Positions 1 to 64,000 of a stretch of 64,000 nucleotides of DNA are shown piece by piece. Position numbers and translations under genes: made by a program. Below the pieces are notes generated by a model. That model did no database searches. It saw only the letters and a list, made by a program, of their open reading frames with translations, and was not told the origin of the DNA. The stretch comes from Cellulophaga sp. 20_2_10 (GTDB lineage: Bacteria > Bacteroidota > Bacteroidia > Flavobacteriales > Flavobacteriaceae): the NCBI RefSeq assembly GCF_023476645.1, contig NZ_JAMCOJ010000002.1, positions 95,561 to 159,560 of the forward strand. The letters are read 5' to 3'. The first letter of the stretch is position 1; each line of letters begins with the position of its first letter.

Positions 1-171
1 CTTGAGTTCTATTCTTTACTGCTAATTTGCAGTTATACTATACTTATTTTCTATTTAAACTTTGCTTACTATCGGCTTATTAAACGCAAATTTTCTAAGA
101 ATATTTTACATATCCTAAAAAAAACTGAAACTAGCAGAAAAACAAGGTTCAACACATCTATAACGGAGTAA
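1..171 (+). CDS. C-terminal end of a probable membrane protein (partial)
   Basis: Frame 1 is open from the left edge to a TAA at 169-171, giving 56 residues. The fragment has a hydrophobic stretch of about 23 residues (residues 3-25, rich in Leu, Ile, Phe and Tyr) followed by a basic tail, as in the last membrane helix of an integral membrane protein with a cytoplasmic C-terminus. The family cannot be named from this tail. It does not look like the end of PorU, which commonly precedes porV. Because the window cuts the gene and chance open frames of this length occur in AT-rich DNA, confidence is only moderate. The 226 bases from here to porV hold no gene and are very AT-rich. Confidence 0.4.
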   Translation, partial: LEFYSLLLICSYTILIFYLNFAYYRLIKRKFSKNILHILKKTETSRKTRFNTSITE

Positions 172-397
172 AGAATAGAATAGTATTATTTTTTAAATTC
201 TTTTTAGTAGAAATTCTTATATCCTTAATAATAAGGAAATAACAGATTTTATTTTTATAGTACATTAGAAGTCTTTAGGTTTGTCATTAAAAATAAAGTT
301 ATTTATTTATAAGATATTTTAAAAAAGAGCGTTAATTAAATTATTGTACCTAATTAGATATAAAAAGGTAGGGAATACCACTATTATACATATGATG

Positions 398-1543
398 ATG
401 AAAAAAATACTATTCGTAGCGCTTTTAATATCCGGATACACTGGCAAAGCCCAAGAAAACAGATCTATTACTACTGCAGTACCTTTTTTAAATATTGCGG
501 CAGATGCTAGAGCAGCTGGAATGGGGGATATGGGAGTAGCAACATCTGCAGATGCATATTCTTTGCAGTGGAATGCAGCTAAATTTGCTTTTGCAGAACA
601 AAAAATGGGGTTTGGCATAAGCTATACACCATATTTAGAAAACATAGTTACAGATGTAGCCTTACTTAATGCTAGTTTTTATAATAAGTTAGATGATAGA
701 AGTGCTTTTGCTTTTGGTTTGCGATATTTTGGTCTAGGAGAAGTAGAACTTAGGCAAACTATAGATGAAGAAGGTACTACTGTTAAACCAAATGAATTTG
801 TTTTAGAGGGTGCATACTCTTTAAAATTATCTACCCAATTTTCTATGGGTATTGGAGGTAGATTTATTAGCTCTAATTTAAAATTCCCTTTAGATCCTAG
901 TGTAGACTCTAAAGCAGCAACAGCTTTTGCAGTAGATATCTCTGGTTTTTACAGATCTCCAGAAATAGCTTATGATAAGTTTGATGGTAGATGGAGAGCT
1001 GGTTTTAATATCTCTAACTTAGGAAGTAAAATAGCATATGATAATAACGGACAGGAAAACTTTCTGCCAGGTAATTTAAAATTTGGTGCAGGGTTTGATT
1101 TTATTTTAGATCAAGACAATGTATTATCATTAACAACAGAATTTAATAAATTGTTAGTTCCTACTCCTCAAGATTTTAATGAAGACGGACAGATAGATAG
1201 TCAAGATAACGAACGTTACCAACAAATAAGCTTTTTAGAAGGGGCCTTTAATTCTTTTACAGATGCCCCAGATGGTTTTGGAGAAGAAATTAAAGAAGTA
1301 ACTTGGGCATTAGGAGCAGAGTATTCTTTTCAAAATGCATTTATGTTACGTACAGGCTATTTTAATGAAAACGAATTAAAAGGAGCTCGTAAATTCTTTT
1401 CTTTAGGAGCTGGATTTAAGTTTAAAGCTACCCAGGTAGATTTATCTTATTTATTCTCTACATCAAAAATAAAAAACCCTTTAGAAAATACACTGCGTTT
1501 TTCTCTTACCTTTAACCTAGGTGAAGAATTATTAAACGACTAA
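398..1543 (+). CDS. porV: Type IX secretion system outer membrane protein PorV (LptO)
   Basis: PorV is an outer membrane beta-barrel of the FadL-like fold. In the type IX secretion system it takes cargo proteins from the translocon and works with the sortase PorU. The third of three consecutive ATG codons (398) is chosen because it gives a clean signal peptide (MKKILFVALLISGYTGKAQ) with cleavage near Ala-Gln-Glu. The mature part begins with the family's typical run around 'AADARAAGMGDMGVATSADAY' shared by PorV/PorQ proteins, followed by alternating beta strands, an acidic Asp/Asn-rich loop near residues 262-275, and a C-terminal aromatic strand. Length (381 residues from this start) suits PorV. 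cdd begins at the base after the stop, the porV-cdd-pdhA order known in flavobacteria. porU is not immediately upstream, which is unusual. Confidence 0.9.
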   Translation: MKKILFVALLISGYTGKAQENRSITTAVPFLNIAADARAAGMGDMGVATSADAYSLQWNAAKFAFAEQKMGFGISYTPYLENIVTDVALLNASFYNKLDDRSAFAFGLRYFGLGEVELRQTIDEEGTTVKPNEFVLEGAYSLKLSTQFSMGIGGRFISSNLKFPLDPSVDSKAATAFAVDISGFYRSPEIAYDKFDGRWRAGFNISNLGSKIAYDNNGQENFLPGNLKFGAGFDFILDQDNVLSLTTEFNKLLVPTPQDFNEDGQIDSQDNERYQQISFLEGAFNSFTDAPDGFGEEIKEVTWALGAEYSFQNAFMLRTGYFNENELKGARKFFSLGAGFKFKATQVDLSYLFSTSKIKNPLENTLRFSLTFNLGEELLND

Positions 1544-2026
1544 ATGAAGAAACAAACAATATCTTTTGATATGTCTGTTTACGACTCTATTGATGAGTTG
1601 TCTAAAACAGACAAAGACCTTATGCTTAAAGCTGTAGGCGCTCGTAGTAACGCATATGCTCCATACTCTAGTTTTTTAGTAGGTGCGGCAGTGCTTTTAG
1701 AAAACGGAGAAATAGTAGTAGGTAATAATCAAGAAAATGCAGCGTACCCTTCTGGTTTGTGCGCAGAGCGTGTTGCAATTTATCAAGCAGCAGCTATATA
1801 CCCAAACGTAAAAATGGTTTCTGTAGCAATTTCTGCTACATCAAAAAATTATAAGGTGTTGGAGCCTGCGGCTCCTTGTGGAAATTGTAGGCAATCTATG
1901 ATAGAATATGAGCAAAAACAAAAAGAACCACTCTCTTTAATGTTAATGGGTGAGGTAGGTAAGGTTTTAAAGTGTAATTCTATCTCAGATATTTTACCGC
2001 TAGCTTTTAGTAATTCTTTCTTATAA
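1544..2026 (+). CDS. cdd: Cytidine deaminase
   Basis: Zinc-dependent hydrolytic deamination of cytidine and deoxycytidine to uridine and deoxyuridine in pyrimidine salvage, in the cytoplasm. The zinc and catalytic signature is complete: Cys73-Ala-Glu75 (in 'SGLCAERVAIY'), where Glu75 is the proton shuttle, and the PCxxC motif Cys112/Cys115 ('APCGNCRQ'). The N-terminal 'YAPYSSFLVGAAVL' (residues 38-51) and 'NQENAAYPSGLCAER' are the nucleoside-binding segments of the homotetrameric class. At 160 residues it is slightly longer than the usual 130-140, with an N-terminal extension. The ATG directly follows the porV stop, so translation is probably coupled to porV. The link with secretion is positional only. 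Confidence 0.93.
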   Translation: MKKQTISFDMSVYDSIDELSKTDKDLMLKAVGARSNAYAPYSSFLVGAAVLLENGEIVVGNNQENAAYPSGLCAERVAIYQAAAIYPNVKMVSVAISATSKNYKVLEPAAPCGNCRQSMIEYEQKQKEPLSLMLMGEVGKVLKCNSISDILPLAFSNSFL

Positions 2027-2130
2027 CTGCTTTTTTTTAATGAATTATTTTTTTATAGCTAATTTTCTGATAAAAATTTAATTTAAAAAAACATTAAGCA
2101 TCTTGTCTGTGCTTTTTCTTTATTTTTTTT

Positions 2131-2158
2131 TTGATAGTGGATTTAATGTGTATTTTTG
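2131..2158 (+). promoter_or_regulatory. Flavobacterial promoter of pdhA-pdhC
   Basis: TTG at 2131-2133, a 17-base spacer, and TATTTTTG at 2151-2158 match the Bacteroidota consensus TTG-N17-23-TAnnTTTG exactly. A start site near 2164 would leave a leader of about 35 bases with an A-rich tract before the ATG at 2199. It places pdhA-pdhC under their own promoter although cdd lies only 172 bases upstream. Confidence 0.65.
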
Positions 2159-2198
2159 CTACTCTGTAAAACAGACCTTTTTAAAAAAAAAGTTTTCA

Positions 2199-3197
2199 AT
2201 GAAAAAAATAACCAAAGAAGTTTACCTTAATTGGTACAAGGATATGTTGTTCTGGAGAAAGTTCGAGGATAAACTTGCTGCAGTGTATATTCAACAAAAA
2301 GTTAGAGGCTTTCTACACTTGTATAACGGACAAGAAGCTGTTTTAGCTGGGTCGTTACATGCAATGGATCTTACTAAAGATAAGATGATTACAGCATACC
2401 GTAATCATGTACAGCCAATTGGTATGGGAGTAGATCCTAAAAGAGTAATGGCAGAACTTTATGGTAAGGTAACAGGTACTTCTCAAGGTATGGGAGGTTC
2501 TATGCATATCTTTTCTAAAGAGCACCGTTTTTATGGTGGTCATGGTATCGTAGGAGGACAAATTCCTTTGGGAGCTGGTCTAGCATTTGGAGATAAATAT
2601 GCAGGTAACAACGCAGTAACCCTTTGTTATATGGGAGACGGTGCTGTTAGACAAGGATCTTTACATGAAACATTTAACTTAGCAATGCTTTGGCAATTAC
2701 CAGTTGTTTTTATTTGTGAAAACAATGGATATGCGATGGGTACATCTGTTGCAAGAACATCTCATTCTACAGAAATTTGGAAACTAGGTTTGGGTTACGA
2801 GATGCCTTGTAAGGCAGTAGAGGGTATGAACCCCGTAACTGTTGCAGAAGAGGTAAGTAAAGCAGTAGAAAGAGCAAGATCTGGAGGAGGACCAACTTTC
2901 TTAGAGATAAAGACATACCGTTATAGAGGTCACTCTATGTCAGATGCACAACACTACAGAACTAAAGCAGAAGTAGAAGAGTACAAGAAAATAGATCCTA
3001 TTACGCAGGTTTTAGAGGTTATAAGAGATAAAAAATACGCTACAGAAGATGAAATTGCTGAAATGGGCAAAGAAGTTAAGCGTATGGTTAAGGAGTGTGA
3101 GGAGTTTGCAGAAAGTTCTGATTACCCACCAGTAAGTCAATTATACGATATGGTTTACGAGCAAAAAGATTTTCCATTTGTACAACATAAATTATAA
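2199..3197 (+). CDS. pdhA: Pyruvate dehydrogenase E1 component, alpha subunit
   Basis: Thiamine-diphosphate-dependent subunit that decarboxylates pyruvate and passes the acetyl group to the lipoyl arm of E2. The ThDP motif is present as 'GDGAVRQGSLHETFNLA' followed by 'ENNGYAMGTS'. The region with 'YRGHSMSDAQHYR' is the phosphorylation-loop segment of E1-alpha. The in-frame ATG at 2199 is chosen over a start at 2103 because the extra residues are low-complexity translation of the AT-rich promoter region and the promoter at 2131-2158 lies inside them. The product is 332 residues, normal for the family. pdhC starts 3 bases after the stop. The E1-beta gene is not in the window, so in this genome it lies elsewhere, as in other flavobacteria with split pdhA-pdhC and pdhB loci. 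Confidence 0.93.
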   Translation: MKKITKEVYLNWYKDMLFWRKFEDKLAAVYIQQKVRGFLHLYNGQEAVLAGSLHAMDLTKDKMITAYRNHVQPIGMGVDPKRVMAELYGKVTGTSQGMGGSMHIFSKEHRFYGGHGIVGGQIPLGAGLAFGDKYAGNNAVTLCYMGDGAVRQGSLHETFNLAMLWQLPVVFICENNGYAMGTSVARTSHSTEIWKLGLGYEMPCKAVEGMNPVTVAEEVSKAVERARSGGGPTFLEIKTYRYRGHSMSDAQHYRTKAEVEEYKKIDPITQVLEVIRDKKYATEDEIAEMGKEVKRMVKECEEFAESSDYPPVSQLYDMVYEQKDFPFVQHKL

Positions 3198-3200
3198 AAA

Positions 3201-4832
3201 ATGGCAATTATAGTAAATATGCCAAGACTTAGCGATACCATGGAAGAAGGTACTGTTGCTGCTTGGCTTAAAAATGTTGGTGATAAAGTTGAAGAAGGAG
3301 ACATTCTTGCTGAAATTGAAACAGACAAAGCTACAATGGAGTTTGAGTCTTTTAATGAAGGTGTTCTTTTACATATAGGGATACAAGAAGGTGATACCGC
3401 TCCTGTAGATTCTCTTTTAGCTATTATTGGTGATGAAGGTGAAGATATTTCTGGATTGTTATCAGGAGATGCTTCAGCTGTAACCAATGAAGAGGCTAAA
3501 GAGGAAAAGGAAGAAGAAACTGCTGCACCTGTAGCAGAAACTTCTACGTCAGCTGCTATTCCGGAAGGGGTAGAAGTAATAAAAATGCCTCGCCTTAGTG
3601 ATACTATGGAAGAAGGTACAGTTGCTGCTTGGTTAAAAAATGTTGGTGATAAAGTTGAAGAAGGAGATATTCTTGCTGAAATTGAAACTGACAAAGCAAC
3701 AATGGAATTTGAGTCTTTTTACTCAGGTATTTTATTATACGTTGGTATAAAAGAAGGAGAATCTTCTCCGGTTGATGAAGTTTTAGCAGTTATAGGACCA
3801 GAAGGAACAGATGTAAATGCTGTACTTAGTGCTGGTAATGCTCCTGCGTCAAAACCAACTTCAGATGCTCCTAAAACAGAAACTAAAAAAGAAGAAAAAG
3901 CAGCGCCAGTAGAAGCAGTTTCTACAGATGGTAAGCGTATTTTTGCTTCTCCGTTAGCTAAAAAAATAGCAGCAGATAAAGGTGTTAACTTAGCAGATGT
4001 TACTGGTTCTGGTGACAATGGAAGAATAGTAAAGAAAGATGTGGAGAGTTTTACTCCTTCTGCAGCTTCTAGTTCTTCTAATGTAACAGCGGCAAAAGCG
4101 ACTGCTCCAGAAGCAAAATCACAGCCTGCAATATATGCACCAGTTGGTGAAGAAGGTTTTGAGGATGTTAAAAACTCTTCAATGCGTAAAGTAATTGCTA
4201 AAGTTCTTGGACAGTCTAAATTTACAGCACCACATTTTTACCTTACAATAGAGGTAGATATGGACAATGCAATAGCTTCAAGAGTTCAGATTAATAGCTT
4301 GCCAGATATTAAGGTGTCATTTAATGATATGGTTCTAAAAGCTTGTGCAATGGCTTTAAGAAAACATCCGCAAGTAAATACAACTTGGAAAGATGATGTT
4401 ACGCGTTACAACAAACATATACATGTTGGGGTAGCAGTAGCGGTAGATGAAGGATTGGTTGTGCCAGTTCTTAAATTTGCAGATCAAATGAGTTTAACTA
4501 CAATTGGTGCTTCTGTAAGAGATTTAGCTGGTAAAGCAAGATCTAAAAAAATTGCTCCTTCAGAAATGGAAGGCAGTACATTTACAGTGTCTAATTTAGG
4601 TATGTTTGGTATTCAAGAATTTACATCAATCATAAACCAACCTAACGCAGCAATATTATCTGTAGGTGCAATTGTAGAAAAGCCAGTTGTTAAAAATGGA
4701 GAAATAGTAGTAGGTAATACTATGAAATTAACTTTAGCATGCGATCACAGAACAGTAGATGGTGCAGTTGGAGCTCAGTTTTTACAAACTTTAAGAAGTT
4801 TTATAGAGAATCCAGTTACAATGTTAGCGTAA
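3201..4832 (+). CDS. pdhC: Pyruvate dehydrogenase E2, dihydrolipoamide acetyltransferase (two lipoyl domains)
   Basis: Core of the pyruvate dehydrogenase complex: transfers acetyl from lipoamide to CoA. Domains in order: lipoyl domain 1 (residues 1-80, lipoyl Lys43 in ETDKATM), an acidic/Ala linker, lipoyl domain 2 (about 123-205, Lys165), a second linker, the peripheral-subunit-binding domain (about 245-285, 'FASPLAKKIAADKGVNL' and 'GSGDNGRIVKKDV'), an Ala/Pro/Ser linker, then the acyltransferase domain (about 315-543) with the catalytic 'DHRTVDG' close to the C-terminus. Length 543 fits a two-lipoyl E2. It is co-transcribed with pdhA and ends at a clear terminator. The 45-residue cores of the two lipoyl domains are identical in protein sequence, see the repeat entry. 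Confidence 0.95.
   Translation: MAIIVNMPRLSDTMEEGTVAAWLKNVGDKVEEGDILAEIETDKATMEFESFNEGVLLHIGIQEGDTAPVDSLLAIIGDEGEDISGLLSGDASAVTNEEAKEEKEEETAAPVAETSTSAAIPEGVEVIKMPRLSDTMEEGTVAAWLKNVGDKVEEGDILAEIETDKATMEFESFYSGILLYVGIKEGESSPVDEVLAVIGPEGTDVNAVLSAGNAPASKPTSDAPKTETKKEEKAAPVEAVSTDGKRIFASPLAKKIAADKGVNLADVTGSGDNGRIVKKDVESFTPSAASSSSNVTAAKATAPEAKSQPAIYAPVGEEGFEDVKNSSMRKVIAKVLGQSKFTAPHFYLTIEVDMDNAIASRVQINSLPDIKVSFNDMVLKACAMALRKHPQVNTTWKDDVTRYNKHIHVGVAVAVDEGLVVPVLKFADQMSLTTIGASVRDLAGKARSKKIAPSEMEGSTFTVSNLGMFGIQEFTSIINQPNAAILSVGAIVEKPVVKNGEIVVGNTMKLTLACDHRTVDGAVGAQFLQTLRSFIENPVTMLA
3219..3719 (+). repeat. Tandem duplicated lipoyl-domain core inside pdhC
   Basis: Bases 3219-3353 and 3585-3719 each encode the same 45-residue segment, from MPRLSDT to EFESF around the lipoyl lysine. 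The DNA copies differ only at scattered, almost all third-codon positions. The flanking halves of the two domains have diverged (for example 'NEGVLLHIGIQEGD' against 'YSGILLYVGIKEGE'). This shows an internal duplication whose core is held identical by selection or by gene conversion. Confidence 0.9.
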
Positions 4833-4861
4833 TTGTAAAAACTTTAATAAATTATATTAAA

Positions 4862-4893
4862 AAGCATCTCATTAATTTTGAGATGCTTTTTTT
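4862..4893 (+). terminator. Rho-independent terminator after pdhC
   Basis: AAGCATCTCA (4862-4871) and TGAGATGCTT (4879-4888) form a perfect 10-bp stem with a 7-base loop, followed by a T run to 4893. It ends the pdhA-pdhC transcript. The -7-like TATCTTTA of the next gene begins at its very end (4893-4900). Confidence 0.85.
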
Positions 4894-4919
4894 ATCTTTA
4901 GTGCTTAAATAAATTAAAC

Positions 4920-5879
4920 ATGAGAAAGACACTTTATTTTTTAGCTATAATTATGTTAGGTTCTTGCACAACGCAAGCACAACAAAACTCTGTAGATCAT
5001 AGTGTAGACGTAACACCAATGAGTGTAAAAAAAATTGTTAACTTTTTAGCTTCAGATGATCTGCAAGGAAGAATGTCTGGTTCTGAAGGTATTGCAGAAG
5101 CAGCTACGTTTATCGAAAATAGTTTTAAGTCTAGTGGTGTAAAACCATATTTTTCGTCATACAGAGATACATTGACTAATTTCGAGGCAAAAAATGGTGT
5201 AGCTTATAATATTGTTGGGTATATAGAAGGTAATGATCCAGTTTTAAAAAATGAGTTTATTATTTTAGGAGCGCATTATGATCATATAGGTAAGGCTAAA
5301 GCAGATGGAGACGATGTAATAGCGAACGGAGCTAATGATAATGCATCAGGTACTTCTGCAGTTATGGAATTTGCACGTTACTTTGGGAAGAATAAAACCA
5401 ATAAACGTAGTATTATTTTTGCTTTGTTCTCTGCAGAAGAAATGGGACTTTTAGGTTCTAAACATCTTGCTGCTAAATTAAAACAAGCAAACCTTAATTT
5501 GTATACAATGCTAAATTTTGAAATGATAGGTATACCAATGAAAGACAAAGATTACGTAACATATGTTACAGGTTTTAACGAATCTAATTTGGCAGAAGTA
5601 AGTAATACGTATGCAGGAGAAAATATAGCGGGATTTTTACCTAAGGCAGGCGAATTTAGACTGTTTATGAGATCTGATAATTATCCTTTTCATGAGGAGT
5701 TTAATGTTCCTTCACAAACCTATTCTACATTCGATTTTACAAATTTTGACCATTACCATAAAGTAGGTGATGAGCCAGATGTAATGGATTTTGATCATAT
5801 GGCGAGCTTAATTAATAAGTTTGTGCCAGTATTAGAAAATATTGCAAACGCTAAAACAAAAGAAATAAAATACAATTAA
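4920..5879 (+). CDS. M28-family zinc aminopeptidase, lipoprotein
   Basis: Probable periplasmic or outer-membrane-anchored aminopeptidase. The N-terminus is a lipoprotein signal (lipobox LGSC, Cys16). Zinc-site motifs of the M28 family are visible in order: His119-Tyr-Asp121 ('GAHYDHIG'), Asp140 ('NGANDNASG'), Glu173-Glu174 ('SAEEMGLLGS'), Glu201 in 'NFEMIG', and the final His in 'FDHYHKVGDEPD'. Together these give the co-catalytic two-zinc centre. Length 319 is typical of the single-domain bacterial form. The stop codon overlaps the ATG of the next gene by one base, so the two are an operon, although the function of the partner dehydrogenase suggests no shared pathway. Substrate unknown. Confidence 0.88.
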   Translation: MRKTLYFLAIIMLGSCTTQAQQNSVDHSVDVTPMSVKKIVNFLASDDLQGRMSGSEGIAEAATFIENSFKSSGVKPYFSSYRDTLTNFEAKNGVAYNIVGYIEGNDPVLKNEFIILGAHYDHIGKAKADGDDVIANGANDNASGTSAVMEFARYFGKNKTNKRSIIFALFSAEEMGLLGSKHLAAKLKQANLNLYTMLNFEMIGIPMKDKDYVTYVTGFNESNLAEVSNTYAGENIAGFLPKAGEFRLFMRSDNYPFHEEFNVPSQTYSTFDFTNFDHYHKVGDEPDVMDFDHMASLINKFVPVLENIANAKTKEIKYN

Positions 5880-6559
5880 TGGCTAATATTATAATTACAG
5901 GATCTAGCAGAGGTATAGGGTATCAAATGGCGCAACTATTTGCTAACAATGGGCATAAAGTTTTGGCATTGTCTAGAAATAACGAGCCTATAGCATCTCT
6001 AAATAATTCAAATATTTTTTCTTTTCCGTTTGATATTTCAAAAGAAGAAGATTTAAAAAAGGTAGAGAATTTTATTACCGAAAACTGGCAACAGGTAGAT
6101 GTTTTAATTAATAATGCCGGAAAATTAGCAAATAAACCATTTTTAGAAACTACAACTCAAGATTTTGAGGCTGTTTATAAAGTCAATGTTTTTGGAGTAG
6201 CAAGTATTACAAAACTAGTGATTCCGAAAATGCCTAAAGACGGACATGTAGTAACTATAAGTTCTATGGGTGGTGTGCAAGGTAGTGTTAAGTTTGCGGG
6301 CTTATCTGCATACAGTTCTAGTAAAGGAGCTGTGGTGACATTAACAGAGCTCTGGGCAGAAGAATTTAAGGAAACCGGACCATCTTTTAATGTTTTGGCA
6401 TTAGGAGCAGTACAGACTGAAATGCTAGAAGAAGCTTTTCCGGGGTATACAGCGCCAACTACTGCCTTAGAAATGGCAGAATATATTCAAAATTTTGCGC
6501 TTACAGGACATAAAATGTATAACGGTAAATTATTACAAGTAAGTAATAGTACTCCTTAA
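5879..6559 (+). CDS. Short-chain dehydrogenase/reductase (SDR)
   Basis: NAD(P)-dependent oxidoreductase of the classical SDR type. The cofactor motif is 'TGSSRGIGYQMA' at the N-terminus (residues 7-18), with 'NNAG' near residue 78, and the catalytic Ser and Tyr-x-x-x-Lys in 'SSMGG' and 'YSSSKGA'. The chain is short (226 residues) and the C-terminal substrate lid is small. Arg in the SSRG position and Ser/Arg after the second strand ('ALSRN') favour NADP(H). The substrate cannot be told. It overlaps the M28 peptidase stop by one base and is followed by a terminator, so the two genes form a complete transcription unit. Confidence 0.88.
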   Translation: MANIIITGSSRGIGYQMAQLFANNGHKVLALSRNNEPIASLNNSNIFSFPFDISKEEDLKKVENFITENWQQVDVLINNAGKLANKPFLETTTQDFEAVYKVNVFGVASITKLVIPKMPKDGHVVTISSMGGVQGSVKFAGLSAYSSSKGAVVTLTELWAEEFKETGPSFNVLALGAVQTEMLEEAFPGYTAPTTALEMAEYIQNFALTGHKMYNGKLLQVSNSTP

Positions 6560-6582
6560 CTTGTAACATAAATTATAGAAGT

Positions 6583-6620
6583 AAAACTGCCTGTTTTTTT
6601 TAATAGGCAGTTTTGTTTTG
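6583..6620 (+). terminator. Rho-independent terminator after the SDR gene
   Basis: AAAACTGCCT (6583-6592) pairs with AGGCAGTTTT (6605-6614) around a T-rich loop of 12 bases and is followed by GTTTTG. It closes the peptidase-SDR unit. Confidence 0.8.
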
Positions 6621-6726
6621 ATGTGTTGGGAGTAACTATTATAAAAGCCGTTAAAAAATAATTTAAAAAAGTTGTATTTTACTACAAAATAAACTGTGAA
6701 CCTTAGCAGTAAAAGGTAGAATCTAT

Positions 6727-6734
6727 TATTTTTG
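6727..6734 (+). promoter_or_regulatory. -7 element (TATTTTTG) just before the SprT-like gene
   Basis: TATTTTTG matches TAnnTTTG exactly and ends 5 bases before the ATG at 6740. No good -33 TTG is seen at the standard distance. If used, the transcript would be leaderless or nearly so. Confidence 0.4.
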
Positions 6735-6739
6735 TTTAT

Positions 6740-7339
6740 ATGGAGAGTACCCTTGTGAAATATCTACCAGAAAGAGCTGTGCAATCTTGTGTTTCTTTAA
6801 TAAAAGTAAATGCAGTGCATCTAAAAATTGTGGGAGACAGAGTTACACGTCATGGAGATTATAGAAGATTGCCAGGAGGGATGCATCAAATAACAGTAAA
6901 TGCATCATTAAATAAATATAGGTTTTTAATAACCTTAATACATGAGATTGCACATTTAGTCGCATTTGAAAAATATGGAAGACGTATTAAGCCGCACGGT
7001 ATGGAGTGGAAAAAAACGTTTCAATCTTTAATGTTACCATTTATAAGACCAGAAATATTTCCAACAAAGGTATTGCCGGTTATAGCTAATCATTTTAAAA
7101 ATCCTAAGGCAAGCAGTGATACAGATGCTAAGTTATCGTTAGCATTAAAACAATTTGATCCTGAGTCAAATAAAACATATATTTTTGAGTTACCAATAGG
7201 TAGTGTGTTTAGAATTCACAACGGTAAGTTATTTAAAAAGGGAGCAAGGAAAATAAAGAGATATGAGTGTGTTGAAATATCTAGTGGTAGAACGTATGTT
7301 TTTCAACCTAATGCAGAAGTAGAACTTATAAAAGATTAA
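6740..7339 (+). CDS. SprT-like zinc metalloprotease domain protein
   Basis: Carries the gluzincin motif HExxH (His68-Glu69-Ile-Ala-His72) and a downstream His86 in 'KPHGMEWKKTF', the pattern of the SprT/Spartan-like fold. The C-terminal half (residues 120-199) contains short beta segments ending in 'CVEISSGRTYVF' but lacks the Cys pairs of the zinc ribbon of E. coli SprT, so it is a shortened or diverged form. In eukaryotes the related Spartan removes DNA-protein cross-links; whether the bacterial protein does so is not established. It starts a run with manC (gap 4 bases) and the DUF389 gene. Confidence 0.8.
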   Translation: MESTLVKYLPERAVQSCVSLIKVNAVHLKIVGDRVTRHGDYRRLPGGMHQITVNASLNKYRFLITLIHEIAHLVAFEKYGRRIKPHGMEWKKTFQSLMLPFIRPEIFPTKVLPVIANHFKNPKASSDTDAKLSLALKQFDPESNKTYIFELPIGSVFRIHNGKLFKKGARKIKRYECVEISSGRTYVFQPNAEVELIKD

Positions 7340-7343
7340 TAAC

Positions 7344-8414
7344 ATGAACAAAAATTATTACGCAGTTATAATGGCTGGCGGTATTGGGTCTAGGTTTTGG
7401 CCTGTAAGTACTGCTGAATACCCTAAGCAGTTTCATGATATGTTAGGGTCTGGTTATACTTTAATTCAGAAAACGTTTAATAGACTCCATAAGTTTATTC
7501 CAAAAGAAAATATTTTGGTGCTAACTAATGAAAGTTACAATGACCTGGTTTTAGAGCAATTGCCAATGTTAACACAAGATCAAGTAGTTTTAGAGCCTGC
7601 AATGCGGAATACTGCTCCTTGTATTTTATATGCTGCCCTTAAAATTAAGAAAGAGAATCCCAATGCGGTAATGATAGTTGCTCCTAGTGACCATTGGATT
7701 GAAGACGAAGAAGCTTTTGAAGATAATGTAAAGCAGTGTTTTGCAAAGTGTGAGAAAGAAGATGTGTTATGTACATTAGGTATAAAACCGACCTTTCCTA
7801 ATACAGGATTTGGTTATATTGAGTATAATAAAAATGCTGATTTAGAAATTAAAAAAGTAAATCAATTTAGAGAAAAACCAGATTATAACACAGCTAAAGA
7901 ATTTATTAGTCAAGGTAATTTTCTTTGGAACGCAGGTATTTTTATGTGGAGTGTAAAGACAATAGTTGATGCATTTAAAACGTTTCAGCCTAAACAATAC
8001 GAATTGTTTAATTCGGGAATGGATGATTACAATACACCAGCGGAGAAAGATTTTATAACTAAGAACTATGCTTTAGCAGAGAATATATCTATAGATTATG
8101 CTATTTTGGAGCATTCTAAAAGCATATTTGTTTTACCTGCTACTTTTGATTGGAATGATCTTGGTACTTGGGGTTCTTTATATGATAAGTTAGATAAGAA
8201 TGAAGCTGAAAATGCTGTTGTTGGAGCTAAGTTGTTAGATAGAAACTCTAATGGTAATATAGTGCGTACGGCAAAAGATAAAGTTGTAGTTTTAGATAGC
8301 TTAGACAATTATATTGTAGTAGATAAAGAAGATGTTTTATTAATTTGTCCTAAAGACAAAGAGCAAGATATTAAGGTTATCTTAAACGAGGTTAAAGAAA
8401 AATTTGGTAAATAA
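7344..8414 (+). CDS. manC: Mannose-1-phosphate guanylyltransferase
   Basis: Makes GDP-mannose from mannose 1-phosphate and GTP, a precursor of surface polysaccharide and of GDP-fucose. The nucleotidyltransferase signature is 'MAGGIGSRFWPVS' (residues 10-22), followed by 'EPAMRNTAP', 'VAPSDHWI', 'TLGIKPTFPNTGFGYIEY', 'FREKPD' and 'FLWNAGIFMW', all diagnostic of the GMP family. At 356 residues it has only the guanylyltransferase domain plus left-handed beta-helix tail and lacks the C-terminal phosphomannose isomerase domain of bifunctional enzymes. It begins 4 bases after the SprT-like gene and is followed after 11 bases by the DUF389 gene. Confidence 0.93.
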   Translation: MNKNYYAVIMAGGIGSRFWPVSTAEYPKQFHDMLGSGYTLIQKTFNRLHKFIPKENILVLTNESYNDLVLEQLPMLTQDQVVLEPAMRNTAPCILYAALKIKKENPNAVMIVAPSDHWIEDEEAFEDNVKQCFAKCEKEDVLCTLGIKPTFPNTGFGYIEYNKNADLEIKKVNQFREKPDYNTAKEFISQGNFLWNAGIFMWSVKTIVDAFKTFQPKQYELFNSGMDDYNTPAEKDFITKNYALAENISIDYAILEHSKSIFVLPATFDWNDLGTWGSLYDKLDKNEAENAVVGAKLLDRNSNGNIVRTAKDKVVVLDSLDNYIVVDKEDVLLICPKDKEQDIKVILNEVKEKFGK

Positions 8415-8425
8415 TACCAGTCTAT

Positions 8426-9931
8426 ATGAGTAATAATACAGAGCAAGAAAATAATGTTGCAGGTAATGAGTCTTCAGAAAATGTAAAGAAAGATTTTCAA
8501 GGCTTATTGGGGAGTACAAAAAAGTTTTTAAAAGAGCTTTTAGATATTCGTACTAATACAGACCAGGAAGCTACTAGAGAATCTATAGTAGCAGATATAC
8601 CTTTTAAGGGGCACACTTCTTGGATTTTAATTTGCTCTATATTTATAGCTTCTATTGGGTTAAATGCGAATTCTACAGCTGTTGTTATTGGTGCCATGTT
8701 AATATCACCATTAATGGGGCCTATTTTAGGGATGGGCTTATCATTGGCAATTAATGATATAGATACATTACGTCGTTCTCTTAAGAATTTTGGGGTAATG
8801 GTGGTGCTAAGTATTCTTACCGCCTTTTTGTTCTTTAAATTTTTTCCATTACGCAATGAGTCTTCTGAACTTTTAGCGCGTACGGCACCAGATATTAGAG
8901 ATGTACTTATTGCTTTTTTTGGTGGTTTGGCCTTGGTTATTGCGCGTGCAAAAAAAGGAACTATTGCCAGTGTAATTTTTGGTGTGGCAATTGCGACAGC
9001 ATTAATGCCTCCTTTGTGTACAGTAGGTTTTGGTCTGGCTATTGGCAATTGGAGTTATGCCAGTGGAGCTATGTATTTGTTTACGATAAACACCATATTT
9101 ATTGCTTTAGCAACCTTTTTAGTGATTAAGATATTACGTTTTCCAATGGTGCGGTATGCAAATTCTGAGCGCCGAAGGTTAATTAGTAGATTAGCTTCTT
9201 TAGTGGCTATTTTAGTAATGGTACCTGCAAGTTGGACGTTTTTTAAGGCTTGGAGAGAATCTAACTTTAAGAGTCAGGCATATGAATTTGTTTCAGAAAA
9301 TATAGCAAAATATCAGTTTTCGGGTAATGGCCTGTTCTTAGATAATCTTACTAATGTTGAGTATCATGGTGGGGATCAATCTTTATATGAGATGATATTT
9401 AAAAAAGAAAATGATCATCAAAAATCTGTGATAGAAGTAATGTTTATGGGTGAAGAATTGGTGCCTGATAATATTATTTCTAGTTGGAATTCTATTAAGA
9501 GTGAAGACTATAAAGAACTGTCTAATACAGAGCTAAAGGTTATTCAAGGCTCTAGAAATAAAGAGGTAGATCAGATGAAATATATTGATGAGTTATACCA
9601 AACGAAAAAGGCGGAGTTAATGGGGAAAGAAGAAAAAATTGCCATGTTAGAGTCAGAATTAACCCAACTTCAGAAATTAGTGTCAAAACAAATTCCTTTT
9701 AATGATGTTAGTGCAGAAGCTAAAGCTAATTATGAAAACTTAGCATCTTTAGGGTACTCATATACCATACGTACGGACTTTAAAAAAATAGATACAATTC
9801 CTGTTTTCGAGGTTAATTGGAAACCAAAAACAAAGTCTAAAGATAAAGACGCAGATATGAAAAAAATATCGGAATGGTTAAAACTAAGGTTAAAAGATAA
9901 AAATATTCAGGTACGAGAATTAGCGAATTAA
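8426..9931 (+). CDS. DUF389 multi-pass membrane protein
   Basis: Membrane protein of the uncharacterised DUF389 family. A charged N-terminal segment (1-60) is followed by about six hydrophobic helices between residues 65 and 275. These include the family's conserved 'LNANSTAVVIGAMLISPLMGPILG' region and 'ALMPPLCTVGFGLAIG'. The last 220 residues form a soluble domain with a predicted coiled coil (about 385-435). Function unknown; some relatives are annotated as hydrophobic-domain transport proteins without proof. It is the last gene of the sprT-like-manC unit and its final four bases overlap the convergent mlaF gene. Confidence 0.85.
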   Translation: MSNNTEQENNVAGNESSENVKKDFQGLLGSTKKFLKELLDIRTNTDQEATRESIVADIPFKGHTSWILICSIFIASIGLNANSTAVVIGAMLISPLMGPILGMGLSLAINDIDTLRRSLKNFGVMVVLSILTAFLFFKFFPLRNESSELLARTAPDIRDVLIAFFGGLALVIARAKKGTIASVIFGVAIATALMPPLCTVGFGLAIGNWSYASGAMYLFTINTIFIALATFLVIKILRFPMVRYANSERRRLISRLASLVAILVMVPASWTFFKAWRESNFKSQAYEFVSENIAKYQFSGNGLFLDNLTNVEYHGGDQSLYEMIFKKENDHQKSVIEVMFMGEELVPDNIISSWNSIKSEDYKELSNTELKVIQGSRNKEVDQMKYIDELYQTKKAELMGKEEKIAMLESELTQLQKLVSKQIPFNDVSAEAKANYENLASLGYSYTIRTDFKKIDTIPVFEVNWKPKTKSKDKDADMKKISEWLKLRLKDKNIQVRELAN

Positions 9932-10695
9932 TTTCGTTCTTCAATATACATTTGTCTAACTTTTTTAAATAATTCAGAAGAATAAACAAAGTCAGTTACA
10001 GCTTCATTATCTGTTTTAAAAATTTCTTTATTAGTACCTTCCCATTCTTTATGGCCGTTTTTTAGGAATAATATTTTTTGTCCAATTTCCATAACAGAGT
10101 TCATATCATGGGTGTTAATTACCGTAGTGATATCATATTCTTGAGTAATCTCTTGTATAAGATTATCTATTAATATTGCTGTTTTTGGATCTAAACCAGA
10201 GTTTGGTTCATCGCAAAATAAATACTTAGGATTCATTACAATTGCTCTAGCAATTGCAACCCTTTTTTGCATACCTCCAGAAATCTCAGATGGATATTTA
10301 TGGTGAGCATCTATTAGGTTTACTCTTTTTAAAACTGCATTTACGCGGTCTTGCATTTCTGATTTAGATTGTTTTGTAAACATTTCTAAAGGAAACATTA
10401 CATTACCTTCTACAGTAAGAGAATCGAACAAGGCACTGCCTTGAAAAACCATTCCCATTTCTTGTCTAAGGTTTCTTTTTTGATCAGGGGATAAGTCGTT
10501 ATAAATATTTCCATTATAACAGATGTATCCTTCATCTGGAGTAAACAAACCAAGCAAGCATTTTAAAAATACCGTTTTACCAGATCCACTTTGTCCTATA
10601 ATTAGGTTAGTTTTTCCTTTTTCAAAATTAGTTGTTACACCTTTTAAAATATGCGATTCGCCAAAAGATTTGTGTAAGTTATCTACCTCTATCAT
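9928..10695 (-). CDS. mlaF: ABC transporter ATP-binding protein, MlaF-like
   Basis: ATPase of the Mla-type transporter that moves phospholipid between the two membranes. Walker A is 'GQSGSGKT' (residues 34-41), the signature is 'SGGMQKRVAIARA', Walker B is 'YLFCDEPNSGLDP', and the H-loop His lies in 'NTHDMNSV'. 'SGGMQKR' with Met is typical of the MlaF/TGD3 group. Its ATG overlaps the mlaE stop by one base (TAATG type), so the two are translationally coupled. No MlaD (MCE) gene is adjacent; in flavobacteria this is normally encoded elsewhere. The 3' end overlaps the DUF389 gene by four bases with no terminator seen between. Confidence 0.9.
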   Translation of the reverse strand: MIEVDNLHKSFGESHILKGVTTNFEKGKTNLIIGQSGSGKTVFLKCLLGLFTPDEGYICYNGNIYNDLSPDQKRNLRQEMGMVFQGSALFDSLTVEGNVMFPLEMFTKQSKSEMQDRVNAVLKRVNLIDAHHKYPSEISGGMQKRVAIARAIVMNPKYLFCDEPNSGLDPKTAILIDNLIQEITQEYDITTVINTHDMNSVMEIGQKILFLKNGHKEWEGTNKEIFKTDNEAVTDFVYSSELFKKVRQMYIEERN

Positions 10696-11432
10696 TATCC
10701 TAATAGTAATTGAGTTAATATATAGTTTAAAATAATAATAGCAACACTGGTCCAGACAAAGGCAGTGGTACTTGCTTTACCAACTTCTAAAGCGCCACCT
10801 TTCATGTAATATCCGTGAAAAGATGGTATAGTGGCAATAACAAAAGCGAATATTATAGATTTTATAAAAGCATACGCAACATGGTACGGAATAAAATCTA
10901 GTTGAATTCCTTCAATAAAACTAGCACTTGTTGTAAAACCACCAAAAACACCGGCAACCCATCCGCCAAAAATACCAACGTACATGGCAATTGCAATAGC
11001 AAACGGATATAGAAGTAAGGCTATAATTTTAGGAAAAACTAAATAGTTTAAAGAGTTTACTCCCATAACCTCGAGTGCATCTATTTGTTCTGTAACTCGC
11101 ATTGTACCAATACTAGATGTAATATAAGATCCAACTTTACCAGCCATAATAATAGATGTGAATGTTGGAGCAAACTCTAATATTACAGATTGCCTTGCCG
11201 CAAAACCAATAAGACTTTCTGGTATTAAAGGGTTAGTAAGGTTTAATGCAGTTTGTATGGTTACAACACCACCGATGAAAAACGAAATAAAGATAATGAT
11301 ACCCAAGGAACCAAAAACCAATTCGTCTATTTCTTTAAGGATAAGAGTTTTCATAATAGACCATTTTGTGGGCTTTCTAAAAACTTCTTTAATCATTATA
11401 AAATAACTGCCAATAGATGCTATGTAATTCAT
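10695..11432 (-). CDS. mlaE: ABC transporter permease, MlaE-like
   Basis: Inner-membrane permease of the lipid-transport ABC system. It has about five hydrophobic segments and the family's conserved 'RVTEQIDALEVMGVN' motif near residue 120, with 'EFAPTFTSIIMAGKVGS' before it. The ATG at 11432 (MNYIASIGSYF) is chosen because related proteins start there; an upstream ATG at 11477 would add 15 residues of no clear use. With mlaF it forms a two-gene operon. The likely role is outer-membrane lipid homeostasis. Confidence 0.9.
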   Translation of the reverse strand: MNYIASIGSYFIMIKEVFRKPTKWSIMKTLILKEIDELVFGSLGIIIFISFFIGGVVTIQTALNLTNPLIPESLIGFAARQSVILEFAPTFTSIIMAGKVGSYITSSIGTMRVTEQIDALEVMGVNSLNYLVFPKIIALLLYPFAIAIAMYVGIFGGWVAGVFGGFTTSASFIEGIQLDFIPYHVAYAFIKSIIFAFVIATIPSFHGYYMKGGALEVGKASTTAFVWTSVAIIILNYILTQLLLG

Positions 11433-11545
11433 ATAAAATAGACTTCTGTCTGTAAAAATAATAATATTAACTTTCATTTGACATCCAAATAAAAAATTTA
11501 AAAGTTTATTTATTTACATTTACGTTATCAATAAAATTAATTGCA

Positions 11546-13240
11546 ATGAAGAGAAGACTAATTGTGGCATTATTAGCAGTGTTTTTTGTGTCTAACACGG
11601 AAGGAATTAATGCGCAAAAAAAATCTAAAAAGAAGAGTAAGAGCAATGTAGAAGTGCAAAGTACAACCTCTCTAGGTACAACTCCTAAGTTGGTAGTTGG
11701 TATTATAGTAGATCAAATGAGATACGACTATCTTACACGTTTTTGGAATCAATACGGAGAAGACGGTTTTAAACGTATGGTAAATGAAGGTTTTACAGCT
11801 AAAAATCATCATTATAATTATTCACCAACAAGTACAGGTCCTGGGCATACTTCTGTTTATACAGGTACTACACCTGCTATGCACGGTATTATAGGTAATA
11901 ATTGGTACGACAAAGATTTAGGGGTAAATGTTTACTGTGCAGGTGATAGTAACTATAATTCTGTTGGTACAAACGGTAGTGAAGGTAAAATGAGCCCAAA
12001 TAGAATGCTAACAACTACGGTTACAGATCAATTGCGTTTACATACACAAATGAAGGGTAAAGTTATTGCTGTTGCTATAAAAGATAGAGGAGCTGTTTTA
12101 CCTGGTGGTCACGCAGCTAATGCTGCATATTGGTTTGTTGGTAAAGATGAAGCTAACTTTATAACTAGCTCTTATTATATGAATAGTTTGCCTAACTGGG
12201 TTACTAGTTTTAATGCTTCTGATGCAGCACAGAAATATAAAAAATCTTGGACTACTTTAAAAGATATAAATGCATATGTAGAAAGTGGTTCTGATGAAAA
12301 TAATTATGAAGGTAAGTTTAAAGGCGAAACATCAACAAGTTTTCCTCATAATTTGCCAGCAATTTGGAATGATAATAACGGTTTTGATATTATTAAGGCT
12401 ACTCCTTATGGTAATAGTTTAACAGCAGATTTTGCTATTGCAGCTTTAAAAGGAGAAAGTTTAGGTAAGGATGCAATTACAGATTTTTTGGCTGTTAGTT
12501 TTTCTTCTACGGATTATGTTGGACATCAATTTGGGGTTAACTCTAAAGAGGTTCAAGATACTTACCTTCGTTTAGATCAGGATTTGGCTCGTTTGTTTAA
12601 AGAGTTAGATTCGGAAGTAGGAAAAGGAGAGTATACTGTGTTTTTAAGTTCAGATCATGCGGCAATACAAGTTCCAACCTATTTAAAGGATCATAATATA
12701 CCGGGTGAATATATAAGTTATAAAGAGATATCTGCTAAATTAAATGAATGGTCTAATTTTAAATTTGGTTCAGAAGATTTAATTAAGAATGTTTCTAATG
12801 ACCAAATATTTTTAGATCATAAAGTAATTGCAAACTTAGATTTGGATCCTAAAACGGTACAAGAAGCTTTTGCGAATGAACTACTTACTTTTAGTGATGT
12901 AGATAAAACGTATACTGCATACCAGATGTGGCAGAATAATTACACAAGAGGTATACCTTATGTTGTACAGAATGGTTACAATCAAAAGCGTTCTGGAGAT
13001 GTTATAGTTGTTTTAAAACCTGGTTATATTAGTTACTCTAGAACAGGGTCTACGCACGGTTCTCCTCGAGTTTATGATACGCATGTACCTTTGTTGTTTT
13101 TTGGAAAAGGAATTAGAAAAGGAAGTACAGTACAACTTACTGAAATTCCTGATATAGCACCAACAGTCTCTGCTTTATTGGGTATGGCTGCTCCTAATGG
13201 AACAACCGGTAAGCCAATTGAAGCTGTTTTGCAGAATTAA
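11546..13240 (+). CDS. pafA: Alkaline phosphatase of the PafA type, secreted
   Basis: Periplasmic or secreted phosphomonoesterase of the alkaline phosphatase superfamily. It has a signal peptide with cleavage after Asn-Ala-Gln (about residue 24), then a Lys-rich stretch. The metal-binding 'VGIIVDQMRYDYL' and the Thr-nucleophile motif 'TSTGPGHTSVYTGTTPAMHGI' are the marks of the flavobacterial PafA group. Further metal ligands sit in 'SFSSTDYVGHQFG', 'SSDHAA' and 'GSTHGSPRVYDTHVPLLFFG'. Length 564 fits. Organic phosphate scavenging is the likely role. It is a single gene, convergent with the glycosyltransferase, whose 3' end it overlaps by four bases. Confidence 0.88.
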   Translation: MKRRLIVALLAVFFVSNTEGINAQKKSKKKSKSNVEVQSTTSLGTTPKLVVGIIVDQMRYDYLTRFWNQYGEDGFKRMVNEGFTAKNHHYNYSPTSTGPGHTSVYTGTTPAMHGIIGNNWYDKDLGVNVYCAGDSNYNSVGTNGSEGKMSPNRMLTTTVTDQLRLHTQMKGKVIAVAIKDRGAVLPGGHAANAAYWFVGKDEANFITSSYYMNSLPNWVTSFNASDAAQKYKKSWTTLKDINAYVESGSDENNYEGKFKGETSTSFPHNLPAIWNDNNGFDIIKATPYGNSLTADFAIAALKGESLGKDAITDFLAVSFSSTDYVGHQFGVNSKEVQDTYLRLDQDLARLFKELDSEVGKGEYTVFLSSDHAAIQVPTYLKDHNIPGEYISYKEISAKLNEWSNFKFGSEDLIKNVSNDQIFLDHKVIANLDLDPKTVQEAFANELLTFSDVDKTYTAYQMWQNNYTRGIPYVVQNGYNQKRSGDVIVVLKPGYISYSRTGSTHGSPRVYDTHVPLLFFGKGIRKGSTVQLTEIPDIAPTVSALLGMAAPNGTTGKPIEAVLQN

Positions 13241-14088
13241 AATAATTTACTTTTAATATTCTTCCAACGAAGATTACGAATAAAATTGCCTTCTTTTGGT
13301 GTAACCAAAAAGGGCAATTTTTCTTTTTTAGCACTTGAGTAACCAGATAGGTTATCAAAAAAAACAGCTGCTTTTTTTTGTTTTAATCCCATTTTTAGAG
13401 AAGCAATGCAACTTATGGCAAAACCATATCGCATTGCGTACATCGCTTTACCTTGTAGTAATTTCGCTTGTTTGTTATATGCGTTTCCTGTAGGTCTTAA
13501 ATGCTTTACTTTTAAGGTTGTATCTGTAAATATAGTGTAGTTGTTGTATTGCGCTAGAAGCTCGTCTACAGTGTCCCAACCCATTGCACTTCGCAATCCG
13601 TTTATGCTTTTAAAGCAAGATTTTCTATAGGCTTTAAATGCACCGCGAACGTGGTCTTTGTTCATTGGATGGTTAAGTTTCCATTTCCCATTTTTATCTT
13701 CTTCATATGCAAAGCCACCAGCAATACCTATAGTTTCATCACTCTTAAAAATATGAACTATTTTTTCAAAGTAATTTTCAGGTAAAATAATATCTGCATC
13801 TAACTTTACAATAAAGTCGTATTGGTTATCTAAGACGGCTAGTCCTTTGGTAAAAGCATTTATAACTTTGCTACCAGGCATATGTTTGGTAGAAGATGTT
13901 GTATTTACTTTTTTAAAGATGTTATGTTTGTCTGTAAAAGAGTCTATAATTGTTTCTGTAGTGTCTGTAGAATTATCATTTACAATAATTACTTTTTTAG
14001 GCGCTAAGGTTTGATGAAGTATAGAATTTAATGTCTTAGCTATAAAAGCTTCTTCATTATGTGCGGGAATTATAATGTAATACATCAT
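13237..14088 (-). CDS. Family 2 glycosyltransferase
   Basis: GT-A fold transferase. The N-terminus 'YYIIPAHNEEAFIAKTLNSI' and 'IIVNDNSTDTT' are the GT2 nucleotide-sugar-binding elements, and 'DFIVKLDADIILPENYF' supplies the DxD metal motif (Asp-Ala-Asp). There is no membrane helix. It is the last gene of the three-gene unit with the methyltransferase and the KAS III homologue. The acceptor is unknown; a role in a cell-surface glycan or glycolipid is inferred from context only. Confidence 0.85.
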   Translation of the reverse strand: MMYYIIIPAHNEEAFIAKTLNSILHQTLAPKKVIIVNDNSTDTTETIIDSFTDKHNIFKKVNTTSSTKHMPGSKVINAFTKGLAVLDNQYDFIVKLDADIILPENYFEKIVHIFKSDETIGIAGGFAYEEDKNGKWKLNHPMNKDHVRGAFKAYRKSCFKSINGLRSAMGWDTVDELLAQYNNYTIFTDTTLKVKHLRPTGNAYNKQAKLLQGKAMYAMRYGFAISCIASLKMGLKQKKAAVFFDNLSGYSSAKKEKLPFLVTPKEGNFIRNLRWKNIKSKLF

Positions 14089-14108
14089 ACTAAAAAGATA
14101 AAAGGATA

Positions 14109-14633
14109 CTATTTTTTTCTTTCTGCATATACAATATAGTACCTAGGAGTAAAGCTACGTAGTATTGGTCTAAGTCCAATTTTTTTAATAGGATTAGTCC
14201 ATTTTGCAGTATCTTTTATTTCCCAGCCAGCTTTTTCTAGTAACCAATCAAACTGCCAATCTTCAAATTCGTGGTAGTGTCTATCCCATTTATCTGTTTT
14301 ACTTCTGTATGCGGGAGCAAACCAAAGGTTAAGCGGAATACTAGTAACTAGTTTATCGCTCTTAATTTCTTTTAGCACATTAAGAGGAGCTAGTAAATGT
14401 TCAAAAATTTCAAAGGCCGTTACCACATCTGATTGGGTTGTAATAACAGAAGAAAAATCGATATCTAAATCTTCTCCTTTTGTATTAGTTACCTGGTAAC
14501 CTTGTTCTACCATAATTTTAGATAGAGGGTTTTCTACACCTAGATCTAAAATGGATTCACTTGTGTTAATGTGTTTTTGAAGAAATTCTAGCGTATGTTT
14601 AAAACGTTTGCTAGGATATGTTTTTTCGTACAT
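14109..14633 (-). CDS. SAM-dependent methyltransferase, class I (short)
   Basis: A short (174 residues) class I methyltransferase-like protein. Motif I is degenerate ('SILDLGVENPLSKIM', residues 28-42), with no canonical GxGxG. 'DVVTAFEIFEHLLAPLNVL' is the post-motif typical of Methyltransf_11-type enzymes, and 'LVTSIPLNLWFAP' the following strand. 'DRHYHEFEDWQFDWLLEKAGW' near residue 135 resembles the C-terminal region of sugar or lipid methyltransferases of polysaccharide clusters. It lies 2 bases after the KAS III gene and 20 before the glycosyltransferase gene, so all three are one transcript. Confidence 0.75.
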   Translation of the reverse strand: MYEKTYPSKRFKHTLEFLQKHINTSESILDLGVENPLSKIMVEQGYQVTNTKGEDLDIDFSSVITTQSDVVTAFEIFEHLLAPLNVLKEIKSDKLVTSIPLNLWFAPAYRSKTDKWDRHYHEFEDWQFDWLLEKAGWEIKDTAKWTNPIKKIGLRPILRSFTPRYYIVYAERKK

Positions 14634-14635
14634 TT

Positions 14636-15694
14636 TTAATATTTGTAAACTATGGCATTGATGTTCATACCAGCGCCAACGCTCGCAAATATAACAACAT
14701 CTCCTTTTTTTACAGCGTGATTTTCTAATTTTCCTTTTCTAACAACATCAAAAAGTGTCGGAATGGTTGCTACAGAGCTATTACCAAGTTTATAAATATT
14801 CATTGGCATAATGTCTGTGGGCATAGTTTTATCGTACAATTTGTAAAACCTGCTTACAATAGCTTCATCCATTTTCTCATTTGCCTGATGTATAAATATC
14901 TTTTTTACATCTTCTATTGCCACTCCGCTTTCGTCCAAACAATCTTTCATTGCTTGTGGAACGTGAGTTACTGCAAATTCATATATTTTACGACCATGCA
15001 TTTTAATATATACTCGGTCGTTTTTATCTTCTTTGTTAAATGTTTTTCCAAAGAATAAATAGTTAGCCTCGTCAACAGTATAGGTTGCTGCGTTGTGGGC
15101 TAAAATATTACCAGCATCTTCGGTAGCTTCAATAATAGTAGCTCCTGCGCCATCGGAATATATCATAGAATCACGATCGTAAGGATCTACAACTCTAGAT
15201 AGTGTTTCTGCACCGATTACCAAACATCTATTTGCTAAGCCGGCTTTGATAAAGGCATAGGCTTGTATGGTGGCTTGTACCCAACCTGGACAACCAAAAA
15301 GAATATCGTAACCAACACATTTTGGATTTTTAATTTGTAGTAAGTGTTTAACCTTACTAGCTAAACTAGGTAAGACATCTCCTTGAATTTGTCCGTGAGA
15401 AACATCTCCAAAATTATGAGCAACAATAATATAATCTATACTTTCTTTGTCTATATTGGCATCTTTAATTGCTTTTTTGGCAGCTAGATATGCAATGTCC
15501 GAAGTATTTTGATCTTCTTTTACATACCTTCTTTCTTCTATTCCTGTTATTTTTTTAAACTTCTCTATGATAACTTCATTAGAGTTAGGTATGGCGGAGC
15601 CATCTGTATTTAAAAAAGTGTTATTTATAAAGTCTGAGTTTGGGGTAGTTATGGATGGTATATAACTACCAGTTCCTGTAATTCCGATATGCAT
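14636..15694 (-). CDS. 3-oxoacyl-ACP synthase III family protein (FabH-like)
   Basis: Thiolase-fold condensing enzyme. The catalytic triad is visible: Cys135 ('FGCPGWVQ'), His in 'IFIHQANEKMDEAI' and Asn in 'YKLGNSSVATIP'. The N-terminal 'GITGTGSYIP' and 'ITGIEERRYV' are FabH-like. However, the active-site neighbourhood FGCPGW differs from the usual A-C-[AS]-G-F of primary FabH, and the gene is grouped with a methyltransferase and a glycosyltransferase rather than with fab genes. It therefore more probably makes a special acyl product than starting fatty acid synthesis; this is an inference. First gene of the three-gene unit. Confidence 0.85.
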   Translation of the reverse strand: MHIGITGTGSYIPSITTPNSDFINNTFLNTDGSAIPNSNEVIIEKFKKITGIEERRYVKEDQNTSDIAYLAAKKAIKDANIDKESIDYIIVAHNFGDVSHGQIQGDVLPSLASKVKHLLQIKNPKCVGYDILFGCPGWVQATIQAYAFIKAGLANRCLVIGAETLSRVVDPYDRDSMIYSDGAGATIIEATEDAGNILAHNAATYTVDEANYLFFGKTFNKEDKNDRVYIKMHGRKIYEFAVTHVPQAMKDCLDESGVAIEDVKKIFIHQANEKMDEAIVSRFYKLYDKTMPTDIMPMNIYKLGNSSVATIPTLFDVVRKGKLENHAVKKGDVVIFASVGAGMNINAIVYKY

Positions 15695-15795
15695 AATTAG
15701 GGTTTAATTTAAAAAATAAAGTTACAAAAAACGAATGAAATAAACTATGCGTGCATAATAAATTGTATGATGTTCAAGCTAAAAAATTAAAATAA

Positions 15796-15830
15796 AAAAA
15801 GCCGTTTAGATTTTTCTAAACGGCTTTAGT
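15796..15830 (-). terminator. Terminator of gcvP (minus strand)
   Basis: AAAGCCGTTTAGA (15798-15810) and TCTAAACGGCTTT (15815-15827) give a perfect 13-bp stem with a TTTT loop. Read on the minus strand it is followed by a T-rich tract (A-run at 15782-15797 on the plus strand), directly downstream of the gcvP stop at 15852. Confidence 0.85.
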
Positions 15831-15851
15831 GCATTGATTTTGTTGAGCTTA

Positions 15852-18704
15852 TTAAGCTTCCATATATGCTTCTATAGGAGCGCAAGTACATATTAAATTA
15901 CGGTCTCCATATGCTTCGTCTACACGTCTTACTACAGGCCAAAATTTATTGTCTGCAATATAGTCTAAAGGAAAAGCAGCTTTTTGTCTGCTGTAAGGAA
16001 ATTCCCAGCTATCACTAGTAACCATATCTAGTGTGTGCGGAGAGTTCTTTAAAACATTGTTAGGGTTATCTAATGTTGCTTCGTCTATTTCTGCTCTAAT
16101 AGCTAACATAGCGTTACAAAAACGATCTAGCTCTGGTAAACTTTCACTTTCTGTAGGTTCTATCATTAAAGTTCCTGCTACAGGGAAAGATACAGTTGGC
16201 GCATGAAAACCGTAGTCCATTAAACGTTTAGCAATATCTGTTACCTCTATACCATTTTGCTTAAATGGTCTACAGTCAATAATCATCTCGTGTGCAGCTC
16301 TACCTTTTTCTCCTGTGTATAAAACATCAAACTTACCAGTTAATCTTTCTTTTATATAATTAGCATTTAAAATAGCAATAGAAGTAGATTGTTTTAGTCC
16401 GGCTTCGCCTAACATTACAATGTATCCGTAAGAGATAAGGCAAACTAAAGAACTACCCCAAGGAGCAGAAGAAATTGCAGTTATGGCTTTTTCTCCACCA
16501 GTTTTTATTACTGGGTTGCCTGGTAAAAATGGTACTAATTGTGGGGCAACACAAATTGGACCAACACCTGGGCCACCACCACCATGTGGAATGGCAAAAG
16601 TTTTGTGTAAGTTTAGGTGGCATACATCTGCGCCAATATTGCCTGGGTTAGTTAAGCCAACCTGAGCATTCATATTAGCACCATCCATATAAACTTGTCC
16701 GCCATTGTCATGTATAAGTTTTGTTACTTCTTTAATTGAAGATTCAAAAACACCGTGAGTAGATGGGTAAGTAACCATTAAGGCTGCTAAATTGTCTTTG
16801 TGCAATTCAGCTTTTTCTTTTAAGTCTGTTACGTCTATATTTCCAAATTCATCAGTTTTAGTAACAACTACTTTCATACCAGCCATTACTGCAGATGCAG
16901 GATTTGTACCGTGTGCAGAAGCAGGAATTAAACAAATATTTCTGTGAGACTCGTTTCTAGATTCGTGATACGCTCTAATTACCATTAAACCCGCATATTC
17001 TCCTTGTGCACCAGAATTTGGTTGTAAAGAAGTTGCTGCAAAACCAGTAATTTCACTTAAGTAATTTTCTAGTTTTTTTAATAGAATTTGATACCCTTCT
17101 GCTTGGTCTATTGGAGCAAATGGGTGAATGTTTCCCCATTGTGCAGAACTTAAAGGAAGCATTTCTGATGCTGCATTTAATTTCATAGTACACGACCCTA
17201 AAGAGATCATAGAATGATTTAAAGCTAAATCTTTACGTTCTAGTTTTTTAATATAACGCATTAATTCTGTCTCAGAATGATAAGAATTAAAAACTGCGTT
17301 TTCTAAAAATGGTGTATTTCTCTTTACAGCAAATGGTATTACATCTGCTAAGTCCTCTGAGAATGAAGCGGTATTATCTTTATTGTTAAGCGTTGCAAAA
17401 CAATCTAAAATAGCAATAAGATCTTTTTTAGATGTAGCTTCATGTATAGAGATAGATACAGTGGTATCATCAATATAATTAAAGTTTATTTTATGAGCTT
17501 CAGCTATCGTTTTAAGAGCGCTTGCGTCTTTAACTTCAACTTTAATAGTATCAAAATAAGCAGAGTTTAATTGCTTAAATCCTAAATTTTCTAATGCAGT
17601 TGCAGTAGCTTTAGCTGTGTTATGTACTTTAGTAGCAATATACTCTAAACCTTTTGGGCCATGATAAACTGCGTACATACCAGCCATAACAGCTAATAAT
17701 ACTTGTGCAGTACAAATGTTAGAGGTTGCTTTATCTCTTTTAATATGTTGTTCTCTGGTTTGTAGCGCCATACGTAAAGCTGGCTTGCCATCTGTATCTT
17801 TAGTTACTCCAATAATTCTTCCTGGAATGTTTCTTTTGTACGCATCCTTAGTTGCAAAAAATGCAGCATGAGGACCACCGTATCCTAAAGGTATACCAAA
17901 GCGTTGTGTTGTTCCAACAACAACATCTACACCAAATTCAGCCGGGGCTTTAAGTTTTACTAAACTTAATATATCTGCAGCAACGGCTACTTTTATTTCG
18001 TTGGCATTACAGTTTTCTACAAAATTAGCATAGTCATAAACTTGACCAAATTTACCTGGGTACTGTAATAAGGCCCCATAAAAATCTGTTCCAAATTTAA
18101 ACTCTTCATGATTTCCAATAACAAGTTCTATTCCTATAGGGGTAGCTCGTGTTTGTAATAGAGATAAGGTTTGAGGTAGTATTTCTTCAGAAACAAAAAA
18201 CTTAACTATATTTTCTTTTTTCTGTGCTCTACTGCGAACATCAAAAAGCATAGCCATTGCTTCTGCAGCTGCTGTACTTTCATCTAAAAGAGATGCATTT
18301 GCAAGTTCCATACCTGTTAAATCACAAACCATTGTTTGAAAGTTTAACAATGCTTCTAAACGACCTTGAGCAATTTCTGCTTGGTAAGGAGTGTAAGCTG
18401 TGTACCAACCCGGGTTTTCTAAAATATTTCTTTTGATAGGAGAAGGCAAAAGACCTTCGTTATATCCTAGACCAATATAAGATTTAAAAACTTTGTTTTT
18501 GTCTGCTAGCTCTTGTAAGTGCTCTAAGTACTCATTTTCACTTAAGGCTTCTGGCAGGTCTAAGTTCTTTTTTAGCTTAATGTCATTTGGGATAGTTTCA
18601 TGTATCAGTTGGTCTAAGTTTTCTACACCAACAGTTTTAAGCATATGTTGATAGTTGTCTTCATTTATACCAATATGTCTTAAGGCAAACAAATCTGTTC
18701 TCAT
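15852..18704 (-). CDS. gcvP: Glycine dehydrogenase (decarboxylating), P-protein
   Basis: PLP-dependent subunit of the glycine cleavage system: decarboxylates glycine and passes the aminomethyl group to the lipoyl H-protein. At 950 residues it is the fused P1-P2 form. PLP is bound by Lys701 in 'NLHKTFAIPHGGGGPG', preceded by 'DGANMNAQVGL'. The N-terminal 'RHIGINEDNYQHML' and 'LGYNEGLLPSPIKRNILENPGWYTAYTPYQAEIAQGR' region (residues about 10-110) are diagnostic. A single gene with its own terminator; gcvT and gcvH are not in the window. Confidence 0.96.
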   Translation of the reverse strand: MRTDLFALRHIGINEDNYQHMLKTVGVENLDQLIHETIPNDIKLKKNLDLPEALSENEYLEHLQELADKNKVFKSYIGLGYNEGLLPSPIKRNILENPGWYTAYTPYQAEIAQGRLEALLNFQTMVCDLTGMELANASLLDESTAAAEAMAMLFDVRSRAQKKENIVKFFVSEEILPQTLSLLQTRATPIGIELVIGNHEEFKFGTDFYGALLQYPGKFGQVYDYANFVENCNANEIKVAVAADILSLVKLKAPAEFGVDVVVGTTQRFGIPLGYGGPHAAFFATKDAYKRNIPGRIIGVTKDTDGKPALRMALQTREQHIKRDKATSNICTAQVLLAVMAGMYAVYHGPKGLEYIATKVHNTAKATATALENLGFKQLNSAYFDTIKVEVKDASALKTIAEAHKINFNYIDDTTVSISIHEATSKKDLIAILDCFATLNNKDNTASFSEDLADVIPFAVKRNTPFLENAVFNSYHSETELMRYIKKLERKDLALNHSMISLGSCTMKLNAASEMLPLSSAQWGNIHPFAPIDQAEGYQILLKKLENYLSEITGFAATSLQPNSGAQGEYAGLMVIRAYHESRNESHRNICLIPASAHGTNPASAVMAGMKVVVTKTDEFGNIDVTDLKEKAELHKDNLAALMVTYPSTHGVFESSIKEVTKLIHDNGGQVYMDGANMNAQVGLTNPGNIGADVCHLNLHKTFAIPHGGGGPGVGPICVAPQLVPFLPGNPVIKTGGEKAITAISSAPWGSSLVCLISYGYIVMLGEAGLKQSTSIAILNANYIKERLTGKFDVLYTGEKGRAAHEMIIDCRPFKQNGIEVTDIAKRLMDYGFHAPTVSFPVAGTLMIEPTESESLPELDRFCNAMLAIRAEIDEATLDNPNNVLKNSPHTLDMVTSDSWEFPYSRQKAAFPLDYIADNKFWPVVRRVDEAYGDRNLICTCAPIEAYMEA

Positions 18705-18750
18705 ATTCTAGAGTGTTTTTTATAAAAGATGTGCAAAATTAATGATATTT

Positions 18751-18768
18751 TTTATCAAAATTGATAAA
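18751..18768. promoter_or_regulatory. 18-bp palindrome between gcvP and the UbiA-like gene
   Basis: TTTATCAA-AA-TTGATAAA has perfect 8-bp arms. It lies upstream of a candidate gcvP -7 element (TAATTTTG, minus strand, 18734-18741) in the divergent region. It may be an operator, but AT-rich palindromes also arise by chance. Confidence 0.3.
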
Positions 18769-18826
18769 TTGTACCGTACTTAATCTAAAGTTTTTAACCA
18801 ATAATTAATGTTATGAACACTTTAGT

Positions 18827-18834
18827 TACATTTG
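18827..18834 (+). promoter_or_regulatory. -7 element (TACATTTG) just before the UbiA-like gene
   Basis: An exact TAnnTTTG that ends 4 bases before the ATG at 18839. A start site at the usual distance would fall on or next to the start codon. Confidence 0.4.
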
Positions 18835-18838
18835 CGTA

Positions 18839-19693
18839 ATGAAATTAGTCAGGAGAATTTTTAATTTTTATCTAGATGCAAGCGTTCACGTTGCTGCTTC
18901 TGTGTTTTGCCTGCTAGAAATTACCGCACTACTTTTAGATATCACTATAAATCAAAACCTTGCTTATTTTTGTTTTTTTAGTACTATAGCTTGCTATAAT
19001 TTTATAAAATATGGTGTAGAGGCAAAGAAGTATATTTTGGTCGTAAATAAATACCATAAAAGCATTCAGGTTTTTAGCTTTTTAGCCATGGCTTTTGCTG
19101 TCTATTTTGCTTTTTTTCTACATAAAGACGTTTGGTATTGTATGTTTGCTTTAGGTGTTTTTACAGCTATCTATACATTGCCTGTACTACCTAAAGCTAA
19201 AAATTTAAGAAGTTTTGGTGCATTAAAAGTATTTATGGTGGCCATTGTTTGGGCGGGAGTTACAGTGCTGTTGCCTGTTTTGTCTGCTAATATGGACTTA
19301 AGTGCAGATGTTTGGATAGAGACTTTTCAGCGTTTCCTAATTGTTTTAATACTACTAATGCCTTTTGAGATTAGGGATTTAGCGTACGACTCACCATCTT
19401 TAAGAACAATACCACAGCGTTTTGGTGTAATACATACTAAGTTAACGACAGGTGTTGTTGTTCTAATTTTCTTTTTTACAACGTACTTAAAAGAAACAAT
19501 TACACCTTTAGATTTAATAGCTAAGGGTATTCTTTTTTTAAGTTTTGGCTTTTTAGTGTTGTATACACAAGGTAAGCAAACAAAGTATTTTGCTTCTTTT
19601 TGGGTAGAAGCAATTCCTATTGCATGGCTTTTAATAGTCTACCTAGTAGATTACTTTATTCATTTACATTTTCTAGCTCTCGTTTCATCTTAA
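18839..19693 (+). CDS. UbiA-like integral membrane protein with only one Asp motif
   Basis: A membrane protein of 284 residues with seven to eight hydrophobic helices. The segment 'FEIRDLAYDSPSLRTIPQRFG' (residues 176-196) matches the second Asp-rich motif of UbiA prenyltransferases, with Asp180 and Asp184 in DxxxD spacing followed by the 'tiP..lG' pattern. At the position of the first motif (normally NDxxDxxxD) the sequence is 'YNFIKYGVEAKKY' (53-65), which keeps the Asn but has no Asp. Catalysis by the normal two-site Mg-diphosphate mechanism is therefore doubtful. Flavobacterial genomes carry such UbiA-like proteins of unknown role. The last 38 bases overlap the convergent anti-sigma gene. 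Confidence 0.65.
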   Translation: MKLVRRIFNFYLDASVHVAASVFCLLEITALLLDITINQNLAYFCFFSTIACYNFIKYGVEAKKYILVVNKYHKSIQVFSFLAMAFAVYFAFFLHKDVWYCMFALGVFTAIYTLPVLPKAKNLRSFGALKVFMVAIVWAGVTVLLPVLSANMDLSADVWIETFQRFLIVLILLMPFEIRDLAYDSPSLRTIPQRFGVIHTKLTTGVVVLIFFFTTYLKETITPLDLIAKGILFLSFGFLVLYTQGKQTKYFASFWVEAIPIAWLLIVYLVDYFIHLHFLALVSS

Positions 19694-19886
19694 CTTTATC
19701 TTGTTCTGTTAAAGATTGTAAGTGAGCTTTTTCGCAAAGCGATGTAAACTCAGTATTTTTTTTAGAAAACTGAGGACAAGTTTTGCAAATTAATAAATGA
19801 AACTTAAGACTTATCTTTTCGAAAAAAGAAGCTTCTTTGTATTGTATTTTGTTGCAGATTTTAGCTGCTTTTTCACAAGAAATCAT
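19656..19886 (-). CDS. Small soluble anti-sigma factor, zinc-finger (ZAS) type
   Basis: A 76-residue protein directly after the ECF sigma gene. It has an N-terminal Cys (MISCEKAAKIC) and a His-x3-Cys-x2-Cys motif ('HLLICKTC', about residues 30-37), the zinc-binding pattern of ZAS anti-sigma domains. There is no membrane segment, so it resembles soluble redox- or metal-responsive anti-sigma factors rather than the membrane-spanning FecR type. The ATG at 19886 lies 2 bases after the sigma stop codon; an upstream TTG is less likely. The 3' end overlaps the UbiA-like gene on the other strand by 38 bases. Function inferred from motif and position. Confidence 0.7.
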   Translation of the reverse strand: MISCEKAAKICNKIQYKEASFFEKISLKFHLLICKTCPQFSKKNTEFTSLCEKAHLQSLTEQDKVKMKRELENVNE

Positions 19887-19888
19887 AA

Positions 19889-20437
19889 TTAAAACCAATT
19901 AGTGTTTAGGCATCCCATTAAAGCAGTTCTAGCTCTATGGATAATAACCCAAAGGTTAGACGAATTAATGCCAAGTTCATTACAAATATCTTCTGTACTT
20001 ATGCCTTGAATTGTTTTCATTTTAAAAACTAATGCTTGTTTTTTAGGTAACTTAGAAATACATTCTTGGATCGCAAGACCTAATTCTTCGTTTTCTAAAT
20101 CGCTATTCTCTAGTTTACTAAAAGGATCTGCTACTTGTTCTTCTAACCAATCTCCGTCAGAGTCAATGCTAGAACTATAAGACATTCTAACCTCTGCTTT
20201 ACCTTTGTTAGAATTTATTTTACGGTAATGATCTATCACTTTTCGTTTTAGAATAGCGATTAACCAGGTGCGTTCTGCGGCATCTCCCTTATAATTTTTT
20301 GCAGATTTTAATCCTGCAAAAAAAGTTTCTTGCACTAAATCTTTAGCAATTTCGGAATCGCTTACTCTAGCTACTGCGTAATTAAATAAATAATCAGCAT
20401 AGTTATCTACCCAAGTGTTAGGTTTAAGTTGGTGCAT
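19889..20437 (-). CDS. ECF-type RNA polymerase sigma factor
   Basis: Extracytoplasmic-function sigma factor. Region 2 lies around 'VDNYADYLFNYAVARVSDSEIAKDLVQETFF', with 'RTWLIAILKRKVIDHYRK' as region 2.3-2.4. Region 4 with its helix-turn-helix is 'CISKLPKKQALVFKMKTIQGISTEDICNELGINSSNLWVIIHRAR' at the C-terminus. Start: a TTG at 20458 would add seven residues, but it overlaps a perfect -7 element (TACATTTG, 20456-20463), so the ATG at 20437 is preferred. It forms an operon with the zinc-type anti-sigma factor and probably controls its own promoter; the divergent rhodanese lipoprotein is a candidate target. Confidence 0.88.
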   Translation of the reverse strand: MHQLKPNTWVDNYADYLFNYAVARVSDSEIAKDLVQETFFAGLKSAKNYKGDAAERTWLIAILKRKVIDHYRKINSNKGKAEVRMSYSSSIDSDGDWLEEQVADPFSKLENSDLENEELGLAIQECISKLPKKQALVFKMKTIQGISTEDICNELGINSSNLWVIIHRARTALMGCLNTNWF

Positions 20438-20455
20438 TAGTTCATATTGATTTTC

Positions 20456-20463
20456 CAAATGTA
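20456..20463 (-). promoter_or_regulatory. -7 element of the sigma/anti-sigma operon
   Basis: TACATTTG on the minus strand, a perfect TAnnTTTG. It sits 19 bases before the preferred ATG at 20437 and decides against the upstream TTG start. Confidence 0.45.
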
Positions 20464-20484
20464 GGGGATTTTAATTAAAATGTT

Positions 20485-20492
20485 TAATTTTG
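20485..20492 (+). promoter_or_regulatory. -7 element of the rhodanese gene
   Basis: TAATTTTG on the plus strand, a perfect TAnnTTTG, 18 bases before the ATG at 20511. It overlaps an in-frame TTG at 20490, which is therefore unlikely to be the start. It is divergent from the sigma promoter, 22 bases away. Confidence 0.45.
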
Positions 20493-20510
20493 AATAAAAA
20501 CAATCTTCTT

Positions 20511-20873
20511 ATGAAATCTTTTTTCAGTATTATTTTTTTTGCGCTTGTAATTACTGCTTGTTCGCAAAGTAAGTCTAAACATATCACAGAATTTTCACAG
20601 ACTGATATTAAAAACGCTCTGTTAGTAGACGTACGTACTTCTGAGGAGTATGGTTTGGGTCATTTAGAAAATTCTAAAAATGTAAATGTACTTAGTGATT
20701 CTTTTGCTAGTTATTTTGATAGTATACCAAAGAGTAAAACTATTTATGTGTACTGTAAAAGTGGAGGAAGAAGTACAAAGGCAGCAGAAAAGCTAACATC
20801 TTTGGGCTATAACACCATAAACTTATTAGGAGGTTATGATGCTATAAAGGAAAAAGAGAACGCTAAAAAGTAA
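20511..20873 (+). CDS. Rhodanese-domain lipoprotein
   Basis: A 120-residue lipoprotein (lipobox ITAC, Cys17 from this start) with one rhodanese domain. The active-site loop 'VYCKSGGRSTKAAEKL' contains the catalytic Cys and the six-residue loop length of single-domain sulfurtransferases (GlpE/PspE-like). 'LLVDVRTSEEYGLGHLENSKNV' is the conserved N-terminal element. It probably handles sulfane sulfur in the periplasm. It is divergent from an ECF sigma factor with a Cys-rich soluble anti-sigma factor, which suggests, but does not prove, a thiol or sulfur stress link. Confidence 0.85.
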   Translation: MKSFFSIIFFALVITACSQSKSKHITEFSQTDIKNALLVDVRTSEEYGLGHLENSKNVNVLSDSFASYFDSIPKSKTIYVYCKSGGRSTKAAEKLTSLGYNTINLLGGYDAIKEKENAKK

Positions 20874-20874
20874 G

Positions 20875-21762
20875 TTATTTTAAAATGTTTTTTAAAGCAG
20901 ATTCTAATGTTGCATATTTAAACTTGAATCCGTTTTTAATTAATTTTTCAGGATAAACATTCATGCTATTTAAAATTAGGCTTGGTTCTGTGCCAATAAT
21001 AAAACCACCTATTTTAAGCATCCAACTAAAAGAAGGTAAGCCAAAAGGTACTTTTAAAGTCTTTCTTATTGTTGCCATTAATTTTTTATTAGATTTTGAA
21101 TCTGGAGCAGCAACAACTACTGGTCCGTTCACCGATTTGTTTTCTAGTAAAAAGTTAGTGATACTCACAAAGTCTTTACTGTGTACCCAGCTTACCATTT
21201 GGTTGCCACTGCCTTGTTTGCCACCAAGTCCAAATTGGGTAATCTTTTTTAAAGGAAGTAAGGCGCCACCACCTTTACCAAAGACTAAGGAGATGCGCAA
21301 AGCTACTTTTCTAGTTTCTTTGTTTGTAATTGCATTAAAAGCTTTTTCCCATTCTTGACTAACGTAAAGCATAAAATCTTCTCCGTTTTCTTCTTTATTA
21401 GGATGAGATATTGCTGCAGAAGATGCATTTAGCCAAACTTTAGGAGGATTGTCTACCAAGTTTATTGCCTTGCCAAGTGCTACTGTAGAATCTATTCTGG
21501 AATTTAAAATGAGTTCTTTGTTTTTTTTGGTAAATCTACAATCTACAGATTTCCCTGTTAGATTTATCAGTGCATCTGCATTGTCTAAACTGTGGTGCCA
21601 TTTGCCAATAGTTTTGGCATCCCATTGTATATAAGATATATTTTTAGATACACGAGATTCTCCGCGCGTTAAAACAACTATTTCATTGTATTTACTGCTG
21701 TAAAAATCTAGTAGCTCTTTTCCTAAAAAACCTGTTCCGCCTGCAATTACTAACTTACTCAT
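20875..21762 (-). CDS. TIGR01777-family epimerase (extended SDR)
   Basis: NAD(P)-binding protein with the Rossmann motif 'LVIAGGTGFLGKELL' at the N-terminus (start at 21762; an upstream start would add 23 residues of poor quality). 'INLTGKSVDCRF', 'NASSAAIS' and 'WVHSKDFV' are hallmarks of the TIGR01777 family, and the C-terminal 'YPEKLIKNGFKFKY' matches its DUF1731 end ('P..l...GF.f.y'). The reaction is unknown; related YfcH/SulA-type proteins are only annotated as putative epimerases. It is the last gene of the seven-gene GbsR-controlled operon, 4 bases after the preceding gene. Confidence 0.88.
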   Translation of the reverse strand: MSKLVIAGGTGFLGKELLDFYSSKYNEIVVLTRGESRVSKNISYIQWDAKTIGKWHHSLDNADALINLTGKSVDCRFTKKNKELILNSRIDSTVALGKAINLVDNPPKVWLNASSAAISHPNKEENGEDFMLYVSQEWEKAFNAITNKETRKVALRISLVFGKGGGALLPLKKITQFGLGGKQGSGNQMVSWVHSKDFVSITNFLLENKSVNGPVVVAAPDSKSNKKLMATIRKTLKVPFGLPSFSWMLKIGGFIIGTEPSLILNSMNVYPEKLIKNGFKFKYATLESALKNILK

Positions 21763-21766
21763 ATGT

Positions 21767-22165
21767 TTAGTTGTTAAAATAGATCGTAAAAAAAATTGTA
21801 CATAAATATACCCAAAATCCTGAGAATACAATATGAATTATGGTCTCAAATTTTTTGCCTTTCCATAACATTTTAGAATACACAAAAAACTGAAAAAATA
21901 ACCTAATACTCCAAAATATAGCTAAGCCTAAGGTTATCTTGTTGCCTAAACTTGTTTCTATTAATTGGGTTGCAGATGTTACACATAATAACCCCATTAA
22001 AAACACAGTTAGTGCAATAAAAAAGGTGTGTGTGGTCATTATCTGACGGTTAATTAAACTAAGCGTTTGCAACTCTATTTTCCAATTAAAGTACTTAGGG
22101 AAAATAATGTGTACTATCGCTAAAACCATTAATAGCGAGCCAATAATATATAAATGAAATTCCAT
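21767..22165 (-). CDS. Four-helix membrane protein of unknown function
   Basis: 132 residues with four hydrophobic helices (about 3-24, 46-67, 78-97 and 108-128) and short loops. There are no catalytic-looking residues except His18 and His46. It is not recognised as a named family. It lies between the methyltransferase and the TIGR01777 epimerase in the operon, with gaps of 15 and 4 bases, so it is surely co-transcribed and likely acts at the membrane with the DoxX-like protein and the membrane-anchored methyltransferase. Confidence 0.75.
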   Translation of the reverse strand: MEFHLYIIGSLLMVLAIVHIIFPKYFNWKIELQTLSLINRQIMTTHTFFIALTVFLMGLLCVTSATQLIETSLGNKITLGLAIFWSIRLFFQFFVYSKMLWKGKKFETIIHIVFSGFWVYLCTIFFTIYFNN

Positions 22166-22180
22166 ATGTAAATAGTAAGA

Positions 22181-22927
22181 TTATGAACTGCAAGTGAAAA
22201 CCGACATAAATGGTGTAAATTTCTTTTCCTCAATTTTAGTAAACCCTGCATTTTTAAATACTTTTTGCCACGTTTTTTTGCTAAAGAAATGGGTAAAGCC
22301 AACAGAGAATGCAAAAAAATTAGGTAAATCTCTTAAATGCTCTACTATTATTACTTTGCCTGTTGGTTTGCACACTCTTCTACATTCTTTTAAAAACAAC
22401 ACTTTTTCTTGGAGGGATCTAATTTCATGTGCTGCTGATAATAAGAATAATAAATCTATAGATTTTTCTTCTAAAGGAATTTTTGTTGTTTTTATGGTTG
22501 ATGTTTTTGGGAATACTAAACTTACTTTACGTGCACGTACAATGGCAGGTTCTGTGTGTTGTTCTGCATTATAAAAATCGAATACTTTCACCTCTGATGT
22601 TGGAAAGTTTTTTTGAAGAATGAAACTGGTCTCATCAAACCCAGCATTTATGTTTACTATTTTTTTTATATTAGTATCAATCTCTTTTTTCAACCAATTA
22701 AAATTATAATAACCTGAAAAATCGTAAACATAGGCAGACACTAAAAGGGGTGTCAGTAGGCCATAGGTAAATGCCGCTATGATAATCCATAGTATAATAA
22801 CTGGTGTTTTTAATACAAGTAGTACTGTTAATATAATTGCCAGTACAAGCAAGCCAATAACATAAAAATGCCTATTAAAATTTAGGATGTTTAATACACC
22901 TTGAAATTTTTTTCTGTCTGTTACCAT
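22181..22927 (-). CDS. Membrane-anchored methyltransferase-like protein
   Basis: 248 residues. Two hydrophobic helices at residues 20-65 anchor the protein, followed by a class I methyltransferase-like domain. Motif I is altered ('IVNINAGFDETS', about 90-101), the acidic strand end is 'KVFDFYN', and 'KSIDLLFLLSAAHEIRS' with 'ECRRVCKPTGKVIIVEHLRDLPNF' are clear post-motifs of Methyltransf_11-type enzymes. The His in SAAHE and EHLRD is typical of menaquinone/UbiE-like relatives. The lack of GxGxG leaves activity uncertain. Its ATG overlaps the end of the upstream DUF2071 gene by 7 bases. Confidence 0.75.
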   Translation of the reverse strand: MVTDRKKFQGVLNILNFNRHFYVIGLLVLAIILTVLLVLKTPVIILWIIIAAFTYGLLTPLLVSAYVYDFSGYYNFNWLKKEIDTNIKKIVNINAGFDETSFILQKNFPTSEVKVFDFYNAEQHTEPAIVRARKVSLVFPKTSTIKTTKIPLEEKSIDLLFLLSAAHEIRSLQEKVLFLKECRRVCKPTGKVIIVEHLRDLPNFFAFSVGFTHFFSKKTWQKVFKNAGFTKIEEKKFTPFMSVFTCSS

Positions 22928-23655
22928 AATTCTAGTTTTCCTTTTTTCCAGTGATATGGAATGTTCTTAATACTAAAAGCATTTGCTAAAATTGGATTTT
23001 TAAATCCAGCTTCCTCTAAAAAATTAAAGTAGTACTTATTAATGTGAATAGGAACGGGTTTCCAATTTTGGCGTACACCTTGTATTATTAAAATACTGTT
23101 GTTTTCTTTTTTGTATGAAAATGTAAATGGCAACGGACCTGCAAATCTTCTTGCTTCTTTATAGTCGCTAAAAGGTGAATCGTCAGGTAGGTTAACTAGT
23201 TCTAAGTTGTCATTATAATCAACCTTAAAATTAGATGCTAAAGAACTTATTTCTGTTTTTCCTTTTTCTTTAGTTATGGTAATATCTGTAGTTGTGTAGT
23301 TGTAATGTGTAAAAATATTACCCATGAACTGCATCTTTTTTTTATTTGTTTCGGACTTTAAAATGTACAATCCTCTAAGGCGTTTACCAGCTTTGTTTGT
23401 GTAGGTTACAAATACTCTATAGCCAATTAAAAAAAAGTTGTTACCCATGAATTTAGGAAAACCTTTAGGTCTTAAATCTTGTGTCTGTACCATTGCAATA
23501 GCAACAAAAGCCCATTTGTCTTTAAATGTGTCTAGTTTTAAGTGTTTGGGTATTCTGTTTTCTAATTCTTCTTTAGGAATTGCGAAGGTGAGTACAGTAG
23601 AGTTTGTAAAAAACGCTTCAACAGCAAACGGATGATTTTTTAAGGCGTTTACCAT
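22921..23655 (-). CDS. DUF2071 (YqjF-like) protein, copy B
   Basis: 244-residue soluble protein of the DUF2071 family (acetoacetate-decarboxylase-like beta fold). It shows the N-terminal 'VLTFAIPKEELENRIPKHLKLDTFKDKWAFVAIAMV' pattern and the internal 'NNFFLIGYRVFVTYTNKAGKRLRGLYILKSE' block, in which R and Y are conserved. No enzyme activity is established for the family. It overlaps both neighbours (by 7 bases each), so translation is tightly coupled. A second member of the same family (24556-25275) opens the operon; the two are clearly diverged. Confidence 0.8.
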   Translation of the reverse strand: MVNALKNHPFAVEAFFTNSTVLTFAIPKEELENRIPKHLKLDTFKDKWAFVAIAMVQTQDLRPKGFPKFMGNNFFLIGYRVFVTYTNKAGKRLRGLYILKSETNKKKMQFMGNIFTHYNYTTTDITITKEKGKTEISSLASNFKVDYNDNLELVNLPDDSPFSDYKEARRFAGPLPFTFSYKKENNSILIIQGVRQNWKPVPIHINKYYFNFLEEAGFKNPILANAFSIKNIPYHWKKGKLELW

Positions 23656-24041
23656 AATGTATTTGTTGTTTTTTTATTTAAATAAAACTCATTGTAAAAA
23701 ATAACACCTATCAAAAGAAAAGCAAAAACCAAATTTAATTTACCCCATAGAAGTAAATCAGGTACTAGTGCAAATTCTAAAATGTTCATTACACCTATAA
23801 TTAGTATTTGTAACATTGCGTTTGTTTTAGATTTATAACCAATAAAAATCCAAACGGCCATTACTATTTCTAATATTCCAATACCTATGGTTAATGGTTT
23901 TGCAAAAGTACCTCCTAAAATACGACCTACAATTTGCTCGTGTCTAGGAACAAGGTTTAGTACTTTGCATAACAATCCGTTAGCAAGCCATACCAGTCCA
24001 ATACTAATGGTTAGTATTTTATTTAGGATGTTTTTTTGCAT
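23649..24041 (-). CDS. DoxX-like membrane protein
   Basis: 130 residues with four hydrophobic helices. 'ISIGLVWLANGLLCKVLNLVPRHEQIVGRILG' and 'IGILEIVMAVWIFIG' are the DoxX-like pattern (first helix followed by a conserved charged loop, then a Gly-Glu helix). The biochemical role of this family is not settled. It lies 6 bases after the GbsR-type regulator gene and overlaps the next gene by 7 bases. Confidence 0.8.
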   Translation of the reverse strand: MQKNILNKILTISIGLVWLANGLLCKVLNLVPRHEQIVGRILGGTFAKPLTIGIGILEIVMAVWIFIGYKSKTNAMLQILIIGVMNILEFALVPDLLLWGKLNLVFAFLLIGVIFYNEFYLNKKTTNTLW

Positions 24042-24047
24042 TTTTGG

Positions 24048-24551
24048 TTAATTAAAGATTTTAAAAATGGATTTTGTTAACCAATTTTGTTTATGACTTA
24101 CTAGCCTGTTTAGCATTGTGTCTGCTGTTTCAGCTAGATCATGCAATGCTTTTGTTTGCTTTATAAGTTCCTTAGTTTCTGCAGTACCATCGTCTGTTAT
24201 AGTATACACCTCTTTTAATGTTTTTACAGCAGGTTGTAATTCTCTTCGACTACGTTCTTTTGCTATAATACGTGTAAGCTCTTGCACGTCTTTTTCTGTT
24301 GAAAAATACTCTTTGCGTTCACCAGCTTTAAACTCTTTGGTTACAATACCCCAGTCTATAAGCTGCCTAAGATTCATACTTGTATTGCCTCTAGATATCT
24401 TTAATTCTTCCATTATTTCTTCCATAGAAAGGGGAGAGGTAGAAACAAATAAAAGAGCCTGTATTTGTGCCATTGCTTTATTTATGCCCCAAAGAGACCC
24501 TAAAGTTCCCCAAGTGTTTATAAACTTTAATTTAGCTTCAATATAGTTCAT
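24048..24551 (-). CDS. Transcriptional regulator of the GbsR/MarR family
   Basis: 167 residues. The winged helix lies at about 25-95, with recognition region 'PLSMEEIMEELKISRGNTSMNLRQLIDWGIVTKEFKAGERKEYF', which is the typical GbsR sequence (a subgroup of MarR). The C-terminal half is helical and probably serves dimerisation. GbsR proteins are repressors of osmoprotectant genes in Bacillus, but the Bacteroidota members regulate varied adjacent genes. It is the second gene of a seven-gene operon that has a perfect 30-bp inverted repeat over the -33 region (25317-25346), so autorepression is likely. Confidence 0.88.
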   Translation of the reverse strand: MNYIEAKLKFINTWGTLGSLWGINKAMAQIQALLFVSTSPLSMEEIMEELKISRGNTSMNLRQLIDWGIVTKEFKAGERKEYFSTEKDVQELTRIIAKERSRRELQPAVKTLKEVYTITDDGTAETKELIKQTKALHDLAETADTMLNRLVSHKQNWLTKSIFKIFN

Positions 24552-24555
24552 TACG

Positions 24556-25275
24556 TTATTTTTTAAAAGTAAGTTTTCTTTTGCTTTCTACTGTTATGGT
24601 AGAGCCTTCAGCTAGCATTACAGACGATGGTTTTTTGGTTGATAAAAATTGAAATTCCTCGCCGTACAATGTTCCAAAGTCTACTGAAATAGAATAGTCC
24701 TTTATAGCATATTGTTCCCATTTAGGATGTGTAACTTCATACTCATTAGAACTATTTTGACTAACTGTTGCGTAACCCCAATAATGTTCAGTTATAAATT
24801 CTGTTTCGCTATTAGGTGCTATGGTTTCAGAAGTAGCATCTGCATCAATAGAAAATGAATTCCATTTGTTATTCTTTTTCCACTTGTAAACTACTTTTTT
24901 AATGGTGTTATTTTGTTCCCACTGATGTTGCATTGGTAGCGTTTCATAATTTTCATTATAAACGGTATTTGCCACAAAAGTTAATGCAGGCTTAGGAACT
25001 ATTTCTTTAATAAAAACAACACCTCTTTTCCAAACTTCGCCATCAAACCTTTTTACATAAAAGCGAAGATTTACTTCTTCAAAATTAGAATGAAAAGGAA
25101 TTTTAACTCCAAGTAACTTTGTGTTTACAAACATAAAACCAACTAAACTAACATAGCATTTGCCTTTGTAGCTGTCTAGTTCTGTGCCAAACGGAACATA
25201 TTTTTGCAATAATTTAGGATCTATTGTATAGTTTGCAAATGCTAGCTTTCTCCATTCTGCTTTTAAAAAACTCAT
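24556..25275 (-). CDS. DUF2071 (YqjF-like) protein, copy A
   Basis: 239 residues, DUF2071 family. The N-terminal 'WRKLAFANYTIDPKLLQKYVPFGTELDSYKGKCYVSLVGFMF' pattern and 'FEEVNLRFYVKRFDGEVWKRGVVFIKEIVPK' are the family's two conserved blocks. It is the first gene of the operon, 4 bases before the GbsR-type regulator, and starts 22 bases after a perfect -7 element. Function unknown. That the same operon has two members suggests they act on related small molecules or form a pair; this is inference. Confidence 0.8.
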   Translation of the reverse strand: MSFLKAEWRKLAFANYTIDPKLLQKYVPFGTELDSYKGKCYVSLVGFMFVNTKLLGVKIPFHSNFEEVNLRFYVKRFDGEVWKRGVVFIKEIVPKPALTFVANTVYNENYETLPMQHQWEQNNTIKKVVYKWKKNNKWNSFSIDADATSETIAPNSETEFITEHYWGYATVSQNSSNEYEVTHPKWEQYAIKDYSISVDFGTLYGEEFQFLSTKKPSSVMLAEGSTITVESKRKLTFKK

Positions 25276-25297
25276 AATAAATATGTTATGTTCACTG

Positions 25298-25305
25298 CAA
25301 AGGTA
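25298..25305 (-). promoter_or_regulatory. -7 element of the GbsR-controlled operon
   Basis: TACCTTTG on the minus strand, a perfect TAnnTTTG, 23 bases upstream of the start codon of the first gene. The -33 region (17-23 bases further upstream) lies inside the inverted repeat 25317-25346. Confidence 0.55.
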
Positions 25306-25316
25306 TATTAAATATA

Positions 25317-25346
25317 TTAAACTTTCAGTAATTATTGAAAGTTTAA
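25317..25346. promoter_or_regulatory. 30-bp perfect inverted repeat, probable GbsR operator
   Basis: TTAAACTTTCA (25317-25327), 8-base spacer, TGAAAGTTTAA (25336-25346): perfect 11-bp arms. It lies 11 bases upstream of the operon's -7 element and covers where the -33 box must be, the ideal position for a dimeric repressor. The only DNA-binding regulator nearby is the operon's own GbsR/MarR protein. The divergent gene at 25487 starts 140 bases away and might also be affected. Confidence 0.6.
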
Positions 25347-25486
25347 TTAGGTTCTGATTAATAACACTATGGACAGTTGGGGAATTATCCCTTAATTCAG
25401 GGATAAAAGAGTTCTACATTCATTTTAAATTGCAAAAGAATTTAGGCTTGTATAAAATAAGATAAAAAGGTTTCTGTTTATAACGT

Positions 25487-26248
25487 ATGCATATAAAACA
25501 CATTTTAAAAAAACAAAGGGATAGATACTTACTAGTTGTATCTGTTATGTTATTTAGCATAACCTCTCTTAGTGCGCAGAAAATAACTACGTCAATAGAT
25601 TCTATACTATTTGAATCTTCCTATTTAAAAATAACAACAAAGAAAGCAACGGTTATGGGGACTGTTTTGTATCATACAAAAACTGATAGCATCAACTTTT
25701 TTATAAAAAATAGACAAGATTCTAGTGAATGCAAGCCTTTTTATTCCCCCTATTACAATCCCCTTTCTCTTGTAGGTCCTTTTTATAGTTATGAATATGG
25801 TGTTAGTAGTCAAGAAGCGTGTGGCCCATTGGGTAACTCTTTAGGAGTTGTTACACTAGATTTACGTACAATGCAAAATGTTACACTGCAAGAAGTTTTT
25901 ACAGAAGAATCTCTTTTAAATGCATTAAGAAATGATTCTTGGATTAAAGAGTTAGCACAGTTGAATAATGTTACTATTTCAGAAATTAAAACCTATAAAG
26001 CATTTTTACATTTTTTAAGCGAAGCAGCATCAATGCAATTTTTAACGCACAGTTTTACTGTGCTGGATTATACTAGTGTAACTAATGAGGCACAAGTGCG
26101 CTTTGTTGCTCAGGAATACATGGGCTATGATCACAATAAACATTTTCAACTAGGACTTACACTACAGCCAAGAGAAGATCTTAAAGAGGTTTTTAAAAGT
26201 CATATAGATTTTAAATTAGGAGCCTACAAAAACGGACTAATAAAATAA
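25487..26248 (+). CDS. Secreted protein of unknown function
   Basis: 253 residues with a basic N-terminus and hydrophobic core (residues 14-29) ending in 'SLSAQ', a signal peptide with cleavage after Ala-Gln or before it. The mature part is beta-rich with two or three Cys (for example 'SSECKPFY', 'QEACGPLG') that could pair in the periplasm. 'LGVVTLDLRTMQNVTLQEVFTEESLL' resembles the 'v.LdLrtg..l.l.dlf.' pattern of RsiV/DUF3298-like extracytoplasmic domains, but the match is weak. It lies 27 bases before the DUF4132 gene and could be co-transcribed with it. Confidence 0.7.
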   Translation: MHIKHILKKQRDRYLLVVSVMLFSITSLSAQKITTSIDSILFESSYLKITTKKATVMGTVLYHTKTDSINFFIKNRQDSSECKPFYSPYYNPLSLVGPFYSYEYGVSSQEACGPLGNSLGVVTLDLRTMQNVTLQEVFTEESLLNALRNDSWIKELAQLNNVTISEIKTYKAFLHFLSEAASMQFLTHSFTVLDYTSVTNEAQVRFVAQEYMGYDHNKHFQLGLTLQPREDLKEVFKSHIDFKLGAYKNGLIK

Positions 26249-26275
26249 AAAATACATCAAAAGAATAGCATAATT

Positions 26276-29200
26276 ATGATTCCATTTGAAAAAGCACAAG
26301 AGTATATAAAAAAGCACCAAAAAGCAGTGTTAAAAGATGAAGATTTAGCGGGTTTTTCGTATCCATATGAGGTATTAGGACAAATACTAGCAAATTTGCT
26401 TAACCCACGAATGGATCAAGAAACACTAACCATTTTTTCTAATGTTTTTGATGATGCAGTTACGGTTAACCCATGGACAACAGATGAAGGTTTTCGTTTA
26501 GGGGTTTTATTGTACGGAGAAGTACAAGCTCCATATTTAGCTGCTATGTGGAGCTTGTTCGATTATTTACCATATCAGAATGGTTATGGTAGAAGAGCTT
26601 TTAGAGCAAAAGTAAATACAACCCATTTACGTAATAAGTTAGATTACTTTAGAACTTTTTTAGCTTTTAGTCGTAAAGGCTTTGGAGCGTTGTCTTTAGT
26701 AGAGCAGTTTCAATATAGTACCTATTTTGATCACAAAAACAGTTATTTTTTTGGTACGGTATTACAATACAAAACAGAGTTAGTTATAGATGTTGTTAAA
26801 GATATTATACAAGCTGAAGATGAAATTGGAGGTGTAAGTAGAGATATTATAAAAGGGTTGTTGTTAACCCAAAAGGAAGAAAATTGGGAATTAGTTTCTA
26901 AATTATTATTGGCAGCTCAACGTCAAGAAGGTTTAAGACAAACTATTTTAGAATCTTTAGATTTTACCAGTCACGGTGCATTAAAACATATGATTGGAGT
27001 TATTCTAGAGAACGATTTAACCCGCTTTAGTAGTGTAGTTAGAGCTGTAGATACTTGGTTTGGATTTGGCTGGGAAGCACCTAAAAAAGCAACTATAAGA
27101 AGAGTGTTAGAATTGAGTAAGGCTTCTATTTTAAACCTAAAAGATATAGACGTATTACTTACTAGTAAAGATAATTTAGAGGTTTATGTTGCTCTTTGGG
27201 CTATTGGCTTAGTAGATGTAGATGTAGCAAATAAAAAAGCACTAGAACTGGTGTATACATCAGATAAACTAGAGAAAAAATTGCTAGGACTTTATTTTGT
27301 TCATCAGACCCAGCGTACAAACGAATCTATTGTAGCGTATTACAAAAAAGAACTTGGTACGAACCCAGCTTTAGATTATTGGCTAAGTTTAAGCTTGCCT
27401 GCAATAAATATAGATAATAAACTTTTCGCGCAAATACAGAAAGTTGCAGAGTCATTACCAAAAGAAGGAAAAAGCTATGACGGAATGGTATTCTCTTGGC
27501 ATAGTTTTACAATTACACCAAATTATTTCTATAATTTAATTATAGAAAAAGCATCGGAAGAGCAGTTGCTTTTATTGTCTAATAACATTGCTCTTTTGCC
27601 ATCAGAAATTAGAGAAAGTTATATTAGAAAAATATTTCCAGATCATTACACGTATTCTTTTGGGTATAACTATGGAAGTAAAAAACCAGGAATGCTTATA
27701 CTATCTAAAGATGCTTGGCGTAGGAAATTAGCGCACCAAGCAATTAAGGATAGGAGTGAATCTGTAATGTCTACAGGTTTAACTGTTTTTCATTATATGC
27801 CGATGTTTCGGGAAGATTTAGATATAGTAGAAGACCTTTTTACTAGAAAAAATAAAAGTCTACGATCTGGATTAATGAAGTTGATAATTAAACAGCCAGA
27901 AGCTACATTTAAAAATAGTACTCATAATTTAATAACAGCAAAAAGTGTAGACCAACGTTTAGCTGCTTTAGAAATACTAACATTAGTACAAGACGAAGAA
28001 CAATATCTAGAATTTATAGAAGAGCAAGTTAGTTTATACAAAGAGCGACCAAAATTCACAAAAAATGAGAGTGTGTTTTTAGAGAAGTTTTCTAAAACAA
28101 AAATTGGGTATTCGTATAGCAATGGTTTTGGAGAGGTAGATTACTCTAGCTTATCTCCATTATATACGCCACAAGTTAGGTTTAATGACAATAAAGGTTT
28201 TTTTAGCAAGCTAGGCATTACAACGGGTAGTTTTAAATTTAGAGATTTTATAGATGAGCGTAAAATAGTAACTGCAATTAATAATTTAATAGGACTTGTA
28301 CACGAGCATAGAAACCATGAATATCAATTCGAGGCTTATGATGGTGAAACAGGAACAACCTTAATAGCAAACAATATTCATGAAATTAAGAGAATTAAAG
28401 AAGATGTTGCACCCGAAGTACATTTACAAAATATTCCTTTAGCAGATCTATGGATAAAATGGTATGAAGAGAGTAATCTTAACGATTTTGAAATGTATTC
28501 TGCTATTCGTTATATCAATAGAGTTAATGCTCCTTATGGTAATTATGAAAAATTAGAAGAATATGCCAAGCAATACGTTCCTGACTTAACACAGATAAAA
28601 TTAGATACTACAAACCGTAGCTATTACAGTACAAATAACAAGTATACAACAATTTTAAAACGTTTGTTTAATGTTAATGCAGACAGAGCGGCTGTATTTA
28701 GCTTTAAATTAGATCTATGGGAAGATGTGATTGCTAATTTTCCTGAGAAACTAAAAACTAGTAAGTTTTCTTACGGTAAAGGTTATAGATCCGATGATTA
28801 CCACTGGATTAATGTTGTTGATGGGTTGGTTTGTGTAATAAATGAAGAAGATTTAAAAGAATTAGCAGATGAAGCCCGGCTAAAGAGGTTTTGGGATATA
28901 AAAATGTTTTTAGTAGCTCAATATATTGGGTATCCAAACCCAATTAAAGATGTTAAAGACATTACAGAGAAAAAAGTAGCAGATAGAGGTCTTGTATTAC
29001 CATTCACAGGTGTTTCTTTAGAGCTGTATCAAAAGAATTTAATTACGAAAGACGATTTGCTTTTTCAAGCCCTAAACTCACACGAGTTAATGTCTATTTT
29101 AGATGGTGCTCAAAACTACAGAATACGCAATGGGAGTTTAGATGTAAGCCTAGTACCTAAAGGTATTTTCAACGATTTAAAAACAAATATTCTTTCGGTA

Positions 29201-31267
29201 GAATTAGAGCGTGGCGATTTAGCAACAGACGCATCAGAATATATTTCTAGTCTTAGTAAGGTAGAAGGTGTAGATTATGTTTTTAAAGTATTGCAACGTA
29301 TGGGCAAGGATACTTTTGAGCGTGGCTATAGTTATTATGGCGATACAAAAAAATCTAAGTTTAGTGCTATTCTAAAAAAGAGTGTACTTAAAGAAACTGA
29401 AAGCTATTCAGATTTTGCAGCACTTGCAGATGAAGCTAAAATTCCTAAAAAACGATTGGTAGAACTAGCGTGTTATGCTACCCAATGGGCGGGTTTTGTA
29501 GGTGAATATCTAGGATTGAAAAAATTAGAAGATGCGGTTTGGTGGTTCCAAGCGCACGCATCAGATTATATGAGTAGTGAAAAAGAGACTATTATTTCTA
29601 GGTACTCTAATATTCCAAAGTCCGATTTTGCAATTGGAGCCATAGATATAGATTGGTTTAATAAAGTATACCAAAGTATAGGTAAAGCCAACTGGAAAAT
29701 TTTACACGAAGCAGCTAAATATATTACAGATGGTAATGGTCATAGACAAGTAAAATTATACTCTAGCGTAATGTTAGGCGAAGTAAAAATTACAGAAACC
29801 TTAAAGAAAATTACAGAGAAAAGAGATAAGGATTATGTGCGTGCACTAGGATTAATTCCGCTAAGTAAAACCATCCCAGAAAAAGATTTATTAAAACGTT
29901 ACAATCTGTTACAGCAGTTTTTAAAAGAAAGCAAACAGTTTGGGGCACAACGACAAGAAAGTGAGAAAAATGCTGTAGAAATTGCATTAGACAACCTGTC
30001 TAGAAACGCAGGTTTTCAAGACCGTGTACGCTTTAGTTGGGCTATGGAAAGTAAAGCAACAATAGCAATAATGGAAAATGCTGTTTTAAAGTTTGATGAT
30101 GCGGTTATAGAATTGATAATTACAGACGAGGGTAAAACAGACATTCTAGTTACCAAAGGAGATAAAAAACAAAAATCTATTCCTGCTAAGTATAAAAAAG
30201 ACAAGCAAGTATTGGCATTAAAAGAAGGTAAATCTTATTTGTCTAAACAGTACAGCAGAACTCGTTTGTCTCTAGAAAATGCTATGGTAAACGAAGATAA
30301 GTTTACGGCAGCAGAGATTCATAAAATAATGCAGCATCCCATTGTAAAAGTTATGCTTAGCAAATTGGTGTTGTTTTCTCTAGAAAAAGAAATCTCTGGT
30401 TTTTATGCAGATGGCGTATTAACAGATACAGAAGGTAAAAAACATAATTTACAAGAAGATGATGTTTTGGTAATTGCGCATCCATCACATTTATACAAAG
30501 CCGTACAATGGGATCTGTACCAGAAATACCTCTTTGCAGAACGTTTAGTGCAACCCTTTAAACAAGTTTTTAGAGAATTGTACTTGGTCACTAAAGACGA
30601 GCTAGAACTTGGTGCAAAATCAGAGCGTTATCAAGGACACCAAATACAACCACAAAAAACGGTAGCCTTATTACGAGGTCGTGGTTGGACGGTTAGTCAC
30701 GAAGACGGTTTGCAAAAAGTATATCATAAACTAGGGTTTATGGCAACAATGTACGCTATGGCAGACTGGTTTTCGCCAGCAGATATAGAAGCGCCAACCT
30801 TAGAGCATATTGTGTTTTACTCACTAGAAAATTACAAACCAATTCCGTTAAAAGATGTGCCTTCTGTAGTTTTTAGCGAAATTATGAGAGACATAGATCT
30901 AGTGGTAAGTGTTGCTCACGTAGGCGGCGTAGACCCAGAGGCTAGTCATAGTACAATGCAAATGCGGGCAGCTTTAGCAACCGAATCTGCGCAACTATTT
31001 AAGCTTAAAAACATCACGGTAAAGGAGCGCCACATATTGGTAGCAGGTACTTTGGGCGAGTATAGTATACATTTAGGAAGCGGACAAGTAAGTAAAAATG
31101 GCTTGCAATTATCCATAATTCCGGTTCACAGTCAGCACAGAGGACGTATGTTTTTACCCTTTGTAGATGATGATCCAAAATCGGCAGAAATTATTTCTAA
31201 AATGAAACTCTTGTCAGAAGATAATAAAATTCAAGATCCAACTATTTTGGCGCAAATAAATAGCTAA
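26276..31267 (+). CDS. Giant DUF4132 (MolR-like) protein
   Basis: A 1663-residue cytoplasmic protein without signal peptide or membrane helix. The first two thirds are alpha-helical with HEAT-like repeats (for example around residues 150-340 and 500-620). The C-terminal part carries the DUF4132 domain (about 1320-1520: 'SKQYSRTRLSLENAM', 'DDVLVIAHPSHLYKA', 'FRELYLVTKDELELGAKSERY', 'VALLRGRGWTVSHEDGLQKVY') and ends with 'DIDLVVSVAHVGGVDPEASHSTMQMRAAL' and 'VHSQHRGRMFLPFVDDDP'. E. coli MolR/YehF belongs to this family. Function is unknown despite an old molybdate-regulation proposal. The following gene (31389), after a palindromic element, is its probable small partner. Confidence 0.82.
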   Translation: MIPFEKAQEYIKKHQKAVLKDEDLAGFSYPYEVLGQILANLLNPRMDQETLTIFSNVFDDAVTVNPWTTDEGFRLGVLLYGEVQAPYLAAMWSLFDYLPYQNGYGRRAFRAKVNTTHLRNKLDYFRTFLAFSRKGFGALSLVEQFQYSTYFDHKNSYFFGTVLQYKTELVIDVVKDIIQAEDEIGGVSRDIIKGLLLTQKEENWELVSKLLLAAQRQEGLRQTILESLDFTSHGALKHMIGVILENDLTRFSSVVRAVDTWFGFGWEAPKKATIRRVLELSKASILNLKDIDVLLTSKDNLEVYVALWAIGLVDVDVANKKALELVYTSDKLEKKLLGLYFVHQTQRTNESIVAYYKKELGTNPALDYWLSLSLPAINIDNKLFAQIQKVAESLPKEGKSYDGMVFSWHSFTITPNYFYNLIIEKASEEQLLLLSNNIALLPSEIRESYIRKIFPDHYTYSFGYNYGSKKPGMLILSKDAWRRKLAHQAIKDRSESVMSTGLTVFHYMPMFREDLDIVEDLFTRKNKSLRSGLMKLIIKQPEATFKNSTHNLITAKSVDQRLAALEILTLVQDEEQYLEFIEEQVSLYKERPKFTKNESVFLEKFSKTKIGYSYSNGFGEVDYSSLSPLYTPQVRFNDNKGFFSKLGITTGSFKFRDFIDERKIVTAINNLIGLVHEHRNHEYQFEAYDGETGTTLIANNIHEIKRIKEDVAPEVHLQNIPLADLWIKWYEESNLNDFEMYSAIRYINRVNAPYGNYEKLEEYAKQYVPDLTQIKLDTTNRSYYSTNNKYTTILKRLFNVNADRAAVFSFKLDLWEDVIANFPEKLKTSKFSYGKGYRSDDYHWINVVDGLVCVINEEDLKELADEARLKRFWDIKMFLVAQYIGYPNPIKDVKDITEKKVADRGLVLPFTGVSLELYQKNLITKDDLLFQALNSHELMSILDGAQNYRIRNGSLDVSLVPKGIFNDLKTNILSVELERGDLATDASEYISSLSKVEGVDYVFKVLQRMGKDTFERGYSYYGDTKKSKFSAILKKSVLKETESYSDFAALADEAKIPKKRLVELACYATQWAGFVGEYLGLKKLEDAVWWFQAHASDYMSSEKETIISRYSNIPKSDFAIGAIDIDWFNKVYQSIGKANWKILHEAAKYITDGNGHRQVKLYSSVMLGEVKITETLKKITEKRDKDYVRALGLIPLSKTIPEKDLLKRYNLLQQFLKESKQFGAQRQESEKNAVEIALDNLSRNAGFQDRVRFSWAMESKATIAIMENAVLKFDDAVIELIITDEGKTDILVTKGDKKQKSIPAKYKKDKQVLALKEGKSYLSKQYSRTRLSLENAMVNEDKFTAAEIHKIMQHPIVKVMLSKLVLFSLEKEISGFYADGVLTDTEGKKHNLQEDDVLVIAHPSHLYKAVQWDLYQKYLFAERLVQPFKQVFRELYLVTKDELELGAKSERYQGHQIQPQKTVALLRGRGWTVSHEDGLQKVYHKLGFMATMYAMADWFSPADIEAPTLEHIVFYSLENYKPIPLKDVPSVVFSEIMRDIDLVVSVAHVGGVDPEASHSTMQMRAALATESAQLFKLKNITVKERHILVAGTLGEYSIHLGSGQVSKNGLQLSIIPVHSQHRGRMFLPFVDDDPKSAEIISKMKLLSEDNKIQDPTILAQINS

Positions 31268-31281
31268 TTTTAAAATTTTAA

Positions 31282-31367
31282 GGGCGTTCCCCACTTAGGT
31301 GGGGCGGGCTTTTGTTTCAAGTCCTCGTGCTATCGCACTGTGGGCTTTTTACGCCAATCCCTAACGC
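31282..31367. repeat. Structured palindromic element (flavobacterial interspersed repeat type)
   Basis: An 86-base GC-richer element in an AT-rich background. Its ends pair (GCGTT 31284-31288 with AACGC 31363-31367). Inside are a hairpin CCCCAC-TTAG-GTGGGG (31289-31304) and a second one, GTGC-TATC-GCAC (31327-31338) inside AGTCC/GGGCT (31320-31324 with 31342-31346). I recall similar 'GGGCGTT...CCCTAACGC' elements scattered between genes in many flavobacterial genomes, but only one copy is in this window and no search was possible. It separates the DUF4132 gene from its small neighbour. Confidence 0.6.
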
Positions 31368-31388
31368 ACCAAAAAACAATATATTCAT

Positions 31389-31805
31389 ATGCCACAACTA
31401 ACATTACAACTTAAAAGACTAGGCAAAAAAAAGGTAAAACAACTACCGCTAACGCTAAAAGTTATACCAAAAAATTTACAAGAGTTATTGGTGGCTTGTG
31501 TAAAAAATCAAGTAGATGCTTTTAATAAAAAAAGGCAAGAAGTTAATGTAGTTGGTTTTTTAAGTCCGCCAGAAATTCAAGAGCAAGCCCAAAGTGGTAA
31601 AGTAGATTTTGGAGATTTAGCAAATAAAGATTTAGCCGTAGAACAAGATGCTATAGACAATGTGTTGTTAGCTTTTAAAGATGGTCTATTTGTTGTTTTT
31701 GTAGATGGAGATGAGGTTGCCAGTTTAGATGCTCCTTTACAATTAACTCAAGACAGTGTTGTAGCCTTTATACGTATGACGTTTTTGGTAGGGACTTACT
31801 GGTAA
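31389..31805 (+). CDS. Small protein next to DUF4132, unknown function
   Basis: 138 residues, soluble. A basic N-terminal part (residues 1-30, beta-like 'QLTLQLKRLGKKKVKQLPLTLKVIP') is followed by a helix (31-50) and an acidic middle ('KVDFGDLANKDLAVEQDAIDNVLLAFKDGLFVVFVDGDEV'), ending in a beta hairpin with 'FIRMTFLVGTYW'. The family is not recognised. It reads in the same direction as the DUF4132 gene, 121 bases downstream, and may act with it. Confidence 0.7.
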   Translation: MPQLTLQLKRLGKKKVKQLPLTLKVIPKNLQELLVACVKNQVDAFNKKRQEVNVVGFLSPPEIQEQAQSGKVDFGDLANKDLAVEQDAIDNVLLAFKDGLFVVFVDGDEVASLDAPLQLTQDSVVAFIRMTFLVGTYW

Positions 31806-31848
31806 TTTTTAGGTTTAGCTTCAACTGTATTCAATCTTAAAAATAATA

Positions 31849-32358
31849 ATGAAAAAAATAGTAATACTAATACTTCTTGTTTTAAACTTAGGGTGCGCCG
31901 AGCATATGGTAAAGCTTCCTAAGGCTTCAAGAATCACGGTAAAATATAGGGTTTTGGATGAAGAATTAAGTCCTAATAATGTAAACTGCGCTAACAAAGT
32001 AGTTCCGTATTCAAAAATGAAGGATCACGATTGTTCCTTTAAAATAGAAAAATTTGAGTTTGATGTAGAACGTAAATATGTGCTTAACAAGAATGGAGGT
32101 TTAAAGGAGTATTGGCGATACTTGGCAGAAGGGCCATTGACCTATTCTATGCAGCAATTAAATGACGATCTAAATTTTAAAGCCTATGAAGAACTCGATA
32201 GTTTTAATATAAAAATAGCTAAAGATAGAACAGCAATTATAGATAACAATACCAACTTTAAAATTGAAAGAATTTTTGAAAAAGAAAAACTAATTCTAAT
32301 TGAAAAAGGAAGCGATAAAATTTTAAGCGGTAGAAGAATTTTGTATGCATATAAGTAA
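31849..32358 (+). CDS. Small lipoprotein of unknown function
   Basis: 169 residues with a lipoprotein signal (MKKIVILILLVLNLGCAEH, Cys16). The mature part is mixed alpha/beta with Cys43-Cys60 or so ('NVNCANK', 'KDHDCSFK') that could form a disulfide. No family is recognised. The 281 bases between its end and the next gene (32640) are AT-rich with several stops in all frames, and nothing else is seen there. Confidence 0.65.
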   Translation: MKKIVILILLVLNLGCAEHMVKLPKASRITVKYRVLDEELSPNNVNCANKVVPYSKMKDHDCSFKIEKFEFDVERKYVLNKNGGLKEYWRYLAEGPLTYSMQQLNDDLNFKAYEELDSFNIKIAKDRTAIIDNNTNFKIERIFEKEKLILIEKGSDKILSGRRILYAYK

Positions 32359-32639
32359 ACAGATTTTTCAAAGGAAATAATTGTAAAAAGATCTTCAATT
32401 AAGAATATTAAAACAATGAAAATTGCAGCTCTCAAAACTACAACGGGTAATTCTTCACAAGAAAAAAGTGATAAGAATACCAACTTTATTACCAATTGTA
32501 GATACTAAGACAAAAGAGAGGTAATTATACTGTAATTCTGTGTTTTTAGAGTTCTTTGGAAACAATACCCCTGAAAAGAGGGAGTTTTATAACAATGTAT
32601 TGCAGTAAATTGCGGTCAATTAATAGGTGTACAATTGTT

Positions 32640-33158
32640 ATGATAAAGTATAAAGTTGTTTTAATGTTTTTGTTTGTCAACCTTGTTTCTGCACAGCAAA
32701 AACAAAATGAAGTTTCTACTAATGATGTAAAGAAGGTTTGGAGTACTTTTTTATCAGCCTTAAAAACAAAAGATACAATTGCGTTTAAACAATTAGTAGC
32801 GCCAAAAATTCGGTGTTATTATTGTTTAGAAAATACACCAGAAGAACAAGAAGCATTGGCTTATTCTAGAGATAACGATAAGGATTGGTATGCTAAAATT
32901 TATGAGCAAGATATTTATATTCCTGTAGCTAAATTTTTAGCAGAAGATTACGATATCATTTTTACACATACGTTTATTGGGCTTTTAATAGAACGTGAAA
33001 CTATTTATGTATACCACGTTAATGAAGGTGTAGGCTATATGGAAGTTTTGGTAACAACAACTAAGCCTACTCTTTTACATGAGGGTGGTCAACATACTTT
33101 TCAGTTTGTAAAGCTAAAAAATCGTTGGGTTTTAAATGAAATAGGAACCATACCTTAA
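32640..33158 (+). CDS. Secreted protein of unknown function (NTF2-like size)
   Basis: 172 residues from the ATG at 32640, chosen because it opens a signal peptide ('KYKVVLMFLFVNLVSAQQK'); an upstream start at 32556 would put 28 non-signal residues before it. After cleavage the sequence starts with a helix 'DVKKVWSTFLSALKTKDTIAFKQLVAPKIRC', a pattern often seen in secreted NTF2-like/DUF4440-type proteins. A CysTyrTyrCys pair (residues 61-64) may form a disulfide. The family assignment is only a suggestion. Confidence 0.65.
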   Translation: MIKYKVVLMFLFVNLVSAQQKQNEVSTNDVKKVWSTFLSALKTKDTIAFKQLVAPKIRCYYCLENTPEEQEALAYSRDNDKDWYAKIYEQDIYIPVAKFLAEDYDIIFTHTFIGLLIERETIYVYHVNEGVGYMEVLVTTTKPTLLHEGGQHTFQFVKLKNRWVLNEIGTIP

Positions 33159-33256
33159 AATAAAATTTAAGGGAACAACCAAACTAAATAAAAACGTAAA
33201 ATTAATTTCTTTAGCGCCTGCATGGTCTGTTAAACAATATGTGAAAATTATTAAAG

Positions 33257-33655
33257 ATGAGTGAAACAAACGAAAACACATTACCAGAATTAAGTAAAAT
33301 TCCAGAAGATAAGCTAACAGTTATTTTAAATGAGTATATAGCTTTAATGGGAACAACTAAATATGTGCAATACATTTTTTTAGCTATAGGTGCTCTTGTA
33401 TTGTTTTATAACATATTTATTGCTGGTAATACGTACACTTATTCAGAATACAATACTATAAAAATGATAATGCTTGTGGTTGCCTGTTTATTTGGAGGCG
33501 GATTAATTGTTTTTGGTATAGTGTTCTATGCAAAACAGCTAAGGGTAAGAGGTGATTTAAAAGAGATTTCAGAAAGACAAAAATTAGATTTTAAAAAAGT
33601 ACATAAAGAGTTTAATGTATTCGTAAAAGATAATTTTGGAGGATACCCAATTTAA
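33257..33655 (+). CDS. Small two-helix membrane protein of unknown function
   Basis: 132 residues. A hydrophilic N-terminus (1-33), two hydrophobic helices (about 36-55 and 72-93) and a charged C-terminal tail rich in Lys (98-132). Both ends are predicted on the same side, probably cytoplasmic. No family is recognised. It sits in the run of poorly known genes between the DUF4132 gene and the leucine-rich-repeat gene, 31 bases before a lipoprotein gene. Confidence 0.65.
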   Translation: MSETNENTLPELSKIPEDKLTVILNEYIALMGTTKYVQYIFLAIGALVLFYNIFIAGNTYTYSEYNTIKMIMLVVACLFGGGLIVFGIVFYAKQLRVRGDLKEISERQKLDFKKVHKEFNVFVKDNFGGYPI

Positions 33656-33686
33656 TTAATACATAGTTTATATAAACACTACCAAT

Positions 33687-34565
33687 ATGAAAAATAATTT
33701 AATAAGGCTATTTGCAATAAGTACTATTGTGGCAGCCACATCTTGTAATTTTAATAAGTCTATAAATAAAGATTTTGCAACTGGTTTAAAAACCACTGGA
33801 GACGGTATTAGCGCATCTAGCGTAGAGATTACTGTAGATAATGAAGACGCAAGCAGTGATACCTATACTTACGGACAAACAATTGTAACTACATTTAACG
33901 ATATAGATGGTTTTACGGTAGAAGACGGAAAATACTTTCCCAAAATGCAAGTAGCTATGGTTTCTAAAAAAGGAGATACCGTTTTTGCTAATTCAGATTT
34001 ATTGCCAAATTCAGCTTTAGGTTTAAGTTCAATTAAAAGGCAATTAAAAGGTCAGGTCATTCTAGCAAATCCAATTTTATCTGGAGATACGTACGAGCTA
34101 ATTTATACAATTAGCGATTTAAAAGGAGATGGAGTGTTTACTTCTAAAATGCCAGTAGAATTAATTAAGGATTCAAATATTGCAATTTCTTCCGAAAAGC
34201 TTAGCTATTCAGAGGGTTATATTATGTCTACGATCCATAAGTCTGTGATTACCAATAGAAAAGTTGCATTTAATGACAAATTGTTGTTTATATTTGAAGG
34301 CCTTAAGGGATTTACTACAAAAGATGGTTTTGTAGAATTAGGAATGACAATGACTGTAGAAGATGATAATGGTACTGTTATTCTAGATCAACCAGATATG
34401 TTTTTAAACCAAAAAGCAACTGAAGCACAGATCGCGCAGTCTATACAAGCCTCTTTAGTTTTGACTAAGGGCGCATTAGAGAATCCGTTAAAGTGGCATA
34501 TAAAAATTTGGGATAAAAATAGTAAGGCGAAAATTACAGCAGAAAGACTACTAGAGGTGGAGTAA
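33687..34565 (+). CDS. Lipoprotein of unknown function
   Basis: 292 residues with a lipoprotein signal (lipobox ATSC, Cys20). The mature part is beta-rich and seems to hold two similar halves (about 45-165 and 170-285), each with a 'V..FNDI.GFTVEDGKYFP.M...V' or 'F.GLKGFTTKDGFVELGMTMTV' segment, as if a beta-sandwich domain had been duplicated. No family is recognised. It lies 30 bases before the TTG-started leucine-rich-repeat gene and is probably co-transcribed with it. Confidence 0.65.
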   Translation: MKNNLIRLFAISTIVAATSCNFNKSINKDFATGLKTTGDGISASSVEITVDNEDASSDTYTYGQTIVTTFNDIDGFTVEDGKYFPKMQVAMVSKKGDTVFANSDLLPNSALGLSSIKRQLKGQVILANPILSGDTYELIYTISDLKGDGVFTSKMPVELIKDSNIAISSEKLSYSEGYIMSTIHKSVITNRKVAFNDKLLFIFEGLKGFTTKDGFVELGMTMTVEDDNGTVILDQPDMFLNQKATEAQIAQSIQASLVLTKGALENPLKWHIKIWDKNSKAKITAERLLEVE

Positions 34566-34595
34566 TTTTTAAAAGGCTAAAAACACAACTAACCA

Positions 34596-36338
34596 TTGGA
34601 AGAATTAATTTTAGAAGCATTATTTCAGGACTTAAAACCAAGAGAAGTTTTGGAGGTGTCACCTTTTGGAGATATTTTTTTTAAGGAAAATGATTTAAGA
34701 CGGGGAGAAGTATATTCTGTTTGTCAAATTTTACCACCAAGGCGGAAAGTAAGTAACCCCGCAAAAAAAGGGGAGTTTGTATTTTTGTGTCAAATAATTG
34801 CTTTTGATGAGGCTACTTTTCAGCAATTTTTAAGTGTAAAAAGGAAATCTTTTTTTAAACGCAGTGCTCCAGAACAAATTCAGAATTTATATGAAGCTTT
34901 GTTTACTAGGTTTGGGTTACGCTTAGAGCTTAAGAAAAGGCTTGGTAAAAAAAATAAAAATCAAATTTATGGGTATTGTACTTCTGACGCTCATAATAGT
35001 GAAAATCCATTAGCAGAAAAGGTAGATCAATCCGTATATCATAAGCAAGTTTTAAGATATATAGAGAGTCATCCGCGCGCGCATTACTCAGATATTTGGG
35101 AGTTAAATAGTGAAAATGATTTTGGGCTAGCAACTCAAAAATTATACTATGGTTACGGTTTTGAGCTTCCTCAAGGTATTTTTAATAGTTATAACCTTAG
35201 GTGTTTATCGGTATCTAACCAAACTGTACAAGATTTATACCCAGGTATTTTAAAACTAAAAACTTTAAATGAGCTTACATTGCGTAATGTTAGCTTATTA
35301 GCCCCGGATTTGGTTGGTAAGCTGTATCAATTTAAATATCTGGTTTCATTAACTATTTCTAGAGATGGGGATTATTACAGTGTGCCATTAAACGGCTTAC
35401 CTCCAAAACTAGAAGAAATAAAGAGTTTAAAATATTTAAATTTTTCGGGTAATAAAAGTCCGCTTTGGACTTCTGTGGTTAAAATTAAGGGCTTAAAAGT
35501 TCTTAATTTATCTAATACATCGTTAAGTAGAATATCATCAAGAATAAAATATTTAAACCAATTAGAGGAATTAGATTTATCTGATAATAAAATACAAGAA
35601 TTGCCAGAGAGTTTAGTCACTTTAAAAAGATTAAAAGTACTTAAATTAAGTAAAAATCCAATTATGACTTTGCCTAGCTGGTTGGGGAAAATGAAACAGT
35701 TAGAGGTTTTAGATTTAAGTGAGACAGAGATCTCTACCGTACCCGAAAGTATATCAGAATTGGTTCATCTAAAGACGCTTAATTTAAAAAAGAATTCATT
35801 TACAGAATTACCTGCTGCATTAAAGCAAATACCAGTTAAAGTATTGCAATTAGAATTAAAAAAGCAAGCATTGTTTAATGATGAGGTACAGTTGAAACTA
35901 AAACAATTACCAGAAGGAGATTGTTATTTTGAATCTGACTTTAATTTTAAATTAATGGTAATAAATAAATTAATGTATGTAGATCAGGTGATGTACCCAA
36001 AATTTAATGTTCGTTTTTTTGTAAAAAATTACAAGGGCCGTACTATTGATATTGAAGAAGAGGGGTATGATATAATACCAGAGGTTGCTGCGTATTTTAA
36101 AAAATTACCGATTCCGTCATCATTATTGCTGGATATTAGCACTTTAGAGTCAGATGGTGGGGACGAAGTATATAGTCAATTAATTCCGTTTTGGAGTGGA
36201 GAAGACGATTCCTTTGATGTAAAATCTATTGAGGACATTAAATATTTACCTAGTTTGGAAATGATCAATTCTATGAACTTTACAGATGATTTGGTTCATC
36301 AGCTTAAAGATAGAAATATTAGAGTGGAAGAATATTAA
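34596..36338 (+). CDS. Leucine-rich-repeat protein with TTG start
   Basis: 580 residues, no signal peptide. The N-terminal domain (1-200) is unrecognised. About nine leucine-rich repeats of the bacterial 'LxxLxxLxLSxNxIxxLPxxL' type fill residues 205-430. The C-terminal 150 residues form another unrecognised domain. The reading frame has a stop (TAA 34590-34592) two codons before the TTG at 34596 and no ATG for over 340 codons, so TTG is the only sensible start. Such repeats bind protein; with the surrounding lipoproteins and DUF4132 gene this may be part of one accessory module, but direct evidence is lacking. Confidence 0.78.
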   Translation: MEELILEALFQDLKPREVLEVSPFGDIFFKENDLRRGEVYSVCQILPPRRKVSNPAKKGEFVFLCQIIAFDEATFQQFLSVKRKSFFKRSAPEQIQNLYEALFTRFGLRLELKKRLGKKNKNQIYGYCTSDAHNSENPLAEKVDQSVYHKQVLRYIESHPRAHYSDIWELNSENDFGLATQKLYYGYGFELPQGIFNSYNLRCLSVSNQTVQDLYPGILKLKTLNELTLRNVSLLAPDLVGKLYQFKYLVSLTISRDGDYYSVPLNGLPPKLEEIKSLKYLNFSGNKSPLWTSVVKIKGLKVLNLSNTSLSRISSRIKYLNQLEELDLSDNKIQELPESLVTLKRLKVLKLSKNPIMTLPSWLGKMKQLEVLDLSETEISTVPESISELVHLKTLNLKKNSFTELPAALKQIPVKVLQLELKKQALFNDEVQLKLKQLPEGDCYFESDFNFKLMVINKLMYVDQVMYPKFNVRFFVKNYKGRTIDIEEEGYDIIPEVAAYFKKLPIPSSLLLDISTLESDGGDEVYSQLIPFWSGEDDSFDVKSIEDIKYLPSLEMINSMNFTDDLVHQLKDRNIRVEEY

Positions 36339-36342
36339 AACG

Positions 36343-36927
36343 TTACGCGCTACAATCAGACGTTACCCTGTCTATTACGGTTAAAGTCCATTTTTTATGT
36401 ATGTAGGTTAAATGAAAAATAAGATCTTCATCGTACGTATCTATCAAAATTACTCGGCAACTATTTTTTTCTAGAGTATAAGCGCGTTTTAATTCTTTCT
36501 GATACGCATCATTAGAAAGTTCGTATTTTAAATTGGTAATAGTATTAGATAAAAGACTAGGTATTAGAAGTGTGTCGCAATACAGTCCTTTTTTAGACCA
36601 ATTCTCTGTGTCACAACTAAAGCTTGGTAATGTTGTAAAGGTTAAGTTGCTGCTAGAAATTGGATCTGTATAAGGTAAGTAACTTGGAGTAGGGTTGTTA
36701 AAATCTATAGAATCTAGAGTTACATAATTATCTAAAACACCATAGCGTACAACTATTGTTACGCCTATTTCTTTGGCAATAAAACTATTTAAGCTGTTAG
36801 AATTTTTTTCTTTAAAAGCAGTAACTATATCATTTATAGTTTGTTCTAATGCTACTTTTTTATTTTGTGCATTACTCGGTAATGCTAAAGTTACTAGTAT
36901 GGCTAAATATAAAAATCTACTTTTCAT
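36343..36927 (-). CDS. Secreted protein of unknown function
   Basis: 194 residues with a signal peptide (cleavage after 'LPSNAQ', about residue 21). The mature N-terminus 'ALEQTINDIVTAFKEKNSNSLNSFIAKEIG' resembles the start of the secreted protein at 32640, a helix followed by an aspartate/lysine-rich turn. Four Cys are spaced through the chain (including 'SFSCDTENW', 'LYCDTLL', 'NSCRVIL'). It is convergent with the leucine-rich-repeat gene, four bases apart. No family is recognised. Downstream of its upstream neighbour there is no terminator, only a short CACTGT-TT-ACAGTG palindrome at 36988-37001. Confidence 0.65.
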   Translation of the reverse strand: MKSRFLYLAILVTLALPSNAQNKKVALEQTINDIVTAFKEKNSNSLNSFIAKEIGVTIVVRYGVLDNYVTLDSIDFNNPTPSYLPYTDPISSSNLTFTTLPSFSCDTENWSKKGLYCDTLLIPSLLSNTITNLKYELSNDAYQKELKRAYTLEKNSCRVILIDTYDEDLIFHLTYIHKKWTLTVIDRVTSDCSA

Positions 36928-37054
36928 TCTTTAGTTTAAGTTCTTAGAATTTTAACCAAAAGTAAAGCAACTTTCTAAAAAAGGATACACTGTTTACAGT
37001 GAAATACTAATTTAAAAAGTTGCTTTCAAACAAAACAAAAAAACAAAAAAATCT

Positions 37055-38065
37055 TTATTCCTTATTTATTTCATTCATTATTTCTGCAAATAATTTATAA
37101 GATTTAATTCTGTCTGCGTGATCGTAAATATTAGTTACCGCTATAAGTTCGTCTACTTGTGTTTGTTCTAAAAACTCTTTCACTTGCTTTTTAACCGTTT
37201 GTTTACTTCCTATAAAAGAATACTTTAACATCTGCTCTACAGCGGGGTGTTTAAACATCTGGCGTAAATCATCTGTCATTTCTACAGGGGGCAGCATAAA
37301 ATCTCTTTGGTTGGTTAACAAACCAACTATAATTTTAAGTAATGATGTAGCTATTTTTTCTGCTTCTTCGTCTGTATCTGCAACAATAACATTTACACCA
37401 GCCATAGTGTATGGCTTGTCTAAGTAGTTAGATGGCACAAACTCTTCATTATAAATTTTAAGTGCATCGTGTAGCTTTGCAGTAGCAAAATGACTTGCAA
37501 AAGCATATGGTAATCCTTTTCCGGACGATAAATGTGCACTATCTGTACTAGATCCTAAAATGTATAATGGCACATCTACACCTTCGGCAACTGTGGCTCT
37601 TACTTTAGAATTTTTATTGTCGGCAGAAAAGTATTGTTGTATTTGTGCAATTTCTTGCGGGAACGAGTGTGCTGCCTCTGTGTGGTTTGCTCTTATGGCG
37701 TGTGCTGTTTCTGGGTCTGTTCCTGGAGCTCTACCTAAACCTAAATCTATGCGGTTAGGATATAAGGTGCCTAGCGTACCAAACTGCTCTGCTATTATTA
37801 AAGGAGAGTGGTTTGGCAGCATAATGCCACCAGAGCCTATACGTATAGTTTTAGTGTTCTCTGCAACATTACCTATTAATATTGCAGTTGCAGAACTACC
37901 TATAGTTATAGAGTTATGGTGTTCTGCAAGCCAAAAACGTTTATATCCAAATTCTTCCGCCTTTTGGGCAAGATCTATGCTATTTTTAAATGTGGTTTTT
38001 AAAGAACTGCCTTTGGATACAATGGCTAATTCTAAAACCGAGTATGTTATTTTTTTTGATGACAT
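37055..38065 (-). CDS. LLM class flavin-dependent oxidoreductase
   Basis: Luciferase-like monooxygenase of the 'alkanal monooxygenase-like' subgroup. It has a TIM-barrel with 'YKRFWLAEHHN' (residues about 43-53), 'RIGSGGIMLPNHSPLIIAEQFGTL', 'RIDLGLGRAPGTDP' and 'YILGSSTDSA', all typical flavin-binding elements. The ATG at 38065 (MSSKKITYSVLEL) matches the usual start of the family; an ATG at 38143 would add 26 residues that are probably leader. 336 residues. It uses reduced FMN from a separate reductase; substrate unknown. Confidence 0.88.
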   Translation of the reverse strand: MSSKKITYSVLELAIVSKGSSLKTTFKNSIDLAQKAEEFGYKRFWLAEHHNSITIGSSATAILIGNVAENTKTIRIGSGGIMLPNHSPLIIAEQFGTLGTLYPNRIDLGLGRAPGTDPETAHAIRANHTEAAHSFPQEIAQIQQYFSADNKNSKVRATVAEGVDVPLYILGSSTDSAHLSSGKGLPYAFASHFATAKLHDALKIYNEEFVPSNYLDKPYTMAGVNVIVADTDEEAEKIATSLLKIIVGLLTNQRDFMLPPVEMTDDLRQMFKHPAVEQMLKYSFIGSKQTVKKQVKEFLEQTQVDELIAVTNIYDHADRIKSYKLFAEIMNEINKE

Positions 38066-38407
38066 TTTTCTGTTTTTTTGCGGCTGTTTAAAGAATACAA
38101 CAACTTTTTGTGCCCTAATTTGTCGTGCTAAAGGTCTAATCATTACACACGTCTAATGAGGTGTAAATTACTAAATACAAAGGTACAATTTAGGTATAAA
38201 TAAGGGTGCTTATTTATGATGTGTTGTGACTAATTTAAGTCAATTTTAGTAAAACAAAAAAGGAAGCAAATAAAATTTAGAGAGTCAACTTGCTTGTAAT
38301 AAGAACAGTATGGTTTTAAATTTTAAATTGTGAATATCTATTTGTGTAATTGCATTCTAATTTTTTATGTATCGGCTATATTTGGCTTCCCAAAAAAGAG
38401 AAAAATT
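38066..38407. promoter_or_regulatory. Divergent promoter region
   Basis: 342 bases without a gene between the oxidoreductase (minus) and DUF4494 (plus) genes. It holds a perfect -7 element on the minus strand (TACCTTTG, 38178-38185) and one on the plus strand (TATATTTG, 38377-38384) with a TTG at 38350-38352, 24 bases upstream, one more than the usual spacing. Nothing else is seen. Confidence 0.45.
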
Positions 38408-38989
38408 ATGAGCGCAACGTGGTACGAATGCAAGGTAAAATATAGAAAAATGAGCGACACAGGAGCTCAAAAAGTAACAACAGAACCTTATTTGGTAGAT
38501 GCTATTTCTTATACAGAAGCAGAAACTAGAATTAATGAGGAGATGAAAGCTTACATTAGTGATGAGTTTAAAATAACGAACATTAAGGTTGCTAACTTTG
38601 CGGAGATTCATCCATTTGAAAATACGGATCGTTGGTTTAAAAGTAAAGTTTCTTTAATTGCTTTTGATGAAGAAAGTGGTAAAGAGCGTAAAACAAATAT
38701 GTATTTATTAGTACAAGCTAACGATGTTAAAGAAGCATACGATAATACAGTTGCTGTAATGAAGGATACTATGGGAGATTATACCATACCTGCAATTACT
38801 GAGTCGCCTATTATGGATGTTTTTCCTTATTTCTCTGGAGAAGAAGGAGAATTAGATCGTATTCATAAATTTAACGAAATAAAAGATTCTGTTCCTGAGG
38901 TAGAAGAAACGGAAGAAGTTTTAGATACTATTGAAGAAGAGGTGTTAACTCCTGTTCTTGCAGACACAGATTTAGACGAAGAAGAGTAG
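38408..38989 (+). CDS. DUF4494 protein
   Basis: 193 residues from the ATG at 38408 (MSATWYECKVKYRKM), the usual start for the family; a longer frame from 38330 covers the promoter. The 'YLVDAISYTEAETRINEEM' and 'WFKSKVSLIAFDEESGKERKTNMYLLVQANDVKEAYD' blocks are the DUF4494 hallmarks. The last 40 residues are very acidic. Function unknown; the family is restricted to Bacteroidota. A single gene ending at a shared terminator with the convergent peptidase gene. Confidence 0.85.
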   Translation: MSATWYECKVKYRKMSDTGAQKVTTEPYLVDAISYTEAETRINEEMKAYISDEFKITNIKVANFAEIHPFENTDRWFKSKVSLIAFDEESGKERKTNMYLLVQANDVKEAYDNTVAVMKDTMGDYTIPAITESPIMDVFPYFSGEEGELDRIHKFNEIKDSVPEVEETEEVLDTIEEEVLTPVLADTDLDEEE

Positions 38990-39012
38990 AGAGGAAGTAC
39001 TCTTTTAAGAAT

Positions 39013-39054
39013 AAAAAAACAGGATAATAACTTAGTTATTATCCTGTTTTTTTG
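39013..39054. terminator. Bidirectional terminator
   Basis: CAGGATAATAAC (39020-39031) and GTTATTATCCTG (39035-39046) form a perfect 12-bp stem with a 3-base loop, flanked by A and T runs. It serves both the DUF4494 gene and the convergent M3 peptidase gene. Confidence 0.85.
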
Positions 39055-39072
39055 TTTTAAGATTATAGTAAT

Positions 39073-41088
39073 TTATAACAATCCTGCTCTTTCTAATAAA
39101 GCTTCAACCTTTGGTTCTGCACCTCTAAAACGTTTGTATAATACCATAGGGTTTTCTGTACCTCCTTTAGATAATACATTATCTTTAAATTTAGTAGCAA
39201 CTTCTTTATTAAAAATTCCTTCTTGTTTAAAGTAGGCAAATGCATCTGCATCTAAAACTTCTGCCCATTTGTAACTGTAGTATCCAGAAGAATATCCTCC
39301 TTGAAAAATATGAGAAAAAGCAGTGCTCATACAAGTTTCTGCTGTGTTTGGGTATAAATCTGTGCCAGAAAAAGCCTTGTCTTCTTGTGCTTTTACATCT
39401 GTAATAGATGTAGGGTCTACACCGTGCCAAGACATATCTAACAAGCCAAAACTTAATTGACGTAGGGTTTGCATACCTTCTTGAAAAGTTGCAGACTCTT
39501 TTATTTTTTGTACCAAGTCCATTGGTATTACTTCTCCTGTTTGGTAATGTGTTGCAAAAAGCTCTAGAGCTTCTTTCTCATAACACCAGTTTTCTAAAAC
39601 CTGACTAGGTAGCTCTACAAAATCCCAATATACAGATGTTCCAGATAAACTAGGATACGTTGTATTTGCTAACATACCGTGTAATCCGTGACCAAACTCG
39701 TGAAATAAAGTAGTAACCTCGTTAAAAGTTAATAGAGATGGCTTTGTATCCGTAGGTTTTGTAAAGTTGCATACGTTAGAGATATGCGGACGTACATTTT
39801 CTCCATCTTTTATATACTGCGATTTAAACGATGTCATCCAAGCACCACCACGTTTGCCTGGTCTTGGGTGAAAATCTGCATAAAATAACGATACAAAATT
39901 ATTATCAGCATCAAAAACCTCGTATGTTTTTACATCTTCGTGGTATTTGTCTATGGTAAATACTTCTTTAAACTGTAGGTCAAATAATTTTTCTGCTACT
40001 TTAAAAACACCAGCAATTACATTTTCTAATTTAAAGTAAGGTTTTAGTATTTCATCATCTAAGCTAAATAAATTTTGCTTTAGCTTTTCAGAGTAATACG
40101 CACCATCCCATTTTTGTAATTGGTCTATACCATCTAATTCCTTAGCAAAATCTTCTAGTTGTTTAAACTCGCGTTCAGCAGCTGGTTTTGCTTTTTCTAA
40201 TAATTCATTTAGGAAAGCGTGTACTTTTTCTGGCGTTTCTGCCATACGTTCCTCTAATACAAAATTAGCGTGTGTTGCATAGCCAAGTAAGTTAGCACGC
40301 TCGTGACGTAGCTTTGCTATTTTTAATACGTTTTCTTGGTTGTCTAATTTATCTCCTTTAAAAGATTTGCTACCAAAGGCTAATGATAGCTTTTTGCGAA
40401 GTTCTCTGTTTTTAGCATACTTCATAAAAGGAACATAACTAGGGTAGTCTAAGGTAATTAACCAACCGTCTAAGTCTTTAGATGTAGCCATTTGTGCGGC
40501 TGCCTCTTTTTCTCCTTCTGGCAAGCCATCTAGATCTTCTTCATTTGTTAAATGCATTTTAAATTTATTGGTCTCTGCCAATACATTTTCTCCAAATTGT
40601 AATTTTAACTTGGCAGATTCTGCATCTATTTCTCTAAGTCTAGTTTTTTTATCTTCAGCAAGGTTTGCTCCGTTTCTGCTAAACCCTTTGTACCTTTTAT
40701 CTAAAAGTGTTTGTTGTTCTACTGTTAGGTCTAAACTGTCTTTTTGCTTAAAAATAGCTTTAACTCTTTTAAATAATGCTTCGTTTAGGGTAATGTCATT
40801 TCCAAATTCAGATAGCAAAGGAGAAACCTCTTGTGCTATTTTCTGAATTTCTTCATTCGTTTCTGCTGAATTCAAATTAAAAAATACACTTGAAATTCGG
40901 TCTAATTGCTGACCAGCAAAATCTAAGGCTTCAATAGTATTTGTAAAGGTAGGAGCTTCTTTGTTTTCTGTAATAGCATCTATTTCTGCTCTAGCATCTG
41001 CCATTGCTTGTGTAAAAGCAGGCATAAAATGCTCGTTTTTAAGTTTAGAAAAAGGTGCTGTATCAAAAGGGGGTAAAAGTGGATTCAT
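39073..41088 (-). CDS. M3-family metallopeptidase (Dcp/oligopeptidase A-like)
   Basis: Zinc peptidase that degrades oligopeptides in the cytoplasm or periplasm. The motif is 'FHEFGHGLH' with His463-Glu464 and His467; the third zinc ligand Glu lies about 25 residues later in 'DFVELPSQ'. 'NPLLPPFDTAPFSKLKNEHFMPAF' is the typical N-terminus of peptidyl-dipeptidase Dcp-like proteins, and no signal peptide is seen. 671 residues, normal length. A single gene, 65 bases downstream of purE on the same strand. Confidence 0.92.
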   Translation of the reverse strand: MNPLLPPFDTAPFSKLKNEHFMPAFTQAMADARAEIDAITENKEAPTFTNTIEALDFAGQQLDRISSVFFNLNSAETNEEIQKIAQEVSPLLSEFGNDITLNEALFKRVKAIFKQKDSLDLTVEQQTLLDKRYKGFSRNGANLAEDKKTRLREIDAESAKLKLQFGENVLAETNKFKMHLTNEEDLDGLPEGEKEAAAQMATSKDLDGWLITLDYPSYVPFMKYAKNRELRKKLSLAFGSKSFKGDKLDNQENVLKIAKLRHERANLLGYATHANFVLEERMAETPEKVHAFLNELLEKAKPAAEREFKQLEDFAKELDGIDQLQKWDGAYYSEKLKQNLFSLDDEILKPYFKLENVIAGVFKVAEKLFDLQFKEVFTIDKYHEDVKTYEVFDADNNFVSLFYADFHPRPGKRGGAWMTSFKSQYIKDGENVRPHISNVCNFTKPTDTKPSLLTFNEVTTLFHEFGHGLHGMLANTTYPSLSGTSVYWDFVELPSQVLENWCYEKEALELFATHYQTGEVIPMDLVQKIKESATFQEGMQTLRQLSFGLLDMSWHGVDPTSITDVKAQEDKAFSGTDLYPNTAETCMSTAFSHIFQGGYSSGYYSYKWAEVLDADAFAYFKQEGIFNKEVATKFKDNVLSKGGTENPMVLYKRFRGAEPKVEALLERAGLL

Positions 41089-41153
41089 ATATTTTAGTAC
41101 TATTTTAATAATTGAAGATTGTTTGTAAATTGATTAAATTATTTACAAGTATG

Positions 41154-41642
41154 CTATTTACCGTTTACAGCTTTAGCACCTTCAATAACTTTTAGTTTTA
41201 AACCTTCTTTATAAAAAATTATTTTATCTAAAACACATTTGTCTGAAGCACCAATAATTTGCGCTGCTAGAATACCCGCGTTTTTTGCACCATTTAAGGC
41301 AACAGTTGCTACAGGTACACCGCCGGGCATTTGTAAAATTGATAAAATAGAATCCCAGCCATCTATAGAGTTGCTACTTTTTACAGGAACACCAATTACT
41401 GGCAACGGAGACATAGATGCCACCATACCAGGTAAGTGTGCTGCACCACCTGCCCCCGCAATAATTACAGAGTATCCATTTGTATGTGCGTTTTTACTAA
41501 AGTCGAACAATTTTTCTGGTGTGCGGTGTGCAGAAACAATATCTACATCTACCTCTATATCAAAACCTTTTAAAATATCTATTGCGTCTTGCATTACAGG
41601 AAGGTCACTTGTGCTTCCCATTACTACGGCTACTTTGCTCAT
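41154..41642 (-). CDS. purE: N5-carboxyaminoimidazole ribonucleotide mutase
   Basis: Converts N5-CAIR to CAIR in purine synthesis (class I PurE, works with PurK). 'GSTSDLPVMQ' (residues 9-18), 'SAHRTPEKL' with the catalytic His, 'AGAGGAAHLPGM' and 'MPGGVPVATV' are all present. 162 residues, full length. It follows purK by 2 bases. Confidence 0.96.
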   Translation of the reverse strand: MSKVAVVMGSTSDLPVMQDAIDILKGFDIEVDVDIVSAHRTPEKLFDFSKNAHTNGYSVIIAGAGGAAHLPGMVASMSPLPVIGVPVKSSNSIDGWDSILSILQMPGGVPVATVALNGAKNAGILAAQIIGASDKCVLDKIIFYKEGLKLKVIEGAKAVNGK

Positions 41643-41644
41643 AA

Positions 41645-42799
41645 TTATTCGCTTATTACTTTAATTGTATTTTTTACTTGTTCGGCTATTTCACGAGCCT
41701 TATCTATATCTTTATTAACTATAGTTACGTGTCCCATTTTACGAAAAGGTCTTGTTTGCTTTTTTCCGTAAATATGTGGTGTAACTCCTTCTAGTTTTAA
41801 TATGTCTTCCATATTTTGGTATACCACATTCCCAGCGTAACCTTCTGCACCAACAAGATTAACCATAATTCCGGCTACCTTACTTCTTGTATCGCCTAGT
41901 GGTAAGCCAAGAATTGCACGTATGTGTTGCTCAAACTGATTTGTATAACTAGCTTCTATACTATAATGTCCGCTATTATGAGGTCTAGGGGCAACCTCGT
42001 TTACTAAGATTTCATCTTCATTGGTTTGGAACATTTCTACTGCTAATAAACCAACGTGTTTTATTTTTTCTGCAACTTGTAGTGCAACTTCTTGTGCTTT
42101 TTTCGCTACAGTATTTGGTATTCTAGCAGGACAAATTACATATTCTACTTGGTTGGCTTCTGGATGAAACTCCATTTCTACCACAGGATATGTTTTTACT
42201 TCTCCTTTGCTATTACGAGCAACAATTACAGCAAGTTCATTTTTAAAAGGCACCATTTCTTCTGCAATACATTCTACATTTGGTAAGCCCTCTAAATCTG
42301 AAAAAGTACGTACAACTTTAACGCCTTGTCCGTCATACCCAAATTGTGCACATTTCCAAACAAACGGAAATGATAAGCCACCATTTTCTATACTATCTTT
42401 AATTTCGCTAGTGTAGGCAAATCTGTGAAACTCTGCAGTAGGGATGTTATTATCTACATAGAATAATTTTTGCGTAGCCTTGTTATGTATAATGCGTAAA
42501 GCACTTGTCGGTGGATATACTTTAGTTCCTTCGTTCTCTAATTTTTCAAGCGCAGAAAGATTTACATTTTCTATTTCAATAGTAAGTACATCTACTGTTT
42601 TTCCAAAATTGTAAACATCATCAAAATTTAAGAGCTCTCCTTTAACAAATTCGTTACATGCAATTCTAGAAGGTGCATCGTCTGTAGCCTCTAAAACCTT
42701 AGTAAAAATGTCTAGTTTGCGAGTTTCGTATAGCATCATTTTTCCTAATTGGCCGCCGCCTAAAATGCCAAGTTTAAAATCTGAAGAAAAAAAGTTCAT
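41645..42799 (-). CDS. purK: N5-carboxyaminoimidazole ribonucleotide synthetase
   Basis: ATP-grasp enzyme that carboxylates AIR with bicarbonate and ATP. It starts with 'LGILGGGQLGKMM' and has 'FVWKCAQFGYDGQGVKVV' (ATP-grasp loop), 'CIAEEMVPFKNELAVIVAR' and the metal-binding 'VNEVAPRPHNSGHYSIEAS'. 384 residues. Operon purK-purE; divergent from the hpt-adk fusion gene, which puts three nucleotide-metabolism functions side by side. Confidence 0.96.
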   Translation of the reverse strand: MNFFSSDFKLGILGGGQLGKMMLYETRKLDIFTKVLEATDDAPSRIACNEFVKGELLNFDDVYNFGKTVDVLTIEIENVNLSALEKLENEGTKVYPPTSALRIIHNKATQKLFYVDNNIPTAEFHRFAYTSEIKDSIENGGLSFPFVWKCAQFGYDGQGVKVVRTFSDLEGLPNVECIAEEMVPFKNELAVIVARNSKGEVKTYPVVEMEFHPEANQVEYVICPARIPNTVAKKAQEVALQVAEKIKHVGLLAVEMFQTNEDEILVNEVAPRPHNSGHYSIEASYTNQFEQHIRAILGLPLGDTRSKVAGIMVNLVGAEGYAGNVVYQNMEDILKLEGVTPHIYGKKQTRPFRKMGHVTIVNKDIDKAREIAEQVKNTIKVISE

Positions 42800-42895
42800 T
42801 TTTTATAATTTTTGCAGTATTGTTAACTTGGTAACAAAAATACACTTAAATCTTAAAACGGCTCTTGTATATCCTAAAAAGAGAAATCAAAATGG

Positions 42896-42903
42896 TATAT
42901 TTG
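42896..42903 (+). promoter_or_regulatory. -7 element (TATATTTG) before hpt-adk
   Basis: A perfect TAnnTTTG, 24 bases before the TTG start of the fusion gene. The nearest upstream TTG (42865-42867) is 28 bases away, too far for the consensus. Confidence 0.4.
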
Positions 42904-42927
42904 CGCTTTTAATAAAAGAACGTTCAA

Positions 42928-44037
42928 TTGATTAAGCTACACGACAAATATTTTAGACCTTATTTAACCGAGCAGGAGATTTTAGCTGCGGTTAAAAATA
43001 TAGCGGATAAAATTGCCGAGGATTACAAAGATGAAGTTCCGGTTTTTATTGGCGTGCTCAATGGCTCTTTTATGTTTGTTGCAGATTTGCTTAAAGCATA
43101 CCAGCACAATTGCGAAGTTTCTTTTGTTAGACTAAGTTCTTACAGCGGATTGTCTTCTACAGGAATTGTAGAAACATTAATAGATGTATCTGAAACGATT
43201 GAGGGCAGAAGTGTAATAATATTAGAGGATGTTATAGATACTGGCCGTACTGTTAAAGAACTGGTGCATATGTTTAGCAACAGTAACGTTAAGGAATTTA
43301 AAATAGCTACGTTGTTTTACAAACCATCTGTGTACAGTGGTGAGTATAACATAGATTATGTAGGTATAGAAATTCCGAATAAATTTATTGTAGGTTACGG
43401 ACTAGATTATAACGAGCTTGGACGAAACTTAAAAGAAGTGTATCAACTAAATCAAAATAATATGATAAATCTTGTACTATTCGGGAAACCGGGAGCTGGC
43501 AAGGGCACACAGGCAAATTTTTTAAAAGAACAGTACAATTTAAAACATATTTCTACAGGAGATGTGTTTCGTTACAATATAAAAAATGGTACGGAATTAG
43601 GAACGCTAGCTAAATCTTTTATAGATAAGGGTGAGTTGGTACCAGATGAAGTAACTATTAATATGTTAAAGGAAGAGGTAGAGAAAAATCCGGATGCAAG
43701 CGGGTTTATTTTTGATGGTTTCCCTAGAACAACGGCACAGGCAGAAGCATTAGATAACTTTTTATCTACAAAAGATATGAAGATTGATGCAACAATTGCT
43801 TTAGATGCTAATGATGAGATTTTAATTCAGCGTTTATTAGAACGTGGTAAAGTTAGCGGTAGATCTGATGACCAAGACGAAAACAAAATTCGTAACAGGT
43901 TTGATGAGTACAACCAGAAAACGGCTCCATTACAAGCATATTACGATAAACAAGGAAAGTTCCATACTGTAAATGGTATAGGAGAAATAAAAGAGATTAC
44001 AACAAGGTTAAGTAAAGTAATAGATACTTTAAAATAA
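42928..44037 (+). CDS. adk: Hypoxanthine phosphoribosyltransferase-adenylate kinase fusion
   Basis: A two-domain enzyme of 369 residues. Residues 1-178 are a hypoxanthine-guanine phosphoribosyltransferase: PRPP motif 'IILEDVIDTGRTV' (97-109), 'VLNGSFMF' (43-50) and the C-terminal 'GYGLDYNELGRNL'. Residues 179-369 are a complete adenylate kinase: P-loop 'GKPGAGKGT' (186-194), 'STGDVFRY', 'DGFPRTTAQAEAL', a short LID without zinc cysteines and 'SGRSDDQDENKIRNRF'. The upstream frame closes 15 bases before a TTG at 42928, which is the only reasonable start. An ATG at 43462 (residue 179) coincides exactly with the normal adenylate kinase start. The fusion salvages purine base to IMP/GMP and interconverts adenylates. 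obgE follows after 38 bases. Confidence 0.92.
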   Translation: MIKLHDKYFRPYLTEQEILAAVKNIADKIAEDYKDEVPVFIGVLNGSFMFVADLLKAYQHNCEVSFVRLSSYSGLSSTGIVETLIDVSETIEGRSVIILEDVIDTGRTVKELVHMFSNSNVKEFKIATLFYKPSVYSGEYNIDYVGIEIPNKFIVGYGLDYNELGRNLKEVYQLNQNNMINLVLFGKPGAGKGTQANFLKEQYNLKHISTGDVFRYNIKNGTELGTLAKSFIDKGELVPDEVTINMLKEEVEKNPDASGFIFDGFPRTTAQAEALDNFLSTKDMKIDATIALDANDEILIQRLLERGKVSGRSDDQDENKIRNRFDEYNQKTAPLQAYYDKQGKFHTVNGIGEIKEITTRLSKVIDTLK

Positions 44038-44075
44038 TCTAAAATTTAATTATATTAATACCATAACCCAAGACA

Positions 44076-45077
44076 ATGACCGAAGGTAATTTTGTAGACT
44101 ATGTAAAGATGACGGTTTCTTCTGGTAACGGAGGTAAAGGTTCTGTGCATTTGCATAGAGAAAAATACATTACTAAAGGAGGCCCAGATGGTGGTGATGG
44201 TGGTCGTGGAGGACATATAATCTTACGTGGAAATAAAAATTTATGGACGCTTCTAAACTATAAAGTACAAAGGCACTTTAAAGGTGGTCACGGAGAACAC
44301 GGTAGTAAAGGCCGTAGCTCTGGAGCAGACGGACAAGATGTGTATATGGAAGTGCCATTGGGTACAGTTGTTAGGGATACAGAAACTAACGAAATTGTAT
44401 TAGAGGTTACGGAACACGATGAAGAAGTAATACTTGTAAAGGGTGGTTTAGGAGGCCGTGGTAACTGGCACTTTAAAACAAGTACCAACCAAACTCCTAG
44501 ATATGCACAACCAGGTAAAATTGGTGAAGAAATGGAAATAACACTTGAGTTAAAAGTGTTAGCAGATGTAGGTTTAGTTGGTTTTCCTAATGCAGGAAAA
44601 TCTACGTTACTATCTGTATTAACATCTGCAAAGCCTAAAATTGCAGATTACGAGTTTACGACTCTTAAGCCAAACTTAGGGATTGTGGAATACCGCGATT
44701 TTCAGAGTTTTGTAATGGCAGATATTCCAGGTATTATAGAAGGAGCTGCAGAGGGTAAAGGCTTGGGACATTACTTTTTAAGGCACATAGAGCGTAATTC
44801 TACATTGTTGTTCTTAATACCAGCAGATAGTGATGATATTGGAAAAGAATATAGAATATTACTAGACGAACTTAAAAGATACAATCCAGAACTTATAGAT
44901 AAAGAACGTTTTGTAGTTATTTCTAAGAGTGATATGCTAGATGATGAACTTATTGCAGAAATGAGTTTACTATTAGATAAAGATTTAGATGGCGCTACAT
45001 ATATGTTTATTTCTTCTGTTGCACAACAAGGTTTACAAGAGTTAAAAGATAAATTATGGCAGCAATTAAACAATTAA
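44076..45077 (+). CDS. obgE: GTPase Obg/CgtA
   Basis: Ribosome-associated GTPase. The N-terminal Obg domain is glycine-rich ('[14 protein letters not shown]', '[13 protein letters not shown]', residues 1-158). The G domain has G1 'GFPNAGKST', G3 'DIPGII' and G4/G5 in the remainder ('ISKSD'). 333 residues, lacking the C-terminal OCT domain as in most Bacteroidota. Essential in many bacteria and involved in 50S maturation. It follows the hpt-adk gene and may be co-transcribed with it. Confidence 0.96.
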
Positions 45078-45090
45078 ATTGTTTAATTGC
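45062..45090 (+). terminator. Perfect 14-bp inverted repeat over the obgE stop codon
   Basis: GCAATTAAACAATT (45062-45075) and AATTGTTTAATTGC (45077-45090) are exact inverted repeats that enclose the obgE TAA at 45075-45077. A T-rich tract follows a few bases later. It could be a terminator whose stem is partly coding, or a palindromic binding site; without a tight T run the call is uncertain. Confidence 0.45.
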
Positions 45091-45191
45091 AGTGTCTTAC
45101 TATTTCTTTTTATAACTTTAAAAGCCTTATTCATAACTATATAATGGTATAGTCTTTATTTAAAGGTTTTAGAAAATTAAAAAATATACAG

Positions 45192-45719
45192 ATGAAAAGC
45201 TACGTATCTATACTTGTAATTCTACTTTTAGTTTCTTGTAATACCATACGCGTAAATTATGACTACGATAAGGAGTTAGATTTTACTGCATATACTACAT
45301 ATGGTTTTTATGAAGATATGGAAACGGGTTTAAACGATCTAGATACAAAGCGCTTATTAAACGCAATAGAGTCTGTAATGCGTAATAAGGGGTTTAAACT
45401 TGCAGAAGAGCCAGAATTATACATTAATATTACTACGCAGGTTTATAAAGGTGCACCAGGCAATTCTGTAGGTGTTGGTTTAGGTGGCGGAGGCAACAAC
45501 CTTGGTGGTGGCCTATCTGTAGGCTTACCAATAGGAGGTGCAAAGCTAGAACGTGAAATTAAATTCGATTTTATAGATGCACAGAGAGATGTATTAGTTT
45601 GGCAAGCAGTTAGTATAAGTGGTTATAAAGAAAACCAAACTCCAGATGCAAAAGAACTAAAACTACTACAAATAGTAGAAAAAGCACTAAGTAAATATCC
45701 TCCTAAAACAAAAGAATAA
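45192..45719 (+). CDS. DUF4136 lipoprotein
   Basis: 175 residues, lipobox 'LVSC' (Cys16). 'VNYDYDKELDFTAYTTYGFYED' and 'INITTQVYKG' are the DUF4136 pattern. A Gly-rich loop (residues 97-116) lies in the middle, and 'WQAVSISGYKENQTPDAKELKLLQIVEKALSKYPP' closes the domain. Periplasmic; function unknown. It is followed by a weak hairpin and then the small-peptide region. Confidence 0.85.
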   Translation: MKSYVSILVILLLVSCNTIRVNYDYDKELDFTAYTTYGFYEDMETGLNDLDTKRLLNAIESVMRNKGFKLAEEPELYINITTQVYKGAPGNSVGVGLGGGGNNLGGGLSVGLPIGGAKLEREIKFDFIDAQRDVLVWQAVSISGYKENQTPDAKELKLLQIVEKALSKYPPKTKE

Positions 45720-45791
45720 CTAGTTTATCTGTTACAAGATAGTTAGTTACGTATACTAAATACGGCTATTTCAATTCATTTCTTCAAAATT

Positions 45792-45821
45792 ACCGTTCGC
45801 TATTCTTAAATTACCGTTTGT
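45792..45821 (+). promoter_or_regulatory. LytTR-type operator 1
   Basis: Two 9-bp direct repeats, ACCGTTCGC (45792-45800) and ACCGTTTGT (45813-45821), with 12 bases between them, so their starts are 21 bp apart (two helical turns). The second fits the LytTR consensus [TA][AC][CA]GTTN[AG][TG] fully, the first at eight of nine positions. It is followed after 33 bases by the -7-like element of the first peptide gene. The likely binding protein is the LytTR regulator at 47602. Confidence 0.7.
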
Positions 45822-45854
45822 CATAAAACGTATTTTTTAAGAGATAATGCGCTG

Positions 45855-45862
45855 TACATTTA
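45855..45862 (+). promoter_or_regulatory. -7 element of the first 44-residue peptide gene
   Basis: TACATTTA, one base off TAnnTTTG, placed exactly as the -7 element of the second peptide gene relative to its LytTR operator (63 bases from operator start in both). Confidence 0.5.
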
Positions 45863-45904
45863 CATCATAATCAAACAATTATTAACAACTTAAATTATTG
45901 TATT

Positions 45905-46039
45905 ATGAAAAATAAAATAGCAATCATCAAAAGAGCAGAACAAATTAAAGCCTTATTAATATGTAGCATTATAGCAATAGTGCCAGTATACCACGTAGGC
46001 TACAAATTAGGTGGTGCTATTGTACAGTTATTTGTATAA
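45905..46039 (+). CDS. 44-residue single-helix membrane peptide A
   Basis: ATG at 45905, TAA at 46037-46039, 44 residues. The N-terminal third is basic and polar (KNKIAIIKRAEQIK), followed by a hydrophobic helix 'ALLICSIIAIVPVYHVGYKLG' and a short tail 'GAIVQLFV'. The same length and plan (polar start, one helix, 'GY-x-x-G' and a hydrophobic tail) are found in the peptide at 46234, so the two are probably paralogues. It lies under a promoter with a LytTR-type operator. Codon use looks normal. Function unknown; a small regulator or sensed membrane peptide is possible. Confidence 0.6.
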   Translation: MKNKIAIIKRAEQIKALLICSIIAIVPVYHVGYKLGGAIVQLFV

Positions 46040-46063
46040 GAAACCAAGGCGTTAACGTGTATT

Positions 46064-46093
46064 ACCGTTTAGGTTTTAAATACTACCGCTCGC
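46064..46093 (+). promoter_or_regulatory. LytTR-type operator 2
   Basis: ACCGTTTAG (46064-46072) and ACCGCTCGC (46085-46093), 12 bases between them, starts 21 bp apart. The first half is a full consensus match, the second is weaker. The whole block is displaced by exactly 272 bases from operator 1, with 'ATAAA' conserved just downstream. It lies just downstream of peptide gene A. Confidence 0.65.
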
Positions 46094-46126
46094 CATAAAT
46101 TACCTAAAAAGACATTTAAACTATTC

Positions 46127-46134
46127 TATTTTTG
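46127..46134 (+). promoter_or_regulatory. -7 element of the second 44-residue peptide gene
   Basis: TATTTTTG, a perfect TAnnTTTG, 63 bases after the start of operator 2, the same distance as in promoter 1. No clear -33 TTG is seen, as expected of an activator-dependent promoter. Confidence 0.6.
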
Positions 46135-46135
46135 A

Positions 46136-46216
46136 ATCATCAATCAAAAGACAAATCATCAATCAATCAATCAACAACAGTTCATTAATAAATAGTTCAT
46201 CAATCAAAATCATCAA
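46136..46216 (+). repeat. ATCA-rich leader before the second peptide gene
   Basis: The transcribed leader is built of ATCA/CAATCA units (for example AATCATCAATCAATCAATC near 46155-46172 and again near 46197-46216) with few G bases. It is 100 bases long from the -7 element to the ATG, unusually long and unstructured. Slippage of a tetranucleotide repeat could alter its length but would not shift a reading frame. Confidence 0.55.
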
Positions 46217-46233
46217 TTTTAAAACTAACAGTT

Positions 46234-46368
46234 ATGCAGAAACAAACAACTCAAACTCAAAAAGTAAATACAATTGCTTACGGTATTTTAATTAGCACTT
46301 TTGCTCTTGTACTACTTTTTGGTTTAGGTTATAACTTTGGGAAACTTCTGTACCACTTGGGATTTTAA
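46234..46368 (+). CDS. 44-residue single-helix membrane peptide B
   Basis: ATG at 46234, TAA at 46366-46368, 44 residues. The polar Gln/Thr-rich N-terminus (QKQTTQTQKVNT) is followed by the helix 'IAYGILISTFALVLLFGLGYNFG' and the tail 'KLLYHLGF'. Identical in length to peptide A and sharing the Gly-Tyr-x-x-Gly junction and the tail of about eight residues, though little other identity remains. It lies downstream of LytTR-type operator 2, a perfect -7 element and an ATCA-rich leader. It may be co-transcribed with the sensor kinase gene at 46517. Confidence 0.6.
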   Translation: MQKQTTQTQKVNTIAYGILISTFALVLLFGLGYNFGKLLYHLGF

Positions 46369-46408
46369 AATAAACCAATTATCAACCATCAACTTAAAAA
46401 AACACATT

Positions 46409-46462
46409 ATGATACTACTAGCAGAATTATTGATTATCGTAATTTTAAACATTATCGCTTAA
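46409..46462 (+). CDS. 17-residue hydrophobic mini-ORF
   Basis: ATG at 46409, TAA at 46460-46462: MILLAELLIIVILNIIA. It is almost wholly hydrophobic, resembling a bare membrane helix, preceded by the A-rich leader 'CTTAAAAAAACACATT' that would suit flavobacterial initiation. It lies 54 bases before the sensor kinase start. Chance ORFs of this size are common; the evidence is composition and position only. Confidence 0.35.
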   Translation: MILLAELLIIVILNIIA

Positions 46463-46516
46463 GCCTACGAATAAAAAGCTTTTATTAGCGTATTAATGTA
46501 TTAGAATAAAAACTAA

Positions 46517-47605
46517 ATGAAACTTATAAATAACTGGAAATACTGGGTCTTTGCCTTAATAGCGTGGTTAGTTTTAATACTTTCTACACTTACTTTTGAC
46601 AAAATCTCTTATGGAGTAGAAGTAGCCAATGATAGTAAATACTACGGTTATATAGGTTACTTGGTAGCAGAAGGTATTGCATGTGGCTTACTAGCATATG
46701 CACTGTCTTTTATACTATTATACTATATAGAAAAATATATAGCATTTGGGAATCTTAAAAAAGGCAACGTTGTTGTATTGGTATTGCTCTTTATAGGTGT
46801 GCAAATTTTGTACTCTTTATTACTATGGCCTATGTTAGATATAGTGCAAGGGTTTACAGATTATTCCCCGAATTCTAAGCTATTAGACCGGATGAGTTTA
46901 TTTATGCGTGTAGCTAATATTCCTTTTTTCTCGGCAATGTTTGTAATATGGCTCTTTACAATATTAGTTATAAAGGCTTATGATTATAACAAAAATATAA
47001 CCCTTAAACAATTTAAGTTAGAGGGTAGTTTAAAGGAGTCGCAACTAAACTCTTTAAAAGGGCAAATTAACCCTCATTTTATGTTTAATAGTTTAAATAA
47101 TATTAGAGGTTTAATGTTAGAAGACGTTAGTAAATCTAGAGATATGCTAACAAAATTATCAGAGATGCTACGGTATTCTCTTATTAAAAATGATGTAAAC
47201 TCTATTGCTCTAGAAGAAGAATTAGATATGGTAGAGAATTACATTGCATTGTCTAAAATTCAGTTTGAAGATAGATTAGAATTTATAAAAGAAGTAGATC
47301 CAAACTCGTTAGCTGTTTCTATACCACCAATGATAATACAGCTATTAATTGAAAATGCTGCCAAACATGGAATTGCAAATTTAATTAAGGGAGGAACAAT
47401 TACTTTAATAACAAACAGAACCGAAGATTATTTGCACATTATAGTAAGGAACACAGGGAAATTAAAAATAGTAAAAGGTTCTACGCAATTAGGCCTTAAA
47501 AATATAAAACAACGACTACGGTTGTTATACGGAAACTTAGCAGAGTTTTCTTTAGATGAGGTTGAAGACGAAGTAGTAGCAAATATTAAAATACCAATGG
47601 TATGA
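46517..47605 (+). CDS. Sensor histidine kinase, LytS/YehU type
   Basis: Inner-membrane kinase of 362 residues. Four hydrophobic helices (about 10-27, 44-72, 86-108, 132-153) without a large sensor domain are followed by a linker helix and the His_kinase domain: phospho-acceptor His187 in 'LKGQINPHFMFNSLNNIRGL' and ATP-binding N-box 'LLIENAAKHG' (about 276-285). The G-box is 'TQLGLKNIKQRL'. Its stop overlaps the start of the response-regulator gene by four bases (ATGA). The upstream peptides and their LytTR operators suggest that this system controls, or is modulated by, small membrane peptides. Confidence 0.92.
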   Translation: MKLINNWKYWVFALIAWLVLILSTLTFDKISYGVEVANDSKYYGYIGYLVAEGIACGLLAYALSFILLYYIEKYIAFGNLKKGNVVVLVLLFIGVQILYSLLLWPMLDIVQGFTDYSPNSKLLDRMSLFMRVANIPFFSAMFVIWLFTILVIKAYDYNKNITLKQFKLEGSLKESQLNSLKGQINPHFMFNSLNNIRGLMLEDVSKSRDMLTKLSEMLRYSLIKNDVNSIALEEELDMVENYIALSKIQFEDRLEFIKEVDPNSLAVSIPPMIIQLLIENAAKHGIANLIKGGTITLITNRTEDYLHIIVRNTGKLKIVKGSTQLGLKNIKQRLRLLYGNLAEFSLDEVEDEVVANIKIPMV

Positions 47606-48351
47606 GTATGATTAAAGCAGTTATAGTTGAAGATTCTAGATTAGCTAGAAATGAGCTAAAAGAATTGATAAAAAATCACGGCGAGATAGAAATTGTTGGT
47701 GAAGCTGAGAATGTAGACGAAGGTTACAGGTTAATAAATGAAACGCAACCAGATCTTTTGTTTTTGGATATTAATATGCCAGAAAAAGATGGATTTGAGC
47801 TTCTTGAAATGCTAGATAAAGTTCCAATTACGGTATTTACCACGGCTTTTGATGAATATGCAATTAAATCTTTTGAGTACAATGCATTAGATTATATTTT
47901 AAAGCCAATAAATGGCAAACGTTTTGCAAAAGCTATAGAAAAGGTAAAAGCGCAGTTAGAAGGTTCTGCACCCGTTAGCAATGAGGAAAATGAAACTACT
48001 GAGGCTAAAGAAAAACTAACAGAGAGTAGTCAGATTTTTATAAAAGATGGCGATAAATGTTGGTTGGTTAAAATAGGAGATATTTCTTTATTTGAAATTG
48101 TAGGCAATTATACACGTGTGTATTTCAATGGAGAAAAACCAATGCTATACAAGTCTTTAAATCAAGTTGAAGAAAAATTACCAGAACATAACTTTTTTAG
48201 GGTAAATAGACAGCAAATTATTAATGTGAACTATATTTCTAACGTTGTACCCTGGTTTAATGGCAAACTTAAATTAACTATGAATACGGGTGAAGAAGTA
48301 GAGGTGTCTAGAAGGCAATCTTATATATTTAAAGATAAAATGAGTATCTAA
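47602..48351 (+). CDS. LytTR-family response regulator
   Basis: 249 residues. Receiver domain (1-125): acidic pocket Glu10-Asp11, phospho-acceptor Asp56 ('LLFLDINMPEKDGFELL'), Lys101 ('YILKPINGKRFAKAI'). A linker rich in Glu (125-145) leads to the LytTR DNA-binding domain (about 148-249) with 'IFIKDGDKCWLVKIGDISLFEI', 'YFNGEKPMLYKSLNQVEEKLP' and 'FFRVNRQQIINVNYI', the family core. LytTR proteins bind pairs of 9-bp direct repeats 21 bp apart; two such pairs lie upstream at 45792 and 46064. No terminator follows directly, and the 170 bases to the next gene hold only a weak AT hairpin (48439-48458). Confidence 0.94.
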   Translation: MSMIKAVIVEDSRLARNELKELIKNHGEIEIVGEAENVDEGYRLINETQPDLLFLDINMPEKDGFELLEMLDKVPITVFTTAFDEYAIKSFEYNALDYILKPINGKRFAKAIEKVKAQLEGSAPVSNEENETTEAKEKLTESSQIFIKDGDKCWLVKIGDISLFEIVGNYTRVYFNGEKPMLYKSLNQVEEKLPEHNFFRVNRQQIINVNYISNVVPWFNGKLKLTMNTGEEVEVSRRQSYIFKDKMSI

Positions 48352-48521
48352 ATAGATGCTAAAAAGTAATGATTAATTTGATAAAGCAATCACTATTTTT
48401 TATAAACCCGTGCATTTACTTATAAATTAGACTGGTGTATATTATTTTAGAATAATATTAGATGTTATCTAATTGTAGCGTTCATCAAAATAATTTAAGG
48501 GGTAAAGCTAAAAAGGAATAA

Positions 48522-49979
48522 TTATAGCATAGGAGACAGCAGTTTTGCTATTTTATCTATTAGTTTAATATACCAAGGTCTATCTATCCAAGATTGTTTG
48601 TCTATTTTTTCGGCATCTTTTAAGTCATTATAGAATACTTCGCTCAATTCTTTTGCAATTTCTTCGTCGTAAACAATGGCGTTTACTTCAAAATTAAGCT
48701 CATAACTTCTTGTGTCCATATTTGCAGTACCAACAATGGCAATTTTTTTATCTGTTACTATTGTTTTAGCATGTACAAAACCTTTTTTATACCTGTAAAT
48801 TTCTACTCCTGCATTTAATATTTCTCTGTAATAAGCTCTAGATGCTGCGTTAGTTAGCATTGTGTCCGACTCAAACGGCACAAGTAATTTTACTGTTAAG
48901 CCGCTCATAGCAGCTATGTTTAATGCATCTAGCATACTCTCCCCTGGGATAAAATATGGTGTAGTAATTAAGATTTCTTCTTTAGCTAGGTAAATAGCCT
49001 GTAGAATAGAATATAAAATAGTTGGCGATTTAGAGTCTGGACCACTAGCTGCTATTTGCACCAATTTATTTTCTGTATGCGTAAAAGAGTCAAAAGAAGC
49101 ATACATATCTTTCTGTAACAGTAAATTTTGTTCAGAGCAAGAATTCCAATCAGATAAGAAAAGATACTGTAAGTATGTAATAGCAGGACCTTCAATTCTT
49201 AAATGTGTATCTCTCCAGTATACTTTGTCTGGTGTATTCTCCTTATTTATATAGTTGTCACTAACATTAATTCCGCCTACAAAACCAATTTGGCCATCTA
49301 TAACAATAATTTTTCTATGGTTACGATAGTTTAATCTGTTTGCAAAGGCTATTAATTTTATTTTATAAAACGGAACAGCTTCTATCCCGGCTTCTCTTAG
49401 CCTATTGCTAAGCGTTTTTCTAATTTCGGAACTTCCATAGTCATCATAGATAAATCTAATTTTAACGCCTTCTTTCGCTTTTTTAAGAAGTAGTTTTTCT
49501 ATGGTATTACCAATTTCATCATCCCTAAAAATATAATACTCTATATGTATGTGGTGTTTGGCATTTTCAATAGCCTTGAGAACTTCGGGGAATTTTTTCT
49601 CTCCATTCAGGAGTAGTTCAACTTTATTATTATTTGTAAGCGGACTAGTAGTATCTTTTAGTAATAGGTTTACCAATTCTGCCCTGCTTTGTACAGGTTC
49701 GTTGCCATTCGCTAATATCTCTCTAGAGTGTGCTATAATCTCTTTTTGTAATGTCTCTTTTTGTTTCGTGTCTAAAAGCGATTTATTAGCATACATTTTA
49801 TGCTTTCTGTAATTTATACCGAAAGAAAAATAGATGATAATACCAATAAAAGGCAAAAACACTGCCGCCAATAAGTAAGCCAGTGTTTTTGTTGTTCCTC
49901 TGGTGTCATAAATTATACGCATACACGTAAAAGTTAGTAACGGTAGGTATAGTATTTGTGATAGTAAAATCCAGTTCAT
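48522..49979 (-). CDS. cls: Cardiolipin synthase
   Basis: Inner-membrane phospholipase-D-superfamily enzyme making cardiolipin from two phosphatidylglycerols. Two N-terminal hydrophobic helices (3-20, 34-52) are followed by two HxKx4D motifs: 'NHRKIIVIDGQIGFVGG' and 'HAKTIVTDKKIAIVGTAN'. 485 residues, full length. Monocistronic, with no pathway neighbour. Confidence 0.93.
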   Translation of the reverse strand: MNWILLSQILYLPLLTFTCMRIIYDTRGTTKTLAYLLAAVFLPFIGIIIYFSFGINYRKHKMYANKSLLDTKQKETLQKEIIAHSREILANGNEPVQSRAELVNLLLKDTTSPLTNNNKVELLLNGEKKFPEVLKAIENAKHHIHIEYYIFRDDEIGNTIEKLLLKKAKEGVKIRFIYDDYGSSEIRKTLSNRLREAGIEAVPFYKIKLIAFANRLNYRNHRKIIVIDGQIGFVGGINVSDNYINKENTPDKVYWRDTHLRIEGPAITYLQYLFLSDWNSCSEQNLLLQKDMYASFDSFTHTENKLVQIAASGPDSKSPTILYSILQAIYLAKEEILITTPYFIPGESMLDALNIAAMSGLTVKLLVPFESDTMLTNAASRAYYREILNAGVEIYRYKKGFVHAKTIVTDKKIAIVGTANMDTRSYELNFEVNAIVYDEEIAKELSEVFYNDLKDAEKIDKQSWIDRPWYIKLIDKIAKLLSPML

Positions 49980-50028
49980 AGCAGTGGTATATCTTGTTAA
50001 TATAAGTAATAGATTTGTTTAAATTCTA

Positions 50029-53000
50029 TTATTTATTAATAGAAACACGGACACCTTCACTATGGCTACTAAATTCTGGTGCATACATACTTTGTATTGT
50101 TGTAATACCATTGCTAAAATCGCCAGCATTATTTACGCGTAAATCATACTCAAATACATAAACCCCTTTTGGTAAATAGTCAAAAAAGAAGTTTGTACTT
50201 GCATCTTTAGTACTTTCATAATAGCCTAAACCATCTTGCCATTTGTATCTAGATATCACATTTAAAGGTTCTAAGCCAGAGGCTCTCATATCTTTCATAT
50301 GTACAAATTCCATTGGTCTGTCTGCTCTAAGTTCTATGCGTACTTTAACCAAATCACCTACCACTAATTTTGTGTTTTTGGTAATTTCAGATATTTGCTC
50401 ACCAGTATCTGTGTTCTTTTTTAAGAATAGTTTTTTAGATAATTTAAGCGGAGTTTCTGCAGAAGTAATTTTATCTAAATCTTCAAAATACTGCCAATAC
50501 ATAGCACCCCAAGCAATACCATTGCCTTTTTTGGTAATTTGTACATCTGCCATTTTGGGTTCTATTTCCTTACCGTTCCAAGCTGTTTTGTAGTAACCAG
50601 TACCAGCTTCTACTTTAACATCTTCTAATTTGCTAGGATCTATCTTTTTATCACCTACTAAAACAGCTACAGCATCTGTAACAGAAAGCCAATCGCTGCC
50701 TTGTAAAAGCAATGCGTAAACAGCTTCTGTGGTTGCTTTTGTGGTTTTCCATTGGTTGGTTTGCTTGTTTTTAAGCAACCAAATTTTTAGATTATCAACT
50801 GTTTCTGTATCGTTTTCTATTTCTGCAAAAGCTTCAATTAATAACGACTGAGTTTCAATTGGTGCTTGGTACCAATACCAAGAGTTGGTATTTTCTTTCC
50901 AGTACATTCCTAATTCATCAGAAGTAATACTGTTCTGTTTTAAAGATTTTAAAATCTTTTTAGCCGTAGCATCTTCATCCATTCTAAATAAACTTAAGGC
51001 AAGTAACCCTTTATTGTATAGGCTGCGTTTGGTCCAATATTTTTTGGCTTGTTCTCTGTAATATGCTGTAACTTCTTTTGTTTTTTTAGATGATTTTACA
51101 TCCGGATAAAAACTACGCATATATAAATAGTGTAGCTGCATATTACTTAAATGATCACTTTTTAAGTTAGAGCTATGTTTTTTCATATACTCATACTCAC
51201 TTACAAATTCTTTATCTAAGTAAGCAATAGCTTTTTTAATCATTTGTTCTACATCTTTATCAGTATTATTTAAAGCTTTTAGAGCATCTAAATGTCCAAA
51301 ACCGGTAATAATATGCTGTGTAATGTATCTGCTTTCTTTACCGCCATTAAACCAAGCCCAAGCACCTTTGTTGGTTTGGTTATTTGCTAATTTGCGTACA
51401 ACAGTAGACTGCTCACTCTTCATTTTATTTAAATTGAAAAGTAATGCAATACGTTTTTTCTGCTCTGTCTCAGACTGTGCATCTCGCAACCAAGGAGTTT
51501 CTTGTATTAAAAGCGACTTTAATTCTTGGTTCTTTTCTAAGTTACTAAGTAATGCATCAGAATTAGCCCATTGTTTAAAAACCTCTTGTATTCTAGGGTT
51601 GCTATTTGCAATGTGACTCGCCAATGTATTTGCATAATATCTAGAGAATAACTGCTCATTACATTCGTGTGGGTATTCCATTAAATACGGCAGTGCTTGT
51701 ACTGCATACCAAGCAGGGTTAGATGTTATTTCTAAACTTAATCTATGATTTGTTAATGTCGTAGACGTATTATTTTTTAATTTATCTAAACTGAATTTTT
51801 TAGTTTGATTGCTTCTTACCCACATTGGTAAAGTTTCTGTTACTAGCATTCTATTGGTAAGTACAGGCAGCAAGTTTTGTTCACCGTCACTAAAATCACC
51901 TGCTTTAGCAATAACAGTGTATTGTACCGCCTGTAGATTTTTAGGAATCTCTAATGTCCAAGAAACTTGAGTGTTTCCTTTAGCGTCTACAGAGAAGTTA
52001 TTTTCTGTAACAGATGTTATTAATTCTGCAGTAATATCTTTACCCGTAACAGCATCTTTAAGTTCTAAGGTAGCAACGCCAGATAAATTTTTCTCTGTAA
52101 TATTCGCAATTTTAGTGCTAAAAATAAGCTTATCTCCTTCACGTAAAAAACGTGGGGCATTTGGCATAACCATTAGCTCTTTTTGGGTTACGGTTTGCAA
52201 TGTTGTTACAGCACTTTCTAAACTCTTAGTATGTGCAAGCAATTGCAATTTCCATTTGGTTAATGCTTCTGGTGTAGTAAAATTAAAAGAAACATTGCCC
52301 TCTTTATCTGTTTTTAAATCTGGAAAAAAGAATGCTGTTTCTTGCAAGTTTTTTCTAATTTTAACCTCTTCTTTTTTAGAAGGAGCGGGAGGAGGAAGGC
52401 TATCTTCTTTAGATTCCATTGGGCTACTCATAGCATCATCTAAAGCTCCAGAGGCGCTTTCCTCTATAGCAACTATTTCTTCGGTGTCTTCTTCAACCAT
52501 TTCCATAGAAGCAGGAGAACTAGACATTTTCATTACAGATCTACGTTTGTAAAGCCTGTTTTGTAAGTATAAACCATACCAGTTAAACGAGTCAAAACTT
52601 TGGCCTTGATAGTAATAGGTATATGGTTCATCACTATAAACTCTAAATGAACCTGAAGAAAAACTTTTGTAAGCATCTGTTCTTATTCTAGAAGAATGTG
52701 TTTGGTAGCTTATAGGGTAAAAATACCAGCCGTGACCTCTAAATTCATCCAAAGAAGCATCATACATGCTTGCTAGTATTTCTGCAGCAACTTTATCATC
52801 CTTATCACCTTTAACTTTAAACGTCCAAGTTTCATCTGTACCAGGTTGTAATTTGTCTCTAAAGGTTACGGTTTCTATTCTTATAGATTTACTTGGGTAT
52901 GGTACGTTAATATACACTTTACCATTCTTAAAAGAGTTGTAAGCTGTAAAAGAGTAGTTAATAGATAGGCCACCCATATCTTCTTTAGTTACGGGTATTG

Positions 53001-56000
53001 TAAATGTTTTAGAATTATTGTTAAGTGTTATTATTTTTGTTTCTATAGGTTTGTTATTCCTATCAATGTATACTGTAACATTTAAAGGTGCAGCAGCAGA
53101 TAATAGCTTAACTTCTACCTTATCCCCAACGCTGTAACTAGTTTTATTAATTTTTATATCAAAAAGCTCATTGTCTGCAGTAGTTTTATCTGTAGTACTA
53201 TACAAACTTGTTATTGCTTTGTCTGTTACCGTTTGCCCAAATTTATCTTTAGCCTCTAGCTCAATAATATATTTGCCAGATTCCCATTTTTTAATAGCAG
53301 GCAAATTAATTATAGTAGATTTTCCGGTATCAAAATTAGTGCTCCATAAAAGTTCTCCTTTATCCCAGTCTTTGGGTTGCTGCTTCTTGTATATTTCGTT
53401 AGGAAAATTTGTGTTAAACGTAGCCTCGTCTATTTTGTAATCTGGAGCGGTCCAAGGTCTGTTACGCTTAACATTTTTAGGTGCTTGTAATTTATATATT
53501 TTTAAGGAGCCTTTTGCAGCGGTAAACTGTCCGTTTAAGTTGCTGGTATTTACATAAAGCACGCTGTCTTTTTTAATTTTATCTATTTGCGAGCTTACAT
53601 TTATAGTGGCGTTTAGGCTGTGGTAGCCTACGTTAACAACGGTATATGTACTTTTAGTTTCTCCGTTTATATCTGTAACATCCGCAGTAATTTCATAATT
53701 AAAAATAGGTAGATTTTCTTTATTGGCACTTTTTTCTGGTTCTGCCTTAAACGTTATTTTATAATTACCATTAGCATCTGTTTCTGTTTCTCCGTGTTTA
53801 ATTTCTTGCGGAGCGCTACTGTTGTAAGATCTCCTCCAATAGTACCAGTTAGGATACCTAACCAATCTTTTTACGGTGTACACAACTTTAGCATCACTAA
53901 TAGTACTACCTGCAAAAGCATTAGCAGTACCGTTTACAGTTACCATATCATGAACCTTGTACGTTTCTGTAACAGGTTTAAAACTTGTTGTAAACTTAGG
54001 TCGTTTATATTCTTCTACACTAATGTAGCTGGTGCTATTTATACTATTGGGTGTAGAAATAGCTTCTATAGTAAAATTACCTGTTAGCCCGTTACTAGGC
54101 AGTATAAATTCGCCATTAAAAGAGCCATATTCATTTGTAGTTAATTCCAACGTTTTTACAGCTTGGTAGTTTACATCTTTTAGAGTTACAGTAAACTTAA
54201 TATTTTCTAATACAGCAGATTTATTATTTTTTTGATGAATAGCAATGCCTTTAAAATAGACAGGTTGTCCAGGTCTATAAATACTACGGTCTGTAAATAA
54301 GAATGCATTGTTGTTATCTATGTTATTATTTCTATTAGATTTAGTATAAACGTTGTAGTCGCCAAACGTAGCATAATCATCATTACTACTAACCTTTAGT
54401 TTTATGTTCTGCCATCTTTGTTTTGTTTTGTGAATGGTAACTATACCTGCACTATTGGTTTTAAATTTAGCATGTTGTACCGGATCATCATACGTCTTAT
54501 GATACTCTAGCTTAACCGTGGCATTTGCAATTGGCTTACCATTTGCTCTGTCTACTACCTGAAAATAATCTTCTGTATCTGTATAAGTATTTACAATAGC
54601 TAAGTCTGTAACTTGTATTGTAGTAAATGCGAATGTTTTAGTTAATTTGGTAGGTTCTGCAAGTATAAGTAATTGCCCAACTTTTAAATTAGGAACAATA
54701 ACTTCTGTACTGTGATTTTGATAATCTTTTTCGTTTTTTAATTTCGATTTCCAAGTTTTAACGCTTTTAAGTTTTTTTATAAACTGTAGCTTTTTGTCAT
54801 CGTCATAAATTGTATCTAAAGTAAAAAGTTGCTTGTCTGATACGCTATACGCGGTAAAATTTAAATCGTCTACATTTTTATAACTAACAAGAACCTTAGA
54901 AGGTTTGTTGGTTTGTATGTAACTTTCGGTATTTATACTAAGTTGAGTTCTTTTTATAGACGTAACCAAGTCGTTACACATATCTGCAGCTCTGCTTTTA
55001 GGAAATTTAGTACTTACAGCCTTACAAATTTTAATGGCGTCATTTGTCTTCCATTTGTTTTCTTGCTCAACACTATTTGGTTGGTAGGTGCCTCCTTGGC
55101 TGTTATAAAAGGTAGCAATAGTGTAATTGTATAAACCAGAAACAGCATCGTTTTTATATACGGTTGCCATCTTTTTTAAGGTTGATACATAGTGTTTATC
55201 TTTCTCTAGAAAAACAGCGTTAGCGTAGACAAAATTTAATCGTTCTAAATCTACTTCTACAAAAGCCTCTGGTGAAGCATCATTTTTATGAAAATCTAAT
55301 AAACCTTGGTATACTTTTAATGCTCTAGATTTTAATGATGTTTTATCGGTTTCATTAATAGGTAACTCAATAAAATCTGTTCCGCTACATAACATATTAT
55401 GGTCGTCTACCTCAAATTTATCTGCAGGTCTTGTAATGCTACTTTCATCGGTCTTATAAAATTCTAAAGCAGTATGTGACAAAAGATCAAACAAGGTTGG
55501 TCTGTAGAGTTCAGAGTCGGTTCTGTGGTCTAAAATAGCTTTAAAATTAGTAACCTTTATATTTTGTAAGGTCTTGCTATCTTCTAACGAAGCAGTAAAG
55601 TGGGAATTAATTTCATTAAAAAGTGTAGTTAAATCCCAAGTTCTAAAGTCTACACTATCTACTTTGGTTTCTGTATTTGTTCTATTGTAAAACTGATATC
55701 TATTTTGTCTAAAATATTGCAAATATAAATTTGCCAAATAACTGTGTAAAACGTTTTTTGTTGGCGTATCACTTTTAGCAATTTCAGATTTAAAATTGTT
55801 TATAATAGATAGCACGGAATTTTCTTCTAGCGTCATTGCATATTTAGATATGTACAATAAAGCTTTTACATTCTGCGGAGAGTTGCCTTCTTTTTTTGCC
55901 TTTGCTGCAATTGTCTGCGCTGTTTCTAATGCAGATTTTGTCATAGAAGAGCTCTCGTGCTTGTCTACGGTTTCCCAAAGTGTGTCAAAACTATTATTTT

Positions 56001-56061
56001 CTTGTGCCATTGCTATGTTTGCAAATAAAATTAGAACTATAGTAGAAGTTAAGTTTTTCAT
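50029..56061 (-). CDS. Bacterial alpha-2-macroglobulin family protein
   Basis: A 2010-residue secreted protein with signal peptide (cleavage near 'IAMAQE', residue 19); no lipobox Cys, so it may be periplasmic rather than lipid-anchored. An N-terminal helical region (20-400) precedes MG-type beta domains, including MG2 ('LFTDRSIYRPGQPVYFKG', about 585-602). A low-complexity Met/Ser/Glu/Pro segment (about 1177-1230) is placed like a bait region, directly before the A2M domain ('AFFFPDLKTDKEGNVSF'). The thioester motif CxEQ is present as Cys1467-Asn-Glu-Gln1470 in 'YPHECNEQLFSRYYAN'. The thioester helical domain follows. Such proteins are thought to trap invading proteases. No pbpC gene, the usual partner in proteobacteria, is beside it. 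Confidence 0.9.
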   Translation of the reverse strand: MKNLTSTIVLILFANIAMAQENNSFDTLWETVDKHESSSMTKSALETAQTIAAKAKKEGNSPQNVKALLYISKYAMTLEENSVLSIINNFKSEIAKSDTPTKNVLHSYLANLYLQYFRQNRYQFYNRTNTETKVDSVDFRTWDLTTLFNEINSHFTASLEDSKTLQNIKVTNFKAILDHRTDSELYRPTLFDLLSHTALEFYKTDESSITRPADKFEVDDHNMLCSGTDFIELPINETDKTSLKSRALKVYQGLLDFHKNDASPEAFVEVDLERLNFVYANAVFLEKDKHYVSTLKKMATVYKNDAVSGLYNYTIATFYNSQGGTYQPNSVEQENKWKTNDAIKICKAVSTKFPKSRAADMCNDLVTSIKRTQLSINTESYIQTNKPSKVLVSYKNVDDLNFTAYSVSDKQLFTLDTIYDDDKKLQFIKKLKSVKTWKSKLKNEKDYQNHSTEVIVPNLKVGQLLILAEPTKLTKTFAFTTIQVTDLAIVNTYTDTEDYFQVVDRANGKPIANATVKLEYHKTYDDPVQHAKFKTNSAGIVTIHKTKQRWQNIKLKVSSNDDYATFGDYNVYTKSNRNNNIDNNNAFLFTDRSIYRPGQPVYFKGIAIHQKNNKSAVLENIKFTVTLKDVNYQAVKTLELTTNEYGSFNGEFILPSNGLTGNFTIEAISTPNSINSTSYISVEEYKRPKFTTSFKPVTETYKVHDMVTVNGTANAFAGSTISDAKVVYTVKRLVRYPNWYYWRRSYNSSAPQEIKHGETETDANGNYKITFKAEPEKSANKENLPIFNYEITADVTDINGETKSTYTVVNVGYHSLNATINVSSQIDKIKKDSVLYVNTSNLNGQFTAAKGSLKIYKLQAPKNVKRNRPWTAPDYKIDEATFNTNFPNEIYKKQQPKDWDKGELLWSTNFDTGKSTIINLPAIKKWESGKYIIELEAKDKFGQTVTDKAITSLYSTTDKTTADNELFDIKINKTSYSVGDKVEVKLLSAAAPLNVTVYIDRNNKPIETKIITLNNNSKTFTIPVTKEDMGGLSINYSFTAYNSFKNGKVYINVPYPSKSIRIETVTFRDKLQPGTDETWTFKVKGDKDDKVAAEILASMYDASLDEFRGHGWYFYPISYQTHSSRIRTDAYKSFSSGSFRVYSDEPYTYYYQGQSFDSFNWYGLYLQNRLYKRRSVMKMSSSPASMEMVEEDTEEIVAIEESASGALDDAMSSPMESKEDSLPPPAPSKKEEVKIRKNLQETAFFFPDLKTDKEGNVSFNFTTPEALTKWKLQLLAHTKSLESAVTTLQTVTQKELMVMPNAPRFLREGDKLIFSTKIANITEKNLSGVATLELKDAVTGKDITAELITSVTENNFSVDAKGNTQVSWTLEIPKNLQAVQYTVIAKAGDFSDGEQNLLPVLTNRMLVTETLPMWVRSNQTKKFSLDKLKNNTSTTLTNHRLSLEITSNPAWYAVQALPYLMEYPHECNEQLFSRYYANTLASHIANSNPRIQEVFKQWANSDALLSNLEKNQELKSLLIQETPWLRDAQSETEQKKRIALLFNLNKMKSEQSTVVRKLANNQTNKGAWAWFNGGKESRYITQHIITGFGHLDALKALNNTDKDVEQMIKKAIAYLDKEFVSEYEYMKKHSSNLKSDHLSNMQLHYLYMRSFYPDVKSSKKTKEVTAYYREQAKKYWTKRSLYNKGLLALSLFRMDEDATAKKILKSLKQNSITSDELGMYWKENTNSWYWYQAPIETQSLLIEAFAEIENDTETVDNLKIWLLKNKQTNQWKTTKATTEAVYALLLQGSDWLSVTDAVAVLVGDKKIDPSKLEDVKVEAGTGYYKTAWNGKEIEPKMADVQITKKGNGIAWGAMYWQYFEDLDKITSAETPLKLSKKLFLKKNTDTGEQISEITKNTKLVVGDLVKVRIELRADRPMEFVHMKDMRASGLEPLNVISRYKWQDGLGYYESTKDASTNFFFDYLPKGVYVFEYDLRVNNAGDFSNGITTIQSMYAPEFSSHSEGVRVSINK

Positions 56062-56313
56062 TAGCTGTATGTTATCTTGTTGAGATTAAAAATCTAAATC
56101 CGCTTTAAATGTACTAACAAAATTGAGCTTTATAGTACAACTGCGCAATTAAGAATGCGTTAACTTACCTTCTGAGTGAGTAAACTTCTCTAAATGAAAC
56201 AAAAGTAGTATTATTTGAAGTTTTCTATATCCCAATTTCCCGTGTAATTGTCTGTTGTGTTTATTTTTTTTAAACCTATTTGTATTCTTATCTTTACGGC
56301 TATAATTTTACGT

Positions 56314-57669
56314 ATGAAAATTCATTTTATCGCCATTGGCGGAAGTGCAATGCACAATTTGGCTTTAGCCTTAGAACATAAAGGATACACAATTACAGGT
56401 AGTGACGATGTTATTTTTGAACCATCTAAAGGTAGGTTAGCCGCAAAAGGATTATTGCCAGATTCTTTTGGCTGGTTTACAGATAAAGTAACAGCAGACT
56501 TAGATGCAGTTATTTTGGGTATGCACGCAAAAGAAGATAATCCAGAGCTTTTAAAGGCAAAAGAACTTGGACTTACCATTTATTCTTATCCAGAATTTTT
56601 ATACGAGCAAAGTAAAAATAAGACAAGAGTTGTTATTGGTGGTAGCCACGGAAAAACAACAATTACATCTATGATTTTGCACGTGCTTAAGTACCACGGC
56701 AGAGAAGTAGATTATATGGTTGGTGCGCAGCTAGATGGTTTTGACAGAATGGTGCATTTAACAGAAGAAAACGACTTTATTATTTTAGAGGGCGATGAGT
56801 ATTTGTCTTCTCCTATAGACAGAAGACCAAAATTTCATTTATACAAACCAAATATTGCTTTGTTAAGCGGAATTGCGTGGGACCATATTAACGTTTTTCC
56901 TACGTTTGAAAACTATGTAGAGCAATTTAAAATATTTGTAGATAGTATTGTTAAAGGTGGTAGCATTACTTTTAATGAAGAGGATGCTACTGTTGTAGAT
57001 GTAGTAGAAGCATCTGAAAATCCAATACGTAAGTTAGGATATACAACACCAGAGTACACTATTGAAGACGGTGTAACATTATTAGAAACTCCAGAAGGTC
57101 CAATGCCAATAGAAGTTTTTGGTAAGCACAACCTAAGTAATTTAGCTGGGGCAAAATGGATTTGTCAAAATATTGGAATAGATGAGGACGATTTTTACGA
57201 GGCAATAGCAACGTTTAAAGGAGCCTCTAAAAGATTAGAGAAAATTGCAGAGAGTAAAACCTGCGTTGCTTATAAAGATTTTGCGCACTCGCCAAGTAAA
57301 GTGGCTGCCACTACAAAAGCAGTAAAAGAACAGTATGCAAACAGAAAATTAATAGCCTTTTTAGAGTTGCATACCTACAGTAGCTTTAATCCGGAATTTT
57401 TAAAGGAGTACAAGGGAGCTTTAGATGCAGCAGATGTAGCAGTGGTTTTTTATATTCCAGAATCTGTAGCTATTAAAAAATTAGACCCAGTTAGTCCGCA
57501 ACAAATAAAAGATGCTTTTAAAAGAGATGATCTGCAAATTTTAACAAATGCAGATTCGTTTAAAGAGCTTGTGTATGCACAAGATTACAACAATTCTGTT
57601 GTTTTGTTTATGAGTTCGGGTAATTATGGAGGTTTAGATTTAAATGATTTTAAAGCTCTAATAGAATAG
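56314..57669 (+). CDS. mpl: UDP-N-acetylmuramate:L-alanyl-gamma-D-glutamyl-meso-diaminopimelate ligase
   Basis: Mur-ligase-family enzyme that recycles the murein tripeptide by joining it to UDP-MurNAc. It starts 'KIHFIAIGGSAMHNLALAL', the Mpl/MurC N-terminus, and has the P-loop 'GGSHGKTTITSM'. 'MVGAQLDGFDRMVHLTE', 'ILEGDEYLSSPIDRRPKFHLYKP' and 'YKDFAHSPSKVAATTKAVKEQY' favour Mpl over MurC. Start at 56314 rather than 56248, because the extra 22 residues are hydrophobic translation of the leader. 451 residues. Divergent from the macroglobulin gene. Confidence 0.92.
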   Translation: MKIHFIAIGGSAMHNLALALEHKGYTITGSDDVIFEPSKGRLAAKGLLPDSFGWFTDKVTADLDAVILGMHAKEDNPELLKAKELGLTIYSYPEFLYEQSKNKTRVVIGGSHGKTTITSMILHVLKYHGREVDYMVGAQLDGFDRMVHLTEENDFIILEGDEYLSSPIDRRPKFHLYKPNIALLSGIAWDHINVFPTFENYVEQFKIFVDSIVKGGSITFNEEDATVVDVVEASENPIRKLGYTTPEYTIEDGVTLLETPEGPMPIEVFGKHNLSNLAGAKWICQNIGIDEDDFYEAIATFKGASKRLEKIAESKTCVAYKDFAHSPSKVAATTKAVKEQYANRKLIAFLELHTYSSFNPEFLKEYKGALDAADVAVVFYIPESVAIKKLDPVSPQQIKDAFKRDDLQILTNADSFKELVYAQDYNNSVVLFMSSGNYGGLDLNDFKALIE

Positions 57670-57699
57670 TATTTTTAATTTTTAAGTAATTACATCATA

Positions 57700-57736
57700 A
57701 AGTTTAGATATTTTCGTTAAAAGAATATCTAAACTT
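57700..57736. promoter_or_regulatory. 13-bp perfect inverted repeat just before the 705-residue membrane protein gene
   Basis: AAGTTTAGATATT (57700-57712) and AATATCTAAACTT (57724-57736) are exact inverted repeats around 11 bases. The right arm ends 4 bases before the ATG at 57741. No T run follows on either strand, so it is a poor terminator; an operator or an mRNA hairpin over the initiation region is more likely. Confidence 0.55.
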
Positions 57737-57740
57737 ACTT

Positions 57741-59858
57741 ATGTATATTTCCCCTGTAAATCTTTTAGGACTATCTCTAGACGAACTTATGAACTTGGAT
57801 AGCCGAGGAATTATAAGGCTAGAAAAAACTCTAAAAATTCAAAGGTTGCGTTCTGGCGCTAATGCCTACAACCCAGAACAGGTAAGTAGCATAGTAAAAC
57901 AGTTATCTAGCCCAGAAGAAAAGAAGTCCGTTTACTTTATAGAGAAGCATAGATATTTAAAGGAGTTTATTACAACAGGTAAGGATAGCGGTGAAAAAAC
58001 ATTTATTATAGATGCAGCTATTTTAGCAAATACACCAAATATAAAGGAGTTTTTAGAGCCTTATTTTGAAGCTTACTTTATGAAAATGGTAAAAACGGAC
58101 TTTGCTGTAAAAAAGTACGATACTATTATAAAAGCGCTGTCTCATAAAGAGCTTTTTACAGACAATCTTTTAACCACATACTACCGCTACATAAAGTCAC
58201 AAGCAGATATAATTACAGAGAAAGTATCCGTATCAGAAAATGGTGAATTAATATTAAAGTGTCCTGAGGTTGCCTATAAAACCTACATTTACTTATTAAA
58301 TACTGTTTCTTTAGGGGTTATTTCTAAGTCAAAGATGGACTATGTTAGTGCTATGATAGATTACTATAATAGGACTAAAAATATATATTCAGAATTCTCG
58401 GTTGTGCAAAGAGCTTTTCGTAATTTTAAATTAATAGAAGTTGCCAGTCAAGAAACAAAAGATTTTTACGCTAAAGCAGCAAACCAAGTAGGTAGCCTTC
58501 GTTCTAGTTCCGAGCAGTCAAGATCCTCGAACCGGGAAATGGATAAAGGATCTAATTCGTCTTTTTCGGGCTTAAAAATGATAGGACTTATTATTGGTAT
58601 TGTTATCTTTTTGGTTAGGGTAGGGCGTATTTTTACTTCGTCCTCATCATCATCTAACACCTCAACATACAGTCCGCCAAATTATAAAATACCTACGTTA
58701 GAGTTTTCTTATGAAGATGATAAAACCGCGTTTTATTCAGATTTAATACATAAAGCAGAAGCAGATAGTATTTCAGCAGAAAATAAGGTTATAATTAAAT
58801 CCGGTTTTACACCTTATACCGGTTCTTTTAAAAGTAATAACCCTGTAATAAGCAACGATTTAATAAAGGTTTATAATAAAAGAACTAGGCCGTTTATACT
58901 TTTTAAGCATTACAATGGTATGGAAACTGACTATGCATCTTATAGTAGGCCAAACGATACCTTAAATATTCTATATAAAGACTATATTAAAGAATTGGTT
59001 TTTTATATGGGAGATGACTTTGTGGGGTCCGAAGAGGTAAAAAGAATTATTTCAAGATCATCTGTAAAGTTAAGTTCCGGTAAAAAGTATTTTAAAGATG
59101 TTCATGCAGATGAATTAGTATTTTTGAAGAATAAATATATAATTGATAGTATAGGAACCGATCCTAAAATTATTGTTTATGATAATGATATTTCTTTTAC
59201 AGATGTTTATTACCATATAGAACAACATAAGATTCTAGAGCCAGAAGTAGAGATTGAAGAAGAAGTGCCAGAAACTATGATTATGGATGTTGATTCTGAA
59301 ATAATGTATAGTACAAGTGAAAACGCATACGAACCAAACAGCAGTGTTTGGAGAAAAGATAAAGAGCCATTTTTTAAAACCTTATTTAAAGGAACACAGG
59401 ATATTAGCCTTGATAAATGGAGAGCTGTTACCTTTGAAACAGGAGATAATCCTTATCCAGATCTTTTTAAAAGCATAACAAATAGTACGCTAAATGGTTA
59501 TGAGGTTAAGATCACGAATAAGAGTGATGAAGATTTATTTTTGTTTACTAGTAATTTTGGATTAGAACGGGATCAAGCAACATATATAAAAAGTGATGAC
59601 TCTGTGGTTATTAATCTTCACCCAGATGGAGATACGCTCTATTTTTATATGGGAACAGATTTTTATAAATTTCGAGGATCTTATGATACAGAAAACTTTA
59701 GTAAGCCAAGAGGATATTTTAAAGCAACATCTAAAACAAGTAAGAGCTATTTTAATAAAGGTTTTTTAATAGAAGATTTAGGTGTTCAGCCCCAAATAAA
59801 TATTAACCTTTTTGGAGTAACTTTTGTAGATATAGAATACAAGGAAAAGAAAATTTAG
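57741..59858 (+). CDS. Single-pass membrane protein with duplicated C-terminal domain, unknown
   Basis: 705 residues of no recognised family. The N-terminal part (1-278) is alpha-helical, with no signal peptide. A single membrane helix lies at 279-298 and is flanked by Ser-rich linkers (253-276, 299-307). The C-terminal part, presumably periplasmic, holds two copies of one domain (about 357-493 and 570-701): both contain 'NPY or TPY-x-x-x-FKS', a 'VYNKRTRPFILF' or 'ITNKSDEDLFLF' strand and 'LVFYMGDDF' or 'LYFYMGTDF'. An acidic linker lies between them (500-530). It converges on the Hsp70-like gene, with a shared terminator, and may belong to the same system. Confidence 0.8.
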   Translation: MYISPVNLLGLSLDELMNLDSRGIIRLEKTLKIQRLRSGANAYNPEQVSSIVKQLSSPEEKKSVYFIEKHRYLKEFITTGKDSGEKTFIIDAAILANTPNIKEFLEPYFEAYFMKMVKTDFAVKKYDTIIKALSHKELFTDNLLTTYYRYIKSQADIITEKVSVSENGELILKCPEVAYKTYIYLLNTVSLGVISKSKMDYVSAMIDYYNRTKNIYSEFSVVQRAFRNFKLIEVASQETKDFYAKAANQVGSLRSSSEQSRSSNREMDKGSNSSFSGLKMIGLIIGIVIFLVRVGRIFTSSSSSSNTSTYSPPNYKIPTLEFSYEDDKTAFYSDLIHKAEADSISAENKVIIKSGFTPYTGSFKSNNPVISNDLIKVYNKRTRPFILFKHYNGMETDYASYSRPNDTLNILYKDYIKELVFYMGDDFVGSEEVKRIISRSSVKLSSGKKYFKDVHADELVFLKNKYIIDSIGTDPKIIVYDNDISFTDVYYHIEQHKILEPEVEIEEEVPETMIMDVDSEIMYSTSENAYEPNSSVWRKDKEPFFKTLFKGTQDISLDKWRAVTFETGDNPYPDLFKSITNSTLNGYEVKITNKSDEDLFLFTSNFGLERDQATYIKSDDSVVINLHPDGDTLYFYMGTDFYKFRGSYDTENFSKPRGYFKATSKTSKSYFNKGFLIEDLGVQPQININLFGVTFVDIEYKEKKI

Positions 59859-59880
59859 TAGCCTTAAAACTATGAAATAA

Positions 59881-59912
59881 AAAAAGCGACTATATTTAAT
59901 TAGTCGCTTTTT
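59881..59912. terminator. Bidirectional terminator
   Basis: AAAAAGCGACTA (59881-59892) and TAGTCGCTTTTT (59901-59912) form a perfect 12-bp stem with an 8-base loop and A/T runs at both sides. It ends both the membrane-protein gene and the Hsp70-like operon. Confidence 0.85.
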
Positions 59913-59933
59913 AGCTTTGTACTATTATCATGA

Positions 59934-62426
59934 TTAACTTAAACCAGTCTTGTCTTGATTGCCAAAAGATGTTTTTGGTTTCTCGTTAGGGAACATACTA
60001 GCTAGCTGGTATACAATTTGTTTAACTACATTGTATTGTCTGTTTTCTAAAGCCTTATCGCCTTCAGCAATTAACATAGCAGCTTTGTTTTGATCCGGAT
60101 AATTAGCTAATGTTTTGTAGTGTATGTAAGGGCCAATAAAGTTGGTATCATCAGCAGTAAACATAGCATTTCTAATCGCGTTTAATTCTTCAATTTTAGA
60201 ACGTATTAAATACTTGTTACCCGAGTTTAAAAATGCTTTTTCGTTAGCAATAACTTTATTAAATTGGTCTTGGTAGTATACGCTATTTGTAGTGCTTAAA
60301 TGATGTTTTACCGCTAGAATTTCAGATTTGTACTCAGATATATCATTATCTAAATCTTTATGTCTAGTAAGTAAGTCGTATTGTTGTATTAAGCCTCTTT
60401 TTTGATTGTCTATTTTAAATTTAGCATCTGTAACATCATTGTCAGCTAATAGACTAAGCTCTATTTGCAATTCTATTAAAGCGTGTTCTATTGTTTTAAA
60501 TTTTTGCAGTAATTCATAATTATCTGCATTATCTTGTTTTGCAAGTTCTTTTTCTATTTTATGGGTAACTACTCTTATTTCGTTTTCCATTTTAGAGCTG
60601 CTAATATATCTTTCTGTAGGTTTAAAAGTGTTGCTAAATTCTTGATCACAACTACTTAAAAATACGTCTACAGCTATATCTCTAGATTCAGAAACAGAAA
60701 TGTTTAGTTCTATGTCTGTACCTTTTATTAGATCTTGTTCTAATTCTTTTCCAGAAATTTCTATATAACCTATAGATAATCCAGAACTTGGTAGTCCGTT
60801 ACCATCGCCTTCTACAATATTAATTTGCAGCTTATTATCACTACCTAATAGAATAGTTTTAGAGGCCGATTTGTAAAATGTTTTTTTAAGGGGTAAAACT
60901 GTGTTTTTAGTAAAAATAGATTCTAATCTTGTGACATTGTATTGTACATCATCTATTTCTAAACAAATATCATTTGGTAATAATTGACCTTGAATATTGT
61001 ATTTACCTTGGTTAATGTGTATTGTGTTGTTTGTGTAAATTATAGTTTCATTGTTGTCAAATATTTTTAGACTAAATGTATTTACTTGTCCCTGTAGTAA
61101 ATCTACAAAAATGTTTATTCCATTTTCTAGAGCAACAAGACCAGTGTCAAAACCACCATCTTTTCTGGTTATTCTGTAGTAGCTGTTTGTGTTTTTATTA
61201 ATGGCAACCGCAATTAATTCTTCTAAATCTTTAGTGTTTTTCTCATAAATCAGATCCACGATAAGTTCTGTGTCTGTTGCTTTTTCTGCTTTAATTGTAT
61301 TGTTTTCTGGTTCAGAAGGCTTAAGGTTAGATAGTTTAGAGCCTGCGTAATAGGCGGCGCCAATGCCAACAGCCGCAGTAGGGTCTACACTAGTATCTAT
61401 AGTAATTGCTAAGTTTTTTTCTACTTGTTCTCTAACATAAGGTATAAGTGTGCTACCACCAACCATTATAATTTTCTCTATATCTGTACTTGTAAGATTG
61501 TTAGAGTCAAGTATTTTTTTAGAGAAGTTAATAGTGTGCTCTACTAAAGGAGCAAGTAAATTATTAAAATCTGCTCTTGTTATTTCAATACTTGTGTAAA
61601 TATCTTTGTCTGCGTAGTCTATGTCTATTTCGGTAGCATCAAATCTAGAAAGTTCTTTTTTAGCTTCTTCAGCTCTAAATAAAAGTTCAAAGTATAATTT
61701 CTGCAACGGATTATTTGGTTCCTTAAATTGGTCCCAAAGTTTAGTCTCATTTAAAAGAGACTCTAATTTAGGGACAAGAAGCTTTTCTATAATTAGGTTG
61801 TCTATATCCATGCCTCCCAGAAAATTATCGCCCTCGTTATCTAAGACGTTCATTTCTCTTTCGTTTATTTGGAGTAGAGCAACATCAAAAGTACCACCAC
61901 CAAAGTCATAAATAAGCCACTTTTTGGTTTCGTTTAACTCAAGATTGTTTTTATTAGCAAAAGCTAAACTGGCAGCAATAGGTTCTTGTAAAAGATAGAC
62001 TTCTTTAAAACCAGCGTCATGACCGGCAGTTTTTGTAGCGTTAGATTGTACGGTGTCAAAAGAAGAAGGTATTGTTATTACAGCCTCTTCTAGCTGCTCG
62101 CCAGTATGTATAAAGTTTTTAAGCTCTTTTAATACGTACGCACTAAGTTCTACAGGAGATACGTGTTTATCTATGCTTTTTGCAAAGTAACGGTCTGTAG
62201 TACCCATTTTTCGTTTAAAACTGGTAAACACATTTAAAGGGTCTTTCTCTAATAAATCTCTTGCTTTATCACCTACTAATATTCTACTACCTCTAAAGGC
62301 AACGGCAGAAGCAAGTGTTTGTTTTTGTCCCATTGGGTTTTTAAAAACCTCTAAAACACCATTTTCATATTTAGCAATTAAACTATTTGTTGTTCCTAAA
62401 TCTATTCCAAAATTTACTGTTTTCAT
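59934..62426 (-). CDS. Hsp70-family chaperone with inserted domain
   Basis: An 830-residue DnaK-like ATPase that is clearly not the housekeeping DnaK. Nucleotide-binding domain 1-370: phosphate-1 'GIDLGTTNS' (7-15), Lys71 in 'SFKRKMG', phosphate-2 'YDFGGGTFD' (173-181), adenosine 'MVGGSTLIPYVR' (321-332) and 'DPTAAVGIGAAYYA'. About 135 residues of beta-rich sequence (about 370-505) are inserted before a recognisable substrate-binding beta domain (506-605, 'LPLKKTFYKS', 'INIVEGDG'). A helical, coiled-coil-prone tail (610-815) replaces the DnaK lid. It has no EEVD-like end. It is co-transcribed with the GrpE-like gene 6 bases upstream. Confidence 0.9.
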   Translation of the reverse strand: MKTVNFGIDLGTTNSLIAKYENGVLEVFKNPMGQKQTLASAVAFRGSRILVGDKARDLLEKDPLNVFTSFKRKMGTTDRYFAKSIDKHVSPVELSAYVLKELKNFIHTGEQLEEAVITIPSSFDTVQSNATKTAGHDAGFKEVYLLQEPIAASLAFANKNNLELNETKKWLIYDFGGGTFDVALLQINEREMNVLDNEGDNFLGGMDIDNLIIEKLLVPKLESLLNETKLWDQFKEPNNPLQKLYFELLFRAEEAKKELSRFDATEIDIDYADKDIYTSIEITRADFNNLLAPLVEHTINFSKKILDSNNLTSTDIEKIIMVGGSTLIPYVREQVEKNLAITIDTSVDPTAAVGIGAAYYAGSKLSNLKPSEPENNTIKAEKATDTELIVDLIYEKNTKDLEELIAVAINKNTNSYYRITRKDGGFDTGLVALENGINIFVDLLQGQVNTFSLKIFDNNETIIYTNNTIHINQGKYNIQGQLLPNDICLEIDDVQYNVTRLESIFTKNTVLPLKKTFYKSASKTILLGSDNKLQINIVEGDGNGLPSSGLSIGYIEISGKELEQDLIKGTDIELNISVSESRDIAVDVFLSSCDQEFSNTFKPTERYISSSKMENEIRVVTHKIEKELAKQDNADNYELLQKFKTIEHALIELQIELSLLADNDVTDAKFKIDNQKRGLIQQYDLLTRHKDLDNDISEYKSEILAVKHHLSTTNSVYYQDQFNKVIANEKAFLNSGNKYLIRSKIEELNAIRNAMFTADDTNFIGPYIHYKTLANYPDQNKAAMLIAEGDKALENRQYNVVKQIVYQLASMFPNEKPKTSFGNQDKTGLS

Positions 62427-62432
62427 ACTTGT

Positions 62433-62726
62433 TTATTCTACTATTGCTACTCCTTTTTGTATAATAATTAATTGGTCACCATCTTTTTTATAAATGATTG
62501 GCTTTAGCACCTTTGTAATTTTAGAGTTAGGGCCTAAATTATTTATTAAGGTAGCGTCTATATCTGTTCTTAATTCAGTGAATTTTTCACCTATAGGATT
62601 TTTTATAAAAAAACCTTGTTCTTCAATCTCATGAAATAAACGTTTTAAGTTCCTATCAAATAAAGTAATCTCGTTTTTAATACTTTTTTGTTCAATTTCA
62701 TAAAGTTGATTAAGAATTTCCTTCAT
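62433..62726 (-). CDS. Small GrpE-like protein, probable cofactor of the adjacent Hsp70
   Basis: 97 residues. A short N-terminal helix (1-36) is followed by a segment (41-97) that resembles the GrpE beta domain: 'GEKFTELRTDIDATL', then 'NSKITKVLKPIIYKKDGDQLIIIQKGVAIV', in place of GrpE's 'G..fdp..heav.....ntv..v...Gy.l.drvlRpA.V.V'. The long GrpE coiled coil is missing. It lies 6 bases upstream of the Hsp70-like gene on the same transcript, which strongly suggests a nucleotide-exchange role. The family match is by eye and weak. Confidence 0.6.
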   Translation of the reverse strand: MKEILNQLYEIEQKSIKNEITLFDRNLKRLFHEIEEQGFFIKNPIGEKFTELRTDIDATLINNLGPNSKITKVLKPIIYKKDGDQLIIIQKGVAIVE

Positions 62727-62788
62727 TTTAATAGTTGTTTATAGAAGTAACGTTTTTAAGATGAAATACGTATGTAAGTAAAGATTAT

Positions 62789-62796
62789 TATCTTTA
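62789..62796 (+). promoter_or_regulatory. -7-like element (TATCTTTA) before radC
   Basis: One base off TAnnTTTG, ending 4 bases before the radC ATG. It is part of a short palindrome (TAAAGAT-TATT-ATCTTTA, 62779-62796) in the divergent region with the GrpE-like gene. Confidence 0.35.
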
Positions 62797-62800
62797 ACAA

Positions 62801-63499
62801 ATGCAAAACCAACCAAACTCCTTTTCAATTAAAAATTGGTCTAACGATGATAAACCTAGAGAGAAATTAGTGCAAAAAGGTAAAGCAGTATTATCTGATG
62901 CAGAACTTGTAGCAATTTTAATAGGTTCTGGTAGCAGAGATGAAAGCGCTGTAGAATTATCTAAACGTATTTTGGCATCTGTAAATAATAATTTAAACCA
63001 GTTAGGAAAACTATCTATTGGCCAGCTTATGCAGTTTAAAGGCATTGGTGAAGCAAAAGCAGTAACCATAGCAGCTGCTCTAGAAATGGGAAGACGCAGA
63101 AGGGGAGAAGAGGTTGCTAAAATAGAAAAGATTGGGAGTAGTAAGGATGTGTTTAATTTGTTGCAACCCATCTTAGGAGAATTACCACATGAAGAGTTTT
63201 GGATTGTGTATCTTAACAATTCTAACAAAGTATTGCACCAAGCACAATTAAGTAAAGGTGGTATTACAGGTACTTTAGTAGATGTTCGTTTGGTTTTAAA
63301 ACAAGCATTAGAAATAGGAGCAATAGGTTTAATTTTGGCGCACAATCATCCGTCTGGAGGTTTAAATCCTAGTGCAGCAGATAAACAAATTACACAGAAG
63401 CTTAAAACAGCTGCACAAGCTTTAGATATGAAAGTTTTAGACCATATCATCATTACTCAAAGAGCATATTTTAGCTTTGCTGATGATAATTTGCTTTAG
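62801..63499 (+). CDS. radC: RadC-family JAB-domain protein
   Basis: 232 residues with an N-terminal helix-hairpin-helix region ('LMQFKGIGEAKAVTIAAALEMGRRR', about 75-100) and a C-terminal JAB/MPN domain. The JAMM zinc motif is complete: His181-x-His183 and Asp194 in 'HNHPSGGLNPSAADKQ'. Once linked to DNA repair in E. coli, but its true role is unsettled. Monocistronic, divergent from the GrpE-like/Hsp70 operon. Confidence 0.93.
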   Translation: MQNQPNSFSIKNWSNDDKPREKLVQKGKAVLSDAELVAILIGSGSRDESAVELSKRILASVNNNLNQLGKLSIGQLMQFKGIGEAKAVTIAAALEMGRRRRGEEVAKIEKIGSSKDVFNLLQPILGELPHEEFWIVYLNNSNKVLHQAQLSKGGITGTLVDVRLVLKQALEIGAIGLILAHNHPSGGLNPSAADKQITQKLKTAAQALDMKVLDHIIITQRAYFSFADDNLL

Positions 63500-63601
63500 T
63501 CATTTTATTTTTTTCAGAAAATCTAATTACTAAAGAAAATAAAATCCTTGATTTATAACAATAAAGAATTTATAAGTCAGTTTACTATCTAAATATTAAA
63601 T

Positions 63602-64000
63602 ATGAAAAAGGTTTTGCTTAGAACTACGTTGATAGCTTTAACTCTAATTGGTATTACTAGTTGCAATAAGGATGATATAAGTGATTCTCTCATTGAGAAA
63701 CCGCCTATTTCTGGCTCAGAAGGAGATTATGTTTTGCCTATTGGTGTACCTAATGCGTGGATTTCTCCAGATATTGCAAGACCAGAAAGACCTACTACTT
63801 GGGATACCGAGCAAATTGGTTATTATTTTGTGGAATATGCCGTTGGTACTGATACTGATAATACCTACGGAACACCAAGTGCTCCGCGTAAAACAATTCC
63901 GTATCCTGTTCCTGCAGGATCGTATGTAGTTGTTGCTGGCGATTATCATTATGTGCAAAATTACATTAAGCTTGAAGGTGAAGGAACTGGTGAAGCATGG
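63602..64000 (+). CDS. Lipoprotein, N-terminal part (cut by the window edge)
   Basis: ATG at 63602; 133 residues are visible and the frame is still open at 64000. Lipobox 'ITSC' (Cys20). After a Ser/Pro linker comes 'TDNTYGTPSAPRKTIPYPVPAGSYVVVAGDYHY', which resembles the first turns of right-handed parallel beta-helix proteins of the pectate/alginate-lyase type ('NpyGT...PR.tIP..lpaGs.V.v.G.Y'). A polysaccharide-related surface protein is likely, but the catalytic part lies beyond the window. Confidence 0.7.
   Translation, partial: MKKVLLRTTLIALTLIGITSCNKDDISDSLIEKPPISGSEGDYVLPIGVPNAWISPDIARPERPTTWDTEQIGYYFVEYAVGTDTDNTYGTPSAPRKTIPYPVPAGSYVVVAGDYHYVQNYIKLEGEGTGEAW

Follow-up and report, generated by a model that had tools for sequence, protein, structure and literature searches.

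Two LytTR-type promoters and a conserved 17-residue micropeptide ORF beside a histidine kinase-response regulator pair of Cellulophaga

The LytTR regulator AgrA controls very short, leaderless, amphipathic peptides, the phenol-soluble modulins, as is proposed for the regulator described here, and YpdAB consists of a membrane kinase of the His_kinase family and a REC-LytTR regulator, as does the pair described here. To our knowledge, ORFs of 17 codons are normally omitted from annotation; therefore, a micropeptide that accompanies the same two-component system in many genera can escape notice. In the LytTR Regulatory Systems (LRS), which comprise a LytTR regulator and a membrane inhibitor, direct repeats ca. 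12 bp apart are described just upstream of the promoters of the LytTR operons, which are positively autoregulated (PMC6193735). MgrB and other small kinase regulators are described as very small membrane proteins under the regulator of their own system (PMC2789325, PMC8404706).

We analysed a stretch of 64,000 nucleotides of Cellulophaga sp. 20_2_10 (the window), in which two blocks of the same layout precede a kinase-regulator pair. The displacement of the blocks by exactly 272 bases, as given in the earlier note on this DNA, was confirmed by inspection of the sequence. The direct repeat of the first block, P1 (45792..45825, + strand), is ACCGTT-N15-ACCGTT with the extension TGTCATA, and its half-sites (45792-45797 and 45813-45818) are 21 bp apart from start to start; the -7 element TACATTTA lies at 45855..45862 (+). 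In the second block, P2, the repeat (46064..46097, +) is ACCGTT-N15-ACCGCT with the extension CGCCATA (half-sites 46064-46069 and 46085-46090, 21 bp apart), and the -7 element TATTTTTG lies at 46127..46134 (+). The -7 element was said to begin 63 bases after the first half-site, which is true of both P1 and P2. Two ACCGTT-type half-sites 21 bp apart had also been claimed; the spacing holds in both blocks, but the half-sites are so only in P1, the second half-site of P2 being ACCGCT. Both blocks carry two ACCGTTNRK-like half-sites ca. 21 bp apart upstream of a core promoter, and the last base of the pattern (K) deviates in one half-site per block. The geometry matches the tables of LytTR repeats in PMC6193735, where the LRS-like Bacteroides examples end in TATCTTTG, preceded by repeats of the ACCG....TCA type, close to the second half-site here. 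Both -7 elements agree with the Bacteroidota sigma-A box TAnnTTTG, a consensus from a flavobacterial promoter map (PMC9723704); it is exact in P2, and P1 differs at the last base.

A 44-aa ORF with a single predicted TM segment, ORF A (MKNKIAIIKRAEQIKALLICSIIAIVPVYHVGYKLGGAIVQLFV; 45905..46039, +), lies behind P1 and has relatives in two other loci (L127 and L128). Behind P2 lies a second 44-aa single-TM ORF, ORF B (46234..46368, +), which also has relatives and carries a C-terminal GY..GK.LYHL motif; the TM segments of both were assigned by hydropathy. ORF A had no match in Pfam (E ≤ 0.01) or NCBIfam (E ≤ 0.1), ORF B had none in either, and none of the 44-aa, 69-aa and 130-aa proteins scored above a curated cut-off in these databases. 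Between P2 and the kinase follows pep17 (46409..46462, +), the ORF of a 17-aa hydrophobic micropeptide, MILLAELLIIVILNIIA, of a conserved type that shows a coding signal in relatives. These micro-ORFs behind P1 and P2 are the main content of the locus, and the earlier note had overlooked them. The membrane histidine kinase (PF06580; 46517..47605, +) has ca. four hydrophobic segments, and the start of the REC + LytTR response regulator (47602..48351, +) overlaps its stop. Between P2 and the kinase, the + strand has just one further exact TAnnTTTG (46332), which lies within ORF B, so that P2 plausibly reads through to the regulator. An AT-rich inverted repeat, aataaaaagcttttatta, was seen by eye between pep17 and the kinase (46463-46516) and could modulate read-through. 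The upstream neighbour of P1 is a DUF4136 lipoprotein-like gene (45192..45719, +), whose membership in the regulon is unsupported; a similar gene occurs in some relatives, namely in 22 of the best 80 of 482 loci described below, as counted with a rough motif too crude to prove absence elsewhere. Further upstream, a 369-aa ORF (42928-44037, +) appeared, from its translation by eye, to combine an N-terminal half that resembles a hypoxanthine phosphoribosyltransferase with a C-terminal half that resembles an adenylate kinase.

Like LytSR and BtsSR, the pair combines a membrane kinase of the His_kinase family with a REC-LytTR regulator, and the regulator aligns to the BtsR and LytR models. It scored 168.6 bits, however, against the BtsR equivalog cut-off of 246, and 164.5 against the LytR cut-off of 375. 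In the domain scan of the kinase, only His_kinase was above the cut-off, with HATPase below it, and the 5TMR-LYT sensor domain was absent at E ≤ 1, unlike in LytSR. The pair had been called LytS/LytR, and the name LytS is loose for a kinase of this composition. No lrgAB-like neighbour was recognised by eye among the window ORFs. The locus resembles the LRS (HdrRM and BrsRM of Streptococcus mutans and the LRS-like operons of Bacteroides) in having a LytTR regulator and repeats before the core promoter of its own operon (PMC6193735). It is unlike them in that a transmembrane inhibitor and the lack of a kinase mark the LRS, whereas here the regulator contains a REC domain, its gene overlaps that of a histidine kinase, and micropeptides and small TM ORFs are present.

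Kinase orthologs were sought in a first sample of 149 genomes of the family Flavobacteriaceae. In all 14 cases found at E ≤ 1e-70, including the window, a site can be recognised, with a short hydrophobic ORF behind it; the site is weak in L215, with 6 mismatches, and in L055 and L056, with 3 each. The ORF encodes 17 aa in the window, L214, L215, L049, L050, L051, L053 and L054, 18 aa in L047, L052 and L055, 20 aa in L044 and 24 aa in L077; in L056, a 28-aa ORF ends in the 17-mer. In relatives, the first ORF past the promoter usually encodes a peptide of the pep17 type (e.g. MIALAKLIISLLVSIIL). Among these 14, the ORF starts 95-126 nt past the first half-site, the exceptions being L056 and the window, where pep17 is the second ORF after P2, behind ORF B, at 345 nt. 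In L051 (G026), tandem kinase-like ORFs of 364 and 351 aa lie on the reverse strand between the LytTR site and the regulator.

Further loci were fetched by regulator alignment (8 of the 14 orthologs) without use of the site, and the best 80 of 482 confirmed loci were taken. They come mainly from Cellulophaga, Maribacter, Muricauda/Allomuricauda/Flagellimonas, Croceitalea and Croceivirga, with the closest regulator among them in C. fucicola (96%). Among these best 80 of 482, a peptide-type ORF was found in all 79 loci holding the DNA (L152 being the one without it) and, by eye, one with an ATG start in 78 of the 80; the ORFs of L145, L146 and L183 exceed the usual length or resemble the others less, and that of L199 starts with GTG. 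A strict filter retained 67 exact 17-mers of 66 distinct DNA sequences from the same 80. Position 6 is K in 63 of the 67, unlike in the window peptide (E), and positions 10 and 14 are often S, T, D or N. Since the filter favours such sequences, a filter-free test was made, in which the first-ATG ORF after the kinase-nearest site encoded 17-18 aa in 63 of 77 loci, as compared to 4.4% in shuffled DNA. Diversity at codon positions 1, 2 and 3 of the 67 17-mers was 0.50, 0.13 and 0.61, respectively, and 0.68 in the downstream flank, and pN/pS was 0.46 in the reading frame as opposed to 0.67 and 2.3 in the two alternative ones. Adenines at -12 and -11 of the ORF start are nearly invariant, which fits the adenine-rich start context known in Flavobacterium johnsoniae (PMC6847099). 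Taken together, length conservation, codon-position diversity, pN/pS and start context strongly support translation of the 17-aa ORF, and on these sequence grounds there is little doubt that it is translated.

Residues 3, 6, 10, 14 and 17 of the peptide share one helix face, and the mean hydrophobic moment was 0.27 (n = 67) versus 0.18 in shuffled peptides, with 0.20 for the window peptide. In the site-bearing loci examined, pep17-type ORFs lie within ca. 2 kb of a kinase ortholog, as judged by comparing coordinates by hand.

Based on these results, the locus as a whole may best be explained by a regulator that activates its own operon, which also encodes a membrane micropeptide whose probable role is to tune the kinase next to it, a model that we consider reasonably likely. 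P1 and P2 would be activator-dependent sigma-A promoters, and their assignment to the adjacent LytTR response regulator appears highly likely. The phosphorylated regulator would bind, immediately before the core promoter, the two half-sites, which lie 21 bp apart on one DNA face, the second being extended to ACCGTTNGTCATA, and would switch on, rather than repress, two short units. P1 would drive ORF A. P2 would drive ORF B and the 17-aa peptide, and its transcripts would run on into the genes of the kinase and the regulator, so that the system would be positively autoregulated; judging from the sequence, a single P2 operon with autoregulation is probable. The peptide is predicted to be helical in the membrane, where residues 6, 10 and 14 would form a narrow polar stripe, and would most likely be a feedback subunit on the neighbouring membrane kinase, as MgrB is on PhoQ. 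Across the family, ankyrin-repeat proteins, S9-type peptidases and alpha/beta hydrolases would be among the further targets. We prefer the feedback model since the peptide lies within the distance given above in the examined loci, whereas the enzyme and ankyrin targets occur also away from the kinase.

The likeness to MgrB and other small kinase regulators would lie in a very small membrane protein under the regulator of its own system, with which the promoter and gene order here are consistent (PMC2789325, PMC8404706). Unlike the 47-aa MgrB, the peptide has 17 aa and is encoded next to the kinase, with no sequence relation shown; an action on the kinase, proposed by analogy, is put forward tentatively. 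Somewhat more speculative is the idea that peptides of ca. 17 residues are the dedicated, obligate partner of one Flavobacteriaceae kinase clade, either setting the gain of the kinase or being part of the sensing unit, with hydrolases and ankyrins as the downstream response. If this model is true, the partner of the sensor kinase would be a very small protein, with a peptide helix shorter than MgrB and made by the regulator of the system itself, and the locus would provide a defined promoter code for finding the whole regulon. The case also illustrates that a promoter pattern in raw sequence can lead to unannotated genes. No description of this peptide or module was found in the open-access literature searched, mostly at the level of listings, and the locus points to a signalling module that is, as far as searched, new to the literature.

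The peptides may instead be an output of the system, being switched on by the regulator and membrane-active on the envelope of the cell itself or of its neighbour, which we regard as rather unlikely. They are short and leaderless, have a polar stripe and are often encoded by the first ORF of the unit, and AgrA of Staphylococcus aureus, a LytTR regulator, controls phenol-soluble modulins. The LytTR systems of S. mutans are likewise described as controlling bacteriocins (PMC6193735). However, the peptides are very hydrophobic (mean Eisenberg hydrophobicity, 0.78) and carry about one charge each, which is sometimes reversed (K to E), and are therefore not typical cationic lytic peptides. Besides, they adjoin the kinase in the loci examined, and no export or immunity gene was recognised by eye. 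The phenol-soluble modulins differ further in coming from a different phylum, the present peptides being more hydrophobic and nearly uncharged, with no export system seen.

A role of the 17-aa ORF as a leader, with its translation adjusting expression of the kinase operon through coupling or attenuation and the peptide product being of no importance, also seems improbable. The short distance between the ORF and the kinase or a small ORF downstream, as well as the AT-rich inverted repeat seen by eye between the ORF and the kinase in the window, would suit such a leader, but second codon positions are strongly conserved and third positions free, the hydrophobic pattern and the helix stripe are retained, and the gap to the kinase is variable and holds other ORFs in many relatives.

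The association of the site with the kinase was evaluated in 397 genomes of the family. A shorter site pattern (≤1 mismatch) matched in 43 genomes; there were 52 matches versus 19 for the control (hand count), and some of the 52 are therefore due to chance. A kinase ortholog (E ≤ 1e-60) was found in 45 of the 397, and the site was present in 31 of these 45 as compared to 12 of the 352 kinase-less genomes (Fisher p 1e-25; both sets entered by hand and matched as the same 397 genomes by their handles). This co-occurrence supports the reading of the blocks, offered in the earlier note, as LytTR-type promoters of the adjacent pair. Ten of the 14 genomes that have the kinase but lack the strict site were examined, and nine of them (G056, G059, G085, G113, G120, G138, G143, G240 and G392) have weaker sites and a short hydrophobic ORF; the tenth, G224, shows no such site within 1.5 kb upstream. 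Nine of the 12 site genomes without kinase were examined (all but G133, G202 and G380), and eight of them lack a -7 element at +63. The ninth, G207, has a site with a -7 element at +63 and no kinase ortholog at E ≤ 1e-60. In this genome (L082), as in L097 and L098, LytTR-type sites with a -7 element at or near consensus at +63 lie upstream of similar 369-aa ORFs, and the L082 protein gave an EstD-like alpha/beta hydrolase match below the cut-off.

Outside the family, the composite pattern (≤2 mismatches) was applied to 395 genomes of the phylum, of which 41 belong to the family and ca. 354 do not (hand count). Four genomes matched, namely the genome under study and G176 within the family and G665 and G494 outside it, where no peptide or kinase was seen alongside by eye. 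The outside matches equal the two control matches, and G320, which has a kinase ortholog, gave no match, so that the pattern is not fully sensitive at this setting; all that can be said is that, with these settings, nothing indicates the site beyond the family. A tie to the F. johnsoniae kinase/LytTR mutations of a coevolution experiment (PMC10197871) was dropped, as the kinase ortholog was absent at E ≤ 1e-60 from both sampled members (G127 and G317) of genus g128, which we guessed to be Flavobacterium.

Within the genome, the exact half-site pair occurs once in the 64-kb window (0 of 100 shuffles). Genome-wide, the bare pair at ≤2 mismatches was not enriched (347 matches versus 520 for the reversed control). 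The scan with ACCGTTNRK-N12-ACCGTTNRK (≤1 mismatch) proposed in the earlier note failed to single out the promoters, as it returned two matches, P1 and one on contig C55, versus three for the control, and P2 was absent. The exact short matches in the genome were four: P1, one within a coding ORF and two upstream of ankyrin-repeat genes; the C55 match was set aside since it falls within a 482-aa ORF. Comparison of the P1, P2 and ankyrin promoters revealed a common longer second half-site, ACCGTTNGTCATAAA, and the same -7 element at +63. ACCGTT-N15-ACCGTTNGTCATAAA at ≤3 mismatches matched exactly four sites in 4.17 Mb (control, 0), namely P1, P2 and two before duplicated, apparently secreted ankyrin-repeat genes on contig C58. 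Its fit to P1 and the C58 sites is by construction, because the pattern was drawn from them; this does not apply to the zero control or to the conservation in relatives, and the longer second half-site is what separates sites from the control.

The composite site (≤4 mismatches) was present at least once in 77 of the best 80 of 482 loci, the others being L145, L152 (which has almost no upstream DNA) and L189. In 830 kb of these loci, the pattern at ≤5 mismatches matched 124 times forward and 0 times on the other strand, and the reversed pattern matched 2 + 2 times. Among half-site spacings from 17 to 26 bp in these 80 loci, 21 bp was found in 117 pairs, the next best being 17 bp with 23 pairs; the -7 element stands at +63 in 78 of the 117, and the next best offset was found in 4. 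The 62 sites with a peptide close behind gave the consensus TTACCGTTC-N12-TTACC[GA][CT]TNGTCATAA, with TT at +40/+41 and TAnnTTT at +63, and several of its columns lay outside the search pattern; L127, L128, L129, L138 and L142 are left out, as their exact 17-mer is further from the site. In a test for a -33 element ca. 19 bp before the -7 element, T was found at +40 in 87% and at +41 in 95% of the 62, the corresponding bases being AT in P1 and CT in P2.

These data also bear on whether the repeats serve another of the LytTR proteins of the genome, with the adjacent pair as a bystander. The genome has 18 LytTR genes, and because G207 has no ortholog of the kinase at E ≤ 1e-60, another regulator may share its site. 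Nevertheless, the site co-occurs tightly with this kinase and is found in 77 of the best 80 of 482 loci to which the search with this regulator led, and the genome, for all its 18 LytTR genes, holds only four extended sites, of which the only two beyond P1 and P2 are those of the C58 ankyrin genes, ca. 32 kb from the LytTR gene of that contig; we therefore consider a bystander pair very improbable. That the two blocks resemble each other by chance or simple duplication, with no regulatory meaning, is scarcely conceivable, as the extended site has zero control matches and is conserved across genera with a preferred geometry, which already contradicts this notion despite the lack of genome-wide enrichment of the bare pair.

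The other ORFs behind the sites encode 40-48-aa single-TM proteins, 60-69-aa proteins, ankyrin-repeat proteins, S9-type peptidases and alpha/beta hydrolases, the annotated target proteins being single examples. A strict regular expression for the 40-48-aa single-TM ORFs with a C-terminal GY..G..L..L-like motif detected eight sequences in 7 of the best 80 of 482 loci. In a rough tally of sites distinct in sequence (≤3 mismatches), 77 were followed by a peptide, 14 by a single-TM ORF of the 44-aa kind, 12 by a small protein of 60-69 aa, 10 by an ankyrin-repeat protein and 34 by others; these shares mean little because the loci were gathered by kinase, regulator and site searches. In L139, L154, L161, L162, L164, L205 and L206, an extra LytTR-type site (ca. 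560-1180) lies ca. 2.3-3.0 kb upstream of the peptide site, and the gene at the extra site is an ORF of roughly 510-520 aa or longer. The proteins of L139 and L154 match Peptidase_S9, and those of L161 and L164 weakly match propeller-like models; all four were scanned as partial sequences, and the matches are partial.

On contig C58 (86.2-87.0 kb; L003/L004), the two tandem ankyrin-repeat genes are near-identical, encode 126 aa each and have identical LytTR sites; secretion of the ankyrin-repeat proteins was judged by eye from the N-terminus. A third relative of 132 aa lies downstream and has no site with the patterns used. One of the two copies has consecutive AAT repeats in the 5' leader.
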